Source: Acidobacteriota bacterium
Lineage (GTDB): Bacteria; Aquificota; Aquificia; Aquificales; Aquificaceae
Length of the DNA: 64,000 nucleotides
Assembly (NCBI GenBank): GCA_003696155.1
Contig: RFFP01000017.1
Location: 1-64,000 of the forward strand
Reading direction: 5' to 3'
Below the pieces are notes generated by a model. The model had not been told where the DNA came from. It searched no databases and saw only the letters and a list, made by a program, of their open reading frames with translations. Positions 1-64,000 of this stretch are shown here, piece after piece; positions within the stretch are counted from its first letter, which is position 1, and each line of letters begins with the position of its first letter. The translations under genes were made by a program, and so were the position numbers.

Positions 1-364
1 CAATGTGCTTAGAAAGGCTCCCGCAGTTATAAAGGTGACAGCGCTAATAGAGCCGTAGGTAGCCGCAATGGCTACTGCGTTGTAAACATCAAACTTTAGC
101 CTGAGTATAAAGAAGGCGTATATAGGCACCGCAACAGCCATAAGTGTGGCAAGGGCTAAAACCTTAAAAACCTCTGGGGTTATCCCACTTTTTGAAAGCT
201 CGTATCCTCCGTGCAAGCCTATGGCTATAAGAAGGTAGAGAGAAAAGCTTTGGCAAGGGCTGTGGGACATCAAGCTCAGACCTCAAAACTGCAGCAAGCA
301 CACCAAGAAGGAAAAACAAAACAGGTGGATTGAGTATATTCTCCAAGAGCACTTCAAGGCTCAT
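1..364 (-). pseudogene. sbtA: SbtA-like sodium-dependent bicarbonate transporter, N-terminal part, frameshifted near 248; continues off the left edge
   Basis: Frame 1 gives MSLEVLLENILNPPVLFFLLGVLAAVLRSELDVPQPLPK; a different frame then continues FSLYLLIAIGLHGGYELSKSGITPEVFKVLALATLMAVAVPIYAFFILRLKFDVYNAVAIAATYGSISAVTFITAGAFLSTL, typical of SbtA/DUF897 permeases. Confidence 0.75.
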
Positions 365-395
365 GGCTTACCTCCTTGAAAGAAGTTCAGAGTGT

Positions 396-944
396 TTAAA
401 AATTCTCAGAGCATTGACTGACAACACTCTGAGCGACCTCCCACTCTGAAAGAGGTCTCGCCCTACTCACCGCCCTATCCCAATCCCCCAAGACCAATAT
501 AGACCTCAAGGGAGAGAAGTCTCTGTTAAAAGACTTCTCAAGAATAGGAAAAGTGAAGGCTACCTTGAGAACTTGCCAGAGTTTTACGCCCGCATAAGCG
601 AAAGCCCTCAAGTGTTCCTTCCCTCGGTTTACACTCTGCTCTTGCTCTGGCTCACTCCCAAGGCTTGCAAGCCACTTTTGTAAAAGCTCTATGTCCTTGT
701 TTAGTTTGCTTAACTCTTGCTTTATGGCTTTTCTCTTGTAGGTGTTTGTCTCTTGCTTTAGTTTTGCTTTTAGCTCTTGCTTTCTCTCTTCAAGTCTTGT
801 AATGGAGTAAAGCATGTAGTTTTTGTCGCTTAGTAGTTTTAGGTAGTTCTCTGGAATGTCTTCTTTAAAACCTAAAGCTCTTCTTCCTATCACATAAGCG
901 GACGCTGTGTCTTTGTCTATCAGATAGTTTGGACAATACTCCAC
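396..944 (-). pseudogene. C-terminal remnant of a TnpB-related (IS200/IS605 OrfB) protein
   Basis: 182 aa starting YCPNYLIDKDTASAYVIGRRALGFKEDIPENY (RuvC-III-like DxDxAxAYxIG segment) and ending with the RDFSPLRSILVLGDWDR tail of TnpB-related proteins; N-terminal two thirds absent. Confidence 0.65.
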
Positions 945-1176
945 TGTACTTAAAACTTAGCTCCCTTATGGCTCTATCTACCTCACCTAGTATATTTACC
1001 GCATCCCTTTCCCTGCCAACTTTGACACTAAGGGAGAGGGGAAACCTAAAGATGTCTGGCTCAACTTCTTTTACCTCTTCTAAGACCGCTGATATCTGGA
1101 TAGTTTCTTGAGGTCTTTCCATAGCCTGCAAATTTCCAAAAAGCAGAATTACGAGGAGGAGGATTTTAGCTCTCAT
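935..1176 (-). pseudogene. Truncated periplasmic SIMPL/DUF541-like protein, N-terminal part only
   Basis: Signal peptide MRAKILLLVILLFGNLQA, then ETIQISAVLEEVKE...INILGEVDRAIRELSFKYSG; after ~935 the frame runs out-of-frame through the TnpB remnant. 3' end approximate. Confidence 0.5.
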
Positions 1177-1250
1177 AATTACATATTAACCCGGTTTACT
1201 GTAAACTGAAAAGGTTAAAAACCTGCCTCTTCTATTAAACTTATCCTTCT

Positions 1251-2441
1251 ATGAGGATACTTCTTTTCTCTGGAAAGGGTGGTGTGGGTAAAACTACCGT
1301 GTCCGCCGCAACGGCCTACAAATTGGCAAATCTAGGCTATAAGGTTGTGGTTGTATCCTTGGACCCTGCCCATAGCCTAGGTGATGCCTTTGACCTTTCA
1401 GAGAAGGAGAAGGTAGAAGCTAGAGGTTTGCCCATAAAGATAAGCGACAAACTCTACCTTCAAGAGATAGACATTCAGGAGGAGATCGACAGATACTGGG
1501 GGGATGTTTACAGGTTTTTGGAGCTACTCTTTAACACCACGGGTCTTGACCAGGTTGTATCTGAGGAGCTTGCCATATTGCCCGGCATGGAAGAGGTCAC
1601 AAGCCTTCTTTATGTGAACAAGTACTATAGAGAGGGTGAGTTTGATGTTTTGGTGCTGGACCTTCCACCCACTGGGGAGTCTTTGAGGTTTGTATCCATG
1701 CCCACGGTGTTAAAGTGGTACATGAGAAAGGTTTTTAACGTGGAGAGGACCATTCTAAAGATAGCAAGGCCCGTAGCAAGGAGGATGACCGACATACCCA
1801 TTCCTGATGAGTCCTACTTTCAGGCTCTTGAAAACTTTTACGAGAAGTTGAAAGGAGTGGACGAGCTTTTGGTCAACCCGGACATAACCTCCGTGAGGCT
1901 CGTGGCCAATCCAGAAAAGATGGTACTAAAGGAGAGTCAAAGGGCCTTTATGTACTTTAACCTTTTTGGTGTTAACGTGGATGCGGTCATAGTGAACAAG
2001 GTTTTGCCTTCCCTTGCGGAGGAGTGCGAACACTTTAGCAAGTGGGTACTAACCCAGAGAAGGTACTTGGAGGAGATGCATGCCCTTTTTTATCCAGCTC
2101 CCGTATTTCATGTGCCCATGTTGGAGGATGAGGTAGTTGGAGAGGAAAGGCTTAGGGTCCTTGCAGACCTAATATACGGAGACTCGGACCCTACAAGGGT
2201 GTTCCATAGGGAAAAACCTTACGAGTTCTTAGAAGAGGCAGAGGGCTACACACTAAAGCTTAAAGCTCCCTTCTTAACTAAGGAAGGTCTATCTGTCATA
2301 AAGAGCGATGGAGAGATATTGGTGCGTTGGAGAAACTTCAAAAGCCATGTTTTGCTCCCGAGAAAGCTGAGAGACTATGAACCCCAGAGGGCAAGGATTG
2401 AGGAAGGCTATCTGAAAATATTCCTAACCAAAAGCCCTTAG
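1251..2441 (+). CDS. ArsA/GET3-family ATPase
   Basis: MRILLFSGKGGVGKTTVSAATAYKLA deviant Walker A; DLPPTGESLR; 396 aa. Confidence 0.92.
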   Translation: MRILLFSGKGGVGKTTVSAATAYKLANLGYKVVVVSLDPAHSLGDAFDLSEKEKVEARGLPIKISDKLYLQEIDIQEEIDRYWGDVYRFLELLFNTTGLDQVVSEELAILPGMEEVTSLLYVNKYYREGEFDVLVLDLPPTGESLRFVSMPTVLKWYMRKVFNVERTILKIARPVARRMTDIPIPDESYFQALENFYEKLKGVDELLVNPDITSVRLVANPEKMVLKESQRAFMYFNLFGVNVDAVIVNKVLPSLAEECEHFSKWVLTQRRYLEEMHALFYPAPVFHVPMLEDEVVGEERLRVLADLIYGDSDPTRVFHREKPYEFLEEAEGYTLKLKAPFLTKEGLSVIKSDGEILVRWRNFKSHVLLPRKLRDYEPQRARIEEGYLKIFLTKSP

Positions 2442-3071
2442 GAGCTCTACCACCATCCTAAGGTCTTTTGTAAACTCCCCTTCCGAAGAGGGGTTTCTCA
2501 GCACGTAGGCTGGGTGATAGGTCAGTAGCACCTTTACACTCCTGTTGTATGGGTATTCAAAGAGCTGTCCGCGATGCTTGTTTATTGGGAGAGATTTACC
2601 CAAGATGCCCTCAAGGGCGGTGGCACCAAGACAGACTATGAGCTTGGGTCTTATGATTTCCAACTCTTTTTTCAAATAGGGTATGCAGCTTGCCATCTCT
2701 TCCCTTGTGGGCTTTCTGTTGCCCGGTGGCCTTGACTTGACCACGTTGGTTATATATACCTCCTCCCTTCTTAGTCCAACCTCCTCAAGCTTCTGGTTTA
2801 GAAGCCTACCCGCCCTCCCTACAAAGGGCTTACCCTGCTTGTCCTCTTCTTCCCCAGGTGCCTCTCCTACAAAGACCACGGAAGAGTAAGGGTTTCCATC
2901 TCCAAAAACGTAATCACGGGCACCTTCGTAAAAGACGCATCTCCTCTCCCCCCTTAGCTTTTCAAAGAGTTCCTTCAAAGACCTTTGCCTATCCTCCTCT
3001 TCAACTATGTAAAGCTCATCAAAGCCTATCTCCCGAAGAGCTTCTATCGTTGAAACAAGTCTTCTATCCAT
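2424..3071 (-). CDS. Family-4-type uracil-DNA glycosylase
   Basis: [27 protein letters not shown] and [11 protein letters not shown] motifs. Confidence 0.9.
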
Positions 3072-3277
3072 GAGCGCTCAAAGCACTTAGAACCTTCCTC
3101 GTAGCTTTTGCTCTTTTCCAGACAGACCCTTATACCCTCAAGCCTCTTGACTGCTAATGTCTTACACAGACTCCACGCATATCTCCAGTACTCCTTATCC
3201 TTTAGAGGGTTGCTTTCGCATCTGGTTTCCTGTGCAAGCAAAGAGCTACTTAAGGCCAGAAGCAGAAGCCAGATCAT
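3044..3277 (-). CDS. Small secreted/periplasmic hypothetical protein
   Basis: In-frame start MIWLLLLALSSSLLAQ (signal-like) inside track ORF 3044..3418; 77 aa. Confidence 0.5.
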   Translation of the reverse strand: MIWLLLLALSSSLLAQETRCESNPLKDKEYWRYAWSLCKTLAVKRLEGIRVCLEKSKSYEEGSKCFERSWIEDLFQR

Positions 3278-4545
3278 ACCCTTACAAGCTTCTTGTAACG
3301 TTCCCAATCCTGTGGAAACTTCTCCATGGTCTGTCTTATGAGCCTCCCTGCGACCGCACCAAGACCGCATATGGAAGTGGGCTGGATAAAGCGGTTTACA
3401 AACTCCAGAGCGGTCCAATCCCTTTCTGTTGCCTTACCGTGCAGGACCTTTTCTAGAAGTTCTGCCTGCTCGTGAGAACCCACCCTGCAGGGGGTACACT
3501 GACCACAGCTTTCGTGAGCGTAGAACTCCGCAACCCATAAGCAGGCTTGAACTATGTCGTCCCCCTCGGTAAGAACTATGACCGTGCCCGTGCCACCAAA
3601 GCCAAAGGGCGAGTAATCCATTGGTGTGTCCAGCTCCTCTGCAGAAAAGCAGTCCAAAGCTCCTGAAAAGACAGCCTTTACCTTCTTATTGCCGAGGGTA
3701 CCACCTGCGTACTTGAATATAACCTCCCTGAGTGTTGTGTTCATAGGTAGCTCGTATACGCCAGGTTTTTTGACCTTTCCACTTACCGGAAAGAGCTTAG
3801 GACCAGGGTAATCGCTCGGACCTATGTAGCGGTACTCCTCCCATCCCATACCCACTATGAAGGGTATGTTGCATAGAGTCTCCACGTTGTTGACCACCGT
3901 GGGTTTTCCAAAGAGCCCGTACTGCACTGGAAAGGGCGGCTTTATCCTCGGAAAGCCCCTCTTACCCTCCAGGGACTCTATAAGTGCGCTCTCCTCACCG
4001 CATATGTAAGCTCCTGCACCCCTTGCCACAAATATCTCAAGGTCAAACCCAGAGCCTAAGATGTTTTTGCCCAAAAAGCCCCTCTGCTTTGCCTCCTCTA
4101 TGGCGTCCCTGAGTATGTAATAACCTGCAGGATACTCGCCCCTTATGTATATGAAAGCTTGGTTTGCACCTATGGCATAGGCTGATATTATCATACCCTC
4201 TATAAGCAGATGGGGGTCTCTCTCCATAAGTATCCTATCCTTGAAAGTGCCAGGTTCTGACTCGTCTGCGTTGCATATGAGGTAACGAGGAGCAGGATTT
4301 TGTGTCGCAAACTTCCACTTTCTTCCCGTGGGAAAGCCTGCACCGCCCCTACCCCTGAGCTGGCTTTTGTCCACCCAGTCTATTATCTCCTCGGGAGGCA
4401 TGCTTAAGGCTTTTTCAAGAGCCTTATAGCCGCCGTCTTTCAAATAATCGTCTATGGTGTGGACCTTTGGCCTCTTGGCCCTTTTTAGAAGCATGTTAAG
4501 GCTAGTCTCTGCGTATATGTTAGGTATAACGGGATAGGACCTCAT
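3274..4545 (-). CDS. nuoF: NADH-quinone oxidoreductase subunit F
   Basis: RGRGGAGFPTGRKWKF, ESCGQCTPCRVG...SICGLG; start set at MRSYPVIPN rather than the longest ORF. Confidence 0.95.
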   Translation of the reverse strand: MRSYPVIPNIYAETSLNMLLKRAKRPKVHTIDDYLKDGGYKALEKALSMPPEEIIDWVDKSQLRGRGGAGFPTGRKWKFATQNPAPRYLICNADESEPGTFKDRILMERDPHLLIEGMIISAYAIGANQAFIYIRGEYPAGYYILRDAIEEAKQRGFLGKNILGSGFDLEIFVARGAGAYICGEESALIESLEGKRGFPRIKPPFPVQYGLFGKPTVVNNVETLCNIPFIVGMGWEEYRYIGPSDYPGPKLFPVSGKVKKPGVYELPMNTTLREVIFKYAGGTLGNKKVKAVFSGALDCFSAEELDTPMDYSPFGFGGTGTVIVLTEGDDIVQACLWVAEFYAHESCGQCTPCRVGSHEQAELLEKVLHGKATERDWTALEFVNRFIQPTSICGLGAVAGRLIRQTMEKFPQDWERYKKLVRV

Positions 4546-4996
4546 GGAGTTTCTCCTTTGATTCAAACTTATAGGTGTCGTTGTCCACCATAAAGCAAGG
4601 AGCTTCCGAACAGGCACCTATGCACTGCACACCTATGAGCTTAAACCTACCATCCTTAGTGGTTTGACCAAGCTCTAAACCGAGCAGTTCCCTGATGGCG
4701 TCCAAAACCCTGTTAGAGTTCATGAGGTTGCACACCACACTGACGCATACCCTTATTCTGTGCCTTGCAGGCTCTCCCCTATCAAACATGTCATAGAAGG
4801 AGACCACGTTCTCCACATGGTTCAGGGGAAGTCCCAAAACCTCTGCTACTTCTCCAAGGGCGAAAAAGGGTATATGTCCATAATGTTCCTGAACCTCATG
4901 AAGACAGAGGAGTATGGCCTGCTCCTTCCTAGGGAAATACTGAGCGTGTTCCTCCAGTTTATTCAGGAGCTCCTCGGGCAGAAGGGACATCAGCAC
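4520..4996 (-). CDS. nuoE: NADH-quinone oxidoreductase subunit E
   Basis: Thioredoxin-like 2Fe-2S subunit; VCNLMNS...CIGACSEAPCFMV. Confidence 0.93.
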   Translation of the reverse strand: MLMSLLPEELLNKLEEHAQYFPRKEQAILLCLHEVQEHYGHIPFFALGEVAEVLGLPLNHVENVVSFYDMFDRGEPARHRIRVCVSVVCNLMNSNRVLDAIRELLGLELGQTTKDGRFKLIGVQCIGACSEAPCFMVDNDTYKFESKEKLHEVLSRYT

Positions 4997-5829
4997 ACCT
5001 CGTCGCTAAATATGGTCTTTGGCATTGTGGTTTTTATTATACCCCTATCTATACCCATCTTAAGTAGAAGTTTTACCGCCTGCCTACCATCTTCTCCGTA
5101 ATCCAAGGTCCTGCTGTTTACGTACATGCTCACAAACCTCTCCGTTCTCTGAAGATCACCGCTGAGTTCCCTTGCGTACTTCCTTGCAAAGGTCAGAGCC
5201 TCCTCTGCATGCTCTAGGGCATACCTTATGCTCTCCCTCATGAGCCTTTCCATCTTTCTTATAACTTCCATACCCAGATCTCTCCTTATCACATTACAGC
5301 CAAGGGGCAGGGGTAGCCCCGTTTTCTCTTTCCACCACTCCCCAAGGTCCACAAGCTTTATAAAACCCCTGTCCTGGTAGCACAGCTGTCCCTCGTGTAT
5401 GACAAGCCCGGCATCTACCGTGCCCTCCTCAAGGGCATCAAAGACCTTATCAAAGGGCAGTACAAACTCCTCAAAGTCTGGCTCAAAGAGCTTAAGAACC
5501 AGGTATGCGGTGGTGAGCCTCCCAGGCACCCCTACCCTTTTGCCCTTTAGACTCTTTAGCCCTTCCTTAGAGACCACTATAGGACCGTATCCATCTCCCA
5601 CACTTCCACCGCTTGGCAGCACATAATACTTATTCGCTACGTAAGGGTAGGCATGAAAGGAAAGGGCAGAGACTTCATAGGTTCCCTTTAGGGCTTCCTG
5701 GTTTAACGTCTCTATGTCTGCAAGCACGTGCTCCACCTCTAGACCGTTGGTTTGTATCTTACCCTTTGTTAGGGCATAGAACATGAAGGCATCGTCCGAA
5801 TCTGGGCTATGGGCTATCCTTATCCTCAT
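4990..5829 (-). CDS. mqnD: 1,4-dihydroxy-6-naphthoate synthase (futalosine menaquinone pathway)
   Basis: MRIRIAHSPDSDDAFMFYALTKG, LPLPLGCNVIRRDL. Confidence 0.9.
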   Translation of the reverse strand: MRIRIAHSPDSDDAFMFYALTKGKIQTNGLEVEHVLADIETLNQEALKGTYEVSALSFHAYPYVANKYYVLPSGGSVGDGYGPIVVSKEGLKSLKGKRVGVPGRLTTAYLVLKLFEPDFEEFVLPFDKVFDALEEGTVDAGLVIHEGQLCYQDRGFIKLVDLGEWWKEKTGLPLPLGCNVIRRDLGMEVIRKMERLMRESIRYALEHAEEALTFARKYARELSGDLQRTERFVSMYVNSRTLDYGEDGRQAVKLLLKMGIDRGIIKTTMPKTIFSDEVC

Positions 5830-6796
5830 GCTTTTTCTCCTTGAAAAGCTCTGGGATCTTTAAAAGGTATGCGTATATCTTCTTCCACTTGGACCACTCA
5901 ATGGCTGGCAGATTGGCACCGTAAACCTTTCCACCTTGCAGGCTTTTAGAAACCCCCGATTTTGCCGCGACAACAGCCCCATCCCCAATTTCCACATGGT
6001 CCGCCACTCCTACCTGACCACCCAAAATTACATTTTTTCCAGTCCTTACGCTCCCCGAAAGCCCAACCTGGGACACTATTATGTTTTTCTCACCCAGTCT
6101 GCAGTTATGGCCTATCTGTACAAGGTTGTCTATCTTTGTATGCTTCCCGATGACTGTTTGGTCTATCAAAGCTCTGTCTACACAGCTGTTTGCTCCTATC
6201 TCCACGTCATCTTCTATAGTAACCTTGCCAATATGATTTAGCTTAACTATACCCTCTGGACCTATGTAGTATCCAAAGCCATCTGCACCTATGACCGAAC
6301 CGCTGTGTATGCGCACACCCTCCCCAATCTCACAGCGAGGATATACATGAACACCACTAAAAAGGACACTTCCCTTTCCTATCCTTACCCCCTCTCCTAT
6401 GTAGCAAAAGGGATACACCTTCACACCATCCTCAAGAACCGCCCCTTTGCCTATGTAGGTAAAGGGACCTATGTAAACCTCCCTACCTATGTATACGCCT
6501 TCTTCGATGTAGGCCCTGTCCGATACGCCCACAGGATGACTCTCAGGATAGAACTTTCTATGAAAAACAGCCATTGAAAGCCTTAGGTCTTTTACCACTA
6601 TGTAATTTTCAACATCCACTGGCTCAGTAACTACGAAAGCCACAGGCATGGAGCTTAACCTTTCCGCGTTAGCTTTATCGCAGAAAATTACCGTACCATC
6701 CTTAGGATTCTCCGGAGAGGACACACCCTTTACTTCAAACTCTGGATTGCCGTGGAGCTCTCCACCCAAGAAGCTTGCCAGCTCTGAGAGCTTCAT
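5807..6796 (-). CDS. lpxD: UDP-3-O-(3-hydroxymyristoyl)glucosamine N-acyltransferase
   Basis: Hexapeptide repeats, NLVQIGHNCRLGEKNIIVSQVGLSGS. Confidence 0.93.
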   Translation of the reverse strand: MKLSELASFLGGELHGNPEFEVKGVSSPENPKDGTVIFCDKANAERLSSMPVAFVVTEPVDVENYIVVKDLRLSMAVFHRKFYPESHPVGVSDRAYIEEGVYIGREVYIGPFTYIGKGAVLEDGVKVYPFCYIGEGVRIGKGSVLFSGVHVYPRCEIGEGVRIHSGSVIGADGFGYYIGPEGIVKLNHIGKVTIEDDVEIGANSCVDRALIDQTVIGKHTKIDNLVQIGHNCRLGEKNIIVSQVGLSGSVRTGKNVILGGQVGVADHVEIGDGAVVAAKSGVSKSLQGGKVYGANLPAIEWSKWKKIYAYLLKIPELFKEKKHEDKDSP

Positions 6797-7281
6797 TTTT
6801 GCTGGTCCAGTCTTTGAATAACCTCCGCGGTTATATCCATATCTGCGGTCTTATATACGAAAGCTGAACAGTCAAGTATTCCCGTAAAACCCTGCTTTTT
6901 TGCCAACTCTTCAGATATGCTTCTTACCTTTGCCAGGAGCTCTTCCTCTATCTTTGCCCTTAACTCTGATAGCTCCTTCTGAGCTTTCTGCTGTAGTTCC
7001 ATGCCCTCCGCCTCTATCTTCTGATACTCCTTTATTTTTTCTTCTCTGACCTTTTGACTAATAGCCTTGCTCTCTATCTGTTTTTTTAGCTCCTCAAGCT
7101 TTTTGTTCTTTTCATCCAGTTGTTTTTGATACTGCTCCACACTAGACCTGAGTTTAGCCTCCTTTTCCTTTACCAACTTGGACTCTTGAAGTATGCGCCC
7201 TGGGTCGACGCATACAAATTTTTGCTGGGCATGAACAAGACCTACGGTGCAGAGGACAACAAGCATAAACCTTTTTATCAT
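6793..7281 (-). CDS. OmpH/Skp-family periplasmic chaperone
   Basis: Signal peptide plus coiled-coil, KFVCVDPGRILQESK...FVYKTADMDITAEVI. Confidence 0.85.
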   Translation of the reverse strand: MIKRFMLVVLCTVGLVHAQQKFVCVDPGRILQESKLVKEKEAKLRSSVEQYQKQLDEKNKKLEELKKQIESKAISQKVREEKIKEYQKIEAEGMELQQKAQKELSELRAKIEEELLAKVRSISEELAKKQGFTGILDCSAFVYKTADMDITAEVIQRLDQQK

Positions 7282-7294
7282 ATCTACCTCCTTT

Positions 7295-8536
7295 CTATAC
7301 AGCCTCCTTCATAACATAGAAGGGCTTTAACTTCTTTTTAACCACTTCACCGTCCACAAGCACCTTCCCAACATCCTTACGGGATGGTATCTCAAACATA
7401 ACATCAAGCATAAGCTCTTCCATTATAGCCCTTAAACCCCTTGCGCCTGTTTTCCTTCTGATTGCCTCTCTTGCTATTTCTACAAGGGCCTCCTCGGTAA
7501 ATTCAAGCTCCACACCCTCCATCTCGAAAAGCTTGCCATACTGCTTTACCAGGGAATTCTTTGGTTCCACCAGTATCCTTATGAGATCCTCCTCACTTAG
7601 TTCATCGAGCACCGCGATAACTGGAAGCCTTCCCACAAACTCGGGTATGAGTCCGTAGTGAACCAGGTCGTCTACCTCCACAAAATGTAAGGGGTTTTCA
7701 CCCCTCTCAAACTTCCTGATCTCCGCCTCAAAACCGACTACTGACTTTCCGAGCCTGCGTTTTACTATATCCTCAAGCCCTACGAATGCGCCACCGCATA
7801 TGAAGAGTATGTCCGTTGTGTCTATCTGTATAAACTCCTGATGGGGATGTTTTCTGCCACCTTGAGGGGGTACGTTGGACACTGTGCCTTCTATTATTTT
7901 CAGGAGTGCCTGCTGAACACCTTCTCCAGACACGTCTCTAGTTATTGAAGGGTTTATACCAGCCTTCTTGGCTATTTTGTCTATCTCATCTATGTAGACT
8001 ATACCCTTCTGAGCGGAGCTTACATCGTATCCACAGTTTTGCAGGAGTCTTACAAGGACGTTTTCCACATCCTCACCCACATATCCCGCCTCTGTTAGCG
8101 TGGTGGCATCCGCTATAGCAAAGGGAACGTCCAGGATTTTGGCAAGGGTTTTGGCAAGAAGGGTTTTACCCGAACCTGTGGGACCTATGAGAAGTATGTT
8201 GCTCTTTTCAACCTCCACGTCCCCAACGGTCAAACCCATTTCCTTGGCTCTGACCCTCTTGTAGTGGTTGTATACCGCAACAGAGAGAACCTTCTTTGCC
8301 TTCTCCTGCCCTATTACGTACTGGTCGAGTATGGCTTTAATCTCACCGGGTGTAGGAAGTTCCTTAATAAAAAGTTGTGAAACCTGCTTCCTGTGTTCCC
8401 TTATAACGTTACCGCAGGCTTCTACGCATCGGTCACATATAAAAACGTCCTCTCCAGGGCCTGCTATAAGGATAAGAACCTCTGAATAGGACCTTCCACA
8501 GAAACTGCACCTTCTATCTTGCTGTTTTCTTGTCAT
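7295..8536 (-). CDS. clpX: ATP-dependent Clp protease ATP-binding subunit ClpX
   Basis: CSFCGRS...CDRCVEAC zinc finger, [28 protein letters not shown]. Confidence 0.97.
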
Positions 8537-8540
8537 ACCT

Positions 8541-9137
8541 CTATAGCCTCTTTTCTATAACCTTGTCCACTATGCCGTAATCCATAGCCTCATGGGCAGA
8601 CATAAAATAGTCCCTCTCCACGTCCCTTTCAACTTTTTCTAGAGGCTGTCCCGTATGTTTAGAGAGTATACCGTTTAACATGTTCCTTATTCTCTTTATC
8701 TCCTCCGCGTGTATGATAATGTCCGTTGCCTGTCCCGTTATACCCCCTATGGGTTGGTGTATCATAATACGTGCATGGGGGAGTGCAAACCTCTTGCCCT
8801 TGGCACCTGCTGCCAGAAGCACAGCTCCCATGGATGCCGCCTGACCTAAACAAATGGTAACCACATCGGGCTTTATGTACTGCATGGTGTCGTATATGGC
8901 CATACCTGCAGTAACCACGCCACCGGGGGAGTTTATGTACATGTATATATCCTTTTCTGGGTCTTGAGCTTCTAGAAAGAGGAGCTGAGCCACTATAAGG
9001 TTGGCTATATGGTCGTCTATGGGAAAACCCAGAAGTACAATCCTATCCTGAAGAAGTCTAGAGTATATGTCGTAGGCCCTTTCGCCCCTTGGAGTCTGTT
9101 CTATAACTATTGGGACAAGCTGGTCAAGTGTTCTCAT
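8541..9137 (-). CDS. clpP: ATP-dependent Clp protease proteolytic subunit
   Basis: [42 protein letters not shown]. Confidence 0.97.
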
Positions 9138-10422
9138 CCTTCTTCTCCTCTTGTGGTTTTTCCACTTCCTTTATAACAGCCTTTGAAATTATATCATCCA
9201 GTGCCTTCTCCCTCCTTATATCCTCTATGAGGATACTGTAAAGGTTCTCCCTTTCAAGGGTGCTCTTCATCTCTTCAGGACTCTTTTGATACACCTTAGA
9301 GAGCTCTTCCACCTTCCTGTTGAGCTCCTCGGGCTCTGCTTCGATACCCTTAAGTTGTGCATACTTTTCTAGTATGTATCTTAGCTTTATGTTAAACACC
9401 GCCTGTGGCATGAGATCCTGAGCAAGGGCCTTGTAGTTTATATACTTAGGGTCTATACCCCAGCGGGTAAGTTCACTCACCCTTCTCTCCACAAGGTGGG
9501 AAAGTTCCCTCGATAGTACAGTCTGAGGCACCTGAAACTCATGAAGTTCTACAAGCTTTCTTGCTACAGCATCTGCTACCAGAGCCTTCCTAAGATTTTC
9601 CACGTTCTTCTTTACATCCTGTCTTATACTTTCCTCCGCATCCTTCCAACTGTCTCCTAAACCAACCTCCCTCGCAAAGTCATCGTTTAACTCTGGCAGG
9701 ACCTTCTCCTTTACACCCTTTATCCTTATATCTACCCTTGCCTTACCTGCAGGTTTACCTTCTACGTCATAGAGGGTAAGCTCCTCCAAGGTAAAGCTGT
9801 CCTCCTCTCTCTTACCTAGAAGCTCCTTCTCTATCTCCTCCCTGAAGGTCCTAGTCCCTATTATGCCCGATGTTTCTCCTTCATCCACCTCTCCACTTTC
9901 CATATCTTGTACCCTGTATTCGACGACTACCAAATCTCCTTCCCTTATCTCCCTATCTACGGGCTCCCATGTTGCGTGTTCCTCCCTCACCTCCTCAATT
10001 CTTTTCCTTACTAGATCTTCACTAAACTCCAACTTTTGGACCTCAACCTCCAAGCCCTCAATCCCCTTCAGCTCAAACTCTGGAGGCACCTCAAAGGATA
10101 CCTTATAGGTCAACTTAGGAGTAAGCTCATCGAGCCTCACGTCCTCCAGGTATATGTCTGCAACCGGTTTTAGCTTACTTTCCTCTATGGCCGTAGGGAG
10201 GGTCTTGTTGGCAACCCTCTTGCCCACTTCCTCCTGTATGTAGTCCTTAAACTTTGTCCTCAGTATCCACAGGGGAGCCTTACCCTTTCTAAAACCCTCC
10301 ACCTGTGCGTTCTGTTTTAAGTAGTTGTACACCTCCTCCAATGCGGACTTTACAGGCTCGCCTTCTATCTCAACGCTTAGGGCTTTAAAAAGACCTTCCC
10401 TTTCCTCAACGCTTACCTTCAT
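9124..10422 (-). CDS. tig: Trigger factor
   Basis: 432 aa, [17 protein letters not shown]-terminal motif; next to clpP. Confidence 0.93.
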
Positions 10423-10441
10423 GAAAACCTCCTGCTTTTTA

Positions 10442-10524
10442 TGCGGGTGGAGGGAGTCGAACCCTCACGGGTTAACCCCACAGGATCCTAAGTCCTGCGC
10501 GTCTGCCAGTTCCGCCACACCCGC
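10442..10524 (-). tRNA. tRNA-Leu (anticodon TAG)
   Basis: Reverse complement gcgggtgtggcggaactggcagacgcgcaggaCTTAGGAtcctgtggggttaacccgtgagggttcgactccctccacccgca; long variable arm, T-loop GTTCGACTC; CCA not encoded. Confidence 0.93.
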
Positions 10525-10597
10525 TAAGTTTATAAATTATACTACACTGTTCTTAATCACAGAAAGGCTCAAGGAAAGCTTATATTTTAACAGAACC

Positions 10598-11785
10598 ATG
10601 AAGGCTGTAGAGCTACCCCTTGAACTTGCACAAAAGTGTGTGAAGTGTGGGCTGTGTAAGTCTGTATGCCCCACCTATCCTTACAAGGAGGAGGAGGGTG
10701 GCTATGCAAGGGGTAGGCTTGCCCTTGCGGAGATGGTGCTAAAGGGTGAACTACCGCTGCAGGAAGAGGTGACAAGACAGTGGGATGAGTGTGCTATGTG
10801 CAGGCGCTGTGAGTGGATATGTCCCAACGACGTGCATTACAAAGAGGTTATGGTACAGGCAAGAGACCTGCAGAATAAGACCCTAGGGCAGGGTTTAGTG
10901 AAGTTTATGGGACTCAAGGCCTTGGAGTTTCTTCAGTCAAAAATGGGTAGAAAGGTTACCAAACTTGCGGGCAGGCTCATGGACTCCCTACCCATAGAGC
11001 ATATAAAAACACCCTTCCCTACGGGTGCGGTCAAGTTCATGCCCAAGCCAACCGCAAAGGCCTTCGGGCTAAGGGGTAAGGAGTTTAAGGCAGAGAAGGA
11101 AAGGGGAAGACTGCTTTTCTTTACAGGCTGTATGATAGATGCCTTCTACGGAAAGACGGGAGAAAGTGTCATAAAGCTTATGAACAAAGCGGGTTATACG
11201 GTTATAGTTCCAGAGGATATAAGATGCTGTGGTGCACCCCACTATTACTCGGGCAACCTTCCAGCCTTTGAAAAGCTCAAAGAGCACAACCTGAAGGAGA
11301 TGGAAAGGTATGAGCATGATGCCATAGTGGTTGCCTGTCCCACCTGTGGCGGTGCCCTTCAGGAAGACTACCGCATACAGAAGAAGGTCTATGATTTTGC
11401 CGAGCTCATATTTGAAAGCCCTTTAAGGTTTAGGGGAAAGGGTGAAAGGGTAACTTTTCACGTTCCCTGCCACTCCTACAGTGCCATGAAGGTAAATGAT
11501 GAGGTATTCTACGGTGTGATAGAGTCTGTTGAAGATGCGGAGCTCCGCCGTGCACAGAAGGATAAATCCTGTTGCGGCTTTGCAGGACTCTTTTCCATAA
11601 CAAACCCAGGCATGGCTGATAAGATACAGGAGGAGAAGGTCCAGGATCTAAGGGAAACGCAGGCTAACATGATTCTAACCACATGCCCCGGGTGTGTTCT
11701 TAACTTAAGGGATGGGACTAAAAAGCACAAAACGGAGCAGGATGTTATGCACCTTGCAGACTATCTCGCCCAAAGGCTTGAATAG
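10598..11785 (+). CDS. GlpC/GlcF/HdrD-like (Fe-S)-binding oxidoreductase subunit with two CCG domains
   Basis: CVKCGLCKSVCP, CAMCRRCEWICP, RCCGAPHYYSGN, KSCCGFAGLF; ATG at 10598. Confidence 0.88.
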   Translation: MKAVELPLELAQKCVKCGLCKSVCPTYPYKEEEGGYARGRLALAEMVLKGELPLQEEVTRQWDECAMCRRCEWICPNDVHYKEVMVQARDLQNKTLGQGLVKFMGLKALEFLQSKMGRKVTKLAGRLMDSLPIEHIKTPFPTGAVKFMPKPTAKAFGLRGKEFKAEKERGRLLFFTGCMIDAFYGKTGESVIKLMNKAGYTVIVPEDIRCCGAPHYYSGNLPAFEKLKEHNLKEMERYEHDAIVVACPTCGGALQEDYRIQKKVYDFAELIFESPLRFRGKGERVTFHVPCHSYSAMKVNDEVFYGVIESVEDAELRRAQKDKSCCGFAGLFSITNPGMADKIQEEKVQDLRETQANMILTTCPGCVLNLRDGTKKHKTEQDVMHLADYLAQRLE

Positions 11786-11815
11786 GTCTGGGCTTTAGTT
11801 ATATTAATAGGGACT

Positions 11816-12124
11816 ATGGAGCTTGAGATTATAGAAAAGTTGAAAGACATAAGGGACCCTGAGATACCTATAGATATAGTGAGCCTTGGGCTTATATACG
11901 GCGTTCAGCTAAAGGATAAGGTTGCATACATAGACATGACACTTACCGTGCCATCCTGCCCAGCGAGGGGCTTTTTCGCCCAGTACATAAGGGAGCACCT
12001 GTTGAAAAACTTTCCCAACTTAAAGGATGTTGTGATAAACTTTGTATTCGAGCCTGCTTGGAGCAGAGATAAGATATCGGAGGAAGGTCTTGAGAAACTA
12101 AGGAGTATGGGATGGAATATCTGA
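11816..12124 (+). CDS. DUF59/MIP18-family Fe-S assembly factor (SufT/PaaD-like)
   Basis: LKDIRDPEIPIDIVSLGLIYGV...MTLTVPSCPA. Confidence 0.9.
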   Translation: MELEIIEKLKDIRDPEIPIDIVSLGLIYGVQLKDKVAYIDMTLTVPSCPARGFFAQYIREHLLKNFPNLKDVVINFVFEPAWSRDKISEEGLEKLRSMGWNI

Positions 12125-12597
12125 AGGACAAGTTTAGAGCTCTTGCGGAGGCTATAGAAAGGGAGTCGGTCCTTATACACCGAGCCGCCCTCGTGGATGG
12201 ATACAAGGACCTTTATAAATTTAGTAAGCTTGGACTGGATAAGGTGATCAAGAAGGCAACCGAGTATGGAGGTCGGAAGGGGGCAAAGATACTAAAGGAA
12301 AGGTATGGCATATACACCGATAGACTTGACGAAGCCATGGATATACTTACGGTAATAGCGGAGTCTTCAAGGCTACTTGATGTGTTTGAGTACAACCTGG
12401 AAAAGATGGAAGTGTACGTGGATGGCTCCATACTCGTAGAGGCTGTGGGTGAGAGTAAAAAGCCCGTATGCGAGCCTATGGCAGGTTTCTTTGAGGGCTT
12501 TCTCAGTGAGCTCCTCGGTAAAAACCTTAGCGTTAGAGAAGTAGCCTGCAGGGCTCAGGGTAATGAGAGGTGCCTTTTTAAGATAGAGCAAAAGTAG
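12112..12597 (+). CDS. V4R (4-vinyl reductase) domain protein
   Basis: C-terminal YVDGSILVEAVGESKKPVCEPMAGFFEGFLSELLGKNLSVREVACRAQGNERCLFKI. Confidence 0.8.
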   Translation: MEYLKDKFRALAEAIERESVLIHRAALVDGYKDLYKFSKLGLDKVIKKATEYGGRKGAKILKERYGIYTDRLDEAMDILTVIAESSRLLDVFEYNLEKMEVYVDGSILVEAVGESKKPVCEPMAGFFEGFLSELLGKNLSVREVACRAQGNERCLFKIEQK

Positions 12598-12598
12598 G

Positions 12599-12997
12599 AT
12601 GGCTGTTATAAGGATAAGAAACACCAAGCATACAAGCTTTGTCAACATAACCAGTCAGGTAAGGGAAGTGGTCAAAAACTCGGGAGTAAAGTCTGGGCTT
12701 TGCCTTGTTTACGTTCCTCATACAACCGCCTGTGTGTTTATAAACGAGGGGGCAGACCCTGATGTGATAAGGGATATTGCTTACTCTTTGGAGAAGCTCA
12801 TACCTTGGAAGGACAACTACGCTCATTCAGAGGGCAACTCTGCAGCCCATATAAGGAGCTCCCTAATAGGCAATTCAAGGGTTATACCCATAGAGGATGG
12901 TGACCTCATGCTGGGAACATGGGAGGCTATATTCCTTGCGGAGTTTGACGGACCAAGGGAGAGAAAGGTAATAGTTAAGGTTATAAAGGAGGATTAG
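12599..12997 (+). CDS. YjbQ/UPF0047 family protein
   Basis: VYVPHTTACVFINEGADPDV...GNSAAHIRSSLIG...LGTWEAIFLAEFDGPRERKV. Confidence 0.93.
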   Translation: MAVIRIRNTKHTSFVNITSQVREVVKNSGVKSGLCLVYVPHTTACVFINEGADPDVIRDIAYSLEKLIPWKDNYAHSEGNSAAHIRSSLIGNSRVIPIEDGDLMLGTWEAIFLAEFDGPRERKVIVKVIKED

Positions 12998-14287
12998 ATG
13001 GAGTATCTTTTGGCCTTTTTAGTTCTAGTTGGCGTTCTCATATGGTTTCATGAGCTTGGGCACTTTTTGATGGCTAAGCTCTTTGGTGTGAAGGTTGAGG
13101 TCTTCTCCATAGGCTTTGGTCCTGTGCTCTTTAGGAAGTTTATGGGAGAGACCGAGTACCGAATCTCCGCCTTACCCCTTGGTGGCTTTGTAAAGCTTTA
13201 CGGTGAAGAGGAAAACATACAGGACCCAAGAGCCTTTTCTTCAAAAAAGAACTGGCAGAAGATACTAATAGCCTTTGGCGGTCCCCTCTTCAACTTCATA
13301 TTGGCTGTTCTCTTCTTTACCCTTCTTGCAAGTGTGGTAAGAGATGTACCCAAGTATACCTATGAAAAGCCACTTGTAGGTTACGTGGTTGAGGGTAGCC
13401 TTGCCCACAGGATGGGTATTAGGGAAGGGGACCTAATTCTGGAGGTCAACTCAAAGGAGGTCAGAAACTGGAAGGAGCTGGAGAAGGTGGTCTTTGAAAA
13501 AGTGCTCTCAAAGGAATGGAAGGTAAAGGTTCTCAGGGATGGCAGGGAGGTCACCCTCAACATAAAGGGTAGTGTTAGCAGGTTTGGGGGCTTTGGTGCA
13601 GAGCCGTGGCTCCCCGCAGTGGTGGGAAGGGTAATAGAGAACAGTCCAGCGCATCAGGTTGGTATAAGGGAAGGTGATAGGGTGCTGGAGGTAAACGGCA
13701 ATAGGGTTGCAGGGTGGTATGAACTTGTGGATGTCCTCAGGAAAGGTAAGGGTGAACCTGTAAGGCTAAAGCTTCAGAGGGATGGAAGGACTGAAGACAT
13801 AACCGTTGTACCGAGATTGGAACAGGGCAGACCTGTGCTGGGACTGACGCCTTATGTTGAAAAGATTGAGGTTAAAGAGCCTTTACACAGTGCTATTGTA
13901 GATGGAGTAGAAAGAACTTACACCCTGACCCTTCTTTCCCTTAAGGCTCTGTGGAGCATAGTTACAGGAGAGCTCTCCCTAAGAACCTTGGGGGGACCCA
14001 TAGCCATTGCCCAGCTTGCAGGCGAGTCTGCTCAGCAGGGAATCTTTCCCTTTATAGGTATGATGGCCTTTATATCCGTTCAGCTGGCCGTTTTTAACCT
14101 CATACCCCTGCCTGTGCTCGATGGAGGGCTCATTCTCCTCTTCTTAATAGAAGGTCTCCGCAGGAAACCCCTTTCCCAAAGGTTTAAGGAGGCTTGGGTC
14201 AAGGCTGGCTATGCTATAGTCATAGCCCTTGCTGGCTTTGTGCTCATAAACGACCTTCTCAGGCTCTTAAGTGGTGGAAAGCTTTAG
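12998..14287 (+). CDS. rseP: RIP metalloprotease RseP (site-2 protease)
   Basis: [27 protein letters not shown], two PDZ-like regions, [11 protein letters not shown]. Confidence 0.95.
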
Positions 14288-14937
14288 AAGGGCCTTCCTG
14301 GGACCCTCTCCCAGTCCTTTAGGAAAAGCTCTATACCCTTTTCGGTAAGCGGGTGTTGGAAGAGTTTCTTCATAACTTCAAAGGGCATGGTGCATATGTC
14401 CGCGCCTATTAAGGCGGCCTCGACCACATGCATAGGATGTCTGACGCTTGCCACTATTATCTGGGTTTCTATTTGGTAGTTTTCAAATATCTGCTTTACC
14501 TCCCTTATGAGCTTCATACCATCGCTGGACACATCGTCGATCCTGCCTATGAAGGGAGAGACGTAGCTTGCACCGGCCTTTGCGGCGATTAGAGCCTGAG
14601 ATGGTGAAAAGACCAGGGTTACATTTGTAGGGATTCCTTCGGATTCTAGGACTTGCACCGCCTTCATCCCCTCAGGAATCATGGGTATTTTAACCACCAC
14701 GTTATCCCCAAGCTCTGCGAGCATTCTACCCTCCCTTATCATACCCTCTGCGTCTCTTGAAACCGTTTCCAAGCTTACTGGTCCATCTACAAGCTCGAGT
14801 ATCTCTTTTGCTACTTCTAGGAAGGGTCTTCCAGTTTTGGCTATAAGGCTTGGGTTTGTAGTAACACCATCCAGTATACCCCAATCAAGGGCTTGTCTTA
14901 TTTCATCCACCATACCTGTATCAAGAAAGAACTCCAT
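14284..14937 (-). CDS. tal: Transaldolase / fructose-6-phosphate aldolase-like
   Basis: [51 protein letters not shown]. Confidence 0.93.
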
Positions 14938-14939
14938 CT

Positions 14940-15308
14940 TTACACCTCCTGAAGGATTCTCTGACCTTTTACAACACCTACAAAGACCTTCCTTATTATA
15001 CCATCCTTAACTACGACCGTGGTGGGGGTTGCCATAATACCAAGCTCTTTGGCCATCCTTCCACCCTCGGGCATAAGCACATCCACCTCAAGCACCCGGA
15101 CCTTCCCCTTTAGCCTTTCTATCTCTGGCTTCATAAGCCTGCAGGCACCGCAGCGCTCTGAGTAAAAGTAGACCACACCTTCCTTTAAATGGGGGAATTC
15201 TCTTCCCTGCATCCTTTTACCTCTAAGTTGAGTGTAGAACCTAAGTATGAGCATAAAGCTGAAAAAGAGTGCTAAGAAAAGAGCTATAAGCTTAAGCAGG
15301 CCTTCCAT
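14940..15308 (-). CDS. Membrane-anchored thioredoxin-fold protein
   Basis: N-terminal TM segment, [17 protein letters not shown] (CxxC). Confidence 0.8.
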
Positions 15309-16056
15309 GACCTTCCTCCAAAAGTCCTACTGCCTTTTTGAGCTTTCTGATCTCTTCACCTGTGAGGTCCCTCCACTGGCCAGGTTTTAGCTTCCCCAAG
15401 CTTATGGGTCCTATAGAGGTCCTCTTCAGTCTGAGTACCTTATGTCCAAAGTGGGAGACAAACCTCTTTACTATGTGCTTCCTTCCCTCATGAAAAACCA
15501 CCTCAACGAGACTCCCATTTTTCTCGTGTTTTACGAGCCTAACGCTGATGGGCTTTGCAAAGCCATCCTCCAACTGGGCTCCCTTTTCCATCTTCTTCAG
15601 AGTCTCTTGGCTGACCTTACCCCACACCCAAACCAGATAGGTCTTTGGAAGCCCATACCTTGGGTGCATTACTCTACTTGCCAGCTCACCATCGTTGGTG
15701 AGGAGCAAAAGCCCTTCTGCGTTATAGTCAAGCCTTCCGGCAGGGTATACCCTCTCTGGTATATCCTTGATAAACTCCTCTATGGTCTTCTTCCCACCCT
15801 TTGCTGGTCCTAGGGCTGTAAGATAACAGCAAGGTTTGTAGAAGGCTATGTACCTACGCTTCAAGGGTTTGACCACCCTGGAGTCCACCTCAACCACGTC
15901 CCTTTCTGGGTCTACTCTCCAACCGAGCTCCTTCACCACAAGACCGTTTACTCTAACCTTACCCTCTAGTATGAGCTGTTCTGCCTTCCTCCTTGAGGTT
16001 ATACCGCACATAGAGAGGTATCTGTTGAGCCTTACCAGTAGCGTTCTTCTCTCCAT
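15292..16056 (-). CDS. Pseudouridine synthase (RluB/RsuA family)
   Basis: S4 domain RLNRYLSMCGITSRRKAEQLI, AGRLDYNAEGLLLLTNDG. Confidence 0.93.
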   Translation of the reverse strand: MERRTLLVRLNRYLSMCGITSRRKAEQLILEGKVRVNGLVVKELGWRVDPERDVVEVDSRVVKPLKRRYIAFYKPCCYLTALGPAKGGKKTIEEFIKDIPERVYPAGRLDYNAEGLLLLTNDGELASRVMHPRYGLPKTYLVWVWGKVSQETLKKMEKGAQLEDGFAKPISVRLVKHEKNGSLVEVVFHEGRKHIVKRFVSHFGHKVLRLKRTSIGPISLGKLKPGQWRDLTGEEIRKLKKAVGLLEEGHGRPA

Positions 16057-16628
16057 GGGTCTCCGCGCATATTATAGCCCCTCTGCTCCCAAAAGCCCGG
16101 CACATCTTCCCTTAGCAGTTCCATACCCCACACGTATTTGGCACTCTTCCACGCGTAAAGTTTTGGCACCACAAGCCTTAGGGGGTAGCCGTGCTCTTTT
16201 GGTATGGGCTTGCCCTGCATCTTGAAGGCTAAAAGGCTGTCCTCTTCCCAGAGGTAGGAAAGGGGAAGGTTTGTAGTGTATCCCTCAAGGCAGTGTAAAA
16301 GGACAAAGTTCGCATGGGTTTTTGGTTTGACAAGCTCAAGAATGTACCTTGTCTGCACACCTTCCCACAGTACGTCCTTTACACTCCAACGCGTAACGCA
16401 GTGAAAGTCTGCAAGAAGCTCCACAGAGGGCATAGATAGGATTTGAGTGTAGGTAAGCTCCAGAGGATTTTCCACTTCACCCCAGACCTTAAAGCGATAA
16501 GACTCCATATCCCAATCGGGTATATGGTCAACTATGTCATAAACTATGGGGGCGGATATCCACCTTTGGCCAGGTGGCAGTCTGTCTTCCCTTAGGTTTA
16601 TGTCGCTCACTATTCTTTTTCTGTCCAT
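16032..16628 (-). CDS. Molybdopterin-dependent oxidoreductase (sulfite oxidase/YedY fold)
   Basis: DFHCVTRWSVKDVLWEG, EHGYPLRLVVPKLYAWKSAKYVWGMEL; start at MDRKRIV. Confidence 0.87.
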   Translation of the reverse strand: MDRKRIVSDINLREDRLPPGQRWISAPIVYDIVDHIPDWDMESYRFKVWGEVENPLELTYTQILSMPSVELLADFHCVTRWSVKDVLWEGVQTRYILELVKPKTHANFVLLHCLEGYTTNLPLSYLWEEDSLLAFKMQGKPIPKEHGYPLRLVVPKLYAWKSAKYVWGMELLREDVPGFWEQRGYNMRGDPWREERYW

Positions 16629-16648
16629 GGCCGTATTTAATCTATTCC

Positions 16649-16676
16649 TTGACGTTAGGATGGCAGGGTCTATATT
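16649..16676 (+). promoter_or_regulatory. Candidate sigma70-type promoter of tmRNA
   Basis: TTGACG-N16-TATATT(ATAAT) just upstream of tmRNA. Confidence 0.55.
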
Positions 16677-16693
16677 ATAATTAAGACTTCCAA

Positions 16694-17040
16694 GGGGGCG
16701 AACGGGTTCGACGGGAACCGTAGGACAGGGTTGCAGGCAGGGTGGCAACCTAAAGAGCCGACCCAAAACACTTCCCGAAAGGGAACTGGCACTCGCTGCC
16801 TAACTAAAGGCAGTGGCTCTGCAACCGCTTCACCCCTGGGTGGTTGACAGGGCTCAGAGACAGGGGCGTAGGGTTAAGGTGGTGCGAGCTACGCCTCGAC
16901 CCGAAAACCCATAGCTCGCTCGCCTATGGGAGTTTGACGGTGGACGGCCATAGGTCAGAGGTAAACACCGTCTAAGCCTGTAGAGGCTCTGGTCTCCGGG
17001 CGGTTTTCGGACGCGGGTTCGATTCCCGCCGCCTCCACCA
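16694..17040 (+). ncRNA. ssrA: tmRNA
   Basis: 5' gggggcgaacgggttcgacgggaa..., tag ORF ending ...PERELALAA-taa, 3' TLD ...gcgggttcgattcccgccgcctccacca. Confidence 0.96.
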
Positions 17041-17045
17041 AAGCT

Positions 17046-17372
17046 TTAGCTTGCCTTAGACCCTTCCTTCAGGTCTCTATCGGGCACTATCAAGGACAGG
17101 CTTTCACCGTCCGATAGGGCGAGAACCATACCCTGAGATTCTATGCCGAATATCTTCCTAGGCTTTAAGTTTGCAAGAACGAGTATCTTTTTTCCTATGA
17201 GCTCCTCCGGGCTATAGTGTTTGGCTATGCCAGCCACCAGCTCCCTCTCTTCCTGTCCTAGGGAAACTCCAAGTCTTAGAAGCTTCTCCGAGCCTTCAAC
17301 CCTCTCTGCCCATAGCACCTTTGCCAACCTTATGTCCAACTTCAGAAAGTCTTCTATACCTATATGTTCCAT
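17046..17372 (-). CDS. tRNA-binding (Trbp111 / MetRS beta-like) protein
   Basis: IEDFLKLDIRLAKVLWAERVEGSEKLLRLGVSLGQEERELVAGIAKHY. Confidence 0.92.
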   Translation of the reverse strand: MEHIGIEDFLKLDIRLAKVLWAERVEGSEKLLRLGVSLGQEERELVAGIAKHYSPEELIGKKILVLANLKPRKIFGIESQGMVLALSDGESLSLIVPDRDLKEGSKAS

Positions 17373-17375
17373 GAT

Positions 17376-18191
17376 TCAGAAGTGTATATCACAGGTCTGC
17401 TCATACTCTATAAGCTCCCTTATGGTGGGCTTTTCACCACAGAGAGGACAGGCTGGGTCCTTACGCAGCTTCACCTTTCTAAAGTCCATGGATAGGGCAT
17501 CCATAACTAAGAGCTTACCCACTAAGGGCTCACCTATGCCCAAGAGGAGCTTTATGGCTTCTGTAGCCTGTATGCATCCCATTATGCCACCTATGGAGCC
17601 TAGTATGCCTGCCTCTTGACAGGATGGGACAAGACCGGGCGGTGGTGGCTCTGGGAATAAGCACCTGTAACAGGGGGAGTTTTCCTTGTCTCTGAAGTCA
17701 AAGAGGCTTATCTGACCTTCAAACCTCAGCATGGCTGCGGAGACGAGGGGTTTGCCCATGAAGTAGCAGGCATCGTTTATAAGGAAGCGTGTAGGGAAAT
17801 TGTCAGTGCCATCGAGTATTACATCAAAGTCCTTTATTATATCCATTATGTTGGACTTGTTTATCATAGTGTTGTAAGTGACAACCTTTACATCTGGGTT
17901 AAGCTTCTCCACCGTCTGCCTTGCGGATTCCACCTTTGGCACCCCTACCCTTTCTGTGTTATGGAGTATCTGCCTTTGCAGGTTGGAAAAGTCAACCACA
18001 TCGAAGTCCACTATACCTATGGTGCCCACACCAGCAGCAGCAAGGTAGTATATGGAAGGAGAGCCAAGACCTCCAGCACCTATTACTAAAACCTTAGACT
18101 TTAGGAGCTTTTCCTGACCTTTTCCCCCGACCTCTGGCAGTATTATATGCCTTGCATAGCGCCTTATTTGCTCTTCGGTAAACTGGAACAT
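17376..18191 (-). CDS. ThiF/MoeB/HesA-family adenylyltransferase
   Basis: VLVIGAGGLGSPSIYYLAAAGVGTIGIVDFDVVDFSNLQRQILH; CPLCGEKP. Confidence 0.92.
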   Translation of the reverse strand: MFQFTEEQIRRYARHIILPEVGGKGQEKLLKSKVLVIGAGGLGSPSIYYLAAAGVGTIGIVDFDVVDFSNLQRQILHNTERVGVPKVESARQTVEKLNPDVKVVTYNTMINKSNIMDIIKDFDVILDGTDNFPTRFLINDACYFMGKPLVSAAMLRFEGQISLFDFRDKENSPCYRCLFPEPPPPGLVPSCQEAGILGSIGGIMGCIQATEAIKLLLGIGEPLVGKLLVMDALSMDFRKVKLRKDPACPLCGEKPTIRELIEYEQTCDIHF

Positions 18192-18271
18192 AGTTTAAAA
18201 ATTATACCAACGTTAAAGCCCTAGAAGTATATTATTAAACCTATGACCTTAATCATTCTTGGAGGTATGTT

Positions 18272-19036
18272 ATGAAAAACGTAATCTTCAACACACCTGA
18301 ACATAAGGTGGTATTCTTTGAGGAGTTAACTCCAGCTTCTGCTGTGCAGTCAAACCAAACACTCATAATCCATAAGGGGGAGGGGATGCTCCTTGACCCA
18401 GGCGGTCATAAGGTCTTTTCCAAGCTCCTCTCCGACCTTTCCATATACATACCACCCAACCACATCAGGTATATATTCCTATCCCACCAAGACCCAGATA
18501 TAGTAGCCTCCATAAACGGCTGGCTTATGACTACCAAGGCGGTCGCCTATATATCTAAACTTTGGATGAGGTTTTTACCACACTTTGGGCTCGATTCCCA
18601 GCTTGAGGATAGGGTTTTTCCCGTGGACGATGGGGGAACTGTCCTTGAACTCGGTGGAGACTGTAAGATATATATACTTCCCGCACACTTTCTGCACTCA
18701 GAGGGTAACTTCCAGGTTTATGACCCATGTTCTAAGATACTCTTCTCTGGAGACTTGGGGGCCTCTCTTGGTCAGGACTACTTTGTGGTTGAGGACTTTG
18801 ATGCCCACATAAAGTACATGGAGGGATTTCACCGTAGATACATGGTTAGCAACAAGATACTCAGGTTCTGGGCTAACATGGTTCGCAACTTGGACATAGA
18901 GATGATAGTGCCCCAGCACGGTGCCATATTCAAGGGTAAGGACATGGTAAACAGGTTCATAGAGTGGCTGGAGAACCTTGAGGTGGGGATAGACCTTATG
19001 ACACAGGACCGCTATAAGGTCCCAGGCTCACCCTAA
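18272..19036 (+). CDS. Stand-alone MBL-fold/ODP-like (FprA diiron domain) protein
   Basis: IFLSHQDPDIVASINGW, ILPAHFLHSEGNFQVYD, ILFSGDLGAS, IVPQHGAIFKG; no flavodoxin domain. Confidence 0.82.
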   Translation: MKNVIFNTPEHKVVFFEELTPASAVQSNQTLIIHKGEGMLLDPGGHKVFSKLLSDLSIYIPPNHIRYIFLSHQDPDIVASINGWLMTTKAVAYISKLWMRFLPHFGLDSQLEDRVFPVDDGGTVLELGGDCKIYILPAHFLHSEGNFQVYDPCSKILFSGDLGASLGQDYFVVEDFDAHIKYMEGFHRRYMVSNKILRFWANMVRNLDIEMIVPQHGAIFKGKDMVNRFIEWLENLEVGIDLMTQDRYKVPGSP

Positions 19037-19143
19037 GAAAATCACGATCTTACCCCAACTTAAGGATGTGAGGGTTAAAGAAAAGCATCCCAACGCTCTA
19101 AAGACCTTGAAGCATATCTCATCCTTGCCTACTCTATACCGTC

Positions 19144-22100
19144 ATGGCTGAGTTTGTCCACCTGCACCTTCATACCCAGTACTCCCTTCTTGACGGTGCT
19201 ATAAAGATAAAAGACCTCGCAAAGAAGGCCAAAGACCTTGGATACAGGGCCGTTGCCATAACAGACCACGGAAACCTCTTCGGCATACTGGAATTTTACA
19301 GAAGCATGAAGTCTGTGGGTATAAAACCCCTTATAGGCATGGAGGCTTACTTTACCACGGGCTCGCGCTTTGATAGAAAGGGAAAAGGGTCAGAGGATAA
19401 CCTGACGGATAAGCTCAACCACCATCTCATCCTTATAGCAAAGGACGATGTAGGGCTTAAGAACCTCATGACCCTATCTACCCTATCTTATAAAGAAGGT
19501 TTTTACTACAAACCGAGGATAGATTATGAGCTTTTGAGTGCTTACCACGAGGGTCTTATAGCTATTACCGCATGCCTTAAGGGTGTGCCAACCTACTACG
19601 CATCCATTGGAGAGGTGGAAAAGGCGGAAAGCTGGGTGAAGAAGTTTTTTGACCTCTTTGGTGGAGACCTCTACCTTGAGTTGCAGTCTAACTCCCTCCC
19701 TGAGCAACTGCAGGCTAACAGGAACCTTATAGATATAGCTAAAAGGCTTGATGTAAAGCTTGTAGCCACGAACGATGCTCACTACCTTGAACCAGAGGAC
19801 AGGCTTGCCCATCAGGTTCTCATGGCCATACAGATGAAGAAGACCCTTATGGAACTGCAACAGGGTGGAGGATTCAAGTGCGCAAACGAGGGGCTTCACT
19901 TTGCAAGTCAGGAAGAAGTATGGGAGAAGTTCAAAGGCAAGTTCCAAGGATGGGAGAGGGCACTTCTTAACACCCTTGAGATTGCGGAAAAGACTGCAGA
20001 TAGCTTTTCTACTCTTGAGAAAAACGGCTTTTTAATGCCCGAGTTTCCAACTAAAGGAATGCCAGCGGAAGAATTCCTCAAAGAGCTTGCAATAAAGGGA
20101 CTTCACCAGAGGATAGCCAAGGGACTTGCAAAAGACAACAAAGAGTACTGGGACAGGCTGAACTATGAGTTGGATGTGGTCTCCAAGATGGGTTTTGCAG
20201 GTTACTTTTTAGTGGTCCAGGACTTTATAAACTGGGCAAAGGAAAGAAATGTGCCCGTGGGACCTGGGAGGGGTTCGGCGGCGGGTTCTCTGCTGGCTTT
20301 TGCCCTTGGTATAACGGACGTAGACCCCATAAGGCACGGACTCCTCTTTGAGAGGTTTTTAAACCCCGAGAGGGTCTCCATGCCCGACATAGACGTGGAC
20401 TTCTGCATGGAAAATAGAGACAAGGTAATAGATTACGTGCGGGAAAAGTACGGCTCAGAGAAGGTGGCACAGATAATAACCTACAACGTGATGAAGGCAA
20501 AGCAGACACTCAGAGATGTGGCAAGAGCCCTCGGTGTGTCTTACCAGACGGCGGACACACTGGCAAAGCTCATACCTCAGGGTGATGTACAGGGCACATG
20601 GCTCTCTCTGGAGGAGATGTTCCTCACACCCATTGAGGATCTCTATCAGAAGTACGGAAGGCACCGCACCGACATAGAGGAGAAGGTAACCAAGTTCAGA
20701 AAGCTCTGTCAGGAGGACCCTCAGCTTGGAAGGCTTGTGGAGATAGCCCTTAGGCTTGAAGGTCTAACGAGGCACACATCCCTACATGCGGCGGGCATAG
20801 TCATAGCACCCAAAGCCTTAGAGGATCTCCTTCCCCTTTACTACGACAAAGACCGTCAGGTGGCCACCCAGTTTGATATGGCAAGGCTTGAGGAGATGGG
20901 TCTTATAAAGATGGACTTTTTAGGACTCAAGACCCTGACAGAGCTGGAAAGGATAAAAAACCTAGTTAGAGAAAGGCAGGGTATGGAGATAAACTACCTC
21001 AGCCTTCCGCTGGACGATCCCAAGGTCTACGAACTCCTCAAGGACGGAAATACAACGGGAGTTTTCCAACTTGAAAGCCCAGGTATGAAGAACCTATTAA
21101 AGAGGCTTGAGCCTGATAGTTTTGAAGATATAGTGGCTGTCTTAGCCCTTTACAGACCTGGACCTCTTAAAAGTGGGCTTGTGGACATTTATATAAACAG
21201 GAAGCACGGAAAGGAGCCGGTAGAGTATCCTTTCCCAGAACTCGAGCCCATACTAAAGGAGACTTACGGAGTGTGGGTTTATCAGGAACAGATAATGAAA
21301 GCTTCCCAGGTCCTTGCGGGGTTCACCCCCGGTGAGGCAGACACACTTAGAAAAGCCATAGGCAAAAAGAAGGCAGACCTTATGGCTCAGATAAAGGAGA
21401 AATTCATAGATGGTGCAACAGCAAGAGGTTACAGCAGAAAGGATATAGAGGAGCTCTGGGAGGACATTGAAAAGTTTGCTAGCTATTCCTTTAACAAATC
21501 CCACTCTGTGGCCTATGGATACCTTTCCTTCTGGACCGCTTACATGAAAGTATACTTTCCAGAGGAGTTTTTCTGTGTGAAGCTCTCGACGGAAAAGAGC
21601 GATAAAAAGTTTGTAAACTTGATAAAGGACGCAAAGAGTATGGGCTTTAGTATCCTGCCGCCGGACATAAACAAAAGCCATGTGGACTTTACTATAGAGG
21701 GTCCAAGGACCATAAGGTTTGGGCTCGCAAGGATAAAAGGTGTGGGAGAGGATACGGCAAGGACCATAATAAGCTTAAGAAAGGGTTTATTCAAATCGCC
21801 CGCAGACCTTGCAAGACATGTGAAGATCAACAAAAAGGTCCTTGAGGTGCTTATAAAGGCGGGTGCTTTTGACTTTATGGGGGAGAGAAGGGAAAGGCTA
21901 CTTTTGAGCATAGAGAATGGCTCTAAGAACCTTTTCATGAAGGGCCTCTTTGGAGATGAGAAGGTAGAGGAAGGGAGCTATTCAAAGTATGAGAAGGAGG
22001 TTATAGGCTTTTACGTATTCCAGCATCCCATAGAACCTTATGAGAAGCTCCTTAAAGGAAAGGTATCCTACTTGGAGGTTCTTGAGGAGGCAAAAGAGGG

Positions 22101-22599
22101 CACTTACACCTTTGCAGGTGTGATAACAGAGCTTAAGGTCAAGAAAACGCGGAGTGGTTCTTACATGGCAAGCTTCAACCTGGTTGATAAAACGGGCATA
22201 GGGGAGGTCATAGTCTTTCCAGACGTGTACGAACGGCAGAAAGAGCTCATAAAGGAAGACAGCCTTATAGTGAGCAGGTTCTCCTTGGACTTTGACGAGG
22301 AGACGGAGGATGTAAAGCTCATACTGAGAGAGGCCTACTCCATAGAGGACTTTTTGAAAAACGACTCCTCAAGGCTGACCCTTACCTTCACCAGAGAACT
22401 CTCACAGCAGGAGCTCTCTTCCATTTTAGCCCTTCTTGACCTATATAGGGACCCTGAGGGTAAGGAGATAAACCTGTTTGTAAATACGAAAGATTACAGA
22501 ACGATGCTCCAGGCCGACCCAAGGATAAGGTTAAGAGTGGACATAATAAGGGAAGAGGGACTTAAGGAGCTGGGCGTTTACGTTAACTTATCGCAGTAG
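19144..22599 (+). CDS. dnaE: DNA polymerase III subunit alpha
   Basis: PHP start FVHLHLHTQYSLLDGA; VGPGRGSAAGSLLAFALGITDVDP; 1151 aa. Confidence 0.97.
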   Translation: MAEFVHLHLHTQYSLLDGAIKIKDLAKKAKDLGYRAVAITDHGNLFGILEFYRSMKSVGIKPLIGMEAYFTTGSRFDRKGKGSEDNLTDKLNHHLILIAKDDVGLKNLMTLSTLSYKEGFYYKPRIDYELLSAYHEGLIAITACLKGVPTYYASIGEVEKAESWVKKFFDLFGGDLYLELQSNSLPEQLQANRNLIDIAKRLDVKLVATNDAHYLEPEDRLAHQVLMAIQMKKTLMELQQGGGFKCANEGLHFASQEEVWEKFKGKFQGWERALLNTLEIAEKTADSFSTLEKNGFLMPEFPTKGMPAEEFLKELAIKGLHQRIAKGLAKDNKEYWDRLNYELDVVSKMGFAGYFLVVQDFINWAKERNVPVGPGRGSAAGSLLAFALGITDVDPIRHGLLFERFLNPERVSMPDIDVDFCMENRDKVIDYVREKYGSEKVAQIITYNVMKAKQTLRDVARALGVSYQTADTLAKLIPQGDVQGTWLSLEEMFLTPIEDLYQKYGRHRTDIEEKVTKFRKLCQEDPQLGRLVEIALRLEGLTRHTSLHAAGIVIAPKALEDLLPLYYDKDRQVATQFDMARLEEMGLIKMDFLGLKTLTELERIKNLVRERQGMEINYLSLPLDDPKVYELLKDGNTTGVFQLESPGMKNLLKRLEPDSFEDIVAVLALYRPGPLKSGLVDIYINRKHGKEPVEYPFPELEPILKETYGVWVYQEQIMKASQVLAGFTPGEADTLRKAIGKKKADLMAQIKEKFIDGATARGYSRKDIEELWEDIEKFASYSFNKSHSVAYGYLSFWTAYMKVYFPEEFFCVKLSTEKSDKKFVNLIKDAKSMGFSILPPDINKSHVDFTIEGPRTIRFGLARIKGVGEDTARTIISLRKGLFKSPADLARHVKINKKVLEVLIKAGAFDFMGERRERLLLSIENGSKNLFMKGLFGDEKVEEGSYSKYEKEVIGFYVFQHPIEPYEKLLKGKVSYLEVLEEAKEGTYTFAGVITELKVKKTRSGSYMASFNLVDKTGIGEVIVFPDVYERQKELIKEDSLIVSRFSLDFDEETEDVKLILREAYSIEDFLKNDSSRLTLTFTRELSQQELSSILALLDLYRDPEGKEINLFVNTKDYRTMLQADPRIRLRVDIIREEGLKELGVYVNLSQ

Positions 22600-22944
22600 T
22601 AGGAGCTTTGGAAAATCTACTATCTCTTCTCCTATCTCCAAAGCTTTTATGTGCCTTTCCACGTACTCAAGTATGTGCTTTACGTCTATACCCCTGAAGT
22701 TTTCTCCGCATGGGCTCAGTTGCTGTTGTACCATCCTTAAGACCCTCAAAGCGCTATCACGTCTTGAGCATATGTAATGGTTGTAAGCTATGGCAAGCCT
22801 TATTATGCCCTGATAGCAATTTCTTGAAAACCTATCCTCCTTCGGGAAAAGCCTCCATATATCCTCAAGAACCTCATGGGCATCGTAAAACCTACCTTCA
22901 TCCCAAAGAGCCACCGCTTGACTTAAGAGCTCCCTTTCCTTCAA
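22588..22944 (-). CDS. DUF309 family protein
   Basis: AVALWDEGRFYDAHEVLEDIWR...YQGIIRLAIAYNHY. Confidence 0.8.
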   Translation of the reverse strand: MKERELLSQAVALWDEGRFYDAHEVLEDIWRLFPKEDRFSRNCYQGIIRLAIAYNHYICSRRDSALRVLRMVQQQLSPCGENFRGIDVKHILEYVERHIKALEIGEEIVDFPKLLLLR

Positions 22945-23231
22945 AGCTTAAAACCTATAGCAAAACCCACGGCGAAACTGCCGGCAAAGGCCAGCTTTCT
23001 TACAAGTCCAAGTACAAAGTCTGAAAAGCCCGCAAACATGCCTTTAAATAACACAAAGAGCTGGTCCCAGTTCACTGTAAGCACTCCCTTATTGGCAAGC
23101 CACATAAGGGATAGAAGATAAAGCCCCATGAGCATGAGAAAGAAGTTAAGAACCCTCCTGATGGCAAACCCTACCACAAAACCCGCAAAGCCTGCATAAC
23201 CAAGGTCGAGGGCGAGGTCTTCCCACCTCAT
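22941..23231 (-). CDS. FUN14-domain-like small membrane protein
   Basis: Glycine-rich TM segments GFAGFVVGFAIRRVLNFFLMLMGLYLLSL...AGSFAVGFAIGFKL. Confidence 0.6.
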   Translation of the reverse strand: MRWEDLALDLGYAGFAGFVVGFAIRRVLNFFLMLMGLYLLSLMWLANKGVLTVNWDQLFVLFKGMFAGFSDFVLGLVRKLAFAGSFAVGFAIGFKL

Positions 23232-24343
23232 TGGTATCTAAAGACGCTGGGATTGAGTATATCAGGGTAGTTGGTAGTCATTTCATAGTCAAAGAGCTGT
23301 TTCCTTATCTTAAGGATATCCTGTCTTGAAGGCTTGAAGGGGTAACTCCTTATGTCCGTGACCGAGCTGTCTCCAAAGGGTCTGTTGCAGGCAACCTCCG
23401 TGGTCTTGCCCCTGCATCCAGAGGTCATGAAGGGCCTCCCGCTCCATAGGAGCTCTTCGAAGGTCTCCCTGTCTATGCCGAAGTCTACAACCTGACCCTT
23501 TTGGTTAAACTTCATATCCTCATAGCGGGAGATTTGGTTATCTATAAGGTATCTTGCGAACTGAACCCTTCTGTACTGGGGTGCTGGGCAGGGCCTTTCC
23601 TTCTCCATCATGGAGCCCTCCTCTGGCCAGAAGGAGAAAAGGTGCGTCCTTGCACCCAAGTCTCTCACCCTTTGGATGGTCTCTACCATCTCCTGCTCCG
23701 TTTCACCAAGCCCCACCACAAGGTGGCATCCTGCATAACCATCACCCATTACATCGCAGGCCCATTCGAGCACCTTCCAAAAGGTTTCCCAACGGTGGGG
23801 ACTTTTCATAGGCCTTCCCCTAAGTCTTTCAAAGACCTCTGGGGTGGCGCAGTCTATGGCAACTGTGACCGTGTCCGCACCAAGCTTTTTGTAGTCCTCC
23901 ATATCCTCGTAGGTTGTTCCCGTTGCGTTTATGAGAAGGGAGACGAATATCTTGTCCCCGAGCTCTTTAAGGACCCTTTTAAGCACGTACTTGGTATCCT
24001 TTATGGCCTTTGGATGGGTTATCTGGGCTATGCAAAGCCTCTCCACATGGCCAACATGTTTGGACCTCTCTATTATGTCATCAAGCTTCACAGTGGGCCA
24101 CTCAACCCTTATGAAGTTCTTCTTTGAGTACTCCATCTCCCTGGCTTTTTGTAGACCGCAGTATGCGCAGTCCGCATGACATCCAGAGGGGTAGGTAAGT
24201 AGGGTATTTATGCAGCTTAACTTGGTATTTCTGTAAAACTGGCCTGGGACGAGACCTAAGGTCATGGCGGCAGCCATGCTTATCTGAAGGTATTCAGGGC
24301 TTTCCCTTTGTTCTGTTAGTCTCTCAAGAAGAAGTTTTTCCAT
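23228..24343 (-). CDS. Radical SAM protein (BioB/LipS-like, exact subfamily unresolved)
   Basis: SGCHADCAYCGLQ (CxxxCxxC), FVSLLINATGTTYEDMEDYKKLGADTVTVAIDCAT. Confidence 0.8.
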   Translation of the reverse strand: MEKLLLERLTEQRESPEYLQISMAAAMTLGLVPGQFYRNTKLSCINTLLTYPSGCHADCAYCGLQKAREMEYSKKNFIRVEWPTVKLDDIIERSKHVGHVERLCIAQITHPKAIKDTKYVLKRVLKELGDKIFVSLLINATGTTYEDMEDYKKLGADTVTVAIDCATPEVFERLRGRPMKSPHRWETFWKVLEWACDVMGDGYAGCHLVVGLGETEQEMVETIQRVRDLGARTHLFSFWPEEGSMMEKERPCPAPQYRRVQFARYLIDNQISRYEDMKFNQKGQVVDFGIDRETFEELLWSGRPFMTSGCRGKTTEVACNRPFGDSSVTDIRSYPFKPSRQDILKIRKQLFDYEMTTNYPDILNPSVFRYQ

Positions 24344-24373
24344 TCCGTTTACCTCCGTGTATGTAATTATAAA

Positions 24374-24386
24374 GGGCTAAAAGCCC
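24374..24386 (-). terminator. Candidate intrinsic terminator after the motE-like gene
   Basis: On - strand GGGCT-TTT-AGCCC followed by TTTATAATT. Confidence 0.45.
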
Positions 24387-24418
24387 ACACCTTTAAGAAA
24401 TTCTTATAGAAGGATAAG

Positions 24419-24838
24419 CTACCTTTTAGCTCTCTTCCTCATTATTATGCTGGAAACCTCTGCAGCCTTTTTGGCGTCCATGGCTTCAAGTATGGCTGCT
24501 GCCTGCCTTTCTTTTAAGTTAAGCAAAACCTCTGCAGCAAGCTCTGGTTCCATGTTGTTCATGATAGCACCCGCCTCGTCCGCTGAAGCCTTGTTAAATA
24601 TGTCCACAAGCCTTTTTATCTCTGGCTTGATTTCCTCCTTTGGAGGTTCAACCTTCTTTAACTCCTCTATCTTTTTCCTTTCCTCCTCTAAGCGCTTTAA
24701 CTTCTCTTCCAGGTCTTTTGTTATGGTTTGTAGCTCGCTATCAGCTTTTTTAGCCTGCTCCTGCCTTATCTTTTTCTGGAGAGCGGATTGGGGGAAAGCC
24801 AATCCCAAAAGAAGCAAGACCCCAACAGTTAGCCTCAT
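24419..24838 (-). CDS. MotE-like (MgtE_N domain) flagellar/motility protein
   Basis: Signal peptide, coiled coil, VDIFNKASADEAGAIMNNMEPELAAEVLLNLKERQAAAILEAMDAKKAAEVSSII. Confidence 0.8.
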   Translation of the reverse strand: MRLTVGVLLLLGLAFPQSALQKKIRQEQAKKADSELQTITKDLEEKLKRLEEERKKIEELKKVEPPKEEIKPEIKRLVDIFNKASADEAGAIMNNMEPELAAEVLLNLKERQAAAILEAMDAKKAAEVSSIIMRKRAKR

Positions 24839-25242
24839 TTTAACCCCATTCTCTCTTTGATAAGATGCATAAACTCCGTGTCTCGTAGTTCAAGGCTTAG
24901 ACTCTTTCGCCTCTCCTCCCAGTCAGCCTTTAGTTTAATAGTTTCCAGAGCCTTTATGTCCCTATAGACCTCTCTTAGATCTTGCTTTTTACTTCTCTTC
25001 AGTTCATCAAGACGAGCGAGCTCTAGGAGAATTTCTTTCTTCGTTGAAAGCAAAGCCCTATATCTTATGAGCAGCTCGTAGGAAAACTCCGCCTTTATTT
25101 TCTCGTTTAGATCCTCCGCTTGAGCTTCTATCCTTTCTACCTCTTTTTTTAGAGCTTGTATCTGCATTTCTATCTGTCTTATTTCCCTTGCCCTTTCATC
25201 TTTAATCCCTTCCTTGAGCTTTATTATCCTTTTCAAACTCAT
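24835..25242 (-). CDS. FliJ-like coiled-coil flagellar export chaperone
   Basis: 135 aa coiled coil with FliJ-like organisation, 4-nt overlap with motE-like gene. Confidence 0.6.
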   Translation of the reverse strand: MSLKRIIKLKEGIKDERAREIRQIEMQIQALKKEVERIEAQAEDLNEKIKAEFSYELLIRYRALLSTKKEILLELARLDELKRSKKQDLREVYRDIKALETIKLKADWEERRKSLSLELRDTEFMHLIKERMGLK

Positions 25243-25267
25243 TAACTTAGATTATAACCCTTACAGT

Positions 25268-26290
25268 TTAAGGGAGTTCCTCACAGGATTTCCATCTGTA
25301 GTTGAGCTTGTGAGTTTCAAAGGTAAAGGACAGGAAGCCAACATCACTTAGCCTCCTTAGTTTAAACTCCTTCCAACGTAGAGGTGCAGTCTCTACCCTG
25401 TATACGAGTTCCTTGTCACCCTTCCCATCGATGGCTAAACCGTAGACCTTGTCCCCCCTATACACATATCCATAGGCCCTACCCCTTCCAGGATGATAGA
25501 ACCTTATGGCGGAAAAACCCTCTCCAAAGAGATAACCTTGATCACCTTCTACCTTTAAGGCTTTACGCACCCCATTTTCGTCCTCTGCCTCTCCAAAGAT
25601 AAGACCATCGTATGCCTGTCTAAAGTAGTCAAAACCCTCACGCCTGTAAAGATATGTTCTCATATCCTTAAGTTCAAATAGAAAGCCTTCAGAATTACCC
25701 CCTACTTCAAACCTGCCCACCGCAATACCCTTCCTCACAAACCTCAGATAGTCATTCTCCATCCATCCGCTTCTCAGAGCCTTACGGACGTAAAGTCCCC
25801 TTCCGAGGGTAAGCACAAAGCCATCGTAGTTGCCCTCTGGGCCTACCCTACCTACGAGTCTATAGTTATCTTCAAGTTTATCAAAACTGTAGGCGTATAT
25901 ATTGCCTCTGGCGGCGTAGACCTTTCCCCTTTTAGTTTTCAAATCAACTATTAAAAGGTTCCACTGCCTTCCCTCTTTCCCACCGACCGCTATGTGGCAG
26001 TCCGTTTGCCAAAGTATACCCTTTGGTCCTAAGTAAGCTCTGAGGGAGTTCCTTTTGTATAGAAGAATAAGTGCCCTCTCTCCCGAATGCCCCACTGCTG
26101 CATAGCCCCAAGGACAAGTCTTTACGCTGTAAAGACTTTCGTTCTCTACACCACCCAAAAGGTAAGCCCTTTTGACCTTTTCATCCAAAATCAGGGCTTG
26201 ATGTCCATAGCCCTGCACGTATACCCTTCCCACAAGAAGATGATTATCTCCAGCAAAGAGAGCCGAGTTTTCTATGCTTAGACATTCCAT
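25268..26290 (-). CDS. Hypothetical protein, probable beta-propeller-like repeats
   Basis: About seven degenerate repeats of form xxVGxxxxxGxxxGhhhxL (see findings). Confidence 0.6.
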   Translation of the reverse strand: MECLSIENSALFAGDNHLLVGRVYVQGYGHQALILDEKVKRAYLLGGVENESLYSVKTCPWGYAAVGHSGERALILLYKRNSLRAYLGPKGILWQTDCHIAVGGKEGRQWNLLIVDLKTKRGKVYAARGNIYAYSFDKLEDNYRLVGRVGPEGNYDGFVLTLGRGLYVRKALRSGWMENDYLRFVRKGIAVGRFEVGGNSEGFLFELKDMRTYLYRREGFDYFRQAYDGLIFGEAEDENGVRKALKVEGDQGYLFGEGFSAIRFYHPGRGRAYGYVYRGDKVYGLAIDGKGDKELVYRVETAPLRWKEFKLRRLSDVGFLSFTFETHKLNYRWKSCEELP

Positions 26291-26315
26291 ACTACATACT
26301 AAAAAGTTACATACA

Positions 26316-26390
26316 GGTAAGTTAGTGATTTTAATGTATCTTCTTGACTTGTCTTAGAGTTGTGCCTAAGCTATAGACAAGGAGGTGAGG
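26316..26390 (+). promoter_or_regulatory. Promoter/operator cassette A upstream of the flavodoxin-IorAB operon
   Basis: GGTAAGT(26316)-N18-TTCTTGAC-; TTGACT(26344)-N17-TAAGCT(26367)-ATAGACAAGGAGG; matches cassette at 30006. Confidence 0.7.
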
Positions 26391-26393
26391 CAT

Positions 26394-26543
26394 ATGAGAA
26401 GAGTTCTCATACCCATTGGTGATGCTTCAAAGATGGGGGCTGACCTGAACTACTTGGTGGACAAAAACCTCGTCTCGGTTAGAGCTTGGCCAGACATACT
26501 GGACATGATGAGAGAGTTTATAAGGCTACTAAAAGGTGCCTGA
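26394..26543 (+). CDS. 49-aa microprotein heading the operon
   Basis: ATG 4 nt after GGAGGTGAGG; MRRVLIPIGDASKMGADLNYLVDKNLVSVRAWPDILDMMREFIRLLKGA*; below the size cut-off of the ORF track. Confidence 0.6.
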   Translation: MRRVLIPIGDASKMGADLNYLVDKNLVSVRAWPDILDMMREFIRLLKGA

Positions 26544-26544
26544 T

Positions 26545-27102
26545 ATGGGTAGGGTGCTTGTCCTTTATGACAGTAGGACGGGGAACACGGAGAAGATGGC
26601 TCTGCTTGTGGCGGAGGGTGCCAGAAGGGTAGAGGGGATGGAGATAAGGATAAAGAGGGTAGAGGAGGCCACCAAGGAAGATGTGCTTTGGTGCGAGGGT
26701 ATGGCGGTGGGAACTCCAACTAACATGGGCATAGTCTCCTGGAAGTTAAAGCGTTTTTTTGACGATGTGATGGGAGAGCTATGGGGACAGATAGATGGAA
26801 AGATAGGCTGTGCCTTTTCCTCCTCCGGCGGTTGGGGAGGTGGCAGCGAGGTTGCATGCCTTTCTGTCCTTTACATGCTTATAAACTACGGCTTTCTGGT
26901 CTTTGGTCTTACAGACTACACGGATAGAAAGTTCACCCTTCACTACGGTGCAGTGGTGGCAGGGGAACCAAGGTCAGAGGAAGAAAGGGAGGCATGCCTT
27001 AGGCTTGGAAAGAGGCTTGCACAGTTCGTTGCAGCACTGTATGATGGAAGGAAGGAGCTTTTAGAAAGTATAAGAAGCTTTCCGGGGAAATTTCCCTGGT
27101 AG
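26545..27102 (+). CDS. Flavodoxin/WrbA-like NAD(P)H:quinone oxidoreductase family
   Basis: VLVLYDSRTGNTEKMALLVAEGA, GMAVGTPTNMGIVSWKLKRFFDD, SSSGGWGGGSE. Confidence 0.87.
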   Translation: MGRVLVLYDSRTGNTEKMALLVAEGARRVEGMEIRIKRVEEATKEDVLWCEGMAVGTPTNMGIVSWKLKRFFDDVMGELWGQIDGKIGCAFSSSGGWGGGSEVACLSVLYMLINYGFLVFGLTDYTDRKFTLHYGAVVAGEPRSEEEREACLRLGKRLAQFVAALYDGRKELLESIRSFPGKFPW

Positions 27103-27114
27103 GAGGTGTGAGCC

Positions 27115-27555
27115 GTGTTTGAGCTTTATATAAACGGAAAGCTTTACAAAACGAAGGCCTTTGAAGATGAGCCCCTTCTTTGGGTTATAAGGGAGAGGCT
27201 AAGACTAACGGGCACTAAGTTTGGATGTGGAATAGGTATGTGCGGTGCCTGCACCGTGCTTCTGGATGGAAAACCTGTAAGGTCCTGTCTTGTGCCCGTT
27301 AAAGAAGTGGTTGGCAAAAAGATACTCACCATAGAAGGCATCCCTGAGGACCATCCCGTAAAGAGGGCTTGGATAGCTCATCAGGTGCCCCAGTGTGGAT
27401 ACTGTCAGCCAGGCTTTATAGTGGAGGCTTACTCTCTCCTTTTGGAAAACCCAAGACCTACAAAGGAGCAAATATTGGAGAGGTTCTCCTCGCATCTGTG
27501 TAGGTGTGGAACCTACAGCAGGATACTTAAGGCCGTGGAAAGCCTAAGGAGGTGA
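27115..27555 (+). CDS. [2Fe-2S] small subunit of molybdenum hydroxylase (IorA/CoxS-like)
   Basis: [33 protein letters not shown]...[14 protein letters not shown] start. Confidence 0.93.
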
Positions 27556-27558
27556 GCC

Positions 27559-29655
27559 ATGCTGACAAGAAGGGAGCTCCTTAAAATGGGGGGTCTGACC
27601 CTTTCGGTTATGCTCATGCCCGATGGTTATAGACTCTTAAAGGCTCAGGAGGTGCCAAAAGGATACTCTCCCAACGTATGGATAAACCTTTCAATGGATA
27701 ACTACCTTACGGTGTTTGTAAACAAATCGGAAATGGGTCAGGGTGTCTACACGGGACTTCCTATGATAGTGGCCGAAGAGCTAGACTTCCCTTGGGACAG
27801 GGTAAGGGTCAAGCCCGCGCCTGCAGGAAAGCCCTACGTGGACCCCAAGATGGGTCTGCAACTTACCGGTGGAAGCACTAGCGTAAGGAACATGTACCAG
27901 ACTCTGCGCTTTGCGGGTGCGAGTATGAGGGAGATGCTACTTAGCTCTGCAAGCAAAAAGTTAGGCATACCAAAGGAGCATCTAAAAGCAGAAGACGGCT
28001 TTATAAGGGCGGGCGATAGGCTCTACCCATATGGAGAGTTTTCAGAGCTTGCTATGAAGGAGAACCTACCCTTAAGGCCTAGGCTCAAAGACAGCAAAGA
28101 CTTTAAGTACATAGGCAGATCTTTGCCAAGGCTTGACGTGCCCGAAAAGGTGCATGGAAAGGCGGTCTTTGGTATAGACACCTTCATGGACAACATGGTT
28201 TATGCAGTCATAGAGAGACCTCCCTACTTTGGGGCCAAAGCCCTAAGGGTGGACGCCTCTGGGGCAAGGTCCGTGCCGGGGGTCTTGGACGTCATCACCC
28301 TAACCTCAGGGGTGGCCGTGTGTGCAGACTCCTTTTGGACATGTCAAAAGGCAAGGGAAAAGCTAAAGGTAGAGTGGAGTGAGAGCTTTGTTAAGGGCTG
28401 GGAAGACGGGGATTTTGAGAAGTACTTTTTACATAAGCTTAAAGACAGGGGAACAGCCACGGAGAGGAAAGGGAACGCCGAAAGAGCGTACGAAATTGCT
28501 AAGTACAAGGTTGAAGAGACTTACGTACAACCCTATCTATACCATGCCACCATGGAGCCTATGGCCTGTCTTGCGTGGGTTGGTGAGAGAGAGTGCCTAG
28601 TGTATGCACCAACCCAATCGCAGACCTGGGTCCTAGAGGCTGCAAGGAGGATAAGCGGACTACCGGAGGATAGGATAAAGGTCATCACCACATACCTGGG
28701 CGGTGGTTTTGGAAGGAAGGCAAACGTGGAGTTTGTGGCAGAAGCCTTAGAGCTTTCCAAGAAGCTAAAAAGACCTGTAAAGCTCCTATACACAAGGGAG
28801 GACGATATAAGGTCTGGCTACTTCAGACCTTACAGCGCCACAAGGATAAGGTTATCTGCAGACGATAAGGGTAATGTGAACTCTCTTAGCTTCAAGATTG
28901 CAGTTCAGCCCCTACTCGGTGGAAGGGCCTCTGTGGAGGGCGTGGACAACATGTTTTATGACATACCCAACCTCCTAGTAGAAAGGGTGGATGTGGAGCT
29001 TCCGGTGAGCTCCTGGTTTTGGAGGTCTGTAGGTAGCACCCATAACGCCTTCAGCCTTGAGAATGCTCTTGACCGAATAGCTTACGAGAGCAAGCAGGAC
29101 CCTGTAGACCTTCGCCTTAGGCTTCTGAGGGACAACCCAGTAGCGCAAAGGGTGATTCAGAGGGCTGCAGAGCTTGCAGGGTGGGGCAGAAGACCTAAGC
29201 ACGGCCAAGCCATGGGCATAGCTTATCACTACTCCTTTGGGAGCCATGCCTGCCATGTGGCAGAGGTTTCCCTAGACAGGAAGAGTGGCAAGGTAAGGGT
29301 TCACAGGGTTATTGCGGTTATAGACGTGGGTCCTGTGATCGTTCATCCCGATCTGATAGTCTCTCAGGTTGAGGGTGGGGTAATTATGGGTTTGAGTATG
29401 GCTCTGAAGGAGGCGGTCTCCTTCTCCAACGGTGGTGTGGCAAACAACAACTTCCACACCTATTCCCTCCTCAGGATGGACCAAGCACCTAAGGTAGAGG
29501 TGCACATACTCACCTCAAGGAGGGAGATGGGCGGTGTGGGTGAGCCAGGGCTTCCGCCTACGGCACCCGCTGTAGCCAATGCCCTTCTCTGGGGCTATGG
29601 ACTTAGGATAAACCGCCTTCCCATGACCCCTGACTACATAAGGAGTCTGCTTTAG
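27559..29655 (+). CDS. Molybdopterin large subunit of xanthine dehydrogenase/IorB-type aldehyde oxidoreductase with twin-Arg N-terminus
   Basis: MLTRRELLKMGGLTLSVM Tat-like; TYLGGGFGRKANVEFV; GGVGEPGLPPTAPAVANAL. Confidence 0.93.
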   Translation: MLTRRELLKMGGLTLSVMLMPDGYRLLKAQEVPKGYSPNVWINLSMDNYLTVFVNKSEMGQGVYTGLPMIVAEELDFPWDRVRVKPAPAGKPYVDPKMGLQLTGGSTSVRNMYQTLRFAGASMREMLLSSASKKLGIPKEHLKAEDGFIRAGDRLYPYGEFSELAMKENLPLRPRLKDSKDFKYIGRSLPRLDVPEKVHGKAVFGIDTFMDNMVYAVIERPPYFGAKALRVDASGARSVPGVLDVITLTSGVAVCADSFWTCQKAREKLKVEWSESFVKGWEDGDFEKYFLHKLKDRGTATERKGNAERAYEIAKYKVEETYVQPYLYHATMEPMACLAWVGERECLVYAPTQSQTWVLEAARRISGLPEDRIKVITTYLGGGFGRKANVEFVAEALELSKKLKRPVKLLYTREDDIRSGYFRPYSATRIRLSADDKGNVNSLSFKIAVQPLLGGRASVEGVDNMFYDIPNLLVERVDVELPVSSWFWRSVGSTHNAFSLENALDRIAYESKQDPVDLRLRLLRDNPVAQRVIQRAAELAGWGRRPKHGQAMGIAYHYSFGSHACHVAEVSLDRKSGKVRVHRVIAVIDVGPVIVHPDLIVSQVEGGVIMGLSMALKEAVSFSNGGVANNNFHTYSLLRMDQAPKVEVHILTSRREMGGVGEPGLPPTAPAVANALLWGYGLRINRLPMTPDYIRSLL

Positions 29656-30002
29656 CCCTCCTTAGGTTTTTCTTTATTCAATAGGTATTCCAAATACTCC
29701 ACGCCCCAGCGATGCATAGAGTCAAAAATAACATCAAGGCTTTTGCCTATTTCTGTAAGCTCGTACTCCACCATGGGTGGAATTACGGGATAGACCCTTC
29801 TTTTTATAAGACCTGCTGCCTCTAGTTCCCTAAGCTGCTTTGAGAGCATCCTCTGGGTTATGCCCGGTATAGCCCTTTGGAGCTCGGAAAAACGCTTCTT
29901 ACCGTTAGTTAAATTCTTCAGTATATAGAGCTTCCACTTTCCGCTTATCAGCTGGATTACAACCTCTATAGGGCAGTGATGGTTTGGCTCCCCAAGTTTC
30001 AT
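29652..30002 (-). CDS. HxlR-family transcriptional regulator, single Cys
   Basis: HHCPIEVVIQLISGKWKLYILKNLTNGKKRFSELQRAIPGITQRMLSKQLRELEAAGLI. Confidence 0.93.
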   Translation of the reverse strand: MKLGEPNHHCPIEVVIQLISGKWKLYILKNLTNGKKRFSELQRAIPGITQRMLSKQLRELEAAGLIKRRVYPVIPPMVEYELTEIGKSLDVIFDSMHRWGVEYLEYLLNKEKPKEG

Positions 30003-30005
30003 GGA

Positions 30006-30073
30006 GGTAAGTATATATCAATCAGGTCCATTCTTGACAGTATGGCAAAGCCCGTCTAAACTATAGGCAAGGA
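30006..30073 (+). promoter_or_regulatory. Promoter/operator cassette B upstream of the CDGSH-quinone reductase operon
   Basis: GGTAAGT(30006)-N18-TTCTTGAC; TTGACA(30034)-N17-TAAACT(30057)-ATAGGCAAGGAGG. Confidence 0.7.
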
Positions 30074-30081
30074 GGAGGAAG

Positions 30082-30276
30082 ATGGCAAGATTGGTAAAAC
30101 TTACAGAGAAGGGACCCTACAAGTTAGAGGCTGGCGAGGAAACTTACTATCTTTGTCAGTGCGGGCTGTCTAAGAAGTTTCCCTTCTGTGATGGTTCTCA
30201 CAAACGGACAAAGGACGAGGAAGATGGCAAGCTATACTTATACGATGAGAGTTCAAGGGTAGAGATAAAGCTATAG
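30082..30276 (+). CDS. CDGSH-type iron-sulfur protein
   Basis: YYLCQCGLSKKFPFCDGSHK. Confidence 0.93.
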   Translation: MARLVKLTEKGPYKLEAGEETYYLCQCGLSKKFPFCDGSHKRTKDEEDGKLYLYDESSRVEIKL

Positions 30277-30285
30277 GGGGCTCCC

Positions 30286-30861
30286 GTGTTTCTAATTGTG
30301 TACGCACATCCCAATCCAAAGAGCTTTAACCATGCTATAAAGGATAGGGTCAGGCAAGTTCTTGAAAGCAAAGGTCATGTAGAGGTACGAGACCTATACG
30401 AGCTTTCCTTTAACCCTATCCTGAGCAGTAGAGATTTTGAGACATTACTATCTGGCGGTGTTCCTTTGGATATAGCCTTAGAGCAGGATTATATAAAAAA
30501 ATCTGAGCTTTTGGTCTTTGTATATCCCATCTGGTGGACAGGTATGCCTGCTATTCTCAAGGGATACATAGACAGGGTCTTCAGCTACGGCTTTGCCTAT
30601 GCAGAGAGGGACGGTCAGCTGGTTGGTCTTCTCACAGACAAGAAGGTGATAATTATAAACACTCTAGGAGCTTCTGAGCTTGACTACGTGCCATCGGGCA
30701 TGGAAGAGTGTCTAAAGAAAACAACAGACTTAGGCGTATTTAACTTCTGCGGTATGCAAGTGTTAAAACACATCTTCCTCTACTCCGTGCCTACGGTAAG
30801 CCATGAGGAGAGAGTGAACATGCTAGATAGGGTTCAAAAGGAACTGGAGGAGGTGCTATGA
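30286..30861 (+). CDS. NAD(P)H dehydrogenase (quinone), flavodoxin-like fold
   Basis: IVYAHPNPKSFNHAI, FVYPIWWTGMPAILKGYIDRVFSYGFAY. Confidence 0.93.
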   Translation: MFLIVYAHPNPKSFNHAIKDRVRQVLESKGHVEVRDLYELSFNPILSSRDFETLLSGGVPLDIALEQDYIKKSELLVFVYPIWWTGMPAILKGYIDRVFSYGFAYAERDGQLVGLLTDKKVIIINTLGASELDYVPSGMEECLKKTTDLGVFNFCGMQVLKHIFLYSVPTVSHEERVNMLDRVQKELEEVL

Positions 30862-31478
30862 AGGAATGTCTTAAGCTAATAAAGGAAAGAAGGTCCATAA
30901 CCTTCTTTGACCCAAGCAGAGAAGTGCCCGATGAGCTTATAAGGGAAATACTTGAGGTCTCTGCCACTGCACCCTCGGGCTACAACCTTCAACCCTGGGA
31001 GGTGATAGTGGTGAAGGACAGGGAAAAGAAGAGAATTCTAAAGGAAATATGCTACAACCAACAGAAGGTTGAGGATGCAAGCGCGAACATAGTGCTAATT
31101 GCTAACACAAGGGCAGGCTTTGAGCATGTGGATAAGGTTCTTGACAGCTGGGTGGAGCTTGGGTACATAAAACCTGAGAGCAGAGGGCAACTAAAGGCCC
31201 AGATAGTGGCAGGGTGGCAGGAACCCCAAAGGGCTTTCAGGAAGGCTGTAAGGGACACTGCCCTCTTTGGCATGACCATAATGATAGTGGCAAGAGCCTA
31301 TGGGCTTGAAACCCATCCCATGGAAGGCTACGATGAGCAGAAGCTCAAGGAATTTCTTAACATAGAGGAGCACAAAGTTGTTCCCATGATAGTGGCCATA
31401 GGATACAAAGATCCAAGCAAGGAGCTCCTGCCAAGGGCTTACAGGTTTTCCTTTGAGGAGTTTGTAAAGATAATTTAA
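30858..31478 (+). CDS. Nitroreductase family protein
   Basis: IKERRSITFFDPSREVP, SATAPSGYNLQPWEVIVV. Confidence 0.92.
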   Translation: MKECLKLIKERRSITFFDPSREVPDELIREILEVSATAPSGYNLQPWEVIVVKDREKKRILKEICYNQQKVEDASANIVLIANTRAGFEHVDKVLDSWVELGYIKPESRGQLKAQIVAGWQEPQRAFRKAVRDTALFGMTIMIVARAYGLETHPMEGYDEQKLKEFLNIEEHKVVPMIVAIGYKDPSKELLPRAYRFSFEEFVKII

Positions 31479-32227
31479 TGGAAGGCTACATCTTAGCCTT
31501 TCTGTCTGCTACGCTTGCGGGTGCCATAAATGCGGTTGCGGGTGGTGGCACACTGCTCACCTTCCCATCCCTTCTTTGGCTTGGCCTTGACCCTATAGTT
31601 GCCAACATAACCAACACGTTAGCCCTCTGGGTAGGCTCTTTGAGCGGTGCCTGGGGTTTTAGAAAAAGGTTTGTAGATGTGAAGGGTCTCATATTACCCT
31701 TTTTAGTTTCCTCTCTCTTTGGAGCTTTCCTTGGAGCCCTGTTGTTAATAAGAACACCCTCCTCTACCTTCAAGGACTTGGTGCCCTTTCTCATCTTTTT
31801 TGCAGTGTTCCTGCTGGCCTTTGGGGAGGTAATAAGAAGATACCTTGTTAAAAGCCTCTTGAAAGGTGAAAAGGCTTTCTATTTTGCCTTTTTCCTACAG
31901 TTTTTGACCGGTGTGTACGGCAGTTACTTTGGAGCTGGCATAGGTATAATGATGCTTGCCAGTCTTTCGCTCTCAGGTATGAACAACATACACAACGCCA
32001 ACGCCCTTAAGAACCTTCTAGGTTTTTCTATAAACGCCTTGGGTTCTGCTGTATTTCTTCTGAGCGGTAAAGTAAGCTGGCCTTTTGCCCTATCTATGAT
32101 GCCGGGGTTTGCCCTTGGGGGTTTCTTGGGTGCTTGGGTTTCACAAAAATTCAAACCTTCTATAGTAAAAACCCTTGTAGTCCTTTGGGGTCTGTTTATC
32201 GGACTTCTGATGATGCTAAAGGGATAG
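31478..32227 (+). CDS. TauE/SafE (TSUP) family permease
   Basis: AGAINAVAGGGTLLTFPSLLWLGL, GVYGSYFGAGIGIMM. Confidence 0.92.
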   Translation: MEGYILAFLSATLAGAINAVAGGGTLLTFPSLLWLGLDPIVANITNTLALWVGSLSGAWGFRKRFVDVKGLILPFLVSSLFGAFLGALLLIRTPSSTFKDLVPFLIFFAVFLLAFGEVIRRYLVKSLLKGEKAFYFAFFLQFLTGVYGSYFGAGIGIMMLASLSLSGMNNIHNANALKNLLGFSINALGSAVFLLSGKVSWPFALSMMPGFALGGFLGAWVSQKFKPSIVKTLVVLWGLFIGLLMMLKG

Positions 32228-32263
32228 GCTTTCTCTTTCTAGATTAGTAAAATTATATAAAGG

Positions 32264-32677
32264 ATGATAGAGTACAGACAGGTAGAGTTCCTTGTGAACC
32301 CCATAAAAAACAGAATATGGGCCGTCTCCACTCCTGAGGGTGAGCTCTTGGATGACATAGTCTCTGTTAAAAGGGCAAGGTTCTGCGTGGAGAAGGATGA
32401 ACAGTATTGGCTTAACCCCTTTGGTGGTGCCTATCACTGGACTACAAGAATGTCCCAAGCCTATGAAGAAGAGTTTATAAAATTCAAAAGGGAGGCACAG
32501 CAGTATATGTGCATTTTTGATTTAAATACATCTGACCTTGAGTATGTGGACTTCTCTCCCATATCTGGGGAACTCGTTTTTGATGAAGAGGCGCTAAGCA
32601 AAAAGCTGACTAAAGCGGGATACGGAGAATTTAGAAGGTTTATGATGGAGCTTTGGGAGTACGTAAAGGAGGATTAG
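32264..32677 (+). CDS. Hypothetical protein
   Basis: 137-aa ORF in operon position before a Trm112-like gene. Confidence 0.6.
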   Translation: MIEYRQVEFLVNPIKNRIWAVSTPEGELLDDIVSVKRARFCVEKDEQYWLNPFGGAYHWTTRMSQAYEEEFIKFKREAQQYMCIFDLNTSDLEYVDFSPISGELVFDEEALSKKLTKAGYGEFRRFMMELWEYVKED

Positions 32678-32678
32678 G

Positions 32679-32879
32679 TTGATACCTAAAGAGCTCTTAG
32701 ATCTAATAGCCTGTCCAAAATGTAAAGGGGAGGTTATCTACGATGAGGTGAAGAACATATTGATATGTCAGAGGTGTAAACTTTACTATCCCATAGAAGA
32801 CGATATTCCCATACTTCTTATAGATTCTGCAAAACCTCTTGAAGGTCCTGAAAAAGCCTCTCAGGAGAGGAATACCTAA
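32679..32879 (+). CDS. Trm112/YcaR-like zinc-ribbon protein
   Basis: IPKELLDLIACPKCKGEVIYDEVKNILICQRCKLYYPIEDDIPILLID; TTG start. Confidence 0.9.
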   Translation: MIPKELLDLIACPKCKGEVIYDEVKNILICQRCKLYYPIEDDIPILLIDSAKPLEGPEKASQERNT

Positions 32880-33486
32880 CACCGTCAACATCCAAGGACT
32901 CACCAAGGTGTAGGTATGCCATAGGCTTGTGGTAAACCTTTCTGTAATCTCTTGCCATAGACCAGTCAGCAAGGCTGTCGCCCACATAAACCCCACCGTC
33001 TAAACCAAGGGCTTCAACGCAAAAATGGAGGGCATAAGGGTTGGGCTTTCTGAGTTCCTTCTGGGGTATGGTGTCCTCGTTCACTATACAGTCGAAAAAC
33101 CCCCACAGTCCAAACCTCTCGAAGGCATACCTTAGGTCTTCTTCTGGCCTTCCCGTCACCACCCCTAGGGGCAGGCCTTTTGACCTTAAGTTTATAAAAA
33201 ACTCTCTGTTCAGCAGAAGGCTTTCCTTATCCCTCAGGCTGTGATAGATGGGGTCAAAGGTCTGTATGACCTCCTCCAGGTTTGCATGCCCTCCGTATTC
33301 CTTTATGACCTCCAGGGTGGCAAGCCAATCGTTGTTTATACCCCTTGAAAACTTTATCCTCCTTACATCATCTATGGGGATTTCTTTCCCCAAGAATCTC
33401 TCGGCGGTATGTTTTATGGCATAGTGATAAGATTCCCTGACGTTTATTATCACACCGTCCACATCAAATATTACTCCCTTCTTCAT
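32818..33486 (-). CDS. HAD-superfamily phosphatase
   Basis: VIFDVDGVIINV, LGVVTGRPEEDL, KPNPY, VYVGDSLADWSMAR. Confidence 0.9.
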   Translation of the reverse strand: MKKGVIFDVDGVIINVRESYHYAIKHTAERFLGKEIPIDDVRRIKFSRGINNDWLATLEVIKEYGGHANLEEVIQTFDPIYHSLRDKESLLLNREFFINLRSKGLPLGVVTGRPEEDLRYAFERFGLWGFFDCIVNEDTIPQKELRKPNPYALHFCVEALGLDGGVYVGDSLADWSMARDYRKVYHKPMAYLHLGESLDVDGVRYSSPERLFQDLQEVLQNL

Positions 33487-34394
33487 CCTGCCACGAGCTC
33501 AGAGCTTGTCTTTGAAAGAAGAAACCTCATAAACCTGCTGGCAAGGTAAGTAAGCCTCTCGCTCTCCGAGTATATTATGTAGTACCACCTTACTGCATTA
33601 AAGCCTCTGATCTTTACCGGGACTATGCTACCCTCCTCCAGATCCTTCTCTATAAGACCTTTGGAAAGAAAGCTTGTGCCGTAGCCCCTCTTGACCATGC
33701 TTAGTATGGACCTGCCACAGTTTATTTCAATCCTTATGTTGAGCTTTTCAAAGGCCACACCAAGCCTTTCCAACTCTTCCCTAACAACCTTCCTCGTACC
33801 CGAGCTTACCTCTCTGAATATTAAGTCCACTCCGTAAAGCTCCTCCGGTTCTATCTCTCCCCTTTCGGCGAAGGGATGGGAAGGATGGACGAAAAATATA
33901 ACCTCATCCATGAACCACTTTATGGAGCTAAACCTTTCCGATGGCTCCCTCTCTATTATGCCAAGGTTTAGAACGCCAGAAGCCACAGACTCCTCTATGT
34001 GTTGAGAGTTATCCACCATAGCCCTTATGGATATATTAGGAAGCTGGGAGTGGAACTCTACAAGGAGCTCTGGGACTTTGTATTCGCTGAGGGTTGTGCT
34101 TATACCAAGGAAAAGGGTATCCTTAAAATCCTTCTTTATCCTTGCCATCTCCTCCATAAGGCTCTCATAGTCTGCAAGAAGGCTCTTGGCTATTTCGTAT
34201 ATCCGCTTTCCCTCATCGGTAAGCACTATCTTTCCGCCCTGCCTCTGAAACAACTTGGCGCCTATTATTCTTTCAAGAGCCTTGATCTGTTGGGTTACCG
34301 CTGGCTGAGTTATGTATAGTATTTCAGAAGCTTTTGAAAAGCTGCCCAGGTCTGCTACCGCTACGAAGGTCTTAAGCTTGCTTATATCTATCAT
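33483..34394 (-). CDS. LysR-family transcriptional regulator
   Basis: LKTFVAVADLGSFSKASEILYITQPAVTQQIKALE. Confidence 0.94.
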   Translation of the reverse strand: MIDISKLKTFVAVADLGSFSKASEILYITQPAVTQQIKALERIIGAKLFQRQGGKIVLTDEGKRIYEIAKSLLADYESLMEEMARIKKDFKDTLFLGISTTLSEYKVPELLVEFHSQLPNISIRAMVDNSQHIEESVASGVLNLGIIEREPSERFSSIKWFMDEVIFFVHPSHPFAERGEIEPEELYGVDLIFREVSSGTRKVVREELERLGVAFEKLNIRIEINCGRSILSMVKRGYGTSFLSKGLIEKDLEEGSIVPVKIRGFNAVRWYYIIYSESERLTYLASRFMRFLLSKTSSELVAG

Positions 34395-34438
34395 ACTCTA
34401 AAATTTTAGTATAACTTCCACTTATGGCAAGGATAAGG

Positions 34439-34840
34439 TTAGCTTATTTTGAACAGCTCTCTAACAAGAGATTCCACCTGTTCTACAAGACTTGTGAGTT
34501 CTTCCCTCTTTAGGCTTTTAGGCTCCTCCAGGTTCCAGTGCTCTCTTCTTTTGTGGCTTATGGAATAAGCACAGGAGTCTCTGGCTTCTGGAGAGAGTGT
34601 CACTAAGATGTCCGTATTCTCATAGTCTATATCCTCAAGACCTTTAGGATAAAGGTTCTCCGTTTCGTATCCCTTTTCCTTCAGAATATCTATTACCTCC
34701 TTGGGTAAGGTATCTGTCGGCTGAACACCAGCAGATATTATGTCTGGTGACAGAAGGGCAAGTCTTGCGACCTTTTTTGCCACCGCCTCCGCAATTATGC
34801 TTCTTACTTGGTTCTTCGTGGATACGAAAGCTATTTTCAT
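34439..34840 (-). CDS. ArsC/LMW-PTP-fold protein with catalytic Cys replaced by Ser
   Basis: P-loop position reads FVSTKNQVRSIIAEAV; ILVTLSPEARDSCAY; HWNLEEPKS. Confidence 0.75.
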   Translation of the reverse strand: MKIAFVSTKNQVRSIIAEAVAKKVARLALLSPDIISAGVQPTDTLPKEVIDILKEKGYETENLYPKGLEDIDYENTDILVTLSPEARDSCAYSISHKRREHWNLEEPKSLKREELTSLVEQVESLVRELFKIS

Positions 34841-34844
34841 ATCT

Positions 34845-35444
34845 CTATTTTAGCAATTTAAGTATGTTATTTAGAGCTTTGCCCCTGTGAGATATAAGGT
34901 TTTTTTCATCAATGCTAAGCTCAGCCATGCTCTTTTCGTAGCCCATTGGTTTAAACACCGGATCGTAACCAAAGCCACCCGAGCCCCTTGGCTCTCTTAG
35001 TATTTCACCCTCGCATCTGCCTTCAGACCAGAGCCCACCTCCATTTTCCAAGCATATAACCATAAAGGAAACAAAGTATGCTCGTCTGTCGCTCACCTTT
35101 TCCATGTTCTTCAATAGCTTCCTTATGTTAGCCTTGTCCCTTCCATCCTCTAAAGGCTCAACGCCACCCCATTCTATGCTGTAAAACCTGCTTGAATAGA
35201 TGCCTGGGTATCCGTCGAGGGCAGGCACCACAAGACCCGAATCTTCACCTAGGGAAGGCACTCTAAAAACCTCATAGTAAGCCCTTGCCTTCAGATAGGC
35301 GTTTTCAAGAAAGCTACAACCCTTCTCTTCCACGGGTATTTCCTTGTTTGGAAACACGAGCTCAATGCCAAGGGGCTGTAGCATGTGTCTTATTTCCTCG
35401 ACCTTCCCTCGGTTTGTAGTGGCGATAAGAAGCTTGCCCAGCAT
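34845..35444 (-). CDS. rdgB: XTP/dITP diphosphatase (RdgB/HAM1)
   Basis: [53 protein letters not shown]. Confidence 0.93.
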
Positions 35445-35459
35445 GCTAAAATTATAAGC

Positions 35460-36869
35460 ATGGAGCTTGAGCCAGTAATAGGCCTTGAGATACATGTGCA
35501 GATTGAAACAAAAACCAAGATGTTCTGCTCCTGCCCTGTGGAGTTTGGTGCAGAGCCAAACACCAATGTTTGCCCCGTCTGCCTTGGTCTGCCGGGTAGC
35601 CTACCCGTTATAAACAAACGCGCTGTAGAGCTTGCCATAAGGGCAGCCCTTGCCCTAAACTGTGAGATAAACCATAGGTCCATATTTGCCCGTAAAAACT
35701 ACTTCTATCCAGACCTTCCCAAGGGTTACCAGATATCTCAGTACGAGGAGCCTTTGGCGGTGAGGGGTTGGGTTGATGTTGGAGGTAAAAGGGTAAGGAT
35801 AAGAAGGCTCCACTTGGAGGAGGATGCAGGCAAGAACATCCATGAGGGCTCTAAAACTTACGTGGACCTGAACAGGGCTGGCACACCTCTAATGGAGATA
35901 GTAACTGAACCAGACATAACAAGTCCTCAGATGGCGAGGGAGTTCTTGGAAAAGCTGAGAAACATAATGAGGTACGCAGGCGTGTCTCGTGCAGACATGG
36001 AAAAGGGACAGCTACGGTGTGATATAAACCTTTCTTTAAAACCAAGGGGTTCAGAAGTCCTTGGAACAAGGGTTGAGATAAAGAACGTAAACTCCTTCAG
36101 GTTTGTCCAAAAGGCCATAGAGGCGGAAATAGAAAGGCAGACCAGAATACTGTTGAGTGGTGGAAGCGTTATACAGGAAACCAGGACCTTTGACCCATCA
36201 ACGGGGCTCACCCATACGATGAGGACAAAGGAAGAGGCGGAGGACTACAGATACTTTCCAGACCCAGACCTCCTACCGCTGGTAGTGTCGAAAGAGTGGA
36301 TTGAAAGTATAAAAGCTCGGATGCCAGAACTTCCAGAAGAGAGGCTAAAGAGGTTTATACAGACCTATGCTCTTGATGATTATTCTGCAAGTGTGCTCAC
36401 AGATAACAAGGAACTTGGCGACTTCTTCGAGAAGTCCCTTAGGTTCTACGCGGAAGACCCAAAGCTAACAGCCAATTGGATTCTTAATGACCTTCTTGGA
36501 AGTCTCTCGGAAGAGGGCAAGGATATAGAGAGCTCTCCCATTCTTCCTAAGCACCTTGCGGGTCTAATAAGGCTCATAAAGGAAGGAGTACTTTCTTCCA
36601 AACTGGCCAAAGAGGTCCTAAAGGAAATGGTAAGAACAGGCAAGGAACCGGATCGTATAGTGGAGGAAAAGGGTCTAAAACAAGTCAGCGACGAATCTGT
36701 CATAAGGTCCATGGTGGAAGAGGTTCTAAGAGAGCATCCTGATGAGGTGAAACGCTACAGGTCCGGGGAAGAAAGGCTCTTTGGCTTTCTCGTTGGGCAG
36801 GTTATGAAGAAGGCTAAGGGTAAGGCGAACCCACAGATGGTAAACAAAGTACTTAAAGATATCCTATAG
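35460..36869 (+). CDS. gatB: Asp/Glu-tRNA amidotransferase subunit B
   Basis: [35 protein letters not shown]. Confidence 0.96.
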
Positions 36870-36871
36870 CC

Positions 36872-37243
36872 TTGATTTCTCAGCTATATCTACTTATTGC
36901 CCACCTTGTGGTGATAGTGCACTTCCTCTGGATTCTCTTCCTTCTGGTTGGTTGGCTACCAGCCTATAGATATAAGAAGGTAAGGTATTTTCACCTTTTC
37001 GGTGTATTTTTTGCCCTCTTTCTCAACCTATCTAGGCTTCACTGTCCGCTGACCTACTTGGAGATGTGGCTAAGAAGGAAGGCAGGAGCTCAGGCGTACG
37101 ATAGCTCTTTTATAATCTATTACCTTGAAAGGCTCATATACATAAGAATTGAGCCAGAGCTTTTGCGCCTTCTAACCCATCTTTTTGTCCTTTCCATGTT
37201 TTTCTATTATTCTGTGCTTTTTAGAAAGGGCAGACTGTTATAA
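36872..37243 (+). CDS. DUF2784 family membrane protein
   Basis: AHLVVIVHFLWILFLLVGWLPAYRYKKVRYFH...NLSRLHCPLTYLEMWLRRKAG. Confidence 0.8.
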   Translation: MISQLYLLIAHLVVIVHFLWILFLLVGWLPAYRYKKVRYFHLFGVFFALFLNLSRLHCPLTYLEMWLRRKAGAQAYDSSFIIYYLERLIYIRIEPELLRLLTHLFVLSMFFYYSVLFRKGRLL

Positions 37244-37250
37244 TAGAGCT

Positions 37251-37697
37251 ATGCTGACTGTAGCCATAGGCTCAGACCACGCGGGCTTTCCCCTGAAGGA
37301 GAAGATAAAGGAGTTCCTTCTATCTAAGGGCTATGCGGTTTTGGACTTTGGTACCACATCCACCGAATCTACCGACTATCCCTTTTTTGCAAGGGACGTA
37401 TGCCTTGCGGTTCAGAGGGGTGAGGCTCAGAAGGGTATACTTGTCTGCGGGACGGGCATAGGCATGTCCATAACTGCCAACAAGTTCAGAGGAATAAGAG
37501 CAGCCCTCTGCCTTAACGAGTACATGGCTAAAATGAGTAGAAAGCACAACGATGCTAATGTGTTATGCTTAGGCGATAGGATAGTTGGGGATGACCTTGC
37601 CCTTGCCATAGTTGACGTATGGCTAAGTACCGACTTTGAGGGTGGAAGGCATGAGAAAAGAATAAATCTCATAAGGGAGATAGAAGGTATGCTATAA
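37251..37697 (+). CDS. rpiB: Ribose-5-phosphate isomerase B
   Basis: VAIGSDHAGFPLKEKIKEFL, GILVCGTGIGMSITANK. Confidence 0.95.
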   Translation: MLTVAIGSDHAGFPLKEKIKEFLLSKGYAVLDFGTTSTESTDYPFFARDVCLAVQRGEAQKGILVCGTGIGMSITANKFRGIRAALCLNEYMAKMSRKHNDANVLCLGDRIVGDDLALAIVDVWLSTDFEGGRHEKRINLIREIEGML

Positions 37698-37715
37698 TTC
37701 TTAGGGAGGTTTACC

Positions 37716-38156
37716 ATGGATATACAGCAGGCTATGTATCCTAACGCTACCCTTTTGATTCAGGCGGTGCTTTTTCTCGTCTTTGTTGCCCTACTCCGAT
37801 GGGTATTGATAAAACCCTACACACAGGTTATAGAGGAGAGGGAAAACCTGATAAATAAGAATTTTGAGGAAAGCCTAGTATTGAAAGAGGAAGCACAGAA
37901 GTTGCTCACTCAAGCTAAAGAGATACTGGAAAAGGGAAGGATAGAATCCAATCAAATACTAGAACAGGCAAGAAGGGAAGCAGAAAAGTACAAAGCGGAG
38001 CTCCTATCCAAGGTTGAACTGGAGGCTCAGCAGGAGGTATCCAAGGCAGTTGAAGAGATAAGAAACTCTTTGCAGGAAGAGAAAAGAAAGCTCGACGAAA
38101 GGATTAGGGAAATAGGGGAACTCATAGCCAGCAAAGTTATAGAGGAGGCAGCATGA
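37716..38156 (+). CDS. F0F1 ATP synthase subunit b'
   Basis: N-terminal TM plus long coiled coil; first of two consecutive b-type subunits before delta. Confidence 0.85.
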   Translation: MDIQQAMYPNATLLIQAVLFLVFVALLRWVLIKPYTQVIEERENLINKNFEESLVLKEEAQKLLTQAKEILEKGRIESNQILEQARREAEKYKAELLSKVELEAQQEVSKAVEEIRNSLQEEKRKLDERIREIGELIASKVIEEAA

Positions 38157-38647
38157 GTGAAGGGCATCACGCCGTAGAGCTTGTTTGGAAGGGTTTAAAC
38201 ATACTTGCCTTTTTGGGCATAGTTTACTGGCTTGGTAGAAAGCCCATATCTGAAGCCTTCAACAGGTACTTTCATGGTCTCACGGAAAGGCTCCTTTCCT
38301 CAGAAAAGGAGCTCTCTCAAGCAAGGGAGGATATAAATAAAGCACAGGAGAGCCTCCAAGATGCCCAAAGAAGGTACCAAGAGCAGTTAAAGCTGGCCCA
38401 TGAGACCGCAAGACTTATGAAGGAAGAAGAGGAGAAAAAATCTCAGGAGGTGGCCTCTAGGATAAAGGATAAGGCAAGAGAGGTGATTGATATAGAGCTT
38501 AAGAAGGCAAAAGAGGAGCTCTTAAGGTATGGTTCTGAGAGGGCTAAGGAGATAGCCGTGGACATGCTTAACAAAAGGTTTGAAGACAAACAGCTCCAGA
38601 AGGCTTACATAGAAAAAACCCTCAAGAAGTTGGAGGCTCAGGGATGA
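38153..38647 (+). CDS. atpF: F0F1 ATP synthase subunit b
   Basis: NILAFLGIVYWLGRKPISEAFNRY...coiled coil. Confidence 0.88.
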   Translation: MSEGHHAVELVWKGLNILAFLGIVYWLGRKPISEAFNRYFHGLTERLLSSEKELSQAREDINKAQESLQDAQRRYQEQLKLAHETARLMKEEEEKKSQEVASRIKDKAREVIDIELKKAKEELLRYGSERAKEIAVDMLNKRFEDKQLQKAYIEKTLKKLEAQG

Positions 38648-39180
38648 CCACAAAAACAGAACTGGTGAGAAAGTTTGCCAAGATATTCATAGAGAGAACA
38701 TCAAAAAGCAAGGAGGAGCTCCTAAAGCTTTCTGAGCTTTTAGAATTGCTCTATACCTTATACAGGTCAGAGAGGACCTTTAGAGGTTTTATCCTAAACC
38801 CCACCATTCCTATGGAGAGAAAGATGGCCATTCTAAGGGCTTACAGGGAGAGGCTTGGGCTTCCCCAAAGCGTAGATGAGGCTCTTTCCCATCTTGTGGA
38901 ACTTAATGCCCTTCCCCTGCTTGGAGAGATAAAAAGGGTATATGGGCATGAGGTAGAGAAGCTTCTTAGGGTAAGTAAAGCCCTTTTAATACTTGCCCAA
39001 AAGACCGATGAGGAGAGTATAAAAAGTATAGAATCCGCGGTTAAAAGGATTACAGGCAGGGACTACGAGTTTGAAGTTAGTGAAGACCCAAGTCTTATAG
39101 GAGGCTTTTTAGTAAGGAGTTCAAGCTTTGTCTTAGATGCCTCGGTAAAGAGAAGGTTAGAAGGTCTGCTGAAGGTTTGA
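38644..39180 (+). CDS. atpH: F0F1 ATP synthase subunit delta
   Basis: TELVRKFAKIFIE..., EDPSLIGGFLVRSSSFVLDASVKRRLEGL. Confidence 0.92.
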   Translation: MTTKTELVRKFAKIFIERTSKSKEELLKLSELLELLYTLYRSERTFRGFILNPTIPMERKMAILRAYRERLGLPQSVDEALSHLVELNALPLLGEIKRVYGHEVEKLLRVSKALLILAQKTDEESIKSIESAVKRITGRDYEFEVSEDPSLIGGFLVRSSSFVLDASVKRRLEGLLKV

Positions 39181-39182
39181 GT

Positions 39183-39461
39183 ATGGATTATCCAAGGGAA
39201 AAGTTTCTAGAGCTCTCAAAGAAGCTGAAATCTATGGCTATACCTCCTGAGGTAGATGTAGAACTGCTTCTTCCGGAGGAGCATGGTGTTGATTATCCTA
39301 CCGCTGTTATAACCTACCTTGAAGGCGACGAGGAAGGACCGACAAAGGAGATTATATTCAACGAAGGTTACTGGAACTCCTCTATAGAGAACCTTTTGGG
39401 AGCTATTATGCATCAGATTAAATCCCTAATGGAGGAGCTTCAATCCTTTGAAGGAGAATAG
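39183..39461 (+). CDS. Hypothetical small protein
   Basis: ATG at 39183; 92 aa between atpH and ndk. Confidence 0.6.
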   Translation: MDYPREKFLELSKKLKSMAIPPEVDVELLLPEEHGVDYPTAVITYLEGDEEGPTKEIIFNEGYWNSSIENLLGAIMHQIKSLMEELQSFEGE

Positions 39462-39473
39462 AGGAGGTAAAGG

Positions 39474-39896
39474 ATGGAAAGAACACTGGTTATAGTCAAG
39501 CCTGACGCCTTTGAGAAGGGAGCCACCGGCAAGATAGTTGACCGCTTCCTATCGGAGGGTTTCAAGGTCAGAGCCATGAAGCTCTTCAGGTTTACAAGGG
39601 AGCAGGCAGAGGGCTTTTATGCGGTTCACAGGGAAAGGTCCTTCTTCAAAGAGCTCGTAGAGTTTATGACATCGGGTCCTGTGGTCGCCATGGTGCTTGA
39701 AGGTGAGAACGCGGTAAGGAGGGTAAGGGAAATAATAGGACCGACCGACAGCGAAGAGGCAAGAAGGGTTGCCCCAAGTTCCATAAGGGCACTCTTCGGA
39801 ACAGACAAGGGTAAAAATGCGGTCCATGCCTCAGACTCCACAGAGTCTGCAAGCTATGAGATACCTTTTATATTCTCACAGCTTGAAATAGTTTGA
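39474..39896 (+). CDS. ndk: Nucleoside diphosphate kinase
   Basis: MERTLVIVKPDAFEKGATGKIVDRF, NAVHASDSTESASYEIPFIF. Confidence 0.97.
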   Translation: MERTLVIVKPDAFEKGATGKIVDRFLSEGFKVRAMKLFRFTREQAEGFYAVHRERSFFKELVEFMTSGPVVAMVLEGENAVRRVREIIGPTDSEEARRVAPSSIRALFGTDKGKNAVHASDSTESASYEIPFIFSQLEIV

Positions 39897-40873
39897 ACAA
39901 GTTCTGCAAGGGCCTTTACGAAGGTTGGGTGACTCTTCAGGGTGGGTATCCTCACGTAGTCCACCCCCCTCCGCCTTGCCATACCTCCGTAAAGGTGGTC
40001 AAGCTCGTATAGGGTTTCTGAGTGCTCACAGGTAAAGGAGACAGGGATTACCGCTATCTTTTTGTAGCCCTCCTCTATCAAGTTTTCAAGGATCTTATCT
40101 GTGAAAGGTTCAAGCCACTTGGTAGGTCCTACCTTACTCTGATAGCCTAAGGCATACTTTGCACCAGGAAAGTATTCCATGATCAGCCTCACAGTCTCCT
40201 CCGTCTGTCTCTTGTATGGGTCTCCCTCCTCTATGATGCTCACAGGCAAGCTATGGGCTGTAAAGAGGAAAAAATACTCTTGCCAGTTTGGCAAGTTTTC
40301 CCTTATGTTCTCCACCATAGCTTTTATATACGTTGGGTGGTTATGGTAGCAGTTTATACGGTATACTGGAATGGTAGAGCTGTAGAAGTAGGGTCTTTCC
40401 TGACCCCTCAAGGTCGTAAGGCTAAAGTGTTTACCCCTCTTAGGCTTTAACCTTCTGTAGACCCTATCAAACTCATTAAAGGAGGAGCCTGTAGTGGTCC
40501 TGCTGTACTGGGGATACATGGGAAGAAGAACTACCTTGTCTATAGGGTAGCTAAGAAGATCTCTGAGGGATTCCTCTGTATAGGGATGCCAATACCTCAT
40601 GGCAACTACTACCTTATAGCCTTCTCCCAATAAGCTCTGAAGAGCTATTGCTTGCTCCTCTGTTTGCTCCTTCTGGGGAGACTTCCCACCCATAAGCTCA
40701 TAATAGTGCCTTGTCTTCTTGGCTCTAAGCCTTGATATGAGCCAAGCGAGGGGTTTTTGCACAGGTCTTGGTATTCTTATTATGTCGTGGTCTGAAAAGA
40801 GATTATACAGAAAGGGCTGGACTGCCTCGAGGCTATCAGGACCACCCATGTTGAGAATAACCACACCGACCAT
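39854..40873 (-). CDS. hemH: Ferrochelatase
   Basis: VVILNMGGPDSLEAVQPFLYNLF; FLFTAHSLPVSI; GYQSKVGPTKWLEP. Confidence 0.94.
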   Translation of the reverse strand: MVGVVILNMGGPDSLEAVQPFLYNLFSDHDIIRIPRPVQKPLAWLISRLRAKKTRHYYELMGGKSPQKEQTEEQAIALQSLLGEGYKVVVAMRYWHPYTEESLRDLLSYPIDKVVLLPMYPQYSRTTTGSSFNEFDRVYRRLKPKRGKHFSLTTLRGQERPYFYSSTIPVYRINCYHNHPTYIKAMVENIRENLPNWQEYFFLFTAHSLPVSIIEEGDPYKRQTEETVRLIMEYFPGAKYALGYQSKVGPTKWLEPFTDKILENLIEEGYKKIAVIPVSFTCEHSETLYELDHLYGGMARRRGVDYVRIPTLKSHPTFVKALAELVQTISSCENIKGIS

Positions 40874-40880
40874 GAGGAGA

Positions 40881-41588
40881 TTATAGCTCTCTTATGTTTA
40901 TTCTACCCTCGTATATTGCCTTTCCAACCACCACACCTTCCACCACACCTATTAGCTTTTTTACGTCCTCAATGTCCGATACACCACCAGAGGCAATGAG
41001 AGGTTTGGACACAAACCTTTTGACATCTCTGTAAATCTCCACATCCACACCCTCAAGGGTACCATCCCTATCCACGTTTGTGTAAAGGTAGCCCCAGATG
41101 GGCAAGGAGTCATACCTTTTAGCTACCTCTTCAGGCCTTAGGGAGCTCTCCTGAGTCCATCCACTGGTGGCTACCTTCCCACCCCTAGAGTCAAGGGCAA
41201 GGATTATCCTGTGGGGAAAAGATTGGGCCATCTGTTCAAAGAGCTCTGGATCCTTTACCGCCACCGTACCAACCACCAAAAGGTCTATGCCTTCATCATA
41301 AAGCACCCTACATGTTTTTAGGCCTCTTATCCCACCACCCACCTGAACCTTTCCTGAGAAGACACTCCTTATTGTCTTTATACTTTGGAGGTTTACGGGA
41401 ACACCCTCCAAACTGCCATCAAGGTCAACCACATGGAGCCTCTTAAAGCCAAGCTCCTGAAAAAGCTCAGCCATATCCCTTGGGCTCTCAGAGTAAACCT
41501 TATCCTTCCTAAAATCCCCCTTTAATAACCTCACAACCTTTCCATCCTTGATGTCTATGGCTGGGATGATAAAGTCTTTCAGTTTCAT
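40881..41588 (-). CDS. hisA: ProFAR isomerase
   Basis: IIPAIDIKDGKVVRLLKGDF, VQVGGGIR, IASGGVSDIEDV. Confidence 0.95.
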   Translation of the reverse strand: MKLKDFIIPAIDIKDGKVVRLLKGDFRKDKVYSESPRDMAELFQELGFKRLHVVDLDGSLEGVPVNLQSIKTIRSVFSGKVQVGGGIRGLKTCRVLYDEGIDLLVVGTVAVKDPELFEQMAQSFPHRIILALDSRGGKVATSGWTQESSLRPEEVAKRYDSLPIWGYLYTNVDRDGTLEGVDVEIYRDVKRFVSKPLIASGGVSDIEDVKKLIGVVEGVVVGKAIYEGRINIREL

Positions 41589-42859
41589 AGGACTTTTGGC
41601 TCACCTAAGTAAAAACCCTGTGCTAGTTCAACCTTTAACCCTCTTATATACTCAAGGTCTTCCTTTGTTTCCACCTGCTCTACAAGCACCTTGTAACCCA
41701 ATTTCTTCAAACCCATAACTACCCACTTCAGCATAGATTTTGCCTCCTTTAAGAAGAAACCATCAAGCTTAACAAGGTCTGGAGACGTTTTTATGAGCCT
41801 TTCTATAGAAGAGTACTCTACACCAAAATCATCTACCGCAAGACCAAAGCCATAACTCCTTATCTCCTTAGCGAGCTGAATAAGATCCTCCGTACTTCCC
41901 ACAGTTTTGCCCTCTGAGATTTCCACCATGATCCTAGAGGGTTCTATACCATGGGACAGAACCTCTTTGTAAAAGTCGTATATCTTTAGCTTTCCTTTTG
42001 CTACAAAACTCACGAAGTTGTGTGGAAAATTTATGTATATCCTGCCACCAAGGTTTAAATCTCTTACTTTGCTGAGAGCCTTGTTTATAACTATCTCTTC
42101 GAACATGGTTATGAAGGAAGTTTTTAAAAGGTCCTCTATAAAGGAGATGGCTGGCAATGCAGTACCATCTTCCATTATAAGCCTCATAAGAACTTCGTAT
42201 CCTTCCACATCCCCCTTCACTATGTCATATATAGGTTGAAAGGCCGGCTCCACAGATTGGTTTTCTATAGCATTTAAAAGCATTTCATGGTTGATAGGTC
42301 GTTGCTCTATTTCTTCTTCCACAAAGACAATCCTGTCTCCACCATCCAACTTAGCGTCTGTGGATTTTTTCTCCAGTAGGTTAAGTATATCCTCCGCTCT
42401 ACTGCAACATGGTATAAAGCTGTAAATACTCTGTGTTAACTTTATGTTAAAGCCTTCCAATTCTAAGTAGAGAAGGTTCTCCCTTATTCTGTTGGCAACC
42501 TTAAAAGCACCTTCTTTGTCAGCATCTGGTAGTATTATAAGAAAAGAACTACCCTTATACTTGCCAGCCACATCGCTCTTTCTTATGCTCTTCTCTATAA
42601 CCTCAGCGACCTTCAAAAGCAAAAGATTACCAAAGCCATAGCCCTTTTTTCTGTTTACATACTTAAGGTTATCTACGTCCATAAGTATGGTCGATAGGTA
42701 GGTTCCCTTTCTCTCATAGAGGTATATAAGCTTTTGTAAGTAGTCTACAAGACAGGCTGTGTTGGATACCAGTGTTTGACGATAAAGGTCCAAGTAGCCT
42801 GGATGTTTTCTTCTACTCACTAGATATAAAATAGTAAAGCATGCCAGAATTAAGGTCAA
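41585..42859 (-). CDS. Degenerate GGDEF + EAL protein (predicted c-di-GMP phosphodiesterase)
   Basis: GGDEF site reads AGKYKGSSF; EAL motif YEVLMRL, VDDFG, VKLDG, EQVET, AQGFYLGEP retained. Confidence 0.87.
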   Translation of the reverse strand: MTLILACFTILYLVSRRKHPGYLDLYRQTLVSNTACLVDYLQKLIYLYERKGTYLSTILMDVDNLKYVNRKKGYGFGNLLLLKVAEVIEKSIRKSDVAGKYKGSSFLIILPDADKEGAFKVANRIRENLLYLELEGFNIKLTQSIYSFIPCCSRAEDILNLLEKKSTDAKLDGGDRIVFVEEEIEQRPINHEMLLNAIENQSVEPAFQPIYDIVKGDVEGYEVLMRLIMEDGTALPAISFIEDLLKTSFITMFEEIVINKALSKVRDLNLGGRIYINFPHNFVSFVAKGKLKIYDFYKEVLSHGIEPSRIMVEISEGKTVGSTEDLIQLAKEIRSYGFGLAVDDFGVEYSSIERLIKTSPDLVKLDGFFLKEAKSMLKWVVMGLKKLGYKVLVEQVETKEDLEYIRGLKVELAQGFYLGEPKVL

Positions 42860-43377
42860 CTACTGTTCTTGCGGTTATTAGGGAAGGTGTGGCCGTTATG
42901 GGAAGCGATGGTCAGGTTACCATGGGTAGTTCTGTGGTCAAGCACACCGCTAAGAAGATAAGGAGACTCTACAAAGACACTGTCCTTGTGGGCTTTGCTG
43001 GTGCTGCCGCCGATGGGCTTGCCCTAATGGAGAGGTTAGAGGGAAAGCTGGAAGAGTTCAGAGGAAACCTACTCAAGGCCTGTGTGGAGCTAGCGAAGGA
43101 GTGGAGAACGGACAGATACCTCAGAAGGCTTGAAGCCCTTCTCCTGGTGGCAAACAGGGAGAAACTTCTCCTTATATCTGGGTCCGGTGACCTTATAGAA
43201 CCCGATGAGCCGGTGCTTGCCATAGGTTCTGGTGGAGACTACGCAAGGGCGGCCGCCCTTGCCCTTTACAGGAACACAGACCTACCCGCCGAGGATATAG
43301 TCAAACGGTCACTAATGATTGCCTCCGAGATATGCATATACACCAACGAGCATATAGTAGTGGACAAGTTGGAATAA
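42841..43377 (+). CDS. hslV: HslV/ClpQ peptidase
   Basis: STTVLAVIREGVAVMGSDGQVTMG...FAGAAADGLALMERLEGKLE. Confidence 0.94.
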   Translation: MPELRSTTVLAVIREGVAVMGSDGQVTMGSSVVKHTAKKIRRLYKDTVLVGFAGAAADGLALMERLEGKLEEFRGNLLKACVELAKEWRTDRYLRRLEALLLVANREKLLLISGSGDLIEPDEPVLAIGSGGDYARAAALALYRNTDLPAEDIVKRSLMIASEICIYTNEHIVVDKLE

Positions 43378-43387
43378 AATAACTGTT

Positions 43388-44815
43388 ATGTTCAAGAAAG
43401 TCCTTGTAACTAACAGAGGAGAGGTCGCCCTAAGGATAATAAGAGGTTGTGAGGAGCTGGGGATTAGGACGGCAGCCATATACTCAGAGGCGGATGCTAG
43501 ATCCCTCTATGTGAAGAAGGCAGATGAGGCATACCTTATATCTGGGGACCCAGTGAGGGCTTACCTTGACTATGTGAGGATAGTCGACTTGGCCAAGTCC
43601 ATCGGAGCAGATGCCATACATCCGGGTTATGGCTTTCTCGCAGAAAACGCGGAGTTTGCAAGGTACTGTGAAAGCAGGGGCATAACCTTTATAGGACCAT
43701 CTGCAGAACACATAGAGCTTTTCGGGGATAAGGTCAAAGCTAAAAAGGCTATGCAAAAGCTCGGTATACCAACCATACCGGGCTCGGAGGAGCCAGTGAA
43801 GAACCCAGAGGATGCTCTTCACTATGCCAAGGAGATAGGTCTTCCTGTCATTCTAAAATCTGCCTACGGTGGTGGTGGAAGGGGTATGCGGGTGGTAAGG
43901 TCCTTGGAAGACCTTCCAAGACTTTTTGAATCGGGCTACAGGGAGGCGGAGACCTTCTTCGGGAAGGGCGATCTCTTTGTAGAGAAGTACCTAGACAATC
44001 CCAAGCATATAGAGGTGCAGATTCTTGGAGACAAGTACGGCAACGTGGTACACCTGGGAGAAAGGGACTGCTCTGTGCAGAGAAAGCATCAGAAGGTCAT
44101 AGAGCTCACACCTTGCCCTGTGTTGCCCCCAGACCTCCGTAGTAAGATGCTCGGGTTGAGTGTAAGGGCTATGATGCAAGTGGGATACTACAGCGCTGGA
44201 ACCTTGGAGTTTTTAGTGGATATAAGGAATAAGGAGTTCTACTTCATAGAGATGAACACCCGCCTTCAGGTAGAGCATACCATAACGGAGATGATTTCAG
44301 GTGTAGATATTGTGGAAAACATGATAAGGGTCGCCGCAGGAGAACCCCTACCCTTCACACAGAGCGACATAACCTTTAGGGGCTATGCCATAGAGTTTAG
44401 GATAAACGCAGAAGACCCAAGGAGGAACTTCGCCCCGGCTCCAGGAAGGATAACCGCCTACTACTCTCCCGGTGGTCCTGGTGTGAGGATGGATGGGGGC
44501 GCTTACAAGGACTATGTAATACCACCCTACTACGACTCCATGATAGCCAAGCTCAGCGTATGGGCCCTGAGCTGGGACAGGGTTCTTGCGAGGGCAAGAA
44601 GGGCTATAGACGAGTTTATAGTTAGGGGCGTACCTACAAACATCCCCTTACACAGGGAGATAATAAGAGACCCAGAGTTTACATCGGGCAACTTCGGTAT
44701 AAGGTTTCTTGAGGAGAGGTTGCCCTTATACGACTTTGAGATAGAAGGGGAAAAGGACCCAGAGACCATAGCCCTTGCCATATCTGCTGCCATAGCTTCT
44801 TATTATGGACTGTAA
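43388..44815 (+). CDS. Biotin carboxylase subunit (AccC/PycA/CfiB-like)
   Basis: VLVTNRGEVALRIIRGCEELGI, GGGGRGMR, EMNTRLQVEHTITEMI. Confidence 0.93.
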   Translation: MFKKVLVTNRGEVALRIIRGCEELGIRTAAIYSEADARSLYVKKADEAYLISGDPVRAYLDYVRIVDLAKSIGADAIHPGYGFLAENAEFARYCESRGITFIGPSAEHIELFGDKVKAKKAMQKLGIPTIPGSEEPVKNPEDALHYAKEIGLPVILKSAYGGGGRGMRVVRSLEDLPRLFESGYREAETFFGKGDLFVEKYLDNPKHIEVQILGDKYGNVVHLGERDCSVQRKHQKVIELTPCPVLPPDLRSKMLGLSVRAMMQVGYYSAGTLEFLVDIRNKEFYFIEMNTRLQVEHTITEMISGVDIVENMIRVAAGEPLPFTQSDITFRGYAIEFRINAEDPRRNFAPAPGRITAYYSPGGPGVRMDGGAYKDYVIPPYYDSMIAKLSVWALSWDRVLARARRAIDEFIVRGVPTNIPLHREIIRDPEFTSGNFGIRFLEERLPLYDFEIEGEKDPETIALAISAAIASYYGL

Positions 44816-45543
44816 ATCAAACTTACCCCAGAACTCTGAAAACCCAAGGGATGTACCACCTTTACGGTAAAGGTATCACCTCTGCTGGGAGGGTCTACCT
44901 CGTAGACAAAACCTAGGGTTGAACCCAGGAGCTTTCCGTTTTTAAAGACGAGAAACTCCCTGTACTCCTCTACGTAGGACCATAGAAGATAGGCTTTCCT
45001 CTCTCCAAGTCTTAGCTCCAACCTCTGAACCTCTGGAATAGACGGGGGTGGCTTGGGTTCTAAACAGAAGTTTACGGGCTCGCTTTGCAGATTGCCCTTT
45101 ACACCGGCTAGAGCGTAACATCTGCGGAAGTAATCCCTGGGTAGTTCTATAGGTTCCTTTATAACCCTGCCCTTCTGCACTTTGATTTTCCCATCTTCTA
45201 CGGGATAAAGCATATAGGACTGAAAACCATAGGGGGAAAGACCTAACCTATTCCCCTCTTCTATAAGCCTTACCGAAGGCTTTTCCCTTATAGCCTCTTG
45301 GACGCAAAACCTTCCCTTCTTCCCCCCCTCTCTCAGCACGTCAAAGCAGAAAGCATCCCCTTTCTTGAGATACCAGTAGTTCTCTTCCTTCTGAAAACCC
45401 CTTACCTCAATATTCCCAGATAAGCTAAAAACATAGACGTATTCACCAATCCTCCATATCTGCACCTCTGGCTTGGGAAGGGTTTCGGGGTTTGCCTTTA
45501 TGCCGCAACCAAACAGAAGGGTAAGAGGCAGTAGCTTCCTCAT
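44803..45543 (-). CDS. Lipoprotein, fibronectin-III-like
   Basis: MRKLLPLTLLFGC lipobox; Fn3-like segments PKPPPSIPEVQRLELRLGERKAYLLWSY. Confidence 0.55.
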   Translation of the reverse strand: MRKLLPLTLLFGCGIKANPETLPKPEVQIWRIGEYVYVFSLSGNIEVRGFQKEENYWYLKKGDAFCFDVLREGGKKGRFCVQEAIREKPSVRLIEEGNRLGLSPYGFQSYMLYPVEDGKIKVQKGRVIKEPIELPRDYFRRCYALAGVKGNLQSEPVNFCLEPKPPPSIPEVQRLELRLGERKAYLLWSYVEEYREFLVFKNGKLLGSTLGFVYEVDPPSRGDTFTVKVVHPLGFQSSGVSLIYSP

Positions 45544-45857
45544 CTGGGTGGTCCTGACTCCTTTTCATAGGACCACATAAGTATACCCCCTGCTAAGTTG
45601 TAAGCCTCATAACCCATATGTCTTAGGAAGTAGGTTGCAAAGGCGCTTCTCTCTCCACTTCTGCAGTAAACTATATAGGTCTTGTCCTTTGGTAGATCTT
45701 TGAAAGCGTATCTTAGCTCATCAAGGGGTATGAGGATGGAGTTAGGAATGCGTATTTGGACATGTTCCTGAGGTGTTCTCACGTCCAAGAGGACTACGTT
45801 ATCCTTCTCGAGCATATCCTTGGCTTCTTGTGGTGTGATCTCGGGCACCTGAAACAT
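45540..45857 (-). CDS. Rhodanese-like domain protein
   Basis: VVLLDVRTPQEHVQIRIPNSILIPLDEL, YIVYCRSGERSAFATYFL. Confidence 0.93.
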   Translation of the reverse strand: MFQVPEITPQEAKDMLEKDNVVLLDVRTPQEHVQIRIPNSILIPLDELRYAFKDLPKDKTYIVYCRSGERSAFATYFLRHMGYEAYNLAGGILMWSYEKESGPPR

Positions 45858-45910
45858 ACTTGAACCTCCATGTTTATAAGTCGATAATTATAATCTCAAT
45901 CCATAAGGTA

Positions 45911-46729
45911 CTACAGGGTAGTTACCCTCATACTCATGTCCAGCCACCTAGCGGAGTGGGTTATAGAGCCAGAGGATATAAAGTCCACACCGTCTATGGC
46001 ATAATCCCTTATGTTTTCAAGGTTTATATTGCCGGAGACTTCTACAAGGGCCTTCCCCCTCGACAGCCTCACTGCCTCCCTTACATCATCGGGGTTGAAG
46101 TTGTCCAGAAGGACCATATCTATACCGCAGGATAGGGCCTCCTCAAGTTCTTCCAGATTTTCCACTTCCACCTCTATCCTGTAAACAGGGCTTATCCTTT
46201 CCCTTACCCTCCTGACCGCCTCCCTTATGCCACCAGCCAAAAGCTTATGGTTATCCTTTATAAGGACCATGTCGTAGAGGGCAAAGCGATGGTTTAATCC
46301 GCCCCCAACCCTTACGGCGTACTTTTCAAGGTATCTCATGCCCGGTGTGGTCTTCCTGGTGTCTAAAAGTCTTATCTTTGTTCCCTCAAGGGCTTTGACA
46401 AACTTCCTCGTTAGGGTAGCTATACCGCTCAGCCTCTGAAGCAGGTTAAGGGCGGTCCTCTCTCCAATCAGAATCGAATCCCCCGAACCTTCGAGGATAA
46501 GAAGCTCTTCCCCTTCGGAGAAGGGCTGTCCCTCCTCTCTCCTGTACAGCACCTTTACATCACCCAAGAGCTTAAAGACTTCTTCCGCAAAACCTCCTCC
46601 TGCCAGAATGCCCCTCTCCTTTGCCCTTAACACAGCCCTAAGTCTTTCTCCTCTAAACACACCTTCCGTAGTTATATCCCCCCGCCCTATGTCCTCTTCA
46701 AGAAACCTTAACAATAAGTCTTTGAACAT
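45911..46729 (-). CDS. nadC: Nicotinate-nucleotide pyrophosphorylase
   Basis: EDIGRGDITTEGV, LDTRKTTPGMRYLEKYAVRVGGGLNHRF. Confidence 0.96.
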   Translation of the reverse strand: MFKDLLLRFLEEDIGRGDITTEGVFRGERLRAVLRAKERGILAGGGFAEEVFKLLGDVKVLYRREEGQPFSEGEELLILEGSGDSILIGERTALNLLQRLSGIATLTRKFVKALEGTKIRLLDTRKTTPGMRYLEKYAVRVGGGLNHRFALYDMVLIKDNHKLLAGGIREAVRRVRERISPVYRIEVEVENLEELEEALSCGIDMVLLDNFNPDDVREAVRLSRGKALVEVSGNINLENIRDYAIDGVDFISSGSITHSARWLDMSMRVTTL

Positions 46730-46752
46730 AATTTATAATTTTAAAGGGGGAA

Positions 46753-48204
46753 ATGAAAATAGTATTTGTGGCATCCGAGAGTGTTCCCTACATAAAGACG
46801 GGGGGACTTGGTGATGTGGTCCACTCCTTGGCGAAGACTCTAACTAGATTAGGTCATGCCATATATGTAATAATGCCCAAATACAGGACGATAAAAGGGG
46901 AGCTCAGGGAGCGCACCTCCGCTAAGGTCTACTTTGACCAGCGATGGATTCCCTACAGGGTGTACGAGGATATCAAGGACCAGGTGAGGTATTACTTCAT
47001 AGAGTATGAAGAGTATTATGGTAGAGAATACCCTTACGGCTCTCCCAAGGGTGCCTATGAGGACAACGTGCTAAGGTTTGGTCTTCTGTCCTTGGCAAGC
47101 CTTGAAACGGTAAAAGCTCTGAAAATAGAGCCCGACCTTTTTCACATTCACGATTGGCATACGGGACTTTTACCCCTATATAAAAACCTTTACTACAAGG
47201 AATGGGACAAGGTTCCTGTGATCTTTAGCATTCACAACGCCATGCATCAGGGTATCTTCGATGCCCACTTTCTTCCACTTCTTAACTTACCTTGGGATGT
47301 ATTCAGACCCTTTGATGGTATTGAGTTCTATGGGAAGCTCAACTTTATGAAGGCAGGCATAACCTTCTGCGACCTTCTTACCACGGTGAGCCCTTCCTAT
47401 GCGGAAGAGCTGAAATCATACGCCTACGGTCTTGAAGGTCTTATAAGGGAGAAGAAGTACTTCTTCGGCGTGCTCAACGGCATAGACTACGATGTGTGGA
47501 ACCCAGAAGAGGACAGACTCATAAGGCATAACTATGGAATTAAGAACTTTCAAAAGGGTAAGAGACTCAACAAAAGGGATTTGAAGGCTATCTTTGGACT
47601 TAAGAGCTCTAACGATAAACCCCTCGTTGGTATGGTTTCAAGGCTGACCGCACAGAAAGGGCTTGACCTGGTGCAGGGCATCATAGAGGAGTGCGTTAGA
47701 GAAGGCTTTGACTTTGTCTTCCTTGGTTCTGGAGAGGAGAAGTATCAGAACATGCTCATAGACTTTATGAAAATGTATCCAGAGAGCGTGAGGGTCCGTA
47801 TAGAGTACAACGAAGAGCTTGCCCATATGGTTTACGCCGGTGCTGACATGTTTTTGATGCCATCTTTGTTTGAACCATGCGGTATATCCCAGATGATAGC
47901 CATGAGGTATGGCACCGTACCCGTGGTAAGAAAGGTGGGCGGATTGAAGGATACGGTGCTGGATTTTATGGAGTTCCCTCAAAGCGGTGTGGGCTTTACA
48001 TTTGAGGAATACTCCAGCAAAGAGCTCATGCATGCCCTTTTGAGGGCAAGGATTTATTACGATATGTACGTCTGCGACAGCGGAAAGGATTGGCAGGAGA
48101 TTGTGAAGAGGAGTATGAAGAGGGACTTTTCCTGGGAAAGGAGTGCAAGGGAGTATGAAAGGCTCTACACCACAGCCCTGATGCTTAGGAAGTATGGTTC
48201 TTAG
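46753..48204 (+). CDS. glgA: Glycogen/starch synthase
   Basis: MKIVFVASESVPYIKTGGLGDVVHSL, HDWHTGLLP, MPSLFEPCGISQM. Confidence 0.95.
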   Translation: MKIVFVASESVPYIKTGGLGDVVHSLAKTLTRLGHAIYVIMPKYRTIKGELRERTSAKVYFDQRWIPYRVYEDIKDQVRYYFIEYEEYYGREYPYGSPKGAYEDNVLRFGLLSLASLETVKALKIEPDLFHIHDWHTGLLPLYKNLYYKEWDKVPVIFSIHNAMHQGIFDAHFLPLLNLPWDVFRPFDGIEFYGKLNFMKAGITFCDLLTTVSPSYAEELKSYAYGLEGLIREKKYFFGVLNGIDYDVWNPEEDRLIRHNYGIKNFQKGKRLNKRDLKAIFGLKSSNDKPLVGMVSRLTAQKGLDLVQGIIEECVREGFDFVFLGSGEEKYQNMLIDFMKMYPESVRVRIEYNEELAHMVYAGADMFLMPSLFEPCGISQMIAMRYGTVPVVRKVGGLKDTVLDFMEFPQSGVGFTFEEYSSKELMHALLRARIYYDMYVCDSGKDWQEIVKRSMKRDFSWERSAREYERLYTTALMLRKYGS

Positions 48205-48673
48205 TCTTGAGGAGCTCCTTAAAACTCTGTCAAAACTAAGAGAAGAAAAAAGGGTAGTGTTTACCAATGGATGCTTTGACATACTCCACGCCGGACACGC
48301 CCACTATTTAAAGAGGGCTAAGGAGCTCGGAGATATACTGGTGGTGGGTGTTAACTCCGACGGTTCCGTAAGGAGGATAAAAGGTCCTAGGCGTCCCATA
48401 ATACCACAGGAGATGAGAGCCTTTTTAGTGGATAGCCTAAAGCCTGTGGACTTTGTTATCATATTCGAAGAGGACACACCCTTAGAATTGATAAGGGCCA
48501 TAAGGCCCCATGTATTGGTAAAGGGTGCGGACTGGAACATAGATGAAATAGTGGGTGCGGACCTGGTGCTTTCTTACGGGGGTAGTGTGGAGAGAATAGA
48601 ATTCGATTTTCCCATATCAACCTCTATGATAATCGAGAAGGTGCTCCAACTCTACAGCAGGGAAGAAAGCTGA
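48194..48673 (+). CDS. Heptose 1-phosphate adenylyltransferase (RfaE/HldE domain II)
   Basis: VVFTNGCFDILHAGHAHYLKRAKELGD; PISTSMIIEKV. Confidence 0.93.
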   Translation: MVLSLEELLKTLSKLREEKRVVFTNGCFDILHAGHAHYLKRAKELGDILVVGVNSDGSVRRIKGPRRPIIPQEMRAFLVDSLKPVDFVIIFEEDTPLELIRAIRPHVLVKGADWNIDEIVGADLVLSYGGSVERIEFDFPISTSMIIEKVLQLYSREES

Positions 48674-49224
48674 GATTCTATGACCTTGTCTATCTCAACG
48701 ATCACCCTCTTTGGAAGCTTCAGTCTTTCAGGGTCTATGCTACCCTCAACCAAGGAGTTTAGGGGTTCTCTAAAATTAGCCGGAAAGAGAGAGTCTCTGT
48801 AAAGCCCCATATGCTTTAAAAAGAGAAGTTTAAACTTCAAAAGATGGGTTTCATGGTTCTTAGGGTTTTGAGTAAGGTATTCAACCGCGAGGGAAAAAAG
48901 TTCTGGCTCGTAGTAAAAAAACCAACTGTTTATAAACTCAAGCACCCTACTCATCCAGAAAAACCTTCTATAGCTTTCAAGGGCTAGGTAGGATAGAAAA
49001 AGGACCTTCCTTATATCCCTTAAGAGGACTATATCTCCCCATTGCCTGTATGTAATGTCCAGTAGGTTTGAAGGTTCAAAGAAACCTAAAAAACCCTCCT
49101 CAGATCTAAGCCCCTTAGGGACGTAAACCTTCATGATTCCATAAGTTCCATAAACCTTAACCATAAGGTCCTCGTCTCCCACCACGTACCTATGCAGAAC
49201 AAGAAATTTACTTCCTTCCTTCAT
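48652..49224 (-). CDS. recO: DNA repair protein RecO (short form)
   Basis: FLVLHRYVVGDEDLMVKVYGTYGIMKVYVPKGLRSEEG; weak conservation typical of RecO. Confidence 0.7.
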   Translation of the reverse strand: MKEGSKFLVLHRYVVGDEDLMVKVYGTYGIMKVYVPKGLRSEEGFLGFFEPSNLLDITYRQWGDIVLLRDIRKVLFLSYLALESYRRFFWMSRVLEFINSWFFYYEPELFSLAVEYLTQNPKNHETHLLKFKLLFLKHMGLYRDSLFPANFREPLNSLVEGSIDPERLKLPKRVIVEIDKVIESQLSSLL

Positions 49225-49270
49225 GTGCTATAATTATAGGGCTTCAAATTTCAAAACACGGAGCCTAGAA

Positions 49271-50128
49271 ATGCCAACCCTTTTTAAGAAACCAAGGGAA
49301 ATAAGGAACTATTTGAGGTCTGTTAAATGCGAGGGAAAGACCATAGGCTTTGTTCCCACCATGGGATACCTGCACGATGGGCACAGAAAGCTCATAAGGG
49401 ATTCAAAGGTAGATAACCATATGACGGTAGTAAGCATATACGTAAACCCACTCCAATTTGGTGAGGGTGAGGACTTTCAAAGCTATCCAAGGGATTTAGA
49501 TAGGGACATAAGCATATGTGAGGAGGAGGGTGTGGATGTGGTCTTTGCCCCCGGGGATGAGGATATGTATGCGGAGATGCCATCCCTTAGGGTAGAGATA
49601 CCCGGTCTGACAGATATTTTAGAGGGTAGTTTTAGGCCTGGGCATTTTAACGGTGTATGCATAGTGCTCTTGAAGTTCTTTAGCATCCTTCAGCCGGATA
49701 GGGCTTACTTTGGGGAGAAGGACTACCAACAATTGAAGGTGGTACAAAGACTTGTGAAGGACCTGAGCCTTCCCGTTGAGATAGTGCCTGTCCCCACAGT
49801 TAGAGACCACGATGGCCTGGCTCTGAGCTCAAGAAACACCTACCTCACAGCAGAAGAGAGAGAATCAGCCCTATCCCTGTACAGGTCTTTTCTCCTGGCG
49901 GAAAAGTTCTTCAAGGAAGGTCAGAGGAACTCAGAACTCCTAAGGGAAACCATAAGGAACTTTATACTGCAGCATCCCCACGTCAACGGCATAGATTACG
50001 TGGAGATTAGGGACGAAAACCTTATGCCCGTGGAGGAAGTGAAGGAAGGTGATAGAATACTCCTTGCTGTCCGAATAGGTAAAACGAGGCTTATAGACAA
50101 CTGGAGGTTAGGAAATGAAGAATTATGA
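49271..50128 (+). CDS. panC: Pantothenate synthetase
   Basis: [41 protein letters not shown]; start at 49271. Confidence 0.95.
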
Positions 50129-50579
50129 GGGTATGCTAAGGGCGGAAGGCTTTACCTTCGGCATGGTTGCAAGCAGGTTTAACCACCTTCTTGTGGATAG
50201 GCTTATAGAGGGAGCCATAGATTGCATAATCAGGCATGGGGGTTCGGAAGACAGGATTTACCTAACCAGGGTGCCCGGCTCCTGGGAAATACCCTTGGCT
50301 GCGAAAGAGTTGGCTCTGCACGAAGATGTGGATGCAGTCATAGCTCTAGGGGTCTTGATAAGGGGGCAAACTCCCCATTTTGACTACATAGCCAGCGAGG
50401 TTTCAAAGGGTCTTAGCATGCTCAGTTTAGAGCTTCGTAAACCTATAACCTTTGGCATAGTGACCGCAGACAGCCTAGAGCAGGCCATAGAGAGGTCTGG
50501 AACCAAGCAAGGCAACAAGGGCTGGGAAGCAGCCTTGTCCGCCATAGAGATGGTAAACCTACTAAGAAGCCTCAGATGA
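50115..50579 (+). CDS. ribH: Lumazine synthase
   Basis: [44 protein letters not shown]. Confidence 0.95.
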
Positions 50580-50998
50580 CCGTATATAAGCCTGAGGCAA
50601 GGAGGGACGCCTTTCTCGTTCTTTACCAATGGGATATGAAGGGTGAGGACATAAACACGCTGGCAGAAGAGTATATGCAGATGAACCGCATATCCTATCC
50701 AGATCGCAGACGCTACATAAGAAAGCTGTTAAGAACCTTTATAGATAATGCCCTATCTGTGGATAAGCTCATAGCTGAACTTTCAGAAAAGTGGGATATA
50801 GACAGGGTTGGATACATAGAGAGGAACATATTACGCATTGCCCTCGCGGAGCTCTTATACATAACACCAAAAAACCCAAAGCCTGTACTCTACGATTATG
50901 TGAGGCTTGCTCATAAGTATGCTGGGAAGAAGTCAGCCAAGTTTGTGAACGGTATATTGGCAAGGGCTCTAAAGGAGAAGCTCAGCTTTGAGATTTAA
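50576..50998 (+). CDS. nusB: Transcription antitermination factor NusB
   Basis: [15 protein letters not shown]...[20 protein letters not shown]...[13 protein letters not shown]. Confidence 0.93.
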
Positions 50999-51192
50999 AC
51001 CTTTTCCTTCTCCTTTACCTCCTCCCCTTTGGTTTCTTTAACCCTTTCCTCCTCACCGGACAGCGCCTTCTTGAAGTTCCTTATACCCTCCCCCAAAGCT
51101 CTACCAGCTTCTGGAAGCCTGCTCGCTCCAAATAGAAGGAAGAGAACAGCAAGTATTAGTATTATCTCTGTGATGGAAAGGTTGGGTATCAT
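50995..51192 (-). CDS. tatA: TatA-family translocase subunit (copy 2)
   Basis: IPNLSITEIILILAVLFLLFGASRLPEAGRALGEGIRNFKKALSGEEE. Confidence 0.93.
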   Translation of the reverse strand: MIPNLSITEIILILAVLFLLFGASRLPEAGRALGEGIRNFKKALSGEEERVKETKGEEVKEKEKV

Positions 51193-51362
51193 GCTTGCTC
51201 CTTGTTTTTCTTTTCCTCTTCTACCTCACCCGATAGGGCCTTCTTGAAGTTCCTTATACCCTCTCCAAGACCCCTACCGAACTCTGGAAGCTTGCTTGCA
51301 CCGAATATGACAAGTATGACAAGTAGAATGAGTACTATCTGCCAAGGTAGTGGAAAATGCAT
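51189..51362 (-). CDS. tatA: TatA-family translocase subunit (copy 1)
   Basis: MHFPLPWQIVLILLVILVIFGASKLPEFGRGLGEGIRNFKKALSGEVEEEKKNKEQA* (57 aa, not in ORF track); ATGA overlap with the next copy. Confidence 0.92.
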   Translation of the reverse strand: MHFPLPWQIVLILLVILVIFGASKLPEFGRGLGEGIRNFKKALSGEVEEEKKNKEQA

Positions 51363-51400
51363 TTTTTCACCTCCTTAGTCGTATAATTATATGCCACCCC

Positions 51401-51429
51401 TTGACAAAAGCAAGGCTATGGTCTATCAT
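51401..51429 (+). promoter_or_regulatory. Promoter of csp gene
   Basis: TTGACA-N17-TATCAT. Confidence 0.75.
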
Positions 51430-51436
51430 TAATGTA

Positions 51437-51483
51437 GAGCAGGTAAAAGAAAGGGAGGGCGCCTTACCTTTCCGGTCTTGCTC
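51437..51483 (+). promoter_or_regulatory. Structured 5' UTR of csp gene with alternative helices
   Basis: GAGC/GCTC outer stem; AGGTAA/TTACCT versus GAAAGG/CCTTTC inner stems share nucleotides 51467-51469. Confidence 0.45.
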
Positions 51484-51513
51484 AAGAATTAACTTTAAGG
51501 AGGTTTTTGTTCC

Positions 51514-51723
51514 ATGTCACTCAAAGGTACGGTAAAATGGTTCAGCAAGGAAAAGGGTTACGGTTTTATAACCCGTGATGACAATCAAGGAGATGTATTT
51601 GTCCACTTCTCTGCTATACAGCAAAGAGGCTTTAAAACCTTAGAACAGGGTCAAAGGGTAGAGTTTGAAGTAGAGCAGGACACCAAGGGTCTCAGAGCAA
51701 AGAACGTCAGAGTACTAGACTAA
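51514..51723 (+). CDS. Cold-shock domain protein
   Basis: [40 protein letters not shown] upstream. Confidence 0.97.
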
Positions 51724-51729
51724 GGTTTT

Positions 51730-51757
51730 GCCCCCTCCACGGGGGCTTATAATTTTT
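51730..51757 (+). terminator. Intrinsic terminator after csp
   Basis: GCCCCC-TCCAC-GGGGGC followed by TTATAATTTTT. Confidence 0.8.
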
Positions 51758-51761
51758 CCTT

Positions 51762-52988
51762 ATGTATCTTTATGACCTGTACAGAGGCAAGGATTACCGT
51801 ATATCACCAACCCTTGATAGAATAGAGAAGGCGGTAAGTTACCTATCTATAAAACCTTCCTATGTATCCCTTCAAGTTGGTGGCACGAACGGAAAGGGCT
51901 CCACATGTGCCTTTTCGGAGAGCCTTCTAAGAAATCATGGCTACAGAGTGGGCTGGTTTGTCTCCCCCCATCTCTTCGACGAAAAGGAAAGGTGGAGGGT
52001 AAACGGTCGGAAGATATCCCAAGAAGAGCTCAGCCTGTACGTGAAGGAGCTAAAACCCATATTTGAGAGGTTTGACCTAACATACTTTGAAGCGTGTACC
52101 CTCCTTGCCCTTAGGTACTTTGAGGACCAAAAGGTGGACTTTGCGGTCTTTGAGGTAGGCATGGGTGGCAGGTGGGATGCTACAAAGGTTTGTGAGCCAG
52201 AAGTCTGTGTTATAACCAACATAGAGAGGGACCACACCCGTTGGCTTGGCTCTGACTGTGAAAGCAGGGCTGTGGAAAAGCTGGGCATATACAGAAGGGG
52301 AAAGCCTCTTGTATTATGTAGCATGAGGTTCCCTCTATATCCTAAGGCCTTAGAGCTCTGTGACCACTCTGACCTTCACGTGGCTGGCATAGACTTCTTT
52401 TCTAACGGATACGTCAAAGGTAGGCAAACCTATCTGCAGTTTTATCAGGATGAAAAGGTCAGATACGAGGACATCCCTCTCGGCCTATGGGGAAGGTGGC
52501 AGGTGGACAACGCAAGCCTTGCCTTAAGAGCGGTGAGCCTTCTTATAGAGCTGAAGGAAAGCAGGGTTAGGGAAGCTTTAAAAAACACCTACTGGGAAGG
52601 TAGGATGGAGATTGTAAGAGAAGACCCTCTGCTCATCTTGGACGGTGCTCATAACCCTGATGCCGTGAAAAGGATAGTAAGGGATATAAAGGGGCATATA
52701 GAAAACATAACCCCTCTGTTTACAGCCCTAAAGGACAAAGAGTGGGAGCTGTCCCTCCCCTACCTTAGGGAACTCTCCTACAGGATTTACCTTACTCCCA
52801 TAAGGCATCACAGATGCGAGGACATGGAGAAGGTGTATGCAAAGGCAAAGGAATTGGGTTTTAAAGAGGTTATACTTCTAAACTCCTCAGAAGATGTCCT
52901 AGAGCTGAAGGAAAACATTTTGGTTTTAGGTTCTCTTTACCTGGTGGGCGAGGTTAAAGAGGTTCTTGAGCTTGGGAAGGTAGGATGA
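51762..52988 (+). CDS. folC: Folylpolyglutamate/dihydrofolate synthase
   Basis: VSLQVGGTNGKGSTCAFSESLLR, ILDGAHNPDAVK. Confidence 0.94.
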   Translation: MYLYDLYRGKDYRISPTLDRIEKAVSYLSIKPSYVSLQVGGTNGKGSTCAFSESLLRNHGYRVGWFVSPHLFDEKERWRVNGRKISQEELSLYVKELKPIFERFDLTYFEACTLLALRYFEDQKVDFAVFEVGMGGRWDATKVCEPEVCVITNIERDHTRWLGSDCESRAVEKLGIYRRGKPLVLCSMRFPLYPKALELCDHSDLHVAGIDFFSNGYVKGRQTYLQFYQDEKVRYEDIPLGLWGRWQVDNASLALRAVSLLIELKESRVREALKNTYWEGRMEIVREDPLLILDGAHNPDAVKRIVRDIKGHIENITPLFTALKDKEWELSLPYLRELSYRIYLTPIRHHRCEDMEKVYAKAKELGFKEVILLNSSEDVLELKENILVLGSLYLVGEVKEVLELGKVG

Positions 52989-53530
52989 AGGTCAGCTTCT
53001 TAGGAAGCTATAGAGACAACTTCCCAGGGGACGGGAAAAAGCATGTGGTTTTTGTGGGGAGGTCTAACGTGGGTAAGTCTTCGCTCATAAACATGATAGT
53101 GGGTAGCAAGATAGCCAAGGTTAGCAAAGAGCCAGGGAGGACAAGGTCTGTAAACTTCTTCCTAATAGATGATGTGTACCTCGTGGACCTTCCGGGCTAC
53201 GGTTTTGCCAAGGTTTCAAAAGGGGAAAGGGAAGAATGGAGAAGGATCATAGTAAACTACTTTGAAACCTGCAGGCGGGATATAAAGCTGGTATTCCTTC
53301 TCATAGATGGGGTTGTTGGACCTACAGACCTTGATATGCAAGCTATAGAGTGGATAGAAGGTTTCCAGATTCCCTATATCCTAGTACTAACTAAAACGGA
53401 CAGGGCGAGCCAGAGGGAGATAGCACAAACCGTAAAAAAACTGAGAGAAAAAACCCAGGCGGACTTCATAATAACTTCCTCAAAGGAGGGGAAGGGTAAA
53501 AGGGAGGTTATGTCCTATATTTTAGCTTGA
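52985..53530 (+). CDS. engB: Ribosome biogenesis GTPase YsxC/EngB
   Basis: VVFVGRSNVGKSSLINMIVGSKIAKVSKEPGRTRSVNFF. Confidence 0.95.
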   Translation: MKVSFLGSYRDNFPGDGKKHVVFVGRSNVGKSSLINMIVGSKIAKVSKEPGRTRSVNFFLIDDVYLVDLPGYGFAKVSKGEREEWRRIIVNYFETCRRDIKLVFLLIDGVVGPTDLDMQAIEWIEGFQIPYILVLTKTDRASQREIAQTVKKLREKTQADFIITSSKEGKGKREVMSYILA

Positions 53531-54354
53531 TGTGGAAGGTTAAAGCTCCCCAACCCCTTTTGGTGGAAAGGACAAAGGGAATTTTAAGGAAATACTCACT
53601 TAACACGGTGTGTGAAGAGTCTATATGTCCCAACTTGGGAGAGTGTTTTTCCTCAGGTACTGCAACCTTCCTTATCCTCGGAAAGGTATGCACAAAAGCC
53701 TGCAAATACTGCCATGTGGCTACGGGTAAACCCCAACCCCTAGACCCTTCAGAACCAATAAGACTGTGCTATGCGGTAAGGGAGCTGGGACTGAAGTATG
53801 TGGTGATAACCTCAGTGGATAGGGATGACCTTCCTGACTATGGCTCTGGTCATTTCAAGAGATGCGTGGAGTTTTTAAAATCGAAGATTGAAGGTGTGAA
53901 GGTTGAGGTTCTCACACCCGACTTTAAGGGTTCTCCTTATGCCCTTGGGCTGGTTGTCTCCTCAGGCCCCGACGTGCTTTCCCACAACATAGAAACCGTG
54001 GAAAGGCTTTTTAGGGTGGTTAGACCTCAGGGTGATTACAGAAGGAGCCTTGAGGTTCTTAGCTTCTATGCAAGCTCTGGCATAGCAACCGTAAAGTCTG
54101 GCCTAATGCTAGGTTTGGGGGAAAGCTGGGATGAGATAATGAAAACCCTCGATGACCTACTTAAGGCGGGCGTCTCCACCCTTGTTGTCGGTCAGTATCT
54201 GAGCCCAAGTGAGAGGCACTACCCCGTGGTTAGGCTATACTCCTACGAGGAGTTTGAAAGGATAAGGGAAAAAGCCTTAGAAATGGGCTTTAAAATGGTG
54301 CTTTCTAAGCCCCTTGCAAGGTCCTCTTACCATGCCCATGAGCTCGTGTTATAA
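53530..54354 (+). CDS. lipA: Lipoyl synthase
   Basis: CEESICPNLGECFSSGTATFLILGKVCTKACKYC; ATG at 53530. Confidence 0.95.
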   Translation: MWKVKAPQPLLVERTKGILRKYSLNTVCEESICPNLGECFSSGTATFLILGKVCTKACKYCHVATGKPQPLDPSEPIRLCYAVRELGLKYVVITSVDRDDLPDYGSGHFKRCVEFLKSKIEGVKVEVLTPDFKGSPYALGLVVSSGPDVLSHNIETVERLFRVVRPQGDYRRSLEVLSFYASSGIATVKSGLMLGLGESWDEIMKTLDDLLKAGVSTLVVGQYLSPSERHYPVVRLYSYEEFERIREKALEMGFKMVLSKPLARSSYHAHELVL

Positions 54355-54386
54355 TAGAAAACTTGCATAATTTTTAGGAGGTTGAC

Positions 54387-54746
54387 ATGCGTGTAAAGGG
54401 ACCATCCTCAAGGAAGTTTAAGAAGAAGATACTCAAACTTGCAAAGGGTTTCAGAGGTCAGAGGAGGAACGTATACAGAAGGGCAAAAGAGTACGTATTT
54501 AGAGCTCTGCAGTATCAATACAGGGATAGAAGGCAAAGAAAAAGGCAGTTTAGGAGGCTCTGGATTGCTAGGATAAACGCCTCAGTCAGACTTCATGGAC
54601 TTTCTTACAGCAAGTTTATGAACGGTCTTAACAAGGCAGGCATAAGCCTCAACAGGAAGGTGCTTGCGGACATGGCGGTAAGAGACCCTCAGGCTTTTGC
54701 CCAGATAGTGGAAAGGGCAAAAGAAGCCCTAGCGCAGACCGGATGA
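54387..54746 (+). CDS. rplT: 50S ribosomal protein L20
   Basis: [37 protein letters not shown]. Confidence 0.96.
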
Positions 54747-55759
54747 TAGACATAAACGCTATAGGCTCCCAGCTTGAGAGGGAGCTCTCTCAGGTAGAGA
54801 GCCTTCAGGAGCTTCAGCAGCTAAAGGCTAAGTATCTTGGTAAAAACGGCCTTATAAGTCTTGCGGTAAAAAGCATAAAGGAAGTGCCACAGGAACAGAG
54901 AAAGGAGTACGGATCGAAAGTAAACCAGCTTAAGGAGTTTGCAGAAGAGCTTTTAAAAAGGAAAGAGGAGGAGTTAAAGAGGCTCCAAGTGGATGCGGAG
55001 CTCTCCAAGGAATGGGTGGACCTCTCCATACCCATAGAACCTCGCTTAGGCTCTTACCATCCCCTAAGCCTCACCCTTAAGCGTATAAGAGACATATTCG
55101 TCAGCATGGGCTTTTCCGTGGAAGAAGGTCCGGAAGTAGAGCTTGAAGACTACAACTTTGACAAGCTTAACATACCCAAGGAACACCCAGCAAGGGATAT
55201 GCAGGACACCTTTTACGTAAACAGGGAAGGCTATCTTCTTCGTACCCATACCTCCCCTGTGCAGGTCAGAACCATGCTCTCTAAGAGACCCCCCATATAC
55301 ATGATAGCTCCCGGTAGGGTATACAGAAGGGATGATGACCCAACTCACTCTCCCATGTTCCATCAGGTCGAGGGTTTGGCGGTGGACAGGCATATAAGCT
55401 TTAGGCATATGAAGCACACCATACAGACCTTCCTGAGGGCTTTTTTTGAGAGGGAAGTTCCTGTGCGCCTGAGGGCATCTTACTTTCCCTTTACAGAACC
55501 CTCTGCGGAGGTGGACATAGGCTGCATACTCTGTGGCGGTGTGGGTTGTAGGGTTTGTAAGGGTTCAGGTTGGCTGGAGGTCATGGGTTGTGGCATGGTA
55601 CACCCTAGGGTGTTTGAAAGCTGTGGCATAGATACGGAGCTATACAATGGCTTTGCCTTTGGTATGGGTGTGGAGAGGCTTACCATGCTTTACTTTGGCA
55701 TAGACAACATAAGGCTATTCTTCGAAAACGACCTTAGGTTCCTGAGGCAATTTATCTGA
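54743..55759 (+). CDS. pheS: Phenylalanyl-tRNA synthetase alpha
   Basis: [37 protein letters not shown]. Confidence 0.97.
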
Positions 55760-56943
55760 TGTTTAGAGACTTTACACCTCAGGAAAGGAGAGTGGTTCTA
55801 AGTATAACCTTCGCTGTGGCTGTCAGGATGCTGGGGCTTTTTTTGCTTCTTCCCGTCTTATCTCCTTACTTAAAAACCCTTGAAGGTGCAAACCCCCAGC
55901 TAATAGGTCTTGCCATAGGCATATACGGGCTTGCCCAGGCCCTTTTACAGATCCCCTTCGGCTACCTTTCAGACCTTTATGGAAGGAAACCCATAATAGT
56001 CTTCGGTATGCTAACCTACGTGCTGGGCAGTGTGCTGGCCGGTCTTGCGGGAAGTATAGGCACCATGATAGTGGCAAGGTTCATTCAGGGCTTTGGTGCC
56101 GTCTCCTCGGCTATGACTGCCCTCTCTGCGGACCTTACAAGACCTCAGGTAAGGACAAGAGCCTTTGCCTCCATAGGCGCCTCCATAGGTTTGGTCTTCA
56201 CCTTCAGCATAATCTCCGCACCACTAATAGCGGGAAAGCTGGGAGTTCCCTTCCTTTTCTACTTTACAGCTTTGCTTAGTCTTCTTGCTGTCCTCCTCGT
56301 AGCCATCAAAGTACCCGAACCGGCAAGGAAGGAAAGAGAGATAGTACTATCCCTCAGGAACATATACGTCCTTCTTCTGGATAAGGACCAGCTCTTTTTA
56401 AACTTCTCCATTGCACTACTCCATGCCTACTTGGTAGGTATATTTACCATGGTGCCTTATGAGCTCGTATACCTTTACAACCTGCCCAAGCCTGAACACT
56501 GGAAGATATACCTGCCCTCTTTACTGCTCTCTCTTCTTTTTATGGTGCCTGCCATCCTTTTGGCTGAGAAAAGGAAAAAGTTTAGAGAGGTTTTCTCCTT
56601 AGGTGTAGCTCTGATGCTTTTTGCCTTCCTAAGTTATGAGTTTGAAAGAAGCATTATTGGTGCAGTTCTCATGATCTTCTTCTTTCTCTTGGGCTTTCAC
56701 CTTTTAGAGCCTTTGGTACCTTCCTTGCTTACCAAAATAAGCCACAGGGACATGAGAGGTCTTGCCCTGGGTCTTTTCAACACAAGCCAGTTTGTTGGGG
56801 CCTTTGCCGGTGGCATCTGGGGAGGCTACGCCCTTAAGCATGGGCACCTTATGCTCACTTCCATGGGTGTGGTGCTTGCCCTACTTTGGCTAGCCTTGAG
56901 CCTTGCTTGGTTTAGCCGTGATACAGTCTTACGGGAAAGTTAA
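55759..56943 (+). CDS. MFS transporter
   Basis: 12-TM pattern, GYLSDLYGRKPIIVFG. Confidence 0.93.
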   Translation: MFRDFTPQERRVVLSITFAVAVRMLGLFLLLPVLSPYLKTLEGANPQLIGLAIGIYGLAQALLQIPFGYLSDLYGRKPIIVFGMLTYVLGSVLAGLAGSIGTMIVARFIQGFGAVSSAMTALSADLTRPQVRTRAFASIGASIGLVFTFSIISAPLIAGKLGVPFLFYFTALLSLLAVLLVAIKVPEPARKEREIVLSLRNIYVLLLDKDQLFLNFSIALLHAYLVGIFTMVPYELVYLYNLPKPEHWKIYLPSLLLSLLFMVPAILLAEKRKKFREVFSLGVALMLFAFLSYEFERSIIGAVLMIFFFLLGFHLLEPLVPSLLTKISHRDMRGLALGLFNTSQFVGAFAGGIWGGYALKHGHLMLTSMGVVLALLWLALSLAWFSRDTVLRES

Positions 56944-56967
56944 TATTCTATAAATTTAAAACAGCCA

Positions 56968-58065
56968 ATGAACCAGTTTATTGACATCCTTGTTAATATC
57001 CTTGAACACAGAGATTTTTATACTAGAGGGCATACAGAAAGGGGTGTCTTCTATGCCCGATCTATAGGCAGGAAACTTGGGCTTGCTGAGAAAGAACTAG
57101 AGCATTTGAGAATAGGCGGTATGATACACGATATAGGGAAAATAGGAATTCCTGACGTTATACTCCTAAAACCTTACAGACTTACACCGGAAGAGTTCGA
57201 GATAATGAAGCTACACGTAAAAATAGGATACGAGATGCTAAAGGGGCTAGACGTACCGAAGGGAGCCTTTGATATTCTGTTGTATCATCAAGAAAAATAC
57301 GATGGAACAGGCTATCCCCATGGGGCAAAAGGCGAAGATATACCCTTACTTGCACGCATTTACACTATAGCGGATGCCTTTGAGGCAATGACAGCAAGGA
57401 GGATATACAAAAGGGCAAAAAGTTGGGAAGAGGCTTTTGAGGAATTGGAGAGGCTTGCGGGCGTTCACTTTGACCCTAAGCTTGTGCCATATGCCATAGA
57501 GGCGCTTAGCGGTTTAGAAATGGTGCCTACTGTGATCCCTCAAATAGACCAAGAGATAGAAAAGATAAGGTGGAGCTTTCAATACATAGATGGAACAGGT
57601 GCTATAAAGGGGGACATCTTTCTACCCTCCCTAAGGGCATTTATTGAGCAAAGAGAAAGCTTCTGCCTTACTATCTTTGACATAAAAAATCTCTCTAAGA
57701 TAAACTTTGAAAAGGGCTGGGAAGAGGGCAACGAAGTACTCCGAAGGCTTGTATGGGCCATAAACCTGGAGTGTTGTTCTATGCATGATATTAGAGATGT
57801 TATACTCATGCTCATGAAGGAGGATGTTATAGACATAGAAAGCCCTGTTATATTTAGAGTAGGGGGAGATGAGTTTGCGGTTATAGCTCCTTACATACCA
57901 CCGCCGGATAAACCTTTGAGGGTGAAGGATACCATGAAGTCTATGGGTGTGGACGTGGACTTCTTACAGATGCAATTCCCTGAGAGTTTTAAAACTTACG
58001 AGGAGGCACTTAAGCTCATATTTAGCTTTACAAGAGGTAAGCTCATCAAAGAGCTATTAATATAA
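56968..58065 (+). CDS. HD-GYP + C-terminal GGDEF domain protein
   Basis: [42 protein letters not shown]. Confidence 0.9.
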
Positions 58066-58073
58066 TATCAAAT

Positions 58074-59390
58074 ATGACCACCTCTCAGATAGCGTCCATC
58101 ACCCAGGGTGTGCATTTGGGGGATGATGTTCAGGTTGGCGGTTTTTCTATAGATAGCAGGACTATTCAGAAGGGACAGGCTTTTGTTGCCCTTAGGGGCA
58201 ATGTCCACGATGGGCACGACTTTGTGATGGACGCCATAAAAGGGGGAGCTACGGCCGTCCTATGTGAAAGGGCTCTTGACCTACCTTCAGACTTTCCTCA
58301 GGTAGTGGTAAGGGATAGCCTTGAGGCTTTGAGAAAACTGGCGCGCTGGAAGAGGGAAAACTTCAAAGGCACTGTTGTAGCCATAGCTGGTTCTGCAGGT
58401 AAAACCACAACAAAGGAGATGACGGCCTTCTTACTCTCAAGGGTGGGGGCGGTTTGTAAGACGCCTAGAAACTTCAACTCTCAGATAGGTGTGCCCCTCT
58501 CCGTAGTGAATTTTGAGGATGAAGCGGATTACTGGGTTGTGGAGATGGGTGCAAGTCAGAAGGGTGATGTTAAAAGGCTAGTAGAGCTGGTAAAGCCTCA
58601 CGTAAGGGCTATAACTGCCATAGGCGAAGAGCACTTGGAGACCTTCGGTTGTCTTGACGATGTAGTTTTGGGAAACGGTGAGGTTTTCTCCTATATGGGG
58701 GAGGATGACTGGGGCATATGCCCTAACTACGTATCCCATTGCTATAGCGTGGATAAAAAGATCGTCTTTGGCGCTGGTGAACTTAAAGCTGAGAAGTTAA
58801 GTCTCAATTCGGAGGGTGTAAGTTTTGAGGTTTGTGGGCTAGACGTCTTTATACCCATACCCAGCCTTGCAGTTGTAGAGAATGCCCTTTGCTCCTTTGC
58901 CATCCTGAAGGCTCTGGGATTAGACTGGAGGGAGCTGTCCAAACACCTGAGAGAGTTTTCTCCCGTGGAAGGACGCTTCAGGGTTATAAGAAGGGAGAGT
59001 ATCATCATAGTGGATGACACGTATAATGCAAATCCCCCTTCTGTCAAGAAGGCTCTTCAGACACTTAGCATGATGGATGGGTATAAAGTTGCCGTACTCG
59101 GAGATATGCTTGAGATGGGGGAGAGCTCTGAGATATACCATAAAGAGGTTGGAAGGCTTTGTGTTGAGCTTGGTATAGACCTGTGTCTTTTTTATGGTCC
59201 TATGATGAAGCATGCCTATGAGGAGTGTAGGCTAAAGGGTGGGAAGTGCCTGCACTTCAACCTTAAGGAGGAGGTACTTAAGTTTCTCTTGGATGGGAAA
59301 CCTCTTATTGGTAGTGTTATACTATTTAAAGGCTCAAGAGGTATGAGAATGGATGAGCTCGTAGGGGGATTGGAGGAATGGCTGACCTAG
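58074..59390 (+). CDS. murF: UDP-MurNAc-tripeptide:D-Ala-D-Ala ligase
   Basis: AIAGSAGKTTTKEMTAFLLS, NFNSQIGVPLSVV, DDTYNANPPSVKKAL. Confidence 0.94.
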   Translation: MTTSQIASITQGVHLGDDVQVGGFSIDSRTIQKGQAFVALRGNVHDGHDFVMDAIKGGATAVLCERALDLPSDFPQVVVRDSLEALRKLARWKRENFKGTVVAIAGSAGKTTTKEMTAFLLSRVGAVCKTPRNFNSQIGVPLSVVNFEDEADYWVVEMGASQKGDVKRLVELVKPHVRAITAIGEEHLETFGCLDDVVLGNGEVFSYMGEDDWGICPNYVSHCYSVDKKIVFGAGELKAEKLSLNSEGVSFEVCGLDVFIPIPSLAVVENALCSFAILKALGLDWRELSKHLREFSPVEGRFRVIRRESIIIVDDTYNANPPSVKKALQTLSMMDGYKVAVLGDMLEMGESSEIYHKEVGRLCVELGIDLCLFYGPMMKHAYEECRLKGGKCLHFNLKEEVLKFLLDGKPLIGSVILFKGSRGMRMDELVGGLEEWLT

Positions 59391-59974
59391 TAGATGTTTA
59401 TAAGGTTCTTGATGGGGGGATCTTATTTCATACAAAGCTGGAAAAATTAGATTACAAGGAGGGCAAGCTTAGTATAGCCGCAAGCACACTTGCAAAGAGG
59501 TTCGTATTTCTAGGCGATGTAGTAAGCGTAGGTTATAAGGAGCTTCTCCTATCGGTTAGGGTTGTGGGCAAGAGTGAGAAGTTCATACTAGATGTGTTAT
59601 ACGGTGGTGAGGGTAGGTTAGGGGATAGAGAGAAACCGAGGGTGCCAGTGTGGGGAGAAAATAGCTTTCTTGCCTTGATAAAGATAGGTCAGGTTTACAG
59701 GACCTTTGAACCCCATAACATATCTGAGACTGGACTTTCTGTATACTGTGATGAGCTAGAGCTTATAAACGAGCTTATCGAAAAGGTTGTAGATTTTAAA
59801 TTCATGGGAAGGGAGGAGCTCGCTGGTATTCAAGGAAAACTAAGGTTGGTGGGCATTTTCGAAGAAAACCCTTCAAGGGCCAGGCTTGCCTTCGAGATGG
59901 AAACAGAAGATGTGGATACTACTAGGATAAGGCTATATGTGGCAAAGGTTATAAAGAGGTTACTTGAATCTTGA
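59378..59974 (+). CDS. PilZ-domain-like protein (possible c-di-GMP receptor)
   Basis: REKPR (RxxxR) followed by HNISETGLSVY (NxSxxG). Confidence 0.65.
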   Translation: MADLVDVYKVLDGGILFHTKLEKLDYKEGKLSIAASTLAKRFVFLGDVVSVGYKELLLSVRVVGKSEKFILDVLYGGEGRLGDREKPRVPVWGENSFLALIKIGQVYRTFEPHNISETGLSVYCDELELINELIEKVVDFKFMGREELAGIQGKLRLVGIFEENPSRARLAFEMETEDVDTTRIRLYVAKVIKRLLES

Positions 59975-60015
59975 CAGATTTTTGCATAAGCTTATAATGA
60001 TATAAGAATATTACT

Positions 60016-61326
60016 ATGAAGTTGTTAGCTTTTTTGCTCATTCTCTATACCCTTGCCCTTTCAAAGGAGCTTACCCTAAAGTCTGCCGTAGAGCAAGCTC
60101 TTGAAAACAACCCACTCATAAGAGCCTTCCAAAGGGATTTAAGGGCCCAAGAGCTTGAGCTAAGATCTGCAAGGGGTATGCTCTTTCCGAGGCTCAAAGT
60201 TGAAGAGACCTTCACAAGGACGGATATACCCTCCTATGCCTTTATGAGTAGGCTAAATCAGGAAAGGGTAGGGATGGCAGACTTTGAACCCAACAGATTG
60301 AACAACCCAAGGGCTATAAACAACTTTGAAACCAAACTGACCCTTGAGGTCCCCATATGGCTTGGGGGTAAGGTGCAGTCTGGTATAAGGATGGCGGAAC
60401 ATGAATACAAAGCAGTAAGCTTGCAATCTCAGAGAAGAAGGGAAGAGGTAATAAGGGAAGTATACCAGGCTTATACCAATGCTGTGGTTGCAAAGGCCTC
60501 GTTGGAGGTTTCCAAGCAGGCGGTGAAGGACGCAGAAGAACACCTGAGACTTGCAGAAAGCATGCACAAAGTGGGTATGGCTCTTCTTTCGGACGTGCTA
60601 AGGGCTCGCGTCCATCTCTCAAAGGCACAGGAGAACCTGGAAAACGTAAAGAGGGGCTACGAGCTTGCTAAGAAAGGGCTTGAGCTTGCCGCAGGCACAA
60701 CCTTCGGAGATTTTGAAGTGCAGACCTTTGACATGTGCCCCTCCTTGACACTGGAAGGCTATAAAGAAAGGGCTCTTAGTAGGAAGGATATTAAGTCTCT
60801 TGAAGAGAAGTTAAAGGTCCTTCAGGAAAGCTACAGGTTTGTACTGTCGGATAACCTGCCCCAAATATACGGCTTTGTTCAATACAGTCACAATTCCAGG
60901 GATTTCCCCCTTGCCTCCGGCGGTGGTGGATACATGGTAGGGGTCTCGCTGGGCTGGACCTTTGAAACGGGGTTCTCCACCCTCCGTAAGGCGGAGGCAA
61001 ACTTAGAAAGGAAAAGGTCCCTTGAGGAACAGCTAAGATTTTTGAGAGATAGGGCCCTCTTTGATGTGGAAAGGGCAAGCACCGAATACATGAACGCCCA
61101 AGAGATGCTGAGGTCTGCAGAAGATAGGATAAGAGCCAGTGAAGAGGTGCTAAGGGTTATATCTCTAAGGTACAAAAACGGGTTGGCTAGGATTGTTGAC
61201 CTTCTGGATGCTCAGACGGAGCTTGATAAGGCCCGCTTTGAAAGGGTTCAGGCTTTGGGTGCGTGTCATAGGTCTTACTCTGAAGTGCTCTTTTCCTCTG
61301 GTACTATTGAGGAGGTGTTGAGATGA
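60016..61326 (+). CDS. TolC-family outer membrane efflux protein
   Basis: Signal peptide, LKSAVEQALENNPLIRAFQRDLRA, YKNGLARIVDLLDAQTEL. Confidence 0.93.
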   Translation: MKLLAFLLILYTLALSKELTLKSAVEQALENNPLIRAFQRDLRAQELELRSARGMLFPRLKVEETFTRTDIPSYAFMSRLNQERVGMADFEPNRLNNPRAINNFETKLTLEVPIWLGGKVQSGIRMAEHEYKAVSLQSQRRREEVIREVYQAYTNAVVAKASLEVSKQAVKDAEEHLRLAESMHKVGMALLSDVLRARVHLSKAQENLENVKRGYELAKKGLELAAGTTFGDFEVQTFDMCPSLTLEGYKERALSRKDIKSLEEKLKVLQESYRFVLSDNLPQIYGFVQYSHNSRDFPLASGGGGYMVGVSLGWTFETGFSTLRKAEANLERKRSLEEQLRFLRDRALFDVERASTEYMNAQEMLRSAEDRIRASEEVLRVISLRYKNGLARIVDLLDAQTELDKARFERVQALGACHRSYSEVLFSSGTIEEVLR

Positions 61327-62441
61327 AGGGGTGGATAAAGTACGGACTCTTTGTGGTGGTTATAGCCTTAATAGTTCTTTGGCTTGCGGGGACCTTCAGA
61401 GATAAGGAAAAGCCCGGCGAGGTAAAAGGGGAGACTAAAGTTGTCAGTGGGTTAGTGATAGAGGAGGTACGTGTAGTTGAGGAAGTTCCCTCCTTCTACA
61501 CCGGTCATATTGTGGCTGATAAGAGGGTTGAGATTTCAAGCAGGTTGATGGGAAGAGTGAAAGGGGTCTATGTAAAAGAGGGGGACTACGTAAGTGCTGG
61601 AAAGCTCCTCGTAAGCATAGATGGTGAAGATATAAATTCTCAGGCTTTAGCCCTTGAACATCAAAGAAAACAAGCTGAGCAAGCGTACAATTCCGCATTG
61701 GCCAACTTCGAGGCTGTCAGAAAGACCTATGAAAGATACGAGGCTCTTATAAAGGAGGGGGCCATAACACAACAGGAGTTTGACCAGGTCAAAGCCCAGT
61801 TCCAATCGGCCAAGGCCCAGGTAGAGCAGGCGAAGGCTGGTATAGAAGCGGTAAGAGCACAAAAGCAGGCGGTGCTCTCCAATATAAAGTACGCCAACTT
61901 AACATCTCCTGTAAGCGGTTATGTGGTCCTGAAAAACGTGGACACTGGTGACCTTGCCATGCCGGGACACCCACTGCTTGTTATAGAGTCGGGTCCTTTC
62001 CTCTTTGAGGCCTTTTTGCCCGAGGGGCTGTCTGGAAAAATCAAGGTGGGAGATGCCTATTACATATACGTATCAAGTATAGATAAAAAGGTGACTGCCA
62101 AGGTCTCCGAGGTATCGCCAGCTATTGACCCAGCCACCAGGACCTTCAGGGTAAGGTTAACCTTAAAAGATGCAGATGGGCTAAAAAGCGGTATGTACGC
62201 AAATCTCATAGTTCCTGAAAGGGTTCGGGCCTTCCTTCTCCCTGAGTCTGCTATAGTCAAGCGCTTTGACTTTACGGGTGTTTGGGTGGTGAGACCTGAT
62301 AACACCTTGGAACTTAGGTTTGTAAAGCTCGGGGAAAGGAGGGATGGCATGCTCGAGGTCCTCTCTGGCATAAAGGAGGGGGAAAGGGTAGTAATCCAAG
62401 GCGTGGAAAAAGCCTGCGAAGGCTGTAGGGTGGGAGGCTGA
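61323..62441 (+). CDS. RND efflux periplasmic adaptor subunit
   Basis: VEISSRLMGRVKGVYVKEGDYVSAGKLLVSID; ANLTSPVSGYV. Confidence 0.94.
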   Translation: MKGWIKYGLFVVVIALIVLWLAGTFRDKEKPGEVKGETKVVSGLVIEEVRVVEEVPSFYTGHIVADKRVEISSRLMGRVKGVYVKEGDYVSAGKLLVSIDGEDINSQALALEHQRKQAEQAYNSALANFEAVRKTYERYEALIKEGAITQQEFDQVKAQFQSAKAQVEQAKAGIEAVRAQKQAVLSNIKYANLTSPVSGYVVLKNVDTGDLAMPGHPLLVIESGPFLFEAFLPEGLSGKIKVGDAYYIYVSSIDKKVTAKVSEVSPAIDPATRTFRVRLTLKDADGLKSGMYANLIVPERVRAFLLPESAIVKRFDFTGVWVVRPDNTLELRFVKLGERRDGMLEVLSGIKEGERVVIQGVEKACEGCRVGG

Positions 62442-62443
62442 AG

Positions 62444-64000
62444 ATGTACGGTTTTGCTGGAAGGCTTGCCCACTACTTTATAGACTCAAAGCTCACACCC
62501 ATACTCATCCTCGTAGCCCTTGCCCTTGGAGCCTTCTCCGTTATAACAACCCCCAAAGAGGAGGAACCACAGATAGTGGTCCCCATGATAGACATAATGA
62601 TATCCTACCCAGGTGCAACGCCAGAGGAGGTGGAGAGAAGGGTAGTAGCACCCCTGGAGAAGAAGCTATGGGAGCTAAAGGACATAGAGTACATATACTC
62701 AGCGAGCATGGAAGGGATGGCTGTAGTTACGGCCCGCTTCTATGTTGGAACAGACCCTGTGAAAGCCCTTGTTGACCTAAACACCAAGATGCTCTCTGCC
62801 TTGGACCTGGCTCCCCCAGGTGTTATGCTACCCCCCCTCATAAAACCCAAGTCCATAGATGACGTGCCCATACTCACCTTGACCCTTTGGGGTAAGAATT
62901 ACGACTGGTATGACCTCAGGCGTATGGCAGGGACTCTTGAGAACGAGATAAAGAAGATTCAGAACGTGGCAGACGTGTTTTTAGTTGGTGGAAGGCCAAG
63001 GCAGATAAAGGTCGTACTTGACCCACAGAGGCTTTCCGCCTACAGGATATCACCCATGCACATAGTCCAGCTTATTCAGAGTGCAAACAGCCAGTCTCTG
63101 TCTGGGAAGCTCACGCAGGGCTCTCAGGAGTTTCTTGTAAGGACGGGAGAGTTTCTCAAGTCCAAGAGCGACGTTGAAAACATAGTGGTGGGCGTAATAG
63201 GCGGTAGGGCCGTCTACCTGAAGGATGTGGCAAGGGTAGAGGACGGTCCTTCGGACATAAGGGATTATGTACTTATGGGCTTTGGTCCCAAGGCGGGTGA
63301 AAAGGACATAAAGGAAAAGCCCGGAGAGCTCTATCCGGCGGTTACCCTTGCGGTTTCAAAGAGAACGGGAACCAACGCAGTGGATGTATCCAAGGAAACC
63401 CTCCAGCTTGTGGACCATCTAAAGGGTACCCTTCTACCCAAAGACCTGAACATAACGGTGACAAGGAACTACGGTGAGACCGCAAAAGAGAAAGCCAACG
63501 AGCTTCTTGAGCACCTTTTTATAGCTACCTTTTCTGTGATACTCCTTATAGCTGTGACCCTTGGGTTTAGGGAAGCGGTAGTGGTGGGCATTGCGGTACC
63601 CGTGACCCTTGCTATAGCACTCTTTCTCAGTCAGGTCTTCGGTTTTACCCTAAACAGGGTTACCCTCTTCGCCCTCATATTTGCCATAGGTATACTCGTG
63701 GACGATGCCATAGTGGTGGTAGAAAACATACACCGATGGTTTGAGCTAAAGCTTGCAAAGACACCTAGGGAAGCCATAGTCAGAGCCACCGACGAGGTGG
63801 GTAATCCTACCATCTTGGCAACCTTTACCGTCATAGCGGCCCTCATGCCCATGGCTTTCGTTACAGGCCTTATGGGACCCTATATGAGACCCATACCCAT
63901 AAACGCATCTGTGGCCATGTTCTTCTCCTTGCTTGTAGCTTTCATAATAACCCCATGGGCAAGCTACAAGCTCCTTAGCAAACACTTTGACGGTGGTCAT
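62444..64000 (+). CDS. RND/AcrB-family efflux permease, N-terminal part, runs off right edge
   Basis: MYGFAGRLAHYFIDSKLTPILILVALALGAFSVITTPKEEEPQIVVPMIDIMISYPGATPEEVERRVVAPLE; open frame to 64000. Confidence 0.94.
   Translation, partial: MYGFAGRLAHYFIDSKLTPILILVALALGAFSVITTPKEEEPQIVVPMIDIMISYPGATPEEVERRVVAPLEKKLWELKDIEYIYSASMEGMAVVTARFYVGTDPVKALVDLNTKMLSALDLAPPGVMLPPLIKPKSIDDVPILTLTLWGKNYDWYDLRRMAGTLENEIKKIQNVADVFLVGGRPRQIKVVLDPQRLSAYRISPMHIVQLIQSANSQSLSGKLTQGSQEFLVRTGEFLKSKSDVENIVVGVIGGRAVYLKDVARVEDGPSDIRDYVLMGFGPKAGEKDIKEKPGELYPAVTLAVSKRTGTNAVDVSKETLQLVDHLKGTLLPKDLNITVTRNYGETAKEKANELLEHLFIATFSVILLIAVTLGFREAVVVGIAVPVTLAIALFLSQVFGFTLNRVTLFALIFAIGILVDDAIVVVENIHRWFELKLAKTPREAIVRATDEVGNPTILATFTVIAALMPMAFVTGLMGPYMRPIPINASVAMFFSLLVAFIITPWASYKLLSKHFDGGH

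What the first reader, a model, noticed from the sequence alone, without database searches (positions are those of the whole stretch)
26316..32227. Two operons with superimposable promoter cassettes flank a single-Cys HxlR regulator: candidate electrophile/aldehyde/quinone-response system
Seen: GGTAAGT-N18-TTCTTGAC-(TTGACW-N17-TAARCT)-ATAGRCAAGGAGG occurs at 26316 and 30006 with identical spacing throughout. The first drives microprotein-flavodoxin-IorA-IorB, the second CDGSH-quinone reductase-nitroreductase-TauE; the hxlR gene lies between, and its start codon is adjacent to cassette B. Known: HxlR-family regulators such as YodB and QorR sense quinones/electrophiles through an N-terminal Cys and control quinone reductases and nitroreductases. 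Inference: HxlR binds both cassettes and coordinates a molybdenum-hydroxylase-centred detox module. I know of no described regulon pairing IorAB with this set.
Basis: partly seen in the sequence, partly recalled or inferred. Interest (0 to 1): 0.75.

Follow-up and report, generated by a model that had tools for sequence, protein, structure and literature searches.

The report
HxlR operator pair controlling electrophile-detox operons
In a hot-spring bacterium of the family Aquificaceae, two detoxification operons carry the same binding site for a small thiol-sensing regulator encoded between them, and the same site-regulator pair recurs across the family, which shows that a well-known kind of chemical-stress switch runs a previously undescribed gene set there.

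Summary
The two cassettes are where stated, and nothing within two mismatches occurs elsewhere in the 1.47-Mb genome, so this is not a generic promoter. Comparison explains the cassette. It is an 18-bp HxlR operator (26305-26322 and 29995-30012; ideal form ACTTACA-N4-TGTAAGT) placed exactly 24 bp from right arm to -35 box. A matrix trained only on other genera ranks these two positions first and second in the window. In 136 Aquificota genomes, strong sites occur in 24 of 28 genomes with this HxlR and in 0 of 108 without it. Unlinked sites in other genomes again precede the CDGSH gene. The operator matches DNA co-crystallised with B. subtilis HxlR. So HxlR very probably controls both operons and itself. 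Corrections: the "microprotein" is an internally deleted DJ-1/PfpI gene; "IorAB" is closest to membrane aldehyde dehydrogenase; the conserved partner is CDGSH, not the molybdoenzyme; the ATAGRCAAGGAGG part is not conserved. The inducer is inferred: carbonyl or quinone electrophiles through the invariant N-terminal Cys. Formaldehyde Cys-Lys crosslinking is disfavoured because the Lys is absent. Activation versus repression is unresolved; I lean to activation. A new regulon of a known regulator kind; no wet-lab data.

The parts
26305..26322 (+). HxlR operator O1, cassette A: AGTTACATACAGGTAAGT
   Evidence: Top-scoring place in the window for an O1 matrix trained only on B-type sites of other genera, with no A site and no member of this genus (18.2 bits); maximum dyad symmetry at this register in both A and B sets
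26344..26372 (+). Promoter A: TTGACT-N17-TAAGCT (-35 / -10)
   Evidence: O1 to -35 distance identical in 24 B and 6 A sites
26394..26543 (+). 49-aa remnant of a DJ-1/PfpI gene (internal deletion; N- and C-terminal ends kept)
   Evidence: Full-length 182-aa homologues at the same place in relatives (L036, L038, L039, L040); VDKNLVSVRAWPDILDMMREFIRLLKG vs VDKNLVSGRAWPDLPEIMREFLKLLKG; homologue in L054 is Pfam DJ-1_PfpI 9e-40
26536..27102 (+). WrbA-like flavodoxin (ORF from GTG at 26536; the in-frame ATG at 26545 is the likelier start)
   Evidence: Pfam Flavodoxin_1; NCBIfam NAD(P)H:quinone oxidoreductase below cut-off
27115..27555 (+). iorA-like 2Fe-2S small subunit of molybdenum aldehyde dehydrogenase
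   Evidence: Pfam Fer2_2
27559..29655 (+). iorB-like molybdopterin large subunit, N-terminal TRREL motif suggestive of Tat export
   Evidence: Pfam MoCoBD_1/2; best solved relative 8gy3_C, aldehyde dehydrogenase large subunit, over residues 33-695, 1.8e-76
29652..30002 (-). hxlR: 116-aa single-Cys HxlR/DUF24 regulator (Cys10)
   Evidence: Pfam HxlR 1.2e-34; N-terminal Cys present in all 29 aligned homologues
29995..30012 (+). HxlR operator O1, cassette B: AGTTTCATGGAGGTAAGT; left arm overlaps the hxlR start codon
   Evidence: Second-best O1 place in the window (16.4 bits) and best when the match extends to the -35 (37.4 bits; next non-cassette 1.3) with out-of-genus training
30010..30015 (-). 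Putative -10 (TATACT) of the hxlR gene, inside the right arm of O1 (autoregulation)
   Evidence: AGTATAT found in all 24 B sites aligned and absent from the A sites of relatives, which have no divergent hxlR; role inferred
30034..30062 (+). Promoter B: TTGACA-N17-TAAACT (-35 / -10)
30082..30276 (+). CDGSH (NEET-type) iron-sulfur protein, 64 aa; conserved core target of the regulon
   Evidence: Pfam zf-CDGSH 8e-13; next to or controlled from HxlR sites in most genomes
30286..30861 (+). KefF-like flavodoxin-fold quinone reductase
   Evidence: Pfam Flavodoxin_2 7e-46
30858..31478 (+). Nitroreductase-family flavoenzyme
   Evidence: Pfam Nitroreductase 1.6e-29
31478..32227 (+). TauE/SafE-family membrane protein, last gene of operon B
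   Evidence: Pfam TauE 1.7e-38

Best explanation
The two cassettes are paired promoter-operators of the HxlR/DUF24 regulator encoded between them. An HxlR dimer binds the 18-bp dyad O1 (ideal ACTTACA-N4-TGTAAGT) at a fixed distance upstream of the -35 box of both operons, centred near -66. In many relatives a second site, O2, abuts the -35. In cassette B, O1 also covers the start and -10 of hxlR, so HxlR regulates itself. Modification of the single N-terminal Cys10 by reactive electrophiles (quinones, enals, other carbonyls) switches HxlR and co-induces a flavodoxin/aldehyde dehydrogenase operon and a CDGSH/quinone reductase/nitroreductase/TauE operon. Shown by sequence: the site, its geometry, its genome-wide rarity, its co-occurrence with HxlR, and the gene content. 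Inferred: binding, inducer class, Cys10 chemistry and sign of control. I lean to activation of the operons with repression of hxlR (about 55%), over repression of everything (about 40%).
For: (1) A matrix trained only on 17 B-type sites from other genera ranks 29995 (37.4 bits) and 26305 (22.9) first and second of all window positions; third is 1.3. (2) A sequence-only model finds just these two strong sites in the own genome (49.0 and 36.7 bits, both in its training set; next 14.5). (3) In 136 Aquificota genomes, sites of at least 27 bits occur in 24 of 28 genomes with HxlR and 0 of 108 without; genus-collapsed 7 of 8 versus 0 of 22. The one HxlR-positive genome outside the family (G097) has the one strong site outside it (40.3 bits, held out of training), divergent from hxlR and before an old yellow enzyme-IorA-IorB-aldo-keto reductase operon. 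(4) Held-out sites unlinked to hxlR in G057 (perfect palindrome ACTTACAGATCTGTAAGT), G027, G025 and G031 all precede the CDGSH gene. (5) HxlR-less relatives keep CDGSH but lack the operator; G026 keeps its sisters' -35/-10 without the operator. (6) O1 to -35 spacing is constant in 30 of 30 sites, while the -35 to -10 spacer varies from 16 to 19. (7) DNA co-crystallised with B. subtilis HxlR is CAGTATCCTCGAGGATACTG (PMC7835342), the same 7-4-7 dyad as AGTATCC-TAAA-GGATAGT in L043. (8) 35 of 77 HxlR homologues, mostly of Firmicutes and Proteobacteria, have AGTACGCAC upstream of their own gene, versus 0.1 in shuffles; in many it is followed by AGTGTC-N6-GTATACT-like dyads with the same 22-bp and 18-bp spacing as in Aquificaceae. 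(9) The N-terminal Cys is invariant. For activation: O1 lies upstream of the -35, and the regulator scores nearer to HypR and HxlR, both positive regulators (PMC6943732, PMC7835342), than to the repressors YodB and QsrR.
Against: No binding or expression data. Four HxlR-bearing genomes of genus g5 lack the strong site; they have a shifted dyad or a weak match before CDGSH instead. G032 has the shifted dyad but no HxlR was found. The A-type sites of relatives score poorly on the matrix built from B sites; their match is mainly the dyad and the spacing. O2 is degenerate in this genus. Near-consensus -35 boxes (TTGACA in 20 of 24 B sites), and promoter retention after operator loss in G026, fit repression as well as activation. 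The 24 B sites were picked by a pattern that fixed the AGTATAT-TTGAC distance to 24-26 bp, so the spacing claim rests on all of them falling at 24 and on the A sites, which were picked without that constraint. Genomes are related, so the Fisher values overstate independence.
Confidence: 0.8

Rival explanations
1. Pure repressor, as for YodB or QsrR: reduced HxlR sits on O1/O2, blocks the -35 of both operons and the -10 of hxlR, and leaves the DNA when Cys10 is alkylated.
For: -35 boxes are near consensus (TTGACA in 20 of 24 B sites) and -10 boxes mostly 4-5 of 6, so the promoters should fire unaided; O2 abuts the -35 in several genera; G026 lost regulator and operator but kept the promoter.
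Against: In this genus O2 is degenerate and O1 is centred about 30 bp upstream of the -35, an awkward place for steric repression yet held at constant spacing; the regulator scores closer to HypR and HxlR than to YodB and QsrR.
Confidence: 0.4
2. Formaldehyde switch as in B. subtilis HxlR: formaldehyde crosslinks Cys to the Lys two residues on, and HxlR activates the operons.
For: Same operator architecture as the HxlR co-crystal DNA; aldehyde-handling enzymes in the operons; positive control in B. subtilis (PMC7835342).
Against: The Lys needed for the Cys-CH2-Lys bridge is absent in all homologues aligned here (CP[VIA][ESN]); no hps/phi (hxlAB-type) genes were seen in the loci examined.
Confidence: 0.07
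3. Generic strong promoter of this organism, unrelated to HxlR.
For: TTCTTGAC also occurs elsewhere in the window (7 places in all).
Against: Only two places in the genome match the core with fewer than 3 mismatches; strong sites track HxlR presence across 136 genomes.
Confidence: 0.02
4. Cassette A is a decayed copy of B without function; only operon B is controlled.
For: In this species the first gene of operon A is gutted, and cassette A was not recovered in G040.
Against: The O1 dyad and the 24-bp spacing are kept upstream of operon A in six species of the genus; the window's A site scores above its B site on the O1-only matrix.
Confidence: 0.1

Closest known systems
B. subtilis HxlR / hxlAB
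   Same: Family, N-terminal Cys, operator of the form AGTATCC-N4-GGATACT, positive control as a precedent
   Different: Targets are CDGSH, quinone reductase, nitroreductase and aldehyde dehydrogenase operons instead of the formaldehyde-fixing hxlAB genes; the Lys of the formaldehyde crosslink is absent
B. subtilis HypR / HypO
   Same: CP[VI]E Cys motif, similar DNA-recognition region (ITQRML..QLRELE), regulation of a flavin reductase under thiol stress
   Different: No partner Cys for an intersubunit disulfide in the window protein (only Cys10); much larger regulon; Aquificota
B. subtilis YodB / CatR and S. aureus QsrR
   Same: DUF24 electrophile sensors controlling quinone reductases and nitroreductases
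   Different: Repressors, more distant in sequence (YodB 65 bits, QsrR 34-35, against 101 for HypR); operator position differs as far as known
Membrane aldehyde dehydrogenase (PDB 8GY3)
   Same: Closest solved relative of the iorB-like protein over its whole length
   Different: No cytochrome subunit gene was seen in the window operon; substrate untested

Membership tests
HxlR/DUF24 regulator | HxlR-type winged helix domain (PF01638) | tested here: met
   1.2e-34, cut-off passed
HxlR/DUF24 regulator | Conserved N-terminal redox-active Cys | tested here: met
   Present in all 29 aligned homologues; reactivity not testable
HxlR/DUF24 regulator | Dyad operator of AGTATCC-N4-GGATACT type near the target promoter | tested here: met
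Formaldehyde-sensing HxlR (Cys-x-Lys) | Lys two residues after the N-terminal Cys | tested here: not met
   CP[VIA][ESN] in the aligned homologues (requirement)
HypR two-Cys disulfide switch | Second Cys able to pair across the dimer | tested here: not met
   The window protein has only Cys10 (sequence)
Positive regulator (HxlR/HypR-like) | Increases transcription of targets | not testable with these tools
   Only operator position speaks to it
Isoquinoline 1-oxidoreductase IorAB | Closest characterised relative or substrate is IorAB | tested here: inconclusive
   Best solved relative is an aldehyde dehydrogenase; no NCBIfam cut-off reached
CDGSH (NEET) protein | CxCx2(S/T)x3PxCDG(S/A/T)H motif | tested here: met
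   CQCGLSKKFPFCDGSH in the sequence; Pfam zf-CDGSH

The most novel reading that the evidence does not exclude
In Aquificaceae a CDGSH (NEET-type) iron-sulfur protein is the core effector of an HxlR-controlled electrophile response, with flavo- and molybdo-enzymes as interchangeable additions. HxlR works from one upstream operator by direct activation of the operons while repressing its own gene from the same site.
Probability: 0.35. Interest if true: 0.6.

Novelty: new member of a known kind. Interest (0 to 1): 0.42.

Why it matters
It gives a complete testable prediction (regulator, operator, targets) for electrophile stress in deep-branching thermophiles, where I found no description of such a response in the papers searched. 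It ties a CDGSH protein, a family often of unclear function in bacteria, to a thiol-based stress regulator. It also shows that the HxlR composite operator is shared by Aquificota, Firmicutes and Proteobacteria, which helps predict HxlR targets in other genomes.

Tried and rejected
Generic promoter: rejected. Cassette as first drawn, with GGTAAGT as left end and ATAGRCAAGGAGG as right end: neither boundary is conserved; replaced by O1 plus -35. The YCTA-N5-TAGR dyad over the -10 that I first suspected: 11 places in the window and not conserved in relatives. First own-genome pattern search had a one-base spacing error and found nothing; repeated correctly. Paper searches for HxlR with YodB/quinone/operator, with CDGSH, and with nitroreductase found nothing; HxlR with Aquific found two papers with one passing mention each. 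The HypR structure paper was not held, so statements on the HypR disulfide rest on my own knowledge.
Full report
OBSERVATION. The cassettes at 26316 and 30006 are exactly as described. The conserved-block pattern is absent from 100 shuffles of the window, and in the 1.47-Mb genome only these two places match the core with fewer than three mismatches.

WHAT THE CASSETTE IS. I collected HxlR orthologues from 64 genomes of the family (29 genomes hit) and read their neighbourhoods. Two record titles name Aquificaceae. In 24 loci hxlR is divergent from an operon and the intergenic region holds AGTATAT at exactly 24 bp from TTGAC (the search pattern allowed 24-26). The same spacing holds in six species upstream of the flavodoxin/IorAB operon (cassette A), where sites were picked by TCTTGAC alone. 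Both sets, scored separately, have their highest 7-4-7 dyad symmetry in the same register, -39 to -22 from the first T of TTGAC. The shared element is ASTTWCM-N4-KGWWAST (O1). GGTAAGT is its right arm. The AGTATAT of B sites also reads as TATACT, a -10 box, toward hxlR. The A sites of relatives, which have no divergent hxlR, lack AGTATAT but keep the dyad, which separates operator from hxlR promoter.

HELD-OUT TESTS. (a) A matrix made from B sites of other genera only gives 37.4 bits at 29995, 22.9 at 26305, and 1.3 for the third place in the window; with the 18-bp O1 alone, 26305 is the best of all window positions. (b) A sequence-only model of the sites found four hxlR-unlinked matches not used in training (G057, G027, G025, G031). 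All four lie just upstream of a CDGSH gene, although the model holds no coding sequence beyond the hxlR start; the G057 site is the perfect palindrome ACTTACAGATCTGTAAGT, while those of G025 and G031 are weak (19-21 bits). (c) Among 136 Aquificota genomes, sites of at least 27 bits occur in 24 of 28 with HxlR and 0 of 108 without (Fisher 7e-23; genus-collapsed 4e-6; relatedness makes both optimistic). The one HxlR-positive genome outside the family, G097, carries the one strong site outside it. (d) CDGSH genes of HxlR-less genomes lack the operator; G026 retains its sister genomes' promoter without it. (e) The DNA crystallised with B. subtilis HxlR, CAGTATCCTCGAGGATACTG (PMC7835342), has the same dyad. 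(f) 35 of 77 HxlR homologues, mostly in Firmicutes and Proteobacteria, have the AGTACGCAC element upstream of their own gene (0.1 expected from shuffles), and many continue with AGTGTC-N6-GTATACT-like dyads at the same 22-bp spacing as in Aquificaceae.

GENE CONTENT. Across loci the HxlR-associated genes include CDGSH, a SAM methyltransferase, old yellow enzyme, Zn-alcohol dehydrogenase, aldo-keto reductase, DJ-1/PfpI, LigB-type dioxygenase, WrbA-like flavodoxin, KefF-like quinone reductase, nitroreductase, IorAB-like molybdoenzyme and TauE; a protein I read as a pirin by sequence inspection sits in two CDGSH operons. These are mostly enzymes that act on carbonyls, enones, quinones and nitro compounds. 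The iorB-like protein matches the large subunit of an aldehyde dehydrogenase (8gy3_C) over its whole length. The 49-aa microprotein is a DJ-1/PfpI gene that lost its middle; relatives keep 182-aa versions at the same place.

MECHANISM. Inference: electrophiles modify Cys10, the only Cys of the window protein and invariant in the alignment. A formaldehyde Cys-Lys bridge is unlikely because the Lys is missing. A HypR-type intersubunit disulfide is unlikely because the second Cys is missing. Operator position upstream of the -35, its fixed spacing, and closer similarity to HypR and HxlR than to YodB and QsrR lean to activation with autorepression. Near-consensus -35 boxes and promoter retention in G026 lean to repression. 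I keep 55/40.

STATUS. The regulator and operator belong to a known kind. The regulon, with CDGSH as conserved target, was not found in the papers searched, a partial library. Nothing here is experimental.

Noticed in passing
26394-26543 (+): In-frame 49-aa remnant of a DJ-1/PfpI gene, kept directly upstream of the flavodoxin gene; perhaps retained for translational coupling. A similar remnant stands in L037.
   Followed up: yes
26367-26385 and 30057-30075: The stretch from -10 to Shine-Dalgarno is 17/19 identical between the two operons only in this genome, not in relatives; cause unknown (leader function, conversion or chance).
   Followed up: partly
L046:3761-4186 (+), L093:4553-4963 (-): A conserved protein of about 140 aa, probably membrane-bound by its sequence and with no Pfam match, accompanies CDGSH in many relatives; absent from the window's operon.
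   Followed up: partly
L036:10495-10722 (+): Conserved 75-aa protein without Pfam match, encoded between CDGSH and the methyltransferase in several relatives.
   Followed up: no
L060 (about 9492-9852): hxlR of G001 is broken (stops and frame breaks), yet its operator cassette is intact at 52 bits and the CDGSH gene is kept.
   Followed up: partly
L212-L215: In genus g5 the CDGSH promoter carries a shifted dyad (AAGTATA-N6-TATACTT) while hxlR sits elsewhere; possible operator re-modelling.
   Followed up: no
33483-34394 (-): LysR regulator close to, but below the cut-off of, the selenium-metabolism LysR model NF040786 (223.8 against 250 bits).
   Followed up: no
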